32,617 nucleotides of DNA from Rikenellaceae bacterium (lineage in GTDB: Bacteria > Bacteroidota > Bacteroidia > Bacteroidales > Rikenellaceae), in NCBI GenBank assembly GCA_029068395.1, contig JAIECQ010000123.1:1-32617 (forward strand), written 5' to 3'. Numbering within the stretch: position 1 is the stretch's first letter; every line of letters begins with the position of its first letter. The notes beneath the pieces are model-generated. The model searched no databases and was not told the DNA's origin. It was given only the letters and a program-made list of their open reading frames with translations. This document shows positions 1-32,617 of this stretch, one piece after another. Position numbers and translations under genes: made by a program.

Positions 1-139
1 CGCCATACCGCTATGAAAAGCGGGCATACGCCCCTTTTGCCACCCCCCCTTTTTATTATCATGCCGCTTGCCCCCTTTTGCAGTTTTTTGCCCTTCCTTT
101 TTGTACACCCCCATTTTATTGCACCCCGTGTCGAAGCGG
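1..139. other. Gene-free left edge, no feature identified
   Basis: This is the short stretch downstream of asd. It is C- and T-rich on the plus strand with homopolymer runs. I see no convincing hairpin terminator and no open reading frame that is not a shadow of asd. Confidence 0.5.
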
Positions 140-1153
140 TCAGGCCTTAAGCACGCCGCGCTCTATCAGCAGCTCGGCAATCTGCACCGCATTGAGGGCG
201 GCACCCTTCTTGATCTGGTCGCCGACGCACCAGAAGGTCAACCCGTTGGGATTGGATATGTCTGCGCGTATGCGTCCCACATATACAGGCTCTTTGCCCG
301 CAACATGCAGCGGCATGGGATATTGCCCTGTTCCGGGGTCGTCGACAACCACAATGCCCTTGCCGGCAGCGAAGGCCTCACGCGCCGCGCTCACGCTCAC
401 AGGCTTCTCGGTCTCGACCCACACAGACTCCGAATGGGCGCGCATGACCGGCACACGCACGCATGTGGCGCTCACCTCTATATCAGAGTGCATTATCTTG
501 CGTGTCTCGTGATACATCTTCATCTCCTCTTTGGTGTAGCCGTTGTCGGTGAATACATCGACGTGGGGTATGAGGTTGTAGGCCAGCTGATGGGCAAACT
601 TCTCGACAGTGGGAGTCTCGCCCTGTGTTATCTGACGATGCTGGTTTTCCAGCTCGGCCATGGCCTGCGCGCCCGCTCCGCTGGCAGCCTGATAGGTGGC
701 CACATGCACACGTTTTATGTGCGAGAGGCCCTCTATGGCCTTAAGGGCCACAACCATCTGTATGGTGGTGCAGTTGGGATTGGCTATTATGCGGCGCGGC
801 GTGTCAAGCGCATCTTCGGGATTGACCTCGGGCACCACCAACGGCACGGCGGGATCCATGCGGAAAGCGCTCGAGTTGTCTATCATTATGGTGCCGTGCT
901 TGGTTATGGTGTCGGCAAACTCAACGGAGGTAGAGCCTCCCGCCGACACGAAGGCCACGTCTATGCCCTTAAAATCATCATTATGGCACAAGCGACGCAC
1001 TGTGTACTCTTTGCCGCCAAACATGTACGAGCGACCCTCGCTCCTCTCGGAACCGAACAATACAAGCTCCGTAACAGGAAACCCATGCTCTTCCAACACT
1101 CGGAGGAACTCCTGCCCCACGGCACCGCTCGCTCCAACAATTGCAACTCTCAT
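140..1153 (-). CDS. asd: Aspartate-semialdehyde dehydrogenase
   Basis: The enzyme reduces beta-aspartyl phosphate to aspartate semialdehyde with NADPH, the branch point to lysine, diaminopimelate, threonine and methionine; it is cytosolic. The 337-aa length is usual for the family. Visible features are the N-terminal Rossmann glycine motif [10 protein letters not shown], the active-site NPNCTT with the nucleophilic Cys at about residue 128, the substrate-binding QAASGAG segment near 155-161, and the conserved HSE (His about 240). The start sits directly on the VAIVGASG strand, as expected. It lies 157 bp downstream of the class A PBP on the same strand. I find no TAnnTTTG promoter in that gap, so read-through from the PBP gene is possible. 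Supplying DAP next to a peptidoglycan synthase is sensible, but joint regulation is inference. Confidence 0.96.
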
Positions 1154-1310
1154 CTATCTCTTTTTTATTTGTTTTACCATATCACCATCCCCCCACTTTT
1201 TTAACTCTCCCATCTCAAAAAGGAATCCATGCTCCCTCTGACCACACTGCGCCCACTCTGCACCCCCTCCGTGACCTCTCTGCCCCACTATGCGCCCCAT
1301 CTGCGACTCC
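1154..1310 (-). other. Purine-rich leader between PBP gene and asd
   Basis: On the transcribed minus strand this 157-bp gap is strongly purine-rich, with repeated G and GA runs. No terminator hairpin and no canonical Bacteroidetes -7 element was found. It is probably an untranslated spacer. Confidence 0.4.
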
Positions 1311-3701
1311 TTACATGTCGAAGAAGCCGTCGCTGTCGTTCTTGGTGCGGTCTACGTCAACCTCGTCAATAAACTCGGGCGCCTCTTCGAGCAGCCCCGG
1401 ACAGTCGTGACGCTGCACGCCAACCGGCTTTACAAAGGTGTCGCTCTCGCTTATACCCAAAGAGGTGTCTTTATATATCTTCTGCATGAATAGGGCATAT
1501 GCAGGCAGCGCCATGACACTACCCTCGCCGCGTGACTCGGGGTGTATGCTACGGTCTTCGCCGCCCACCCATACGCCGGCCACTATCTTGGGTGTAACCC
1601 CCATGAACCAGGCGTCTGAGTTGTTGTTGGTGGTACCCGTCTTGCCGCCCATCTCGCCGGCAAACTGATAGACGCGCCTAAGCCTTATGGCAGTACCTCT
1701 GTTGACCACATTCTGCAACAGCTCAAGCATATTGAAGGCGCTCTGCTGCGATATGGCATCATGGCTCTGAGGAGCAAAGGTAGCCAGAATGTTGCCGTGG
1801 CGGTCTTCTATGCGGGTGACGAATATAGGCTCTATGTGCACGCCCATGTTGACAAAGTCGGTATATGCCCCCGTCATCTCCAGAAGCGACACGTCGGCCG
1901 TACCCAGACATAACGACGGCGTAGGGTTGATGTAACTCTTGATGCCTAACTTGTGTATGAAGTCGGCCACGGCGGCAGGCTGACCCGCCTGCTGCATTAT
2001 CCATGCCGAGAAGTTGTTGCGGCTCAGGGCCATACCCCACCACAAAGGACGCAGCTCGCCCTCCTGAGGCACAGGACCCGCCTCCTTGGGACTCCACCCC
2101 TCTATGTTGACGGGCGAGTTGGGCACCGGCGAACAAGGCGTCAGGCCCACCTGGTCTATGGCGAAGGTATAGACATAGGGCTTGAACGTAGAGCCTGCCT
2201 GACGCCGTCCCTGCGAAGCCATGTCGTACATGAAATAGCGATAGTTGACCCCGCCGACATAGGCCTTGAGATAACCCGACGACGGCTCTATGGCCACAAG
2301 GCCCGAACGCAGGAAGCGCTTGCTGTACAATATCGAATCGCGCGGAGTCATGACAGTGTCGCGACCGTTACGGTTGTCATAGGTAAAGACGGTCATGTCT
2401 ACCGGCGTGTTGAAGTTTTTGGTTATAGCCGCCTCGCTGGCGCCGCTGTTGCGCAGACGGCGGTAACGGTCGGTCTGCTTTATGGCGCGTTTGATTATGT
2501 CGGCCTCCTCTTCAGGGGTAAGCCCTACAAATATGCTGTGGTTGGCCTTGGCCTGAGCGTCGAAGTTGGGCTGCACATTGTTTTTCATGTTCTCAATGAC
2601 AGCCTCTTCGGCATATTTCTGCATCTTGTAGTTGATGGTGGTATATATCTTAAGGCCGTCCTTATATATATTATAAGGTGTTCCGTCGGCCTTTTTGTTT
2701 TTGTTGCACCATCCGTACAGGGGGTCTTCGTTCCACTGCTTGACAAGCTGCTTATAGTCCCACACCGTTATGAACGGGGTCTTCTTGGGCTCGGTGGCCG
2801 TCATGTAAAGGCGCAGCATGGTGCGGAAATAGGTGGCCACGCCCACATCGTGCGATATGGGCTGATAGGTGAGGTTTATCTTTATGCGCTTTAACGAGTC
2901 AAGCTCTTTCTTTGATATGAACCCGTGCTGCTCCATGCGCGAAAGCACCGTGTTACGCCTCTTGAAGGCATTTTTGTAGTTGCGCACGGGACTGAAGCGG
3001 GTGGGTGCGTTGACCACGCCCACAAGCATGGCCGCCTCTTCTATGGTAAGCTCGCGCGGCGTCTTTCCGAAAAAGGTCTGCGAGGCCGACTTTATGCCGT
3101 ATGCGTTGCTGCCATACTCCACCACGTTGAGATACATCACTATTATCTCCTCTTTGGTGTAGTTGTGTTCGAGCATCACGGCCGTTATCCACTCTTTGAG
3201 CTTGGCAATGACAAGGGCCGAGTGGCGGCTTATGTTAGAGTCGTAACGGGTGGTGTCGCGCGGATAGAGGTTCTTGGCCAGCTGCTGCGATATGGTGGAG
3301 CCGCCGCCCTGGTTCTGCGCCAGTAGCAGGGTCCTGAAAGCCACGCGGAAAAGGCTGGGTATGTCCACCCCCGAGTGACGGTAAAAACGGGCATCCTCGG
3401 TAGATATCAGCGCCGCCACCAGATAGGGAGACAGGTCGTCATAGTCGACAAACGAACGGTTCTCGACAAACAGGCTGCCCAGCAGCTGGCCGTCCTCAGA
3501 TATTATGTCGGTAGCCAGGTTGCTGCGTGGATTCTCCAGCTCTTCAAAGGTGGGCAACGTGCCGAAGTGACCGTTTGCTATAAGGGCAAACAGCACCACC
3601 GCCCCTATGATGGGCAAAACGAGAATGCTCCAGAAAACAATAAGAAATCTCTTTTTATTCTTAATCTCAAATCTCCTTTTCATCAGACCCTTTTTTATCA
3701 C
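1311..3701 (-). CDS. mrcA: Class A penicillin-binding protein (PBP1A-like transglycosylase/transpeptidase)
   Basis: A bifunctional peptidoglycan synthase anchored in the inner membrane with its catalytic domains in the periplasm. A short basic tail and one membrane helix (about residues 19-42) precede the GT51 glycosyltransferase domain, with EDARFYRHSGVD (catalytic Glu about 102) and GGGSTISQQLAKN. The transpeptidase domain has all three motifs: STFK (Ser about 504, Lys about 507), SRN (about 560-562) and KTGT (about 687-690). At 796 aa it is normal for a Bacteroidetes PBP1A. The first codon is GTG, overlapping the TGA of the upstream nhaD gene (GTGA), which suggests translational coupling. 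An ATG six codons later (MKRRFEIKN) is an equally plausible start. Its C-terminus ends in an acidic tail. Confident in the family; the symbol is by analogy to E. coli. Confidence 0.95.
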   Translation of the reverse strand: MIKKGLMKRRFEIKNKKRFLIVFWSILVLPIIGAVVLFALIANGHFGTLPTFEELENPRSNLATDIISEDGQLLGSLFVENRSFVDYDDLSPYLVAALISTEDARFYRHSGVDIPSLFRVAFRTLLLAQNQGGGSTISQQLAKNLYPRDTTRYDSNISRHSALVIAKLKEWITAVMLEHNYTKEEIIVMYLNVVEYGSNAYGIKSASQTFFGKTPRELTIEEAAMLVGVVNAPTRFSPVRNYKNAFKRRNTVLSRMEQHGFISKKELDSLKRIKINLTYQPISHDVGVATYFRTMLRLYMTATEPKKTPFITVWDYKQLVKQWNEDPLYGWCNKNKKADGTPYNIYKDGLKIYTTINYKMQKYAEEAVIENMKNNVQPNFDAQAKANHSIFVGLTPEEEADIIKRAIKQTDRYRRLRNSGASEAAITKNFNTPVDMTVFTYDNRNGRDTVMTPRDSILYSKRFLRSGLVAIEPSSGYLKAYVGGVNYRYFMYDMASQGRRQAGSTFKPYVYTFAIDQVGLTPCSPVPNSPVNIEGWSPKEAGPVPQEGELRPLWWGMALSRNNFSAWIMQQAGQPAAVADFIHKLGIKSYINPTPSLCLGTADVSLLEMTGAYTDFVNMGVHIEPIFVTRIEDRHGNILATFAPQSHDAISQQSAFNMLELLQNVVNRGTAIRLRRVYQFAGEMGGKTGTTNNNSDAWFMGVTPKIVAGVWVGGEDRSIHPESRGEGSVMALPAYALFMQKIYKDTSLGISESDTFVKPVGVQRHDCPGLLEEAPEFIDEVDVDRTKNDSDGFFDM

Positions 3702-5131
3702 AACCTACCCATTGCCAACTGTTCGAGCATGAACACACCTATGCCGGCAAGATAGCCTATCAACGCCATGTACGACACATTTTTAAGATACCAGCCGAAG
3801 CTTATGCGCTCGATGCCCATTATCACCACGCCCGACACCGAGCCTATGATGAGTATGCTGCCGCCCACACCGGCGCAATAGGCCATAAGCTGCCAGAATA
3901 TGCCGTCGGGCATGAATGCCGACATATACTCGGGGTCGACCGCCGCACTCACCGACACGGCATCGGCCAACGGATACATGCCTATGGCCGCAGCCACCAA
4001 CGGCACGTTATCGACCACCGACGACATGACGCCCGTCAATGCGTTTATAAGGTAGACGTTATGCACGTTGTCGTCGAGCATCTTGGCAAACGAAGCCAGC
4101 ACGCCGGTCATCTGCAACGCCCCCACGGCCAGAAGTATGCCGAGGAAGAATAGCACCGTGGGTATGTCTACACGTCTTATCACGCGTGGCACGCGATGTT
4201 TGAGCGCCTCATCGACACACACTTTGTGCTTGTACATAATCTCGGTATAGAGCCACATTATACCCAGCGCCATCAGTATGCCCATAAAGGGAGGCAGATG
4301 GGTCACGCTCTTGAACACCGGCACCGCCACAAGACACCCCACGCCAAGCAACAATATCGAGGCCCGCTCCTTGCGCGTTATTATCTTGAGCCACGAACCC
4401 GAAGCCTCGCTGCCGCTGCCCGAGGCGGTGACTATGCCGTGCAGAAGTCGCGACGAGATGAACATAGGTATCAGCATAGATACTAAGCTGGGCAGGAATA
4501 TGGGCATAAGCCCCGGAGTGGTGACATTGCCGCGCACCCACAGCATTATGGTGGTTATATCGCCTATGGGCGACCAGGCACCGCCGCTGTTGGCCGCAAT
4601 TATTATCATGGAGGCATACACCCAACGCTCCTTGTAGTTTTTTATTATGCGACGCAGCAACATGACCATCACTATAGAGGTGGTCATGTTGTCAAGCAGG
4701 GCCGACAGGAAAAAGGTGATGAAGCATATTATCCACAACAGCTTGGTTTTGTTGCGTGTGGTGATGCGGTTGGTTATTATGGCAAAGCCGCCGTGAACAT
4801 CTATAAGCTCGACGATAGTCATGGCCCCTATGAGAAAGAACAGCGTCTCTGATATCTCGCCCAACTGCTCTATTATCTGCACGTCGACAATATATTTGAC
4901 GCACTGCTCGATAGCCGGAAGCTGGGCGATGGCCGGGTGGGTGTCGATAAAATGCAACAGCTCTTCGGCATTGTAGCGCGGCACTATATCGGCCCCGTAC
5001 ATTGCATAGATAACCCACAAAAGCGTGCCTGTAATCAGAGCCACACAAGCCTTGTCTATCTTAAGGGGATGTTCCAGCGCTATTATCAGATAACCGGCAA
5101 GAAAGATTCCGACAATTAATTCCGTAACCAT
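3698..5131 (-). CDS. nhaD: NhaD-family sodium/proton antiporter
   Basis: An inner-membrane ion transporter of the IT superfamily that exchanges Na+ (or Li+) for H+ and supports pH and salt homeostasis. The 477-aa protein begins with a membrane segment followed by the family-typical LEHPLKIDKACVALITGTLLW. It has about a dozen hydrophobic segments, including LLDNMTTSIVMVMLLRR, NSGGAWSPIGDITTIMLW and VVDNVPLVAAAIGMYP; the paired DN-containing half-repeats are typical of these inverted-topology transporters. Its TGA overlaps the GTG start of the downstream PBP gene by 4 nt, so the two probably share a message. The upstream neighbour is tRNA-Arg, transcribed in the same direction. Substrate is inferred from family membership. 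Confidence 0.92.
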   Translation of the reverse strand: MVTELIVGIFLAGYLIIALEHPLKIDKACVALITGTLLWVIYAMYGADIVPRYNAEELLHFIDTHPAIAQLPAIEQCVKYIVDVQIIEQLGEISETLFFLIGAMTIVELIDVHGGFAIITNRITTRNKTKLLWIICFITFFLSALLDNMTTSIVMVMLLRRIIKNYKERWVYASMIIIAANSGGAWSPIGDITTIMLWVRGNVTTPGLMPIFLPSLVSMLIPMFISSRLLHGIVTASGSGSEASGSWLKIITRKERASILLLGVGCLVAVPVFKSVTHLPPFMGILMALGIMWLYTEIMYKHKVCVDEALKHRVPRVIRRVDIPTVLFFLGILLAVGALQMTGVLASFAKMLDDNVHNVYLINALTGVMSSVVDNVPLVAAAIGMYPLADAVSVSAAVDPEYMSAFMPDGIFWQLMAYCAGVGGSILIIGSVSGVVIMGIERISFGWYLKNVSYMALIGYLAGIGVFMLEQLAMGRL

Positions 5132-5241
5132 GTCTATGGATTTTTTTATTGACCCTGCCCCTGCCCAGACGTATCTGAACCCGAAAGCGAAACACCATTT
5201 CAGTACCTTTGGTCAAAGGGCTTCTGATGAGATTTCATGTG

Positions 5242-5313
5242 TACTCCCGATGAGAATCGAACTCATATCTTAGGAACCGGAATCCTAAATTTTATCCATT
5301 AAACTACAGGAGC
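5242..5313 (-). tRNA. tRNA-Arg (anticodon CCG)
   Basis: Read on the minus strand, the 72-nt sequence folds as a cloverleaf. The acceptor GCTCCTG pairs with CGGGAGT (one G-U at the end), and the D arm contains AGTTTAATGG. The anticodon stem TAGGA/TCCTA encloses the loop TTCCGGT, giving CCG. The T arm is TGAGTTCGATTCTCA. The discriminator base is A and CCA is not encoded. The anticodon reads CGG arginine codons. Confidence 0.93.
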
Positions 5314-5392
5314 GTCAACCACCCCGCAAAAGGCAAAAGCCCTCACGGTGCAGTCTATATGTCGGCCTGCCGACAGACGTTGCAAATGTAAA

Positions 5393-5400
5393 AAAATTCC
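5393..5400 (-). promoter_or_regulatory. Candidate -7 element for tRNA-Arg
   Basis: On the minus strand this reads TACATTTG, matching TAnnTTTG, about 80 nt upstream of the tRNA 5' end. I do not see a well-placed -33 TTG, so the assignment is tentative. Confidence 0.35.
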
Positions 5401-5408
5401 ATGACATA

Positions 5409-5440
5409 AAAAAACAGGAGGATTTTTTTCAAAATCCTCC
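5409..5440 (-). terminator. Rho-independent terminator after the NdpA-family gene
   Basis: A perfect 10-bp stem GGAGGATTTT/AAAATCCTCC with a 4-nt loop. On the minus strand it is followed by TGTTTTTTTA. It lies downstream of the 5656-6684 gene and upstream of tRNA-Arg, separating the two transcripts. Confidence 0.85.
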
Positions 5441-5655
5441 CTTTGGCAACCCTCTTTTATATCCGGTTACCGGGATACCTAGCACAAACAAAATTAATCT
5501 AATTTATCGAAATTACAATATATTCGCCTCATTTTTTTCGCTGTCCGCACGCCCTTGCGCCGCACCCTGTTCACTTTTAATCGACGTCTATTGAGGGTAT
5601 GGCCAAAACAGCGTCGGACGCATTCACTTAAAAGTGAAACAAGCGGCATGCCATG

Positions 5656-6684
5656 TTACTCCTCTTCCTTAAAGAAGAGCTGATAATAGTGCATCCCCAC
5701 CTGGTCGTCATACCCGCGTCTCAGATATTTGTTGTCGCCATGCACATATACATGAAAATTGCGGTCTAACTTTATGACGCTCTTGAAAGAGCGCGACTGT
5801 TTCTTTACCGCCTCGCAAGATATGTCGAACGTGTCGGCTATCTCAACATCGCGCTCCTGCTCATAGTCAGACTTATAGCGGGTAAAACTCTCTATCACCT
5901 CGGGCTGCATTATCACCTGCTCTGAAAACTGGCCGATATCGAAATTGTCATTGTCCTTGAAATATTGCACCGACCTGTTGAGCATCTCGGCCTGGTCGGC
6001 CTTGGTCACCTCGAACTGCTCGGGCAGCTCTTTGGTCACGAAATCGCGGCACAACGACAGCACGTTGCTGGTGTTGTAATGGTCGTCACGCTTGGGTGCC
6101 GCCACCAGAAAGTCGTCTATCCAGAACGACGCCTCCTGCCCACGGCCCTCCTCTACGGCAAGCACATAACCGTCAGCGCGGTCTATGTTGAATATAAGGC
6201 ATGCCCGCTCCAACCTGTCTAACGCAACGCCCTGGTCGCATTCGAGAGTCAGACCGCTCTCAGATGGCACAAGACGCAGAAAGGTCTCGGTGCTCTCGGC
6301 CTTGAAAAGACCCACGGCATCGGCCACCTCGCCATCTATGACAGCCTCGCTGAAATAGGCCACGTAAAACGCTCCCGCACGCACCTTGGGATGGGTGCTC
6401 TGGTCATAGAGGTGGCGGGCTATATCAAGCGAGCGTTCATAAAGGGTGTCTGGATTGTCGAATATTGACGACACCGCATCGTAAACCTTATTGGGGGCAC
6501 CATCGCAACGTAAGGCGTAATGCCCGCCGCCCTTGAACCGGTTTATGAAATAGCTGTGCAATACCGACTCCACCTGCTCGTCGGTCTTGAGCAGCCCCTG
6601 CGAGAGGAGGCACCCGTCATCGGCCGATTTGTTACCCACGCGGTGGAGGGCTATGCCGCCGAACGACTCGATATGATAACTCAT
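5656..6684 (-). CDS. Nucleoid-associated protein, NdpA/YejK family
   Basis: A 342-aa protein recognised by its overall NdpA (PF04245-type) layout. It has an N-terminal HIESFGGIALHRVGNKS segment, a central stretch with AFYVAYFSE, and a C-terminal half resembling 37-kDa nucleoid proteins (KADQAEMLNRSVQYFKDND..FDIGQFSEQV). E. coli YejK binds DNA and is found with the nucleoid; the exact role here is unknown. The ORF track starts 36 codons earlier, but that extension runs through the promoter. I chose ATG at 6684 (MSYHIESF), which follows a TTG-N19-TATCTTTG promoter. It is transcribed divergently from the sirtuin gene and has its own terminator, so it is probably monocistronic. Confidence 0.85.
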   Translation of the reverse strand: MSYHIESFGGIALHRVGNKSADDGCLLSQGLLKTDEQVESVLHSYFINRFKGGGHYALRCDGAPNKVYDAVSSIFDNPDTLYERSLDIARHLYDQSTHPKVRAGAFYVAYFSEAVIDGEVADAVGLFKAESTETFLRLVPSESGLTLECDQGVALDRLERACLIFNIDRADGYVLAVEEGRGQEASFWIDDFLVAAPKRDDHYNTSNVLSLCRDFVTKELPEQFEVTKADQAEMLNRSVQYFKDNDNFDIGQFSEQVIMQPEVIESFTRYKSDYEQERDVEIADTFDISCEAVKKQSRSFKSVIKLDRNFHVYVHGDNKYLRRGYDDQVGMHYYQLFFKEEE

Positions 6685-6712
6685 AACACTTTCAATATAA
6701 CAGTTGAATGCA

Positions 6713-6742
6713 CAAAGATAGTCAATATAGGCAAACCGGCAA
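6713..6742 (-). promoter_or_regulatory. Bacteroidetes-type promoter for the NdpA-family gene
   Basis: On the minus strand, TTG (6740-6742), a 19-nt spacer and TATCTTTG (6713-6720) match the group's primary sigma consensus. Initiation would fall roughly 20 nt upstream of the ATG at 6684. Confidence 0.8.
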
Positions 6743-6758
6743 TCTGGACGCATATTCG

Positions 6759-6788
6759 TTGCAGAAACGGATATTTGCCCTATCTTTG
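6759..6788 (+). promoter_or_regulatory. Bacteroidetes-type promoter for the sirtuin gene
   Basis: TTG (6759-6761), a 19-nt spacer and TATCTTTG (6781-6788), with the ATG at 6807 giving a leader of only about 10-12 nt. This promoter fixes the sirtuin start downstream of the longer ORF-track start at 6708. Confidence 0.82.
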
Positions 6789-6806
6789 CCACAAACCCGC
6801 ACTAAC

Positions 6807-7505
6807 ATGAAAAAGATAGTCGTATTCACCGGCTCGGGCATAAGCGCCGAAAGCGGACTTGCCACATTCAGAGGCGACAGCGGCACATGGGCCGAACATA
6901 AGATTGAAGATGTATGTACCCCCGAGGCGCTGGTGCGCAACAGAGCCGGGGTGATAGACTTTTACAACCGTAGGCGCCAGGAGATATTCGCCGCCGCACC
7001 CAACCCCGCCCACATGGCGGTACGTCGTCTGGAAGAGTGCTTCCGCGTCACTGTCATAACCCAAAACATAGACAACCTGCACGAGAGGGCCGGCAGCAGC
7101 GATGTAATACACCTGCACGGAGAGATAACCAAGCTATGCAGCTCTCTTGACAAAGAGCTGACCATAGAGATAGGAGGCCGAGACCAACGCTACGATGAGT
7201 GCCACCCCGCCGACGGCTCTCCGCTCAGACCCTTCATAGTATTCTTCGGCGAACCGGTGCCTTTAATGGAGAGGGCCGTAGACGAAGTAGCCTCGGCAGA
7301 CATACTTATTGTGGTGGGCACATCGCTTCAGGTATATCCTGCCGCCTCGCTGATTCGTTACGCACCCCAAAAGACACGTATATATCTGATAGACCCCGTA
7401 AGGCCCTGTGCCGGCAATGTCGACTACATAGAGGCCACGGCAGCCATCGGACTGCCCGCCCTGGCCGACAGACTCATTAAGGAGGAGGGCGGCTATGGAA
7501 GATAA
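6807..7505 (+). CDS. cobB: NAD-dependent protein deacylase, Sir2/CobB family
   Basis: A cytosolic enzyme that removes acyl groups from lysines, consuming NAD+ and producing O-acyl-ADP-ribose. The 232-aa protein has the NAD-binding TGSGISAESGLATFRG (8-23), TQNIDNLHERAG (85-96), the catalytic His in HLHGE (about 104), and VVGTSLQVYPAA. A Tyr-x-x-Arg in DFYNRRRQ (Tyr53, Arg56) matches the pair that recognises acidic acyl groups in SIRT5/CobB-type sirtuins, so desuccinylase activity is possible. The zinc module is degenerate: only Cys111 and Cys132 remain of the usual four, a pattern I recall for other Bacteroidetes sirtuins. I use ATG 6807, not the ORF-track ATG at 6708, which precedes the promoter. 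Confidence 0.93.
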   Translation: MKKIVVFTGSGISAESGLATFRGDSGTWAEHKIEDVCTPEALVRNRAGVIDFYNRRRQEIFAAAPNPAHMAVRRLEECFRVTVITQNIDNLHERAGSSDVIHLHGEITKLCSSLDKELTIEIGGRDQRYDECHPADGSPLRPFIVFFGEPVPLMERAVDEVASADILIVVGTSLQVYPAASLIRYAPQKTRIYLIDPVRPCAGNVDYIEATAAIGLPALADRLIKEEGGYGR

Positions 7506-7589
7506 CAGAAATTCTTACGCCACCCATAAAAAAATTACCTTATTTTCTTTTTTATTTCAAAAAATAGAGGTATTTTGTCTTTATATTAA

Positions 7590-7597
7590 TATCTTTG
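7590..7597 (+). promoter_or_regulatory. Candidate -7 element for an RNA transcript
   Basis: TATCTTTG matches the group's -7 consensus. The nearest TTG is only 12 nt upstream, so the -33 is poor. It is placed to start a transcript running to the terminator at 8007-8035. Confidence 0.5.
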
Positions 7598-7599
7598 CA

Positions 7600-8038
7600 T
7601 TTGGCCGCTCTGCTGTCGTTGGTAGTGTCTTTTAGAGTAAAACCCTATCAGCGAGCACTATAGGGCGGCACAACTTATGGCTATTATAGATTATTGTATA
7701 GGGTTGTATAAATTTTACATCTGATTGATGTCTGGGGTGTCGCAACCATATCTCGGCGCCCTTTTAGAGGATGGCTCTTGTTCGGACTTGTCAAGAGCAT
7801 CCGATTAAACCATGAAAAGTCCGTGGATAGGTAAAAATTGCGTTTTCGTTTTTTGTCGCCACACGGCGGCACTTCGAGCCATTCAGCCATTGAGCAAAAG
7901 CAAGAACAAGGGTATCGGCGAAGATTTTAGTAAAGGATGATATGCAATTTTCACTTCCGATAGAGCATCTTTACCGGAAGATCGGGAACCGTAACGGCTC
8001 TTCGACAAAACAGGCGACTAAACATCGCCTGTTTTTGT
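7600..8038 (+). ncRNA. Candidate structured non-coding RNA of about 430 nt, family not recognised
   Basis: This stretch has no credible protein gene but starts just after a TATCTTTG element and ends in a strong terminator. It contains several local helices: CCCTAT/ATAGGG near 7643-7666, and an 11-bp stem (7769-7780 with 7792-7802, one bulged G). The loop of that stem holds CGGACTT (7783-7789), which can pair with AAGTCCG at 7817-7823 to form an H-type pseudoknot. GTCGCC/GGCGGC follows near 7855-7870, then alternative TTCCGAT-type pairings near 7955-7986. I compared it by eye with tmRNA, RNase P RNA, 6S and SRP RNA and saw none of their hallmark motifs. The 5' end is inferred. It could also be an unusually long untranslated region. 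Confidence 0.5.
8007..8038 (+). terminator. Rho-independent terminator of the candidate RNA
   Basis: An 11-bp stem AAAACAGGCGA/TCGCCTGTTTT with a 7-nt loop and a following TTTTTG tract on the plus strand. No plus-strand protein gene lies immediately upstream, which supports an RNA transcript. Confidence 0.85.
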
Positions 8039-8122
8039 TTTACCACACGCCCTGTCTTTCAACCCTGCTATCTGCGGCCTGGCAGTTCTTGCCGCAAAAG
8101 CTCGACACAGGGCAATCGTTTT

Positions 8123-8788
8123 TTAAAGCAATCCCCGTTTAAGAAAGCTCCAGTGCTCATTATGACCTATTATTATATGGTCCAACAGCCTTATGTCGAA
8201 CAGAGAACATGCCTGCGCGAGTTTTTGGGTCAGCTCCGTGTCGTCACCGCTCGGCTCCGCATTGCCCGAGGGATGGTTATGCACTATTATCACCGCAGCA
8301 GCAAGCAGCTCTACGGCACGGCGAACCACAATCTTGACATCAGACACCACGGCCGACGTGCCACCCACCGATATGCGTCGTTTCTCTATCAGGCGGTTGC
8401 CGCCCGTGAGATAAAGGGCCCACAGCTCCTCCTGGCTCTTGCCGTAGAAGTCGTCTGCCATAAGAGACTTGACATCCATGTCGGTCTTTATCTGATCTGG
8501 CGGTGACGGCCTCTGCGGAGCCATCCGTCCCACCAGCATCATGGCGGCGGCCACACGCGCCGACTGTCGTTTGCCCATACGTCCCGCCTTGGATATGGCA
8601 TCGCCGCTCTTGCCTGCCAGCGACGACAGGTCGCCACTGCAAAAGTCGTACAGACGCTCAAGCGGGCATACGTCGTCATAACCCGCCACCACCGCAAGCA
8701 GCTCCCTGTCTTCAAGACGCGAGACCTCTCCGAGCATCACCTTGTCATAAAGCGTCATTCCGGCCACCGGCTCTATTCTCTTGTACAT
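8123..8788 (-). CDS. radC: RadC-family JAB/MPN+ domain protein
   Basis: RadC proteins carry a C-terminal JAMM metalloprotease-like fold. They were named for DNA repair, but their function is unresolved. In this 221-aa protein the JAMM motif is complete: HNHPSG (His about 174 and 176 in ORF-track numbering) followed by SGDD, with GGTSAVVSDVKIVVRRA before it. The N-terminal third aligns with the usual RadC leader (LEDRELLAVVAG), but the typical helix-hairpin-helix glycines are poorly kept. The ORF track begins at a TTG at 8800, which overlaps a TATATTTG element; the ATG at 8788 (MYKRIEP) is more likely. It is transcribed toward the candidate RNA's terminator and is not in an operon with tsaB, which ends in its own terminator. 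Confidence 0.92.
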   Translation of the reverse strand: MYKRIEPVAGMTLYDKVMLGEVSRLEDRELLAVVAGYDDVCPLERLYDFCSGDLSSLAGKSGDAISKAGRMGKRQSARVAAAMMLVGRMAPQRPSPPDQIKTDMDVKSLMADDFYGKSQEELWALYLTGGNRLIEKRRISVGGTSAVVSDVKIVVRRAVELLAAAVIIVHNHPSGNAEPSGDDTELTQKLAQACSLFDIRLLDHIIIGHNEHWSFLKRGLL

Positions 8789-8797
8789 AAATAAGCT

Positions 8798-8805
8798 CAA
8801 ATATA
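8798..8805 (-). promoter_or_regulatory. Candidate -7 element for radC
   Basis: On the minus strand it reads TATATTTG, about 10 nt upstream of ATG 8788. No -33 TTG sits at the usual spacing. It argues against the TTG start at 8800. Confidence 0.4.
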
Positions 8806-8833
8806 TTACCCCCCCTGACAGCCCGCACCGTCA

Positions 8834-8872
8834 TTAAAAAAACAGGGGGAACTCATACGGAAGTCCCCCCTG
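8834..8872 (-). terminator. Terminator immediately after tsaB
   Basis: CAGGGGGA pairs with TCCCCCCTG (one extra C). On the minus strand a run of seven T follows. The hairpin begins one nucleotide after the tsaB stop codon. Confidence 0.8.
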
Positions 8873-8873
8873 C

Positions 8874-9590
8874 CTACACCTCAAGAGGCTGTTTTTTCGG
8901 CACGCCGGCAACAAACTCCTTAAGATAGAAAGGCTCGAAGTATGCCACATCTTCAAACCGTCCCGCCTCAAACTGCCGCTCGGCTAAAAGAGCCATGCCA
9001 CGGGCCGACGGCGCCACCGACACGAAACTGAGCCCGGGACGCCTCATCACATCACGACATTTGAAGGCGCCGCCTCCGAATATCAGCATGGGAGCCTCGG
9101 CCATAAAGCCGGCAAACGAATGCTCGTCTATTATGCGGGCCTCAACGGGTGACAGCTCGTTACCCTTGCTGTCGTATATGGCGGTATATACCTCCATGCG
9201 CCGCGCATCTATCATGGGACACAGCAGTGTGTGCTCTATGTCGTCGCACTCTATCAATCCTGCCTTGTGGTCTTCGACCGCAGCCATCACAAGGCTCTGA
9301 AGCGAGCTTATACCCATCAGGGGCTTGGAAGCGCCGTAACAGATACCCTTGGCCACAGAGGTGCCTATACGCAAGCCTGTGTAAGAGCCGGGGCCCATGC
9401 CCACGGCTACGGCATCGAGGTCGGCGGCGTCAATGTCGTTCTCTTTGAACAACTCGTCTATAAACGAGGCCAGCTTGCGTGAGTGGTCGCGACCCTCTTC
9501 GCTCTCGCGCAATGACAACAGAGCACCGTTATGCGACAGGGCAACCGAACATATATTGGTGCCCGTTTCAATACAGAGTATGAGCGACAT
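8874..9590 (-). CDS. tsaB: tRNA threonylcarbamoyladenosine biosynthesis protein TsaB
   Basis: TsaB is the inactive ASKHA-fold paralogue that dimerises with TsaD; with TsaE they transfer threonylcarbamoyl from the TsaC product to A37 of ANN-reading tRNAs. The 238-aa protein shows the N-terminal LCIETGTNICSVAL, the conserved HSRKL (substituting for the usual HS..L), DAVAVGMGPGSYTGLRIGTSVAKG, and a DARRMEVYTA segment after the nucleotide-binding region. It lies 3 bp downstream of the Lrp/AsnC-type gene on the same strand and is closed by a terminator, so these two genes form a short operon. Confidence 0.95.
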   Translation of the reverse strand: MSLILCIETGTNICSVALSHNGALLSLRESEEGRDHSRKLASFIDELFKENDIDAADLDAVAVGMGPGSYTGLRIGTSVAKGICYGASKPLMGISSLQSLVMAAVEDHKAGLIECDDIEHTLLCPMIDARRMEVYTAIYDSKGNELSPVEARIIDEHSFAGFMAEAPMLIFGGGAFKCRDVMRRPGLSFVSVAPSARGMALLAERQFEAGRFEDVAYFEPFYLKEFVAGVPKKQPLEV

Positions 9591-9593
9591 TGC

Positions 9594-10070
9594 CTATTTG
9601 GTTTTGGCCGTACCCACGTTTACCTGACGCTCGAACGACTGGTACAACGAAAGGAAGGTTTCTGTTTGCGTGACACCCGGAATGCCCTGTATGGTATTTA
9701 TTATCACGTTCATAAGATGTTCGTTGTCGGTGCAGAATATCTTAAGGAACAGTGTGTACTTGCCTGTTATGAAGTGGCACTCCACAATCTCGGGTATGCT
9801 TTTGAGGCTGTCGACCACCGAACTTATGATGTTAGGCTCAGAGATGCGCACCCCCACATAGGCACACACGTCGTTACCCAATGCCTTGGGATTGATTTCC
9901 AGACGCGAACCCGTTATTATGCCCGCCTCCTCTAATTTCTTGACCCTTTGGTGTATGGCCGCTCCCGATATGCCGCACTCACGCGCTATCTCCAGAAAAG
10001 GCATACGGGCATTGCTTATCAAGTGCATCAGAATCTTCTGATCTATCGCATCAATATGGTATTTTGCCAT
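9594..10070 (-). CDS. Lrp/AsnC family transcriptional regulator
   Basis: A 158-aa cytosolic DNA-binding regulator. Residues about 5-55 form the AsnC-type helix-turn-helix (DAIDQKILMHLISNARMPFLEIARECGISGAAIHQRVKKLEEAGII). Residues about 70-148 form the alpha-beta RAM effector domain (VCAYVGVRIS..., VVECHFITGKYTLFLKIFC...). Members usually assemble as octamers and sense amino acids. It is the first gene of the pair with tsaB and lies 154 bp downstream of kbl on the same strand. In E. coli Lrp controls the tdh-kbl operon, so control of the adjacent kbl is a reasonable but untested inference. The ligand cannot be told from the sequence. Confidence 0.93.
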   Translation of the reverse strand: MAKYHIDAIDQKILMHLISNARMPFLEIARECGISGAAIHQRVKKLEEAGIITGSRLEINPKALGNDVCAYVGVRISEPNIISSVVDSLKSIPEIVECHFITGKYTLFLKIFCTDNEHLMNVIINTIQGIPGVTQTETFLSLYQSFERQVNVGTAKTK

Positions 10071-10165
10071 AGTTGTTGTTTTATGTTTTACTTCCCTTGC
10101 TTAGGGCGCAGCGTTCAAATGGCAGACACGAGCAGCAACAGCGGCCCGGTCTCCTCTTCGAACGA

Positions 10166-10207
10166 CAACCCTGAAAATCATTCCCGCATCAGGGTTGCCC
10201 GATGCGG
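10166..10207 (-). terminator. Overlapping hairpins behind kbl (possible terminator)
   Basis: On the minus strand CCGCATC/GATGCGG is followed by GAATGATTTT, a weak terminator-like signal 18 bp after the kbl stop. A second helix, CAACCCTGA/TCAGGGTTG, interleaves with it, so the segment could form a pseudoknot or switch between structures. Confidence 0.5.
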
Positions 10208-10224
10208 TAATAAGATTGACGACT

Positions 10225-11415
10225 CTACTTTATAACACCCAGCTGACGTCCCACCTTGGTAAAGGCAGCCACGCACTTGTCTAAGTGCTCTCTTTCATGA
10301 CCTGCCGACACCTGCACGCGTATGCGGGCCTGGTCTTTGGGCACCACCGGATAATAGAAGCCCGTAACGTATATGCCCTCTTCCAGAAGCTTGGCGGCGA
10401 AATCCTGCGACAGCTTGGCATCGTAAAGCATCACGGCACATATTGCAGACTGGGTGGGTTTGATGTCGAAACCTGCGGCTATCATCTTGTCGCGGAAATA
10501 CTCCACGTTGGCCACCAGTTTGTCGTGCAACGCGTCAGACTCGCCGAGCATCTTGAACACCTCAAGCGATGCGCCCACCACTGCGGGAGGCACCGAGTTT
10601 GAGAACAGATAGGGACGCGAACGCTGACGGAGCATGTCTATAATCTCTTTCTTGCCGGTGGTGAAACCGCCTATGGCGCCGCCGAAGGCCTTGCCAAGGG
10701 TACCGGTTATTATCTCTACCTTGCCGCGCAGGTTGTAAAGCTCGGTCACGCCGCGGCCCGTCTTGCCCACGACACCTGCCGAGTGGCACTCGTCCACCAT
10801 GACCATGGCGTCATATTTCTCGGCCAAGGCCACTATCTTGTCCATGGGGGCCACATTGCCGTCCATAGAGAAGACGCCGTCGGTGACTATGATACGGAAA
10901 CGCTGAGCCTGGGCCAGTTTGAGGCACTCTTCAAGCTCGGCCATGTCGGCGTTGGCATAACGGTAACGCTTGGCCTTGCACAGGCGCACGCCGTCTATGA
11001 TGGATGCGTGGTTGAGCGAGTCTGATATTATGGCGTCCTGCTCGGTGAGAAGAGGCTCAAACACACCGCCGTTGGCATCGAAGCATGCGGCGTAAAGAAT
11101 GGTGTCCTCGGTGCCGAAATAGTCGGCTATGCTCTTCTCAAGCTCTTTGTGTATGTCTTGTGTTCCGCAAATGAAACGCACCGACGACATGCCGTAACCG
11201 CGCAGGTCCATCATCTTCTTGGCAGCCTCAACCAGGCGGGGATGATCTGAAAGACCCAGATAGTTGTTTGCGCAGAAATTGAGCACTTCGGTACTGCCGC
11301 CCACCTGTATGTCGGCACGCTGCGGCGATGTTATAATACGTTCGTTTTTGTAAAGACCGGCCTCTTTGATAGACTGAAGCTCTGCGGTTAGATGTTTTTT
11401 GATTTCGGAATACAT
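10225..11415 (-). CDS. kbl: Glycine C-acetyltransferase (2-amino-3-ketobutyrate CoA ligase)
   Basis: A PLP enzyme that cleaves 2-amino-3-ketobutyrate with CoA to glycine and acetyl-CoA, the second step of threonine degradation. The 396-aa protein fits the alpha-oxoamine synthase family: FCANNYLGLSDHP near 47-59, the cofactor-stacking segment near ILYAACFDANGG, DECHSAG (208-214), and the PLP lysine in ITGTLGKAFGG (Lys about 242). Full length and Kbl-like throughout, distinguishing it from the related KAS and BioF enzymes. The partner threonine dehydrogenase is not in the window. An Lrp/AsnC regulator lies downstream. A candidate promoter lies about 170 bp upstream, giving a long leader. Confidence 0.94.
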   Translation of the reverse strand: MYSEIKKHLTAELQSIKEAGLYKNERIITSPQRADIQVGGSTEVLNFCANNYLGLSDHPRLVEAAKKMMDLRGYGMSSVRFICGTQDIHKELEKSIADYFGTEDTILYAACFDANGGVFEPLLTEQDAIISDSLNHASIIDGVRLCKAKRYRYANADMAELEECLKLAQAQRFRIIVTDGVFSMDGNVAPMDKIVALAEKYDAMVMVDECHSAGVVGKTGRGVTELYNLRGKVEIITGTLGKAFGGAIGGFTTGKKEIIDMLRQRSRPYLFSNSVPPAVVGASLEVFKMLGESDALHDKLVANVEYFRDKMIAAGFDIKPTQSAICAVMLYDAKLSQDFAAKLLEEGIYVTGFYYPVVPKDQARIRVQVSAGHEREHLDKCVAAFTKVGRQLGVIK

Positions 11416-11586
11416 AGATTATTATTTTTAGTTTTTTATCTTATCCGCAACACGTTTTAGCATTTTAACCGACTCTGTCAAGCACACACTAAGCCTCCCC
11501 CTCAGACGTCGGCACAATGTCTTCGCGCCGTTCTTAGGCCCGATGCGGTATGTCTGCCTATTGTCATAATTTGGGTTTCCACCTAA

Positions 11587-11594
11587 CAAAGATA
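11587..11594 (-). promoter_or_regulatory. Candidate -7 element for kbl
   Basis: TATCTTTG on the minus strand, with TTC instead of TTG at the -33 position. It implies a leader of about 165 nt, in which I see no clear riboswitch fold. Confidence 0.45.
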
Positions 11595-11717
11595 AAGTTT
11601 TATATTTTAAAATGAAAATAAAAATGCGCATTTCGATACGAAATTATAAAATTCCATACTGACAACCGCAACTTTTGCCTCTTGCAGGCCAATGTATGCC
11701 ATGTATTCAAACAGATT

Positions 11718-11746
11718 GCGGGTGCCGGCATCAGGTCGGCACCCGC
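11718..11746 (-). terminator. Hairpin terminator after fhs
   Basis: A perfect 10-bp stem GCGGGTGCCG/CGGCACCCGC with a 9-nt loop, 22 bp after the fhs stop. On the minus strand a weak T-containing tail (AATCTGTTTG) follows. Confidence 0.65.
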
Positions 11747-11767
11747 AAGACATCACGGCAGACTGTT

Positions 11768-13438
11768 CTACGACAGGCCCGTTATGCGCCCCTGGTCATC
11801 TATGTCTATGCTCTCGGCGGCGGGCACCTCGGGCAGACCCGGCATGCGCATCATGTCACCGGCAATGGGAATTATAAAGCCCGCCCCTGCGGCCAGCTCC
11901 ACCTCGCGCACCTTAAGTATGAAACCCTCGGGACGCCCTAACTGCTTGGGATCGTCAGAAAGCGACTTCTGCGTCTTGGCCATGCAGATGGGCAGCTTGT
12001 CATGTCCCAACGAATATATGCGCTTTATGTCGGCCACCGCCTTGCCGGTATATTCGACGCCGGCGGCACCGTATATCTGACGGGCTATTATATCTATCTT
12101 CTCCTCAATGGGGCGGTTGCACCCATAGAGCTTTATGCACTCGACGGGATTGCGTCTTATGGCCTCCACCACCTTCTCGGCAAGATCCAATCCACCCTCT
12201 CCGCCCTTGGCCCACACCTCGCACAGAGAGACGGGCACATCCTTGGTGCGGCAGAACTCCTCTATCAGCTCTATCTCTTCGGGCGAGTCGGCCGTAAAGC
12301 GGTTTATGGCCACTATGGGGTTGGCATCGAAGCGGCGTATGTTCTCGATGTGCTTTTCAAGGTTGGCCATGCCGCGACGCAACGCATCGACATCGGGCTG
12401 CGACAGCTCGTCCAACGGCTTGCCTCCGTGATATTTGAGAGCCTTTATGGTGGCCACCAGCACCACCACCTTGGGATAGACGCCCATGCGGCGGCACTTT
12501 ATGTCGATGAACTTCTCGCCTCCCAGGTCGAAACCGAAGCCCGCCTCGGTGACGGCATAGTCGGAGAGGCTCATGGCCATACGTGTGGCCACTATGGTGT
12601 TGGTACCCTGGGCTATGTTGGCAAACGGACCGCCGTGTATTATGGCGGGGGTGTGCTCGATGGTCTGCACAAGGTTGGGTTTGAGCGCCTCTTTAAGTAT
12701 CACCGCCATGGCTCCCTCGGCCTTGAGGTCGCGAGCATAGACAGGCTTGCGGTCGAAGGTGTAACCGACGAATATGCCGCCAAGCCGCTCCTTAAGCTCT
12801 TTCATGCTCTCGCTCATGCACAGTATGGCCATCACCTCAGAGGCCGCCGTTATATCGAAGCCCGTCTCGCGGGGACGCCCTCCCGCGACACCTCCCAAGC
12901 CCACTATGATGTTGCGCAGGGCGCGGTCGTTCATGTCCATCACCCGCTTCCACACAACGGTACGGGGGTCTATGCCCAAGGTGTTGCGCTTGTTTTGTAT
13001 ATTGTTGTCTATAAGTGCCGACAGCAGGTTATGGGCCTTGCTCACGGCATCGAAGTCGCCAGTGAAGTTGAGGTTTATATCCTCCATGGGCAACACCTGC
13101 GAGTAACCTCCGCCGGCCGCGCCCCCCTTGATGCCGAACACCGGACCCAGCGACGGCTCGCGCAAGGCAACCACCGAACTGTAGCCCAATCGGTTCAGCG
13201 CCTGCGTCAGACCTATCGACACGGTGGTCTTGCCCTCGCCGGCGGGGGTGGGCGATATGGCCGACACCAATATGAGGTTGCTGCGGCCTATCTTGTTATG
13301 GTCTATGAGACTAAGCGGCAGTTTGGCCTTGTAACGGCCATAGCTTTCGAGGGTATGGGCGTCGATACCCAAACGCGCAGCCACATCAACTATGGGTTCA
13401 AGCTCAACCGAGTGAGCGATACGCAAATCTTCATTCAT
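11768..13438 (-). CDS. fhs: Formate--tetrahydrofolate ligase
   Basis: This enzyme makes 10-formyl-tetrahydrofolate from formate, THF and ATP, feeding purine synthesis and one-carbon metabolism; it is cytosolic and usually tetrameric. The 556-aa length is standard. Visible motifs are the P-loop-like PTPAGEGKTT (about 64-72), REPSLGPVFGIKGGAAGGGYSQVLPMEDINLNFTGDFDA, a GGVAGGRPRETGFDITAASEVMAI block, and the C-terminal GEIMRMPGLP-like segment (GDMMRMPGLPEVPAA). It starts at ATG 13438 with no close upstream gene (136 bp to the SGNH gene on the same strand) and has its own hairpin terminator. Kbl upstream-side products (glycine) also feed the C1 pool, a metabolic rather than operonic link. Confidence 0.97.
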   Translation of the reverse strand: MNEDLRIAHSVELEPIVDVAARLGIDAHTLESYGRYKAKLPLSLIDHNKIGRSNLILVSAISPTPAGEGKTTVSIGLTQALNRLGYSSVVALREPSLGPVFGIKGGAAGGGYSQVLPMEDINLNFTGDFDAVSKAHNLLSALIDNNIQNKRNTLGIDPRTVVWKRVMDMNDRALRNIIVGLGGVAGGRPRETGFDITAASEVMAILCMSESMKELKERLGGIFVGYTFDRKPVYARDLKAEGAMAVILKEALKPNLVQTIEHTPAIIHGGPFANIAQGTNTIVATRMAMSLSDYAVTEAGFGFDLGGEKFIDIKCRRMGVYPKVVVLVATIKALKYHGGKPLDELSQPDVDALRRGMANLEKHIENIRRFDANPIVAINRFTADSPEEIELIEEFCRTKDVPVSLCEVWAKGGEGGLDLAEKVVEAIRRNPVECIKLYGCNRPIEEKIDIIARQIYGAAGVEYTGKAVADIKRIYSLGHDKLPICMAKTQKSLSDDPKQLGRPEGFILKVREVELAAGAGFIIPIAGDMMRMPGLPEVPAAESIDIDDQGRITGLS

Positions 13439-13574
13439 TATCTTATCGTTTTATCGTTTGACTCTCATGTGCCACATACGCCCTTGGCGTGCCCTCTGCA
13501 TTGCCGTCCTGGCCGCCCCCGCAAAAGCACAGACAAATTCCGTGCCGCATGTCGCTGTGCCGCCGGGCATGCCG

Positions 13575-15011
13575 CTACAGTGCTTCCATCAACGCATCCG
13601 AGAGGCGGCGGGCAATAACCGATGCACCCCGGGCCGAGACGTGGGTATAATCTTTAGACGCCCAGTTCTTGTCTACAAACTCGGTCATGCTGTTCTCGCC
13701 ACCCATTGCGGTGAAGGTGTCCCAGTAAGCCACCCCTGCCTTGCGTGCTATAGCGCGCTGATGCCTTATCATGGCCTTGACCTCGGGCATGGTGCGATAG
13801 TCGCCGTCCTGGTTGCTGCTGCGGTCGCTAAGGCCCATTATTATGACCGAGGCACCCGGATAGCATCTCTTTATATTGGCGACGATAGCACTCATGCGGT
13901 CTTCAAAAGAGGTGTAGCGCATCGTTCCCGTGGCCACCACATTCAAGCCATACTCTATTATTATAAGGTCGTAAGGATTGATGTCGTTGAAACGGTTGTT
14001 TTGCGTCACTGTCAGCTTGGACATCTGCAACCCCGAGCTGCCGCGGTCGGCGAAGTTGTCGACCTGCACGCCGTAAGGGCCATGCAACGATGCGCCATAG
14101 GCATAAAAGCCCTCCACGTCATCAAAGTCAAAGCTGATGGTTGAGACCGCAACGGGCGACGACACGGTGATCTTCTGTATCATGGGGTCTGACGGCGGCA
14201 TAAACGTCATTACCATAGAGTCGTTGACGGTGGCATATATAACGGTGCTGCCTCTGTTTATGAAAAAGAAGTCAACTTGGCGTACATTCTTAAGGCAGCT
14301 CTTGGCGTTGGTCACACGATAGGCTACGGTGGCATTGTCGTCGACAGGCACCGATATGGAGCCGGAGAGCATGAAGCAGGTGTCGAGCGCCGCACCGTTG
14401 CGCCTCTTCACCGAATAGCTTTTCCATCCCGAATATGTATGCCCCACAGTACGCCTTAACTTCGAGACGGGCGATGTGACAGGCACGAATCCCACCCCGG
14501 TGCCGCCACAACGACGTTGCAGATATTCGCGCAGGTCGCCGGTCAGCAGGTCGCCCTCTATGAACGAGTCGCCCACGAAGCCTATGCGCACCACCCTGTT
14601 CTTGCACTCCGACATGGCGGCACGAAAGGCGTCGAGCGCGCTGCCGTCAGCAGAGAAATCTTCTATAGGGGTCACCTTGGGGAGCTTCTTGGCGGCAGCA
14701 CCCTTGACTGACGAGGTGTCGCCCCTGACAACCTTGACAGGTGCCGGCATAACCCTCGGCAGGGTGTCGCCCTTGCCATTTGAAGGCATGGTCCTGCCAT
14801 CGGCACGCCCTGACGCCACAACCGCATGAGAGACAACGGCAGCGGTGTCAGAGCCCCCCTTCGACACCACGTCAGAGACAATGTCGGCACGACGAAGCCC
14901 ATGACCTCCAAAATCGAATGACGGAATAAGGCGTATGACCATAAGTATGGCAATCACCATAAAAGTGATAAGAGTGGTGTGAAAAATATAGTTTCGATTG
15001 CCTCGATACAT
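13575..15011 (-). CDS. Membrane-anchored SGNH/GDSL-type hydrolase
   Basis: A 478-aa protein predicted to be anchored in the inner membrane by one N-terminal helix (about 12-30), followed by a Ser/Gly/Ala-rich linker (about 35-115) and a periplasmic hydrolase domain. SGNH landmarks are FVGDSFIEGD (Ser about 149, block I), GTGVGFVP, an IIEYGLNVV segment carrying the block III Gly and Asn, and the C-terminal DYTH (Asp about 454, His about 457). Such enzymes remove or transfer acetyl groups on glycans or hydrolyse esters; homologues often sit beside MBOAT acyltransferases, but none is present here. The substrate is unknown. It is transcribed divergently from deoC. Confidence 0.82.
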   Translation of the reverse strand: MYRGNRNYIFHTTLITFMVIAILMVIRLIPSFDFGGHGLRRADIVSDVVSKGGSDTAAVVSHAVVASGRADGRTMPSNGKGDTLPRVMPAPVKVVRGDTSSVKGAAAKKLPKVTPIEDFSADGSALDAFRAAMSECKNRVVRIGFVGDSFIEGDLLTGDLREYLQRRCGGTGVGFVPVTSPVSKLRRTVGHTYSGWKSYSVKRRNGAALDTCFMLSGSISVPVDDNATVAYRVTNAKSCLKNVRQVDFFFINRGSTVIYATVNDSMVMTFMPPSDPMIQKITVSSPVAVSTISFDFDDVEGFYAYGASLHGPYGVQVDNFADRGSSGLQMSKLTVTQNNRFNDINPYDLIIIEYGLNVVATGTMRYTSFEDRMSAIVANIKRCYPGASVIIMGLSDRSSNQDGDYRTMPEVKAMIRHQRAIARKAGVAYWDTFTAMGGENSMTEFVDKNWASKDYTHVSARGASVIARRLSDALMEAL

Positions 15012-15090
15012 ATTTGCGTTTTTTAGATATGCGGGTCGACAGCCCCGTCATGCGCAGTGCTGCCATATGACCGGGGTCTGTAGGCAAAGA

Positions 15091-15098
15091 CAAAGATA
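15091..15098 (-). promoter_or_regulatory. Candidate -7 element for the SGNH hydrolase gene
   Basis: TATCTTTG on the minus strand, about 80 nt upstream of the ATG at 15011. A TTG sits 16 nt upstream, shorter than the usual 19. Confidence 0.5.
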
Positions 15099-15129
15099 GT
15101 CCGATTTTTTCTTCCAAAGAAAAATTTAT

Positions 15130-15137
15130 TACTTTTG
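15130..15137 (+). promoter_or_regulatory. Candidate -7 element for deoC
   Basis: TACTTTTG matches TAnnTTTG about 88 nt upstream of the deoC ATG; the -33 position has TTT in place of TTG. It lies back to back with the SGNH gene's element. Confidence 0.45.
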
Positions 15138-15224
15138 TTTCTATAATTTTCAGGACTCGGCAAGCCGCCCGCACCTATTGCCGTCAGGGCGACAAAGAGC
15201 CACCTGCATAACACAACACCAATT

Positions 15225-16046
15225 ATGCCAAGTTTGACAAGACACATAACCACAAGTGAAGTCACCCGTACCATAGAGGCGGCCGAAAGGTTGTCGCACG
15301 ACATGCTCACGTCAGGGTCTCTATTAGGCATGGTGCCTCTTATAGACCACACCACCCTGTCGGTAACCGACTCTCACGAGAGTGTGCGCGCCTTCACCGC
15401 CGACATGCTTGCAAGGTGCCGCAAGGCCGGCGTGATGCCCGCCTCGGTGTGCACATCACCCCTCTTTGTCGAGAGCGTGGGCATAGAGCTTGGCGACGAG
15501 CCTGTGGCCATATGCTCGGTGGCGGGAGGCTTCCCATCGGGTCAGACATACCCCGAGGTCAAGATGCTCGAATGCTCCATGGCCATGGAGAACGGCGCCG
15601 ACGAGATAGACATGATAATAGATTTGGGGGCGGTGCGCATGGGTCGCCATGACGAGGCTTCGAGCCAGGTGCGCATAATAAAGGAGGAGCTTGACGACGA
15701 TGTCACCCTCAAGGTTATCGTAGAGACAGCCTCTTTCGAGAGCCTCGACGAGATATACAACGCCTGTATGGTGGCGCTCGAAGGAGGAGCCGACTTCGTA
15801 AAAAGCTCCACCGGCAAGAACACTGGCGGAGCCACCTATGAGGCCGCCGTGGCCATGTGCCTGGCAGTCAAAGACTACCACGAGGCATCGGGACGCATGG
15901 CGGGAGTCAAGTTTGCCGGAGGCATATCGTCACCCGAAGATGCCATGCCCTACATTGCCATCGCACGCCTTATCTTGGGTGCCGACTACATCACCCCCGA
16001 GTTTTTCAGAATAGGCTCAAGCTCTCTACTGAACAAGCTGGTATAA
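15225..16046 (+). CDS. deoC: Deoxyribose-phosphate aldolase
   Basis: A cytosolic class I aldolase splitting 2-deoxyribose 5-phosphate into acetaldehyde and glyceraldehyde 3-phosphate in deoxynucleoside catabolism. The 273-aa protein has the Schiff-base lysine in ADFVKSSTGK (Lys about 193), the helper lysine in VKFAGGIS (Lys about 229), the EID acid (Asp about 129) and PSGQTYPEVK. It carries an N-terminal extension relative to short bacterial forms, as in other Bacteroidetes enzymes. Ile codons are strongly ATA-biased (13 of 18), typical of this half of the window and unlike the genes beyond 17.6 kb. It stands alone with its own terminator. Confidence 0.96.
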   Translation: MPSLTRHITTSEVTRTIEAAERLSHDMLTSGSLLGMVPLIDHTTLSVTDSHESVRAFTADMLARCRKAGVMPASVCTSPLFVESVGIELGDEPVAICSVAGGFPSGQTYPEVKMLECSMAMENGADEIDMIIDLGAVRMGRHDEASSQVRIIKEELDDDVTLKVIVETASFESLDEIYNACMVALEGGADFVKSSTGKNTGGATYEAAVAMCLAVKDYHEASGRMAGVKFAGGISSPEDAMPYIAIARLILGADYITPEFFRIGSSSLLNKLV

Positions 16047-16156
16047 GTGCCTTTTATTCTGCCCTTATTTTGCTGGCACTGCCTCCGGCGGCCCTTCCGG
16101 GGGAGGGGTCGCGGACCCCGTTTTGATATTTTTGAGGGCAAACTAAGCGGATAAGT

Positions 16157-16221
16157 ACGAAAAAGAGGAGTAAAGGTGTTTCGACTTGGGTCTCACACCT
16201 TTACCCCTCTTTTTCGTTTTT
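16157..16221. terminator. Long bidirectional terminator hairpin after deoC
   Basis: A 23-bp stem with one mismatch, ACGAAAAAGAGG... against ...CCTCTTTTTCGT, with a 15-nt loop and a TTTT tail on the plus strand. It is about 110 bp after the deoC stop. Confidence 0.8.
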
Positions 16222-17379
16222 GCCCCTTGGACTGAGTGCCTGGAAGATATTCAACATGGGCCATGACTCTCAACGGAAAAACGTGGAAGCAAAACAGAAA
16301 CAATAACAGCAGAGCGGCAACCATAAAGGCAGCGTGGCAGCCACAGGCGTGACGGAGAGCGGCGCGGAGCCTGCGGAGGGCACAGCAAGAAAATGATGAG
16401 CATCACTGCCGTGACTAATTCACCGCCCTACATATTATTCACCGATTTGCGGCCCTCCGTTGGGCGGAGGCTCCGGGCCGCTCGGGACTCGTTGCCTCGT
16501 CCCGGTCATAAGGAATTCTTGCTTACGGCATACTTCGTAATGCCGGGCATAAGGAATAGTGTGCGGTTTCGTTACACTCAGACCGCGGTGCCGGGTTTCC
16601 TGCCGGAGCGGGGTGGGCCGGCACCAGCGCCGACCTCAGCGGAGAGGATTTCAAGAGTGTGGTGAGATTCGTCCGTGAGGTTTGAAACAGGCGGGACGCT
16701 TTAGCTGTTGCTTTTGTCAAGGTTTTGTTGCTTGTGGTTTGGCTTTGTGCCTGTGCTGGCGGGGCGGCTGTTTTGGCTGCGCACCTAACGCCCCTTTTAG
16801 CGTGAAGGAGCCACGGGCCGAGCCTGCGGGGGGCAAAGCGTGAAAGTGACGCACATAACCGCCGTGACTTAGTCTCTGCCTACAATTGCGTGGCGGGATT
16901 ACGGGCCTCCGCGGGGGGAGGCGAGGCCCGTTGCGGCTCGTACCTCGCCGCCCTGCCGGCGCGGAATGGGGCGTGATGAAATTCGGCCGTGAGGCGTGAA
17001 ACAGGCGGGGCGTTTTGGCTGTATTTCGGCAAGGCTTTGTAGCTTTTGGCAATGCTTTGCAACTTGCGGTTTGGCTTTATGCCTGTGATGGCGGGGCGGC
17101 TGCTCGGGCTGCGCACTTAACCCCCCTTTAGCATGAAGGAGTCACGGGCCGAGCCTGCGGAGGCAAGCATGAAAGTGACGCGCATCACCGTCGCCCCTTA
17201 GTCACTGCCTACAATTACGTGACAGGATTACGGGCCTCCGCGGGGGGAGGGTCGGCCCGTTGCGGCTCGTGCCTCGCCGCCCTGCCGGTGCGGAAAGCCA
17301 TGCGGTGCAAATCTTCCCGAAACAAAAAACACCTAACCTCGAAACCCTACCGCCCAACCAATAACACTTCTCTTATTCC
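16222..17379. other. Gene-free GC-rich block of degenerate repeats
   Basis: About 1.15 kb without a credible gene. The ORFs here on both strands are low-complexity, rich in Arg, Ala and Pro, and show no family signature. Most of the block consists of diverged repeat units described separately. Confidence 0.65.
16300..17300. repeat. About 2.5 copies of a degenerate tandem repeat (period about 331 bp)
   Basis: GAGCCTGCGG recurs at 16367, 16820 and 17151, and GTTTGGCTTT at 16737 and 17069. GAAACAGGCGG recurs at 16684 and 16998. The last two units share long blocks such as GGATTACGGGCCTCCGCGG and CTCGCCGCCCTGCCGG. The first unit is more diverged and about 120 bp longer. Each unit keeps a hairpin at the same place (16450-16480, 16902-16930, 17231-17259). 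Confidence 0.75.
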
Positions 17380-17574
17380 GTGAAGTTTCCCGCTGTCGGT
17401 TACCGCTACTACTCGTCCGGTTCGTTGAACCTCGCGGGTACGCGCGGGGACTATTGGCCGTCAGTTGCGAGCAGTTCTGGCAACGCGTACTACCTGTACT
17501 TCGTTAGCGGTAGTTTGAATGTGACCAATGGCTACGGTAAGCAGCGCGGTTTTAGCGTGCGTTGTGTCCGCTAA
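17380..17574 (+). pseudogene. C-terminal fragment of a FISUMP/DUF1566-like (C-type-lectin-like) protein
   Basis: This 64-aa frame opens only with GTG and has an in-frame TAA at 17362, so it is a truncated remnant. The sequence runs FPAVGYRYYSSGSLN..., GDYWPSVASS, NAYYLYF and ends GFSVRCVR followed by the stop. That is the typical C-terminus of FISUMP/DUF1566-like proteins, a group that includes targets of diversity-generating retroelements in Bacteroidetes. Positions that are often Asn (AAY) in templates are here Ser, Gly, Tyr, Thr or Arg, as expected of a mutagenised variable region. No reverse transcriptase, accessory gene or template repeat is visible in the window. It could be an abandoned variable-region copy or simply a decayed surface-protein gene. 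Confidence 0.6.
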
Positions 17575-17633
17575 ATATTAATATTTCAGGTAGAATATCT
17601 TGTTCGGACACACAGTGTTTCTTGAATTTTCCG

Positions 17634-17641
17634 TATCTTTG
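17634..17641 (+). promoter_or_regulatory. Candidate -7 element for the DUF6198-like gene
   Basis: TATCTTTG about 49 nt upstream of ATG 17690. No TTG is found at the expected -33 spacing. Confidence 0.5.
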
Positions 17642-17689
17642 CAACTTGAAAATATCTATCTGTAATAGAAGATTGAAATATTATATGTT

Positions 17690-18439
17690 ATGACAAATAA
17701 AGAAAAAGCGATATCATTCCTCTGGCAACATCTCCTGCTCCTGATTTCATTGTATCTGATGACATTGGGAGTCGTTCTATGTGTAAAATCATCTTTGGGC
17801 AGCAGCGTAATCTCCTCGCTGCCGTTCGTCTTTTCGCTGGCGGGACCGATAAGCCGTGTCCCCGAATGGACAATCGGCGGGTACACGATTGCGATGAACT
17901 TTATCCTGGTATTTTGCCAGATACTCATCCTGCGCCGCAATTTCGACCCCATGCAGCTCTTCCAGCTTGTTATCGGATTCGTATTCGGCTGGCTAATAGA
18001 CATTAACATGGCATTGACAGCCGGTCTGGAATGCACGACCTTGCTTTCGCAAATATTCGTCCAGTTCGCAGGATGTACCATCATGGGCATCGGCATTGCC
18101 TTCGAGGTGCGGTGCGGCTCGGTAACCATGCCGGGTGAGGGCATTTCCATTACCGTCAGTCAGGTAACGAAGCGTCCTTTCGCCAAAGTAAAGATATGGG
18201 TGGATACGACCCTCGTACTGCTTGCCGTTGCCGGATGTTATCTCTTTTTCGGAAGCTGGCAATGGAATGTTATCGGTATCGGAACGCTTTTCGCCATGAT
18301 ATATGTCGGACTGGTAGTGAAATTCATTGCTCCGCATCTAAGTTGGTTCGACCGCCTGCTGACCTATCGTCCGGGCTTCCGGCGTTACCTGTTTGGATTG
18401 GCCCGATTCCTGTATCGTCGCGGCGGAGCGAAAGAATGA
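17690..18439 (+). CDS. YczE/YitT-like integral membrane protein (DUF6198-like)
   Basis: A 249-aa inner-membrane protein with about five to six hydrophobic segments, beginning HLLLLISLYLMTLGVVLCVKSSLGSS. The SLGSSVISSLPFV region, the FGWLIDINMAL segment and the GEGISI..F.K.K...D loop are characteristic of the YczE-like family of unknown function, whose members are often found near transport or regulatory genes. The C-terminus is basic and cytoplasmic-looking (FRRYLFGLARFLYRRGG). It is convergent with the HxlR gene, and the two share a 42-bp perfect palindrome as terminator. From here on, codon use differs from the genes left of 16 kb. No substrate can be proposed. Confidence 0.75.
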   Translation: MTNKEKAISFLWQHLLLLISLYLMTLGVVLCVKSSLGSSVISSLPFVFSLAGPISRVPEWTIGGYTIAMNFILVFCQILILRRNFDPMQLFQLVIGFVFGWLIDINMALTAGLECTTLLSQIFVQFAGCTIMGIGIAFEVRCGSVTMPGEGISITVSQVTKRPFAKVKIWVDTTLVLLAVAGCYLFFGSWQWNVIGIGTLFAMIYVGLVVKFIAPHLSWFDRLLTYRPGFRRYLFGLARFLYRRGGAKE

Positions 18440-18479
18440 AAATAGCCGTTCATCATTGCAATGATGAACGGCTATTTTC
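18438..18479. terminator. 42-bp perfect palindrome, bidirectional terminator
   Basis: GAAAATAGCCGTTCATCATTG is followed directly by its exact reverse complement. A-rich and T-rich flanks make it a terminator in both directions. It overlaps the stop codon of the plus-strand membrane gene and lies between two convergent genes. Confidence 0.85.
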
Positions 18480-18522
18480 ATAACTCTGCTCTTTGCATCG
18501 AAGAGCAACGGTCGGATGTCGT

Positions 18523-18969
18523 TTACTTCTGCTCTTCGGCAGGCAGCACCTCGCCTTTTTCGTTGAAGAGCACGTCCGAAGTCTTCCCTTCAGCATCGGC
18601 CATGGTTACCTTGTAGGTCTTGACGCCTTCTTCCTCTTTTACATAGGCCGCCTTGTTGGTCTCTCCCCACGCAATCATGGCATCGAGGATAGGCAGGAGT
18701 GATCGTCCCAGTTCCGTGATGGAATATTCCGAACGCGGCGGCAGTTCGGGATAAATGGTCTTGGTCACGAGACCGTCATCCACCAACTCTTTCAGTTGCA
18801 GGTCGAGCACGCGTGGCGCAGCCTCGGGTAGCGCCTTGTGCAACTCGCTCGGGCGCATGGGAGCATCGCGCAATTCGTCCAAAATACAAGACTTCCATTT
18901 GGAATCGATCAGGCTCATCGTCAGCCGCAAAGGGCAACTCAAATCAACGGGTATCTTTCTTTCGTACAT
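18523..18969 (-). CDS. HxlR-family winged-helix regulator
   Basis: A 148-aa MarR-like cytosolic transcription factor. CPLRLTMSLIDSKWKSCILDEL...MRPSELHKALPEAAPRVLDLQLKELVDDGLV is the HxlR winged helix. Cys12 in the LSCPL motif matches the conserved N-terminal cysteine that senses electrophiles or oxidants in HypR, YodB and other HxlR proteins. A C-terminal extension of about 35 residues beyond the HTH (from about residue 113) is unusual and acidic. It is divergent from the NTF2-like/flavodoxin operon across 151 bp holding a large inverted repeat, so it probably represses that operon and itself. Confidence 0.93.
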   Translation of the reverse strand: MYERKIPVDLSCPLRLTMSLIDSKWKSCILDELRDAPMRPSELHKALPEAAPRVLDLQLKELVDDGLVTKTIYPELPPRSEYSITELGRSLLPILDAMIAWGETNKAAYVKEEEGVKTYKVTMADAEGKTSDVLFNEKGEVLPAEEQK

Positions 18970-18990
18970 CTCTTTTTGTTGTTATAAGTG

Positions 18991-18998
18991 CAAAGGTA
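18991..18998 (-). promoter_or_regulatory. Candidate -7 element for the HxlR gene
   Basis: TACCTTTG on the minus strand, about 22 nt upstream of the ATG. No TTG lies at the standard spacing. Confidence 0.5.
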
Positions 18999-19023
18999 AA
19001 CATAATCATCCGTAATGAGGATA

Positions 19024-19062
19024 TACTGAAAAATAATTCGGTATATGAATAATTTTTCGGTA
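19024..19062. promoter_or_regulatory. Probable HxlR operator
   Basis: An imperfect inverted repeat, TACTGAAAAATAATTC (19024-19039) and GAATAATTTTTCGGTA (19047-19062), with 14 of 16 positions complementary and a 7-nt centre. It sits between the divergent HxlR and NTF2-like genes and abuts the -33 element of the latter. Confidence 0.65.
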
Positions 19063-19063
19063 C

Positions 19064-19094
19064 TTGCAGACATTGTCATTACCATATAACTTTG
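19064..19094 (+). promoter_or_regulatory. Promoter of the NTF2-like/flavodoxin operon
   Basis: TTG (19064-19066), a 20-nt spacer and TAACTTTG (19087-19094), about 26 nt upstream of the ATG at 19121. It sits directly next to the inverted repeat. Confidence 0.72.
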
Positions 19095-19120
19095 CGGGAA
19101 ATTAACAGAAACAAAAAGTT

Positions 19121-19507
19121 ATGAGAGCAAGTATTGAAGAATACAAAGCAGTGGAAGCCGCTGCCATGAAGTTCGTAAAGAGCGTCGCCGAAGGCGACAG
19201 CTGTTATGCGAAAGAGTTGTTCACCGACGAGGCCGTTCTGTTCGGCTATCTGGACGGGAAACTGGAGCACGGAAGTATCGAACAGTTCTACCGCAATGTC
19301 GATTCGGTCGCCGCAGGAGAGAAGTTCAAGGCGCGGATCGACGTGGTAGCCGTCGAGGAGACACTGGCTGTCGTCCGCGTACTCGAAGAGAGCTGGGGAG
19401 GCCGTATCGACTTCACCGATTATCTGTTGCTGCTGAAAATCGACGGCGAATGGAAATGCGTCGCCAAAGCCTACAATCAGAATTCGAATACGATTCAAAA
19501 AAGATAG
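19121..19507 (+). CDS. NTF2-like (putative lumazine-binding/SnoaL-type) protein
   Basis: A 128-aa cytosolic protein with a cystatin/NTF2-like cone fold pattern: an N-terminal helix (EYKAVEAAAMKFVKSVAEGD), a FTDEAVLFGYLDGKLEHGSIEQFYRNV middle and a C-terminal strand pair ending DYLLLLKIDGEWKCVAKAY. This resembles the putative lumazine-binding family PF12893. Such proteins bind small molecules or act as small enzymes; the ligand is unknown. It is the first gene of a three-gene operon with two FMN-reductase-like proteins (gaps of 5 and 11 bp) under the HxlR-type regulator, which suggests a role in detoxifying electrophiles or quinones. Confidence 0.82.
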   Translation: MRASIEEYKAVEAAAMKFVKSVAEGDSCYAKELFTDEAVLFGYLDGKLEHGSIEQFYRNVDSVAAGEKFKARIDVVAVEETLAVVRVLEESWGGRIDFTDYLLLLKIDGEWKCVAKAYNQNSNTIQKR

Positions 19508-19512
19508 GAGGC

Positions 19513-20067
19513 ATGGGAAAGAAAATAGTCATACTCAACGGAAGCCCCCGGCAGAAAGGCAATACGGCAGGACTGGTGGACGCCTTCAAGCAAGGCGCGG
19601 AAGAGGCTGGACATACGGTAGAGGTATTCGACCTGCAACGAATGGACATCCATCCCTGTCTGGGGTGTCTGGGCGGCGGACGCGATGCGCAATGCCCATG
19701 TGTGCAGAAAGACGACATGGCGATGATCTATCCGTACTACGAAACGGCTGACGTGCTGGTGCTTGCCTCGCCGATGTATTACTGGAGCATCACGGCACAA
19801 CTTAAAGCCGTCATCGACCGTTTGTTTGCCGTAACGGAAAAGAGTCCCGAATACCATACGCCCATGCAGCACTGCGTCCTGCTCATGGCGGCAGAAGGTG
19901 ACACGCCGGACAACTTCGAGCCTGTGGAACACTACTATCATGCCTTGCTGCGTCACCTCGGTTGGGAGAATCTGGGTGAGGTGTATGCCGGAGGCGTGAT
20001 GCGGGTGGGCGACATTGCCGGGCATCCCTCGTTGGAGAAAGCATACAATTTAGGTAAGAACATTTGA
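19513..20067 (+). CDS. Flavodoxin-fold NAD(P)H-dependent FMN reductase-like protein (first of two)
   Basis: A 184-aa cytosolic flavoprotein. KIVILNGSPRQKGNTAGLVDAF is the phosphate-binding loop for FMN, and ASPMYYWSITAQLKAVIDRLF is the second conserved block of iron-sulfur flavoprotein/FMN reductases. A cysteine-rich insert, HPCLGCLGGGRDAQCPC, resembles those of the Isf-like group but here looks incomplete for a cluster. Start: the ORF track begins 21 codons earlier inside the NTF2-like gene; I chose the ATG at 19513, preceded by AGGAGGC, 5 bp after the previous stop. Likely reduces quinones or nitro compounds. Confidence 0.88.
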   Translation: MGKKIVILNGSPRQKGNTAGLVDAFKQGAEEAGHTVEVFDLQRMDIHPCLGCLGGGRDAQCPCVQKDDMAMIYPYYETADVLVLASPMYYWSITAQLKAVIDRLFAVTEKSPEYHTPMQHCVLLMAAEGDTPDNFEPVEHYYHALLRHLGWENLGEVYAGGVMRVGDIAGHPSLEKAYNLGKNI

Positions 20068-20078
20068 AAGAAACGCGT

Positions 20079-20705
20079 ATGAAAGTCCTGCTCATCAACG
20101 GCAGCCCCAACGAACACGGCTGCACCTACACCGCCCTGCACGAGGTGGAAACGACCTTGCAGCGGCACGGTATCGAAACGGAGCTTCTCTACCTGGGCAA
20201 GAAGCCTGTCGCCGGATGTATCGCCTGCATGAAATGCTTCGAGACGGGGCACTGCTTCCGTGACGATGCGGTCCGCGAGATTCAAGACCGGCTGGCGGAG
20301 TTCGATGCCATCATACTCGGTTCACCCGTCTATTACAGCGGTCCGACAGGACAGATACTCTCCTTCTGCCAGCGTCTGTTCTTCTGCAAGGAGGGCGAAA
20401 TGGCCGGCAAGTTCGGTGCATCGGTCGTATCGTGTCGGCGCGGAGGCGCTTCGGCTACGTTCGAACAGCTCAACCAGTTTTTTACCATTTCCAACATGCC
20501 CGTCGTCTCTTCGCAATACTGGAACTCGGTGCATGGCTTCACTCCCGACGACGTGCGGCGCGACCGCGAGGGATTGCAGACCATGCGAACGCTCGGCGAG
20601 AACATGGCCTGGCTGTTGAAGGGCATGGAAGCCGCCCGACGACAGGGTATCGGAAAACCGGAATACGAACCGAGAGAGAACACTCATTTTATTCAACGCC
20701 AATAA
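20079..20705 (+). CDS. Flavodoxin-fold NAD(P)H-dependent FMN reductase-like protein (second of two)
   Basis: A 208-aa paralogue of its upstream neighbour. VLLINGSPNEHGCTYTAL is the FMN phosphate loop, GCIACMKCFETGHC the cysteine insert, and LGSPVYYSGPTGQILSFCQRLFF the second flavin-binding block. The ORF track starts at a TTG overlapping the previous stop; ATG 20079 (MKVLLINGSP) fits the family better. It ends the operon, followed by a terminator. Probable role with its partner is reduction of electrophilic quinones or nitro compounds under the redox-type HxlR regulator; the substrate is not shown by the sequence. Confidence 0.88.
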   Translation: MKVLLINGSPNEHGCTYTALHEVETTLQRHGIETELLYLGKKPVAGCIACMKCFETGHCFRDDAVREIQDRLAEFDAIILGSPVYYSGPTGQILSFCQRLFFCKEGEMAGKFGASVVSCRRGGASATFEQLNQFFTISNMPVVSSQYWNSVHGFTPDDVRRDREGLQTMRTLGENMAWLLKGMEAARRQGIGKPEYEPRENTHFIQRQ

Positions 20706-20753
20706 CGAAACCCATGTAGAAGATAAGCCGGCATGACTGCATTGCCGGAATTG

Positions 20754-20788
20754 ACAAGAGCGCACCGGTCGGTGCGCTCTTGTTTTCA
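20754..20788 (+). terminator. Terminator of the flavodoxin operon
   Basis: A perfect 13-bp stem ACAAGAGCGCACC/GGTGCGCTCTTGT with a 4-nt loop, followed by TTTTC on the plus strand. Confidence 0.85.
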
Positions 20789-20894
20789 GCCATTCGGTCA
20801 GTATGCCTGCCGACCACCGGCTATCCGTCGGAAGCGGCTTGTCCGTACAGACCATGATACACGTATTCCGCAGCCGTATCGGGAAGTTCGTCTT

Positions 20895-21728
20895 TTATTC
20901 TGACAGAGATTTCCGGTATTGGGCGGGAGACATGCCTGTGTGTCGGCGGAATACTTTGCATAAATGCGAGGAATCTTCGTAATGGAGTCTGTCAGCAATG
21001 TTCTTGATAGAAAGAGTGGTACTTTTAAGGAGAGCTTTCATTGCCAAAACCAGTTTTTCATCTATGATTTCTTTCGGAGTCTTTCCCATACATTCCTTCA
21101 TCAGTACAGAAAGATAGTCCGAGGTGATACTCAGAGACTCGGCATAAAACGAAACATTATGTCGGGTCATGTAATGGCGTGATAAAAGGGCTAAGAAATC
21201 ACCCAGTAATTTCCATTGGGAACTATACCCTATTACCGCAACATCTTCTTCATTTTTATTTACGACATCTTCCATCACCATGAATAAAGACAGGACAGCA
21301 TTGGCGATTATGGAGTCAGATGTCTGCTTGCAGCAATTTTTGTCGACCCAAATGCACTGTCGCATCCAATGGTCGAATGGCTCTTTGTACAGGTCTTTAT
21401 CTATTTTCAGGACAGGACTCAGATAAAGCTTACTCCATAATTTCTGCGATGTGATTCTTACATATAGCTCGAACACCCTTTCATTGGTAATCGACACATA
21501 TCTGACTGTGAAATCATCGCTCCGCTCACCGAGTTCTATGACCATGTCTTTGAACAGAAATACGACGTCTCCCGGACAGATTTCATATCGTTTGAAATCG
21601 AGAATAAACGATGCGTTCCCGTTCAGACACTGCAATATCATGCAACCTTCGATAAGAAAGGGTGTTCCTGAAGTAAAACAGGGCAGGTATTCGCCCGACG
21701 AGATCGTTTTTTGATTGATCAGTTTCAT
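20895..21728 (-). CDS. AraC-family transcriptional regulator
   Basis: A 277-aa cytosolic activator or repressor. The N-terminal half (to about residue 150) is a cupin-like sensor (KRYEICPGDVVFLFKDMVIEL). The C-terminal 100 residues hold the two-helix-turn-helix AraC domain, with SLSITSDYLSVLMKECMGKTPKEIIDEKL and LSIKNIADRLHYEDSSHLCKVFRRHTGMSPAQYRK. The ORF track starts 13 codons earlier; ATG 21728 (MKLINQ) is preferred. It is divergent from the RND operon across 142 bp containing repeated ATACCGyAA motifs, so it most likely controls that pump. Confidence 0.93.
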   Translation of the reverse strand: MKLINQKTISSGEYLPCFTSGTPFLIEGCMILQCLNGNASFILDFKRYEICPGDVVFLFKDMVIELGERSDDFTVRYVSITNERVFELYVRITSQKLWSKLYLSPVLKIDKDLYKEPFDHWMRQCIWVDKNCCKQTSDSIIANAVLSLFMVMEDVVNKNEEDVAVIGYSSQWKLLGDFLALLSRHYMTRHNVSFYAESLSITSDYLSVLMKECMGKTPKEIIDEKLVLAMKALLKSTTLSIKNIADRLHYEDSSHLCKVFRRHTGMSPAQYRKSLSE

Positions 21729-21731
21729 AAT

Positions 21732-21814
21732 ATACCGCAAAAATAGCCGTAAAACTCCATACTTCAAAGCTGCATATCGGAAATATACCGTAACCGCCGG
21801 AATTCATACCGCAA
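21732..21814. promoter_or_regulatory. Repeated ATACCGyAA motifs, probable AraC-type binding sites
   Basis: ATACCGCAA (21732-21740), ATACCGTAA (21785-21793) and ATACCGCAA (21806-21814) lie in the same orientation, with a weaker ATAGCCGTAA at 21743. The last two strong copies are 21 bp apart, two helical turns, as is common for AraC half-sites. Confidence 0.55.
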
Positions 21815-21833
21815 TCGTTCGGAAGAATCGAGC

Positions 21834-21841
21834 TAAATTTG
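21834..21841 (+). promoter_or_regulatory. Candidate -7 element for the RND operon
   Basis: TAAATTTG lies 29 nt upstream of ATG 21871. No TTG at -33, consistent with an activator-dependent promoter next to the ATACCGyAA repeats. Confidence 0.5.
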
Positions 21842-21870
21842 GCCCGATTTTGAAACAATATTATCACATC

Positions 21871-22983
21871 ATGAATAAACATCATTTTCTATTATCGCTG
21901 ACCGTCTGCTCTGTCATTTTTTCGGGCTGCCGGCAGCAAACCACACAAGAAGAAATACGGGAAGTGCCGGTAATAAGAATTGCCGTCTCCGACTCCGTTT
22001 CGCTGAACGAGCGATTCAGTGCCACCATCGAGGGGCGGCAGGATGTTGAAATCTATCCGCAATTATCAGGCAAACTGACCCGTATCTGCGTAAAGGAAGG
22101 TCAGGATGTAGATGCCGGACAACTTCTGTTTGTAATCGATCAGATGCCATATCAGGCTGCCCTGCGGATGGCCACCGCAAATGTTCATGCCGCAGAAAGT
22201 CAGGTAGCCACAGCCCGGCTCGAACGTGACAGCAAACAGGCTCTGTTCGACGGGGCAGTGATTTCCGAGTATGAATTGCAGACCGCGAAAAACGCCCTTG
22301 CGGTTGCCGAGTCTTCTTTGGAGCAAGCCAAGGCCGCAGAGGTCGATGCCCGCAACAATCTGTCATATACGGAAATCAAAAGTCCTGTGAAAGGTGTGAT
22401 AGGCACGCTGCCGTATCGTGTCGGTGCATTGGTCTCACCTCAGATTGCACAGCCTCTTACATCCGTTAGCGATAACGCCGAGATGTGGGTCTATTTCTCG
22501 ATTTCCGAAAAACAGCTGCAAGGTCTGATGAGGCAGCACGGCTCCAAAAATGCGGCTTTGGCGGCCTTTCCTCCCGTCTCGCTGACCCTCAGCGACGGAC
22601 ATGAGTATCCGCAAATCGGACGTGTGGAGACAATCAGCGGAATGGTGAGTCCTCAGACCGGCGCAGTACAGATAAAATGCGTGTTCCCCAATTCGGAACG
22701 TCTGCTGTTCAGCGGAAGCACGGGCAATGTCGTCATGCCGCACACGGAAAGAAATGTCATGGTAATCCCCAAGAACGCCACCTACGAGATTCAGGATAAA
22801 ATCTATGTCTATAAAGTTGTCGGCGGGAAGGCGGAGTCTGTCGAAATAGCAGTCGCTCCTATGAATGACGGTAACAACTATATGGTACGCTCCGGACTCA
22901 GCAGCGGTGACGTAATCGTGACCGAAGGTGTCGGTTCGCTGCGCGACGGACAGGAAATCAAAATCAGGGAGGGGAAAAGATGA
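21871..22983 (+). CDS. RND efflux periplasmic adaptor (membrane fusion lipoprotein)
   Basis: A 370-aa adaptor linking the inner-membrane pump to the outer-membrane channel. A lipoprotein signal ends at IFSGC (Cys about 20). A biotinyl-lipoyl half follows (IYPQLSGKLTRICVKEGQDVDAGQLLFVID), then an alpha-helical hairpin (about 95-160) with alternating Ala/Glu, the second lipoyl half (DARNNLSYTEIKSPVKGVIG), and the beta-barrel and membrane-proximal domains to the end. I start it at ATG 21871; the ORF-track start 52 codons earlier crosses the promoter. Its TGA overlaps the permease ATG (ATGA), so the two are coupled. The AcrA/MexA-type family is clear; drugs exported are not predictable. Confidence 0.95.
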   Translation: MNKHHFLLSLTVCSVIFSGCRQQTTQEEIREVPVIRIAVSDSVSLNERFSATIEGRQDVEIYPQLSGKLTRICVKEGQDVDAGQLLFVIDQMPYQAALRMATANVHAAESQVATARLERDSKQALFDGAVISEYELQTAKNALAVAESSLEQAKAAEVDARNNLSYTEIKSPVKGVIGTLPYRVGALVSPQIAQPLTSVSDNAEMWVYFSISEKQLQGLMRQHGSKNAALAAFPPVSLTLSDGHEYPQIGRVETISGMVSPQTGAVQIKCVFPNSERLLFSGSTGNVVMPHTERNVMVIPKNATYEIQDKIYVYKVVGGKAESVEIAVAPMNDGNNYMVRSGLSSGDVIVTEGVGSLRDGQEIKIREGKR

Positions 22984-25900
22984 ATCTGAAATTCTTTATC
23001 GACCGGCCGATACTGTCTATCGTCCTATCGGTCTCTATCGTATTGCTCGGCATTGTGGGACTTGCTACTTTGCCGGTGGAACAGTATCCCGACATCGCTC
23101 CGCCCACCGTAAACGTATGGGCAAGCTATCCGGGTGCAAACTCGGAAACAGTGCAAAAGAGCGTAGTCATACCTTTGGAAGAAGCCATCAACGGTGTTGA
23201 GGGCATGACATACATAACTTCCGAAGCCTCCAACGACGGCAACGCATCGCTGATGATATATTTCCGTCAGGGAACGGATCCCGATATGGCGGCTGTGAAC
23301 GTACAGAACCGTGTGGCGACAGCCCAGAGTCTTCTGCCTGCCGAGGTGGTGCGGATAGGCATTACCACCGAAAAACAACAGAACGCCGAGCTGAAGACTT
23401 TTGCGCTCTACGATCCCGAAGGCCGCTACAGCAAGCAGTTCCTCAATAATTATATCAAAATCAACGTCGAGCCACGTATCAAGCGAGTGCAGGGAGTCGG
23501 CAAGGTACAGCTGTTCGGCTCTCCATACAGTATGCGCTTGTGGCTGAAACCCGACCGTATGGCGCAATATCGCCTTATTCCGGACGACATCGCCGCTTTG
23601 CTTGCCGGACAGAATATCGAGGCTGCGACAGGCTCCTTCGGAGAGAACCACGACAACGCCAACGTCTATACGATGAAGTATCGCGGACGCTTTACGACAG
23701 CGGAACAGTTCGGCGACATCGTAGTAAAATCTCTCCCCAACGGGGATATCCTCCGTCTGAAAGATGTGGCCGGCATTGAACTCGGCGACGAGGACTACAA
23801 CTTTGAGAATACCATCAACGGAAAGCCGGCGTCGATGCTTACGATCTACCAGACGGCAGGCTCGAATGCCTCGGCTGTTATCAACGAGATTGACCGTGTA
23901 CTCGACGAATGTGCGAAAGATCTCCCCAAAGGTCTGGAGTTTGTGACGATGAGCGATACTAATCGTTTCCTCTATGCTTCTATTCATGAGGTGGTGTGGG
24001 CTTTGATAGTCTCCATACTGCTGGTGGTGCTGGTGGTGTATTTCTTCCTGCAAGATTTCAAAGCTACCCTGATTCCGACTGTTGCGATATTCGTGTCGAT
24101 CATCGGCACATTCGGCTTCATGGCCGTTGCCGGATTCTCCATCAACCTGCTTACACTGTTCGCGCTTGTGCTCGCAATCGGTACGGTGGTCGATAATGCC
24201 ATTATTGTCGTAGAAGCGGTGCAGTCCAAATTCGATGCAGGTTACAAGTCGACATACATGGCGACAAATGACGCCATGAACGGCATAACCTCGGCGATAG
24301 TGGTTTCCACCATCATTTTTATGGCGGTGTTTATCCCTACTTCCATGATGGGCGGCACGTCGGGCACGTTCTACAAGCAGTTCGGCATCACGATGGCCGT
24401 GGCAGTCGGTCTGTCGGCATTGAACGCTCTCACACTTTCGCCTGCCTTATGTGCGATGATGATGCGTCCTGCCGATGGCGACAAAGGCTTTTCCGCTCGT
24501 GTCCGCAAGGCTTACAACGCCGCATTCAATGCCATGCTTGAGCGTTATAAGAACGGTGTTCTTTTCTTCGTGCGCCGTCCGGCAGTATCCTTTGTCGTGC
24601 TTTTCGTCGGTATCGGTCTGCTGGGATGGTTTATGCGCATCACACCTTCCGGTTTTGTACCCGACGAAGATACGGGAACCGTAATGGTATCACTTAAAAC
24701 AAAACCCGGAACATCATCAAAAAAGACTATGCAGGTCATACGGGATTTTGACAAAAAAATTGCCGAAATCGCCGGAGTAGACTACCGCGGTGCTGTCGTA
24801 GGATATTCATTCTCCGGCACAGGTCCGACTGCCGGTGTGTTCTTCCTTTCGCTGAAACACTGGGACGAACGCAAATCGCCGTTGGAAAGTGCCGATGCGA
24901 TATCGGGTCGGATTTATGCTCTCGCCGATTCCGTGCCGGATGCCAATTTCTTCGTGGCGACGCCGCCGATGATTCCCGGCTATGGTATGAGCAACGGATT
25001 CGACCTATACCTTCAGGACAAAGCAGGCGGCGATCTCAACGAGTTCAAAAAAGTGGCGGAAGAGTATGTGGCGGAACTTAACCGCCGTCCGGAAATCGAA
25101 ATGGCATATTCGGCCTTTGATACCCGGTATCCCCAATATTGGGTTGACATCGACGCTGCGCAGTGTGAGCGTGTCGGGGTGACTCCGGCTCAGGTACTTT
25201 CCACCATGTCGGGATATTTCGGCGGCAACTATGCCTCTAATTTCAACCGGTTCAACAAGCTGTACCGCGTGATGCTTCAGGCAGACCCGTCGACCCGTGT
25301 GACGCCGGAATCCATCCGAAATTTCTATATCCGTACCGGAAACGGCGAAATGGCCCCGCTGTCTCAGTTCGTCACCCTCACCAAGACCTACGGTCCCCAG
25401 TCCATTTCACGCTTCAACCTCTATAATTCCATAGCAGTGAACGGCAGCGCCGCACCCGGATACAGCTCAGGCGACGCACTGAAAGCCATTGCCGAGACTG
25501 CCGAAAAAGTGCTCCCCCGCAACTATGGCTACGAGCTTGGAGGCATAAGCCGCGAGGAGGCATCGACCGGAAACAATGCGATGATCATCTTTGCACTGTG
25601 TGCCATACTCGTATTTCTTATCCTCGCCGGACTTTATGAAAGCCTGCTGTTGCCGCTGGTCGTGATTATCTCGATACCTTGCGGACTGATGGGCAGCTTC
25701 CTCTTTGCCAAACTTTTCGCACTTGAGAACAACATCTATCTTCAGACGGGACTCATCATGCTTATCGGCCTGCTCGCAAAGACGGCAATCCTCATCACCG
25801 AGTATGCGGGCAAACGGCGCAAAAGCGGTATGACGCTCAAACAGGCTGCCGTAGGAGCGGCAAAAGCCCGTCTGCGTCCTATCCTGATGACTGCGTTGAC

Positions 25901-26159
25901 AATGGTGTTCGGCATGTTGCCGCTGATGTTTGCCTCGGGCGTGGGTGCGAACGGCAACTCCACGCTCGGCACAGGTGCCGTAGGAGGTATGATTATCGGC
26001 ACACTGACCCTATTGTTCCTGGTGCCGGCCCTGTGGATGGTGTTCCAGAAGATTCAGGAGCGGTTCCGTCCGGTGGAAAAACAGAAGCCCGACTGGGCAA
26101 TGAGTGTCGAACTCGAAAGTGTAGCTAACCTGAAAAAGCAGAAAGAAGATGAAAAATAA
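22980..26159 (+). CDS. RND multidrug efflux permease (AcrB/HAE1 type)
   Basis: A proton-driven inner-membrane trimeric pump of 1059 aa, usual for HAE1 permeases. It starts with FIDRPILSIVLSVSIVLLG (TM1) and has the large periplasmic loop with YPDIAPPTVNV. TM4 is GTVVDNAIIVVEAV. The second half has FVPDEDTGTVMVSLKTKPGTS and the TM10 lysine in LLAKTAILITEYA. The AcrB Asp pair in TM4 is VDN here, so one Asp is replaced by Asn; this variant occurs in other Bacteroidetes RND pumps to my knowledge. It overlaps the adaptor by 4 nt and the channel gene by 11 nt, giving a complete tripartite operon. Confidence 0.97.
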   Translation: MNLKFFIDRPILSIVLSVSIVLLGIVGLATLPVEQYPDIAPPTVNVWASYPGANSETVQKSVVIPLEEAINGVEGMTYITSEASNDGNASLMIYFRQGTDPDMAAVNVQNRVATAQSLLPAEVVRIGITTEKQQNAELKTFALYDPEGRYSKQFLNNYIKINVEPRIKRVQGVGKVQLFGSPYSMRLWLKPDRMAQYRLIPDDIAALLAGQNIEAATGSFGENHDNANVYTMKYRGRFTTAEQFGDIVVKSLPNGDILRLKDVAGIELGDEDYNFENTINGKPASMLTIYQTAGSNASAVINEIDRVLDECAKDLPKGLEFVTMSDTNRFLYASIHEVVWALIVSILLVVLVVYFFLQDFKATLIPTVAIFVSIIGTFGFMAVAGFSINLLTLFALVLAIGTVVDNAIIVVEAVQSKFDAGYKSTYMATNDAMNGITSAIVVSTIIFMAVFIPTSMMGGTSGTFYKQFGITMAVAVGLSALNALTLSPALCAMMMRPADGDKGFSARVRKAYNAAFNAMLERYKNGVLFFVRRPAVSFVVLFVGIGLLGWFMRITPSGFVPDEDTGTVMVSLKTKPGTSSKKTMQVIRDFDKKIAEIAGVDYRGAVVGYSFSGTGPTAGVFFLSLKHWDERKSPLESADAISGRIYALADSVPDANFFVATPPMIPGYGMSNGFDLYLQDKAGGDLNEFKKVAEEYVAELNRRPEIEMAYSAFDTRYPQYWVDIDAAQCERVGVTPAQVLSTMSGYFGGNYASNFNRFNKLYRVMLQADPSTRVTPESIRNFYIRTGNGEMAPLSQFVTLTKTYGPQSISRFNLYNSIAVNGSAAPGYSSGDALKAIAETAEKVLPRNYGYELGGISREEASTGNNAMIIFALCAILVFLILAGLYESLLLPLVVIISIPCGLMGSFLFAKLFALENNIYLQTGLIMLIGLLAKTAILITEYAGKRRKSGMTLKQAAVGAAKARLRPILMTALTMVFGMLPLMFASGVGANGNSTLGTGAVGGMIIGTLTLLFLVPALWMVFQKIQERFRPVEKQKPDWAMSVELESVANLKKQKEDEK

Positions 26160-27504
26160 GATCATATTCACGGCTCTTGTAGCATTGCTGCTCGCATCCT
26201 GCGGAGTCTACCGCAAATATCAGCCGACGACCGAGGTAAGCACGGCCTTATACGGCAACGATATTATCGTGACAGATACGGCATCGCTCGCAACAATCGC
26301 ATGGCGTGAGTTTTTTACCGATCCGGCGTTGCAGAGGCTGATCGATTCGGCATTAGTCAAAAATACCGAATATCAGGTAGCCCGGCTGCGCACCGAACAG
26401 GCTCTCGCTTCGCTCGGAGCGGCAAAGCTGGCATATTTCCCGTCGCTCGACTTCGGTGCCGACGGCAACATTACACGTTATGACGGTCTGACAACCAAGA
26501 CATACAACATCGGTCTTAACGCTTCGTGGGAGGTTGATATCTTCGGCAAGCTGACTGCGGCAAAACGTGGAGCGGCTGCTGCGGCAGTATCGGCAGACGA
26601 ACAGGCGCAGGCAGTCCGAACCCAACTTGTCGCCACCGTCGCCACATCGTATTACTCTCTGCTGATGCTTGACCGGCAGATAGAGATTGCCGAAAACACG
26701 TTCGACAACTGGACGCAGACTATCCGCGTGATGGAGTTGCTGAAAACGGCAGGCAGGGCGAATGAGGCGGGCATTTTGCAGACCAAAGCCAACCGCACGG
26801 GGTTGCAGGCGGATATAGCCGCGATGAAAAAGAGCCGTAAGGAGATAGAAAATTCTCTTTGCGGACTGCTCGCCATAACCCCGCGTCCGATTGCAAGAAA
26901 CAAAATTGAAGATGCGGTATTCCCGGATGAGCTTTCAGTCGGACTGCCGGTGCAGCTTCTCGCCAACCGTCCCGATGTCAGGGCTGCGGAAACGGAGCTG
27001 GCAAGGACTCATTACGCACTCGGTGTGGCAAGAGCATCGTTCTATCCCTCGCTGACGCTTGGCGGCACGTTGGGTTTCACCAACAACGGCGGGATCGTGA
27101 TCAATCCCGGCCAATGGCTGCTCAACGCAGTCGGACAGCTCATGCAGCCGATATTCAACCGCGGTCAGCTTCGTGCCGGCTATAAGATAGCCGATGCCGA
27201 CAGGGAGATTGCGCTGTTGCAGTTCAACCAGTCGTTAATTGATGCCGGAACCGAGGTCAACAATGCTTTGACCGACATATCGGCAGCAAGAGAACGTCTC
27301 GTGCTTGTAAAGGAACAGTCGCAACTTCTTGCCGATGCCGTTGCGAAAACCGAACTGCTCATGCGTCATTCCACGACAAACTATCTCGAAGTCCTGACGG
27401 CACAGCAGGCACTGCTCGGCGCGCAGCAGAGCGAGGTACAATGCCGTTATGACGAGATAGCCGGAATAGTGTCGTTATATCATGCGCTTGGAGGTGGGAA
27501 ATAG
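26149..27504 (+). CDS. Outer-membrane efflux channel lipoprotein (TolC/OprM, NodT type)
   Basis: A 451-aa outer-membrane factor that completes the tripartite pump. The lipoprotein signal ends at LLASC (Cys about 18). Two repeated OEP domains follow. The first contains WREFFTDPALQRLIDSALVKNTEYQVARLRTEQA and SWEVDIFGKLTAAKRGA. The second contains LLANRPDVRAAETELARTHYALGVARASFYPSLTLGGTLG and AQQALLGAQQSEVQCRYDEI. The alternating helical and strand segments are typical. The start overlaps the permease's end by 11 nt, and its own end overlaps the MATE gene by 23 nt. Confidence 0.95.
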   Translation: MKNKIIFTALVALLLASCGVYRKYQPTTEVSTALYGNDIIVTDTASLATIAWREFFTDPALQRLIDSALVKNTEYQVARLRTEQALASLGAAKLAYFPSLDFGADGNITRYDGLTTKTYNIGLNASWEVDIFGKLTAAKRGAAAAAVSADEQAQAVRTQLVATVATSYYSLLMLDRQIEIAENTFDNWTQTIRVMELLKTAGRANEAGILQTKANRTGLQADIAAMKKSRKEIENSLCGLLAITPRPIARNKIEDAVFPDELSVGLPVQLLANRPDVRAAETELARTHYALGVARASFYPSLTLGGTLGFTNNGGIVINPGQWLLNAVGQLMQPIFNRGQLRAGYKIADADREIALLQFNQSLIDAGTEVNNALTDISAARERLVLVKEQSQLLADAVAKTELLMRHSTTNYLEVLTAQQALLGAQQSEVQCRYDEIAGIVSLYHALGGGK

Positions 27505-28870
27505 TATAACAAAAGACCCGAATCTCGACAGGGACAGACTCGACTTCGGCAACGGTAAGATAGGAGTGCTTTTCCGCGCTCTTTTCTTTCCCACGCTGAT
27601 AGGAATGATTTTCAATTCGGTTCTGACGTTGGTCGACGGTATGTTTGTAGGGCATAGCGCCGGAGCTAACGGAATAGCCGCAGTCAACATCGTCGCTCCG
27701 CTGTTTCTCCTGACGACAGGGGTCGGATTGATGCTTGGAATCGGCGCATCGGTTGTCGCAAGCATACGCTTGGCTGAAAATAATGTGAAAGCGGCACGTA
27801 TAATCATTACCCAAGCATACATAGCGGGAGTGGTAATTATCGGTATCCTTGCGACAATGGTATTGATGGGGCCCAAAGCGACAGTTTATATCCTTGGGTG
27901 CAGCCCTGAACTTGAAAGTAATGCGATAAGCTATCTGGTACTGCTTGTTCCCGGCCTGCTTTTTCTTTTGGTCGAGTGTATCGGCATAATGCTTATACGT
28001 ATTGACGGCTCTCCGAAATATGCCATGTGGAGTCAGCTTATTCCGGCATCATTAAATATCGTGTTGGATTATATTATGATATTTCCGATGGGAATGGGTA
28101 TCAGAGGTGCTGCTGTCGCCACATCCATAAGCTGCGGCATCGGCGCGTTTATCGTTTTGGTTTATTTTATCCGGTTTTGCGATAAACTGCGGTTTTATCG
28201 GCTGAAAATATCATTGACAAGTCTGTTACTGACGTTGCGCAATGTCGGCTATATGGCAAAAATCGGTTTTGCCACGTTCCTGACAGAATGCGCCATGGGG
28301 GTTATGATATATGTAGGTAACCATGCTTTCATGCGTCTGCAAGGCGCAGATGGAGTAGCCGCATATTCCATAGCATGTTTCCTTTTTCCTGTGGTGTTCT
28401 CTATAGCCAATGCAGTAGCCCAGTCAGCCCAGCCAATCATAAGTTTCAATTATGGCATACACCGGCAGGAGAGAATATCAAGAGCGTTACGGATTGCTCT
28501 TTATACAGCTGTGTTATGTGGTACATTCGTGACTATCGGGCTTTGGGGCGGAGCCAAGCCTATTGCAAGTGCGTTTCTGTCTTCCGACGAGCCTGCCTAT
28601 ACGCTTGCAGTCGACGGCTTACCCCTGTTCGCCACATGTGCCGTTTTCTTTGCGGTAAACATCACCCTCATCGGTTACTATCAGAGTATCGAGTCGGCAT
28701 GGCGATCAATATGCTACACGATGTTGAGAGGGATAATCTTTATCATTCCGTCGTTTCTCGTACTTCCTTTAATTCTCGGAATCGAAGGCGCTTGGCTGGC
28801 TATACCAATAGCTGAAGCATTGACATTGATAGTTATCGCTCTTCATTATCTATTTAAGGTACAGAATTAG
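27482..28870 (+). CDS. MATE-family multidrug exporter
   Basis: A 462-aa inner-membrane drug/cation antiporter with about twelve membrane segments in two homologous halves. It begins RALFFPTLIGMIFNSVLTLVDGMFVGHSAGANGIAAVNIVAP, characteristic of the DinF/NorM-like MATE branch. The second half has FATFLTECAMGVMIYVGNHAFMRLQGADGVAAYSIACF, ending in LALHYLFK-like basic residues. The start overlaps the RND channel gene by 23 nt, so the exporter is probably the fourth gene of the AraC-controlled operon. A terminator follows about 35 bp after the stop. Substrate is unknown. Confidence 0.94.
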   Translation: MRLEVGNSITKDPNLDRDRLDFGNGKIGVLFRALFFPTLIGMIFNSVLTLVDGMFVGHSAGANGIAAVNIVAPLFLLTTGVGLMLGIGASVVASIRLAENNVKAARIIITQAYIAGVVIIGILATMVLMGPKATVYILGCSPELESNAISYLVLLVPGLLFLLVECIGIMLIRIDGSPKYAMWSQLIPASLNIVLDYIMIFPMGMGIRGAAVATSISCGIGAFIVLVYFIRFCDKLRFYRLKISLTSLLLTLRNVGYMAKIGFATFLTECAMGVMIYVGNHAFMRLQGADGVAAYSIACFLFPVVFSIANAVAQSAQPIISFNYGIHRQERISRALRIALYTAVLCGTFVTIGLWGGAKPIASAFLSSDEPAYTLAVDGLPLFATCAVFFAVNITLIGYYQSIESAWRSICYTMLRGIIFIIPSFLVLPLILGIEGAWLAIPIAEALTLIVIALHYLFKVQN

Positions 28871-28903
28871 CCTGATGTTGCGGGCGATAATCTCTCTCAA
28901 AAG

Positions 28904-28943
28904 AAAAAGCACTATGTTGGGTCAAACCGTACATAGTGTTTTT
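28904..28943 (+). terminator. Terminator of the RND/MATE operon
   Basis: AAAAAGCACTATGT pairs with ACATAGTGTTTTT across a 13-nt loop, with further T-rich sequence. It lies about 35 bp after the MATE stop. Confidence 0.78.
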
Positions 28944-29206
28944 ATATGTCTTCTGAAGCCAAGGACTTTGAAATCTTTGGCAATGAAAAAGCAAGAAAGA
29001 AAAAAGGTCAGTCAGAATATCCGTTTCAGGAATTGAAAATGTCGCTAAGCGTACAGTCCTGTACATTCTCTGGGTTTTAATTTTGCCATTCAGGGGAAAC
29101 AAATCGGCGAGCATGCTGTCCACGAAATTCTTTTCGGGGGAGCCTAATAGCCCGACAGGCATTCGTCTGTCGTTAGATATACAATGTTAGCAAGCGTATT
29201 ATAGTA

Positions 29207-29306
29207 TTATTGCACAATATTGAATGACTAAAATCAGAGATTCTCAATAAACTCTAATCATGATAATAATACCTATTGATTTTTATCTTTTTATTGCATA
29301 ATATTT
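29207..29306. promoter_or_regulatory. Two palindromic operator-like repeats upstream of the XRE gene
   Basis: TTATTGCACAATATTG (29207-29222) and TTATTGCATAATATTT (29291-29306) share 14 of 16 bases. The core TATTG-CA-CAATA of the first is a perfect palindrome. The copies start 84 bp apart, about eight helical turns, and the second ends immediately before the -7-like TATCTTTA. Confidence 0.6.
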
Positions 29307-29308
29307 TA

Positions 29309-29316
29309 TATCTTTA
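29309..29316 (+). promoter_or_regulatory. Candidate -7 element of the XRE gene
   Basis: TATCTTTA, one base from consensus, 27 nt upstream of ATG 29343. A TTG lies 12 nt upstream inside the operator-like repeat, closer than usual. Confidence 0.45.
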
Positions 29317-29342
29317 CATCGGAAATATCGAAAGCATTAAAG

Positions 29343-29549
29343 ATGGACAAGCCCAAGAATCGAATAAAAGAGGTGTTGGAAGACAAAGGCATCAAGCAAA
29401 CTTGGTTGGCGGAAAAACTCGGAAAAAGTTTTTGCATCGTCAATTCTTATGTCTGTAACAGACGTCAGCCGAGTTTAGATGTATTGTTCGAAATAGCAAA
29501 CATTTTACAAGTTAATCCGAAAGATTTGATTGATATTAAAAAGGAATAA
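29343..29549 (+). CDS. Small XRE-family HTH regulator
   Basis: A 68-aa single-domain Cro/CI-type DNA-binding protein. The HTH spans IKQTWLAEKLGKSFCIVNSYVCNRRQPSLDVLFEIANILQVNPKDLI; it is close in size to restriction-modification controllers and toxin-antitoxin or phage repressors. Two matching palindromic repeats at its promoter suggest autoregulation. It is the first plus-strand gene of an AT-rich accessory segment and, apart from a short decayed frame, lies directly upstream of the DUF3800 and Fic genes. Its partner could be lost or could be these genes. Confidence 0.9.
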   Translation: MDKPKNRIKEVLEDKGIKQTWLAEKLGKSFCIVNSYVCNRRQPSLDVLFEIANILQVNPKDLIDIKKE

Positions 29550-29550
29550 G

Positions 29551-29722
29551 ATGGCAAAAAAGAACATAAAATTAGTTGTACCTAATATTCACAGAATTGG
29601 TTAATGGCTGGCTCAAATCATCCTATAAATCGGGTTACAAATTTGAGCAGAAACCATTGAATGAAGATACACGCAAAGTTCTTGATGATTATTTTTCTAA
29701 TGAATATTTCGGATATGAGTAA
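29551..29722 (+). pseudogene. Decayed or frameshifted small gene between XRE and DUF3800
   Basis: An ATG one nucleotide after the XRE stop opens a 17-residue frame, MAKKNIKLVVPNIHRIG. Shifting frame near 29588 gives an open stretch, FTELVNGWLKSSYKSGYKFEQKPLNEDTRKVLDDYFSNEYFGYE, that closes inside the start of the DUF3800 gene (TATGAGTAA). This looks like two ends of a gene brought together by deletion or frameshift. The second part vaguely resembles the C-terminus of sulfotransferase-like proteins (PLNEDTRKVLDDYF), a weak impression only. Confidence 0.4.
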
Positions 29723-30881
29723 CAAGAAATATGCTTTTATTGATGAATTCGGTGCGTTCGGATATGATTTTGATAATCCAGGATGTACTACTCATTTTCT
29801 GATTTGTGCAGTCATTGTAGACGAAAGCAATCTTTCGCTTGTAGCGGAGAGCGTAGAAACTATTAGAAAAAAATATTTTCAACAAGGAGAAATCAAGTCC
29901 GGTAAAATAGGAAAGAATCATAAAAGGCGTGTCTCTATCTTGACCGAGCTAAAACAACTCCCCTTTCACATATTTGCATTTGTATGTGACAAACGGAAAG
30001 TATATGAGAATTCTGGCCTCAGATATAAAACATCGTTTTATAAATTCCTGAATAATATAGTACATCAAGAATTAAGAATCTCATATAGTAACTTAACGAT
30101 TACTGCTGATGAAGTTGGAGGTAATGATTATCTTCAATCTTTTGCAGCTTACGTTAGGTCAAAAGAAATACCTCTTGATTTATTTGATAATAGCCTATTT
30201 AGGTTTGAAAATAGTAAACACAGTATAATCATACAAGTGGCAGATATAGTGTGTGGTTCTCTTGCATATAATTATGATATTAGGAAAATCTCAGAATCCG
30301 ATGGCTACAATTATAAATCCATATTAGGAGATAAAATATTAAGAATAAAAGAGTTTCCCGAAACCTTTGATACATTCAATGTTTCTCAGAATGACTTGAC
30401 CCCCGAATATAATTCACAAATTGCAGATATCTGCTATAGAAAAGCCAAACATTTCATAGAAACGCATAATGACACAGACAATGATGAAGTTAAGCAACAA
30501 ATTGCAGTATTGAATTATCTCCTGTTTAGATTTATGAATAAATCGCCCAGGAAATACATGCCCACCCAAGAACTTATTACCCAATTGGTATATTTAGGAT
30601 ATGATAAATTGTCTCTTCAAACATTTCGGAATAAAATCATAGCAAAACTTCGAGATAATGAGGTTATAATATCAAGCAGCTCTGGTGGATATAAGATACC
30701 ATCGACGGAAAAAGAATTGTATGACTTTGTAAATCATGGCAAAAGCATTATTATGCCAATGTTAGCACGATTAAAGACTTGTAACGATGTTATTCGGATG
30801 GGAACGAATGGAGAAATAAATCTATTCGAAAAGGCAGAATATCATTCACTTGCAAAAATGTTTGGGACAACCGAACTGTAA
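29715..30881 (+). CDS. DUF3800 domain protein with C-terminal winged-helix-like region
   Basis: A 388-aa protein. The N-terminal half is DUF3800, an RNase H-like fold of unknown activity often found in defence islands and mobile elements. It starts YAFIDEFGAFG (Asp10, Glu11), followed by GEIKSGKIG (Glu59), LTITADEVGGND (Asp132, Glu133) and IIQVADIVCGSLAY (Asp177). These acidic residues are placed as in metal-dependent nuclease-like sites. About residues 265-335 (LLFRFMNKSPRKYMPTQELITQL...KLRDNEVIISSSSGGYKIP) look like a winged helix. ATG 29715 (MSNKKYAF) is chosen over the ORF-track start 18 codons upstream. It is AT-rich compared with its flanks, and 14 bp separate it from the Fic gene. Nuclease activity is inference. 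Confidence 0.85.
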   Translation: MSNKKYAFIDEFGAFGYDFDNPGCTTHFLICAVIVDESNLSLVAESVETIRKKYFQQGEIKSGKIGKNHKRRVSILTELKQLPFHIFAFVCDKRKVYENSGLRYKTSFYKFLNNIVHQELRISYSNLTITADEVGGNDYLQSFAAYVRSKEIPLDLFDNSLFRFENSKHSIIIQVADIVCGSLAYNYDIRKISESDGYNYKSILGDKILRIKEFPETFDTFNVSQNDLTPEYNSQIADICYRKAKHFIETHNDTDNDEVKQQIAVLNYLLFRFMNKSPRKYMPTQELITQLVYLGYDKLSLQTFRNKIIAKLRDNEVIISSSSGGYKIPSTEKELYDFVNHGKSIIMPMLARLKTCNDVIRMGTNGEINLFEKAEYHSLAKMFGTTEL

Positions 30882-30895
30882 TTAATATCCTATAT

Positions 30896-32023
30896 ATGAT
30901 TGACTTCGACGAATACATCCGCCAAAACGAGCCTCAAAAACGGGAGAAAGGCTATGCGTGGCAAACTGCAATCGGCTTGCAGGCCGTCGATGGACTTAAG
31001 CCATCCCTCTATCTGATTGAAACCGCCCGAAAAGATATTGAGGGCGAAATTACGATTGACGAAGCAGAACAACTCATAAAAAGCTACTACCAGTCGAAAG
31101 AAGCGCGTACACCTGAAGATGTGGAAATGCACGAGGCGGATACGGCATCGACCAACATTCGCCGACTTCTTACCGAAAAAACATTTGCATTTACGCTTGT
31201 CGGACTGACATCGATTCATCGTCGGATATTCGATGGTGTATTCAAGTTTGCGGGAGAGATTCGCGATTACAATATTACCAAAAAGGAATGGGTGCTGCGC
31301 GGCGATACGGTGCTGTATGTTTCTGCGCCCGATCTTCGCAAAGCGATTGAATACGACTTGGAACAGGAACGCCAGTTCGACTATTCAAAAGTGGACCGGA
31401 ATGGATTAGTGAGCCACATAGCCAAGTTTGTGTCGGGACTATGGCAAATCCATCCGTTCGGCGAGGGAAATACCCGAACAACTGCCGTGTTCACGATTCT
31501 CTATCTACGTTCTATGGGCTTTGACGTAACAAATGACCTATTCGCCAATTATTCGTGGTATTTCCGTAATGCGCTGGTACGCGCCAACTACCAAAACGTG
31601 CAAAAAGGCATTATGCGTAATTCCGAATATTTGGAACTATTTTTCCGCAATCTGTTATTGGGCGAAAATAACGAGCTGCGGAATCGGCATATGGTCGTAA
31701 ATACACCGAAAGAACTGGTTACAGAGCAAGCACAACATGATAACCGTACAAGTACCGAACAACCTACCGTACAAGTAACCGAACAAGTTCTCGCTTTGTT
31801 ACTCGCCTTGTCAAACGAACATTTGTCATTGAAAGGACTAATGGAGAAAGTCGGCTTGAAACATCGCCCGACTTTTATAGAAAACTACATAAACCCTGCT
31901 ATAGAGACTGGTATTCTCAAGATTCTATATCCCGATAAACCCAATCATCCGAGACAGAAATATTTGCTGACAGCAAAAGGGCTGGCCTTATATAATGATC
32001 TAAAGATAAAACATAGTATTTAA
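30896..32023 (+). CDS. Fic-domain protein (probable AMP/NMP-transferase) with C-terminal winged helix
   Basis: Fic enzymes attach AMP or other nucleotide parts to target hydroxyls, and some act as toxins. This 375-aa protein has an N-terminal helical region (KGYAWQTAIGLQAVDGLKPSLYLIETA, DIEGEITIDEAEQLIKSYY) and the Fic core from about 95 to 235. The catalytic HPFGEGNTR (His186) differs from HPFxEGNGR by Thr for the second Gly. A C-terminal winged-helix-like domain (VTEQVLALLLALSNEHLSLKGLMEKVGLKHRPTFIENYINPAIETGIL) follows. The inhibitory S/TxxxEG/N helix of class II Fic proteins is not evident near 83-92 (ADTASTNIRR). It lies 14 bp after the DUF3800 gene, so the two are probably co-transcribed. 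Confidence 0.94.
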   Translation: MIDFDEYIRQNEPQKREKGYAWQTAIGLQAVDGLKPSLYLIETARKDIEGEITIDEAEQLIKSYYQSKEARTPEDVEMHEADTASTNIRRLLTEKTFAFTLVGLTSIHRRIFDGVFKFAGEIRDYNITKKEWVLRGDTVLYVSAPDLRKAIEYDLEQERQFDYSKVDRNGLVSHIAKFVSGLWQIHPFGEGNTRTTAVFTILYLRSMGFDVTNDLFANYSWYFRNALVRANYQNVQKGIMRNSEYLELFFRNLLLGENNELRNRHMVVNTPKELVTEQAQHDNRTSTEQPTVQVTEQVLALLLALSNEHLSLKGLMEKVGLKHRPTFIENYINPAIETGILKILYPDKPNHPRQKYLLTAKGLALYNDLKIKHSI

Positions 32024-32063
32024 TAGTTAGATAATCTCAATTATATTACATTTTCTAAGAGAC

Positions 32064-32355
32064 ATGAACTTATTTGATAAAGATACCATTAAAGACATTC
32101 AATATTTAATCGATAATGGGGAAACATCGGATGGTGGATTTAGAAAATATAGTTTTGTCGTTCAAGGTCATAATGAAAGAAGTGACGGAATCATTATACA
32201 AACTTAACTGTTATATAAATAATCTTGATGGTTCCCTATATAATGTCAAATGGCGCTTAAATCAAGGATGTATTGATACGACTGAACTTTACGAGGATAG
32301 ATTAAAAATATCCGATATGGGAACTTTCCCATTATTTCCTAACGAAATGCTGTAG
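32064..32355 (+). pseudogene. Disrupted small ORF downstream of Fic
   Basis: ATG 32064 opens MNLFDKDTIKDIQYLIDNGETSDGGFRKYSFVV and stops at 32207. An overlapping frame, in the ORF track as 32116-32355 (79 aa), continues as VTESLYKLNCYINNLDGSLYNVKWRLNQ. Both halves look protein-like, and joining them with one frameshift near 32160-32175 gives about 97 residues. I recognise neither part. It may be a frameshifted gene or two overlapping small ORFs. Confidence 0.4.
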
Positions 32356-32370
32356 ATACACGACATTTCT

Positions 32371-32487
32371 ATGTCAGAAACTATATCTAACCACAGTAAT
32401 CTTCAAAAACCATCAGAAACCGCATTTTTTATTGACTACTACATTCCGGATACCATAATGCTGCTAAACTATTGCCACCATACTTGA
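32371..32487 (+). CDS. Very small ORF, unrecognised
   Basis: A 38-aa frame (MSETISNHSNLQ...YIPDTIMLLNYCHHT) follows 15 bp after the previous stop. It is too short to judge; it may be a gene fragment. The rest of the window to 32617 shows no clear gene. Confidence 0.2.
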   Translation: MSETISNHSNLQKPSETAFFIDYYIPDTIMLLNYCHHT

Positions 32488-32617
32488 TACAAGTTATGAG
32501 TGTAACAATAGGATTACAGGTAAAATGATAGAAATAGAGAATGCAGCAAAAAGAGAAAATATGCAATGGACTTTATTCTCTTTTGGTCTGCATGTTTTGT
32601 GAACAGTCAGATAGCGG

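Follow-up and report, generated by a model that had tools for sequence, protein, structure and literature searches.

The window analysed here, a stretch of 32,617 nucleotides from a Rikenellaceae draft genome, carries on its forward strand, at 17380-17574, a real open frame of 64 amino acids with the C-terminal end GFSVRCVR. The frame consists of a possible GTG start, the 63 codons of an orphan DGR variable repeat (VR; KFPAVGYRYYSS...GFSVRCVR, 17383-17571), recognized from matches in its own genome and from alignment to two template repeats, and a TAA stop; neither a signal peptide nor a preceding domain is present. An in-frame TAA within CCAATAACA (17362-17364), common to most orphan cassettes of the leader type, lies just 5' of the VR and six codons 5' of the GTG at 17380. 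The label of orphan variable region given to this fragment in the preliminary description was correct. The leader itself (AAACAAAAAACACCTAACC...CCGCCCAACCAATAACA..TTATTCCGTG, 17283-17382), defined by an alignment of 32 orphan upstream regions, occurs in about 45 copies; formally the window copy falls into the unique or ungrouped 5' class, its leader being one base short of the filter, and it is of the leader type by eye. Downstream, only a 12-bp remnant of the VR 3' flank, TAAATATTAATA (17572-17583), is found, and the remainder (CTTTGGTTCTTTGATTTCTTTGATTCTTCCCCGAGGG), present at most other copies, is missing. Taken alone, the fragment has Pfam/NCBIfam matches that stay below threshold, to the last part of Lcl_C and Fib_succ_major/FISUMP. 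Further 5', on the same strand, a dispersed, GC-rich intergenic repeat of about 300 bp that contains GGGCCTCCGCGGGG precedes the leader, as it does most cassettes (approximately 16991-17290), with a tandem second copy at approximately 16680-16970; 103 copies of this repeat were counted in 738 kb of fetched loci, 62 of them with a same-strand VR within 500 bp downstream. Elsewhere in the window, three consecutive frames (21715-27504) look by eye like a tripartite RND efflux operon with an adaptor, a 1059-aa pump and an outer-membrane factor, adjoined on the opposite strand by what appears, also by eye, to be an AraC-like regulator.

The preliminary description had remarked on the lack of a nearby reverse transcriptase (RT), which holds for the window, where none was found, but not for the genome as a whole. 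This genome (G000), a draft from the Rikenellaceae/Alistipes family (2.08 Mb in 202 contigs, 84% complete, 0.15% contamination), encodes a single DGR-type RT of 467 aa at positions 448-1851 of contig C108. It matches the PHROG RT at 1.2e-88 and RVT_1 over the cut-off, and the best-matching phage records are RTs, those of Bacteroides uniformis phages among them; Bordetella phage records were matched too. Judged by these matches, the enzyme belongs to the DGR group. Directly upstream, 37 bp before the RT start, lies a template repeat (C108:225-410), an AAC/AAT-rich copy of the fragment; a second template is found on C80 (15-203), and the end of a third at the start of C108 (1-20). The search for a template repeat and a DGR-type RT that had been proposed thus succeeded on both counts. 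After the C108 template comes CAAGAATTTACG, in place of the TAAATATT or CAATGATT of other copies. An Rfam search of the RT and template loci gave no match, and a search for bAvd, the accessory protein of the Avd type, matched nothing in G000 or in any control, the controls including no positive one.

The fragment matches its own genome at 149 places, far more than chance would give; a few of these are overlaps at contig ends, and as contigs often end inside VRs the true number may be lower or higher. The 126 matches with both conserved ends, which comprise the two templates and 124 full-length VRs, all have lengths that are multiples of three. The 124 VRs, many of them outside genes, correspond to roughly one per 17 kb, in an assembly whose fragmentation at the VR repeats makes the copy number and some joins uncertain. 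A family of about 125-150 copies is more than the reading of a single window could reveal. At codons identical in the C108 and C80 templates, 1482 of 3842 template adenines are changed (38.6%) versus 488 of 11779 other bases (4.1%), the latter rate being an upper bound since other templates are missing from the assembly. Between the VR at C114:2866 and the C108 template, 19 of 50 adenines and none of 136 other bases differ; in the alignment of VRs, 25 near-invariant codon columns adjoin columns with 11-15 residue types. The bias is the same in orphans (39.4% of adenines and 4.2% of other bases changed) and in longer copies (38.1% and 4.3%). In the window copy, 25-26 of 48-52 template adenines are changed, and at most of the fragment's Ser, Gly, Tyr and Thr positions the templates have AAC or AAT, just as had been predicted from the fragment alone. 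Assigning sister-species templates to every VR was also tried; as the templates of different species are not alike, this brought the non-adenine rate up to about 10%, and the figures from the genome's own templates are therefore those relied on. The absence of a template, of an RT and of a concentration of differences at adenines had each been named beforehand as a ground for giving up the reading; all three were tested and none holds. A hyper-expanded, multi-template DGR in this genome is well supported, and from the pattern of substitutions it is almost certain that the family is rewritten by it. A search for free landing pads with the 3' flank motif gave 126 hits; all of those listed are next to a VR or at the end of a contig, none of them being a free landing pad.

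Within this family, the window copy is probably a decaying member, because most of its 3' flank is lost while the leader is kept, and because it carries two unique non-adenine changes at near-invariant codons (GAG to AAG and TCG to CCG). With most of the 3' flank gone, it is likely to be inactive now and no longer rewritten. Copies without an intact 3' flank have 2.0 non-adenine departures versus 0.77 in the others (p = 0.003), some of the flanks scored as non-intact being merely cut by contig ends. Of the two fates suggested for the fragment in the preliminary description, relic or donor cassette, relic is the better one for the window copy, and donor is a live but unproven one for the family.

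The members of this family fall into two sets. About eight loci (C91, C133, C134, C129 with C22/C146, C114, C6, C10 and C140) encode long tandem-FISUMP proteins with 1-5 VRs each; the start is assembled at C91 and C134 only, and there, by eye, a lipoprotein-like signal is seen. Full modules match FISUMP/Lcl_C over the cut-off. An AlphaFold model (pLDDT 77) has the Lcl C-terminal domain as its best solved match (probability 0.99, E 0.08, over a short stretch), and a sequence search of solved structures with the module profile gave nothing at E 0.01. The other set consists of start-less cassettes, at least 80 in total, which have no ATG and no signal peptide: 50 orphan copies with 30 or fewer open codons ahead of the VR, and at least 30 further copies in which the upstream FISUMP part is open. 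They are 5'-truncated to a whole FISUMP domain, part of one or the VR alone, and have in common the VR 3' end and about 50 bp of 3' flank. By their 5' edges the copies can be classed as having the shared leader (47), FISUMP of the IKFTS type (32), FISUMP of the TLKTD type (26) or unique or ungrouped edges (19). The 5' class is tied to the type of 3' flank, TLKTD going with CAATG in 19/19 and leader or IKFTS with TAAAT in 73/75 of the typed copies. Folding of both flank types on both strands revealed no hairpin downstream of the VR better than those of shuffled sequences; this does not exclude a DGR, in which such hairpins have been proposed to be common but not universal (PMC3240598). A separate observation concerns C22 (L058) and C146 (L069), which share exactly 77 bp at both ends, both continue C129 and differ strongly in between. 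They form a k=77 assembly bubble and so represent alternative alleles or paralogues of one tandem-VR gene; since the two diverge by 10-30% or more along most of the sequence, paralogues stay in play beside the reading as two alleles.

Comparison with related genomes indicates that the orphans, too, are rewritten. At 11 positions shared between G000 and the sister genome G031, from which 42 VR/TR copies were recovered (nine of them templates), the syntenic flanks have a mean identity of 86% and the VRs of 70%, the value for random VR pairs being 72 +/- 4.6; several of these positions are orphans. Because the VRs at shared positions are no more alike than random pairs despite such flanks, orphan VRs have very probably been rewritten as well since the two species separated. 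The 5' module also differs at several of the 11 positions, which goes beyond what DGR rewriting alone would produce, as the templates do not cover this module. The sister genomes have 9-10 templates each. In G011, the RT is 70% identical and is preceded by an array of ten templates (L147, 3374-6788), two of which are adenine-poor, with only 4-6 AAN codons, as if templates themselves had been overwritten. In G080, which belongs to another genus and is 99% complete in about 20 contigs, 89 copies were found, more than ten arrayed beside the RT and the rest dispersed. Since G011 and G080 show the arrangement likewise, it does not stem from an artefact in a single draft.

Further observations from G031 concern individual loci. 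An orphan VR that follows deoC in this genome has one flank 76% identical to window positions 15673-16517, and its other flank matches a different G000 contig. At L202 (G031 C53:8507) and L211 (G031 C3:10649), one G031 VR has a left flank that matches one VR locus of G000 and a right flank that matches another, which indicates either rearrangement with breakpoints at VRs or misassembly across the repeats. Near-identical VRs (ERYVSSGTLY.AGESGLYW...LGAGLSGYKQYGR) occur at the non-syntenic loci L210 (G031 C64:10713) and L038 (G000 C104:3698) and suggest movement or exchange of a VR.

How might such a system work? Taken together, the data are probably best explained by one RT that rewrites more than 100 VRs, with the start-less cassettes possibly acting as silent donors. 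The RT, with several template repeats, almost certainly rewrites the dispersed VRs in trans, almost only at positions of template adenines; the 3' flank would mark a copy as a retrohoming target; and segments of the silent cassettes may occasionally be copied into the lipoprotein genes by homologous recombination. Whether the cassettes are in fact useful as donors for the lipoprotein loci is a finely balanced matter. The donor reading is plausible but unproven, and is backed, at the level of sequence comparison, by the open start-less frames, by 5' modules that differ at positions conserved between species, by exact blocks of 100-150 bp that lipoprotein modules and cassettes have in common just upstream of the VR, by one module in C146 that is of another domain type than its counterpart in C22, and by the dN/dS of the FISUMP parts, 0.12 in start-less cassettes (104 pairs) versus 0.14 in lipoprotein modules, a low value that may be inherited from the parent genes and that comes with high dS and few close pairs. 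A finished or recent transfer of a VR from a cassette to a lipoprotein locus was looked for among the VR pairs and none was seen: 3 of about 7,600 pairs share more diversified sequence than shuffles allow, and none of these joins a cassette to a lipoprotein locus. An ungapped gradient of identity upstream of the VR was also considered but was set aside, as indels confound it. Tentatively, we propose a system of two tiers, in which the RT and its template library would rewrite a silent reservoir, recombination would feed a few surface lipoproteins, and the repertoire would be stored unexposed.

The main rival of a donor role is debris kept uniform by the DGR. The orphans would then be the broken, scattered ends of genes, without function, whose likeness is kept up only because the DGR goes on overwriting every copy in which the VR and its 3' flank are still present. 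The equal adenine bias of orphans and longer copies fits well with this, as rewriting needs no benefit to the host, and so do the scarcity of traces of exchange between VRs, the larger number of non-adenine changes in copies whose 3' flank is damaged, the window copy among them, and some fifteen orphans that abut unrelated unique DNA at the VR edge. Debris would, however, hardly be expected to include start-less FISUMP cassettes with intact frames and low dN/dS outside the part covered by the templates, to couple its 5' class to its 3' flank type, or to recur as a pattern in sister species and another genus. We regard this explanation as possible but rather doubtful. A second alternative is translation of the cassettes into small proteins, from a non-ATG start or by read-through, so that each orphan would yield a diversified peptide. 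The maintained open frames, the GTG at the VR edge in leader-type orphans and the low dN/dS of the FISUMP parts are compatible with translation; but the cassettes have no ATG or signal peptide, whereas those FISUMP proteins whose start is assembled resemble lipoproteins. Most leader-type orphans, moreover, have a stop no more than about 6 codons away, and a VR of 64 aa makes up only the end of its domain. Translation therefore seems unlikely. That the count is inflated by assembly or binning, with copies of several strains collapsed in one draft, is very improbable: the 202 contigs often end inside VRs, some copies overlap at contig ends and C22/C146 form a k=77 bubble, but contamination of G000 is 0.15%, the far more contiguous G080 still has its 89 copies with more than ten beside the RT, and the same arrangement is seen in G011 and G031.

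The components found here, a DGR-type RT, an adjacent template, adenine-specific substitution, a VR forming the 3' end of a putative C-type-lectin-like domain and, immediately after the VR, a conserved element that is absent from the template, are those of the BPP-1 type of DGR. In BPP-1, homing needs sequence after the VR and requires a hairpin there (PMC3240598), whereas no hairpin was found in the 3' flank here; the system also differs in having several templates per RT (9-10 in the sister genomes) and more than 100 remote VRs, many without a gene. An early survey found at most four VRs near an RT (PMC3521204). Remote target genes are also served by a single RT or a few in the multi-target DGRs of Treponema denticola, which has lipoprotein targets, and Trichodesmium; but T. 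denticola ATCC35405 has seven targets (PMC4891356) and Trichodesmium 18 loci (PMC8867640), in contrast to the approximately 124 full VRs found here. Several template repeats, many VR calls and tandem VRs in one protein also characterize the "highly repetitive TR" cases of Yan et al. (2019), such as Pseudomonas costantinii with 6 TRs and 91 TR-VR pairs, which its authors called atypical, with few A-to-N substitutions and 21 merged VRs in one ORF (PMC6642488); here, in contrast, the adenine bias is strong and the copies are dispersed. The literature examined on the T. denticola and Trichodesmium DGRs does not describe start-less cassettes as the main class, and an incomplete literature search, which does not prove absence, found no description of this arrangement in Alistipes. 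In the silent-cassette antigenic variation of Borrelia vls and Neisseria pilS, a few surface-protein loci are accompanied by many start-less partial copies with a common 3' end. The present family resembles these systems in these features, and start-less partial copies homologous to expressed loci are present; unlike theirs, its cassettes lie scattered through the genome and are rewritten in their turn by an RT, and transfer into expression loci was not observed here.

In the literature examined, DGRs have between one and about twenty targets, apart from one clear exception, described as atypical by its authors. The family described here raises the question of what role a DGR plays at non-genic targets. 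In addition, it provides a natural setting for comparing one RT, many templates and many recognition sites side by side, and for asking which 3' sequences define targets. If the reading as a silent reservoir is true, targeted hypermutation and silent-cassette recombination, which are usually kept apart, would be joined in common gut bacteria.
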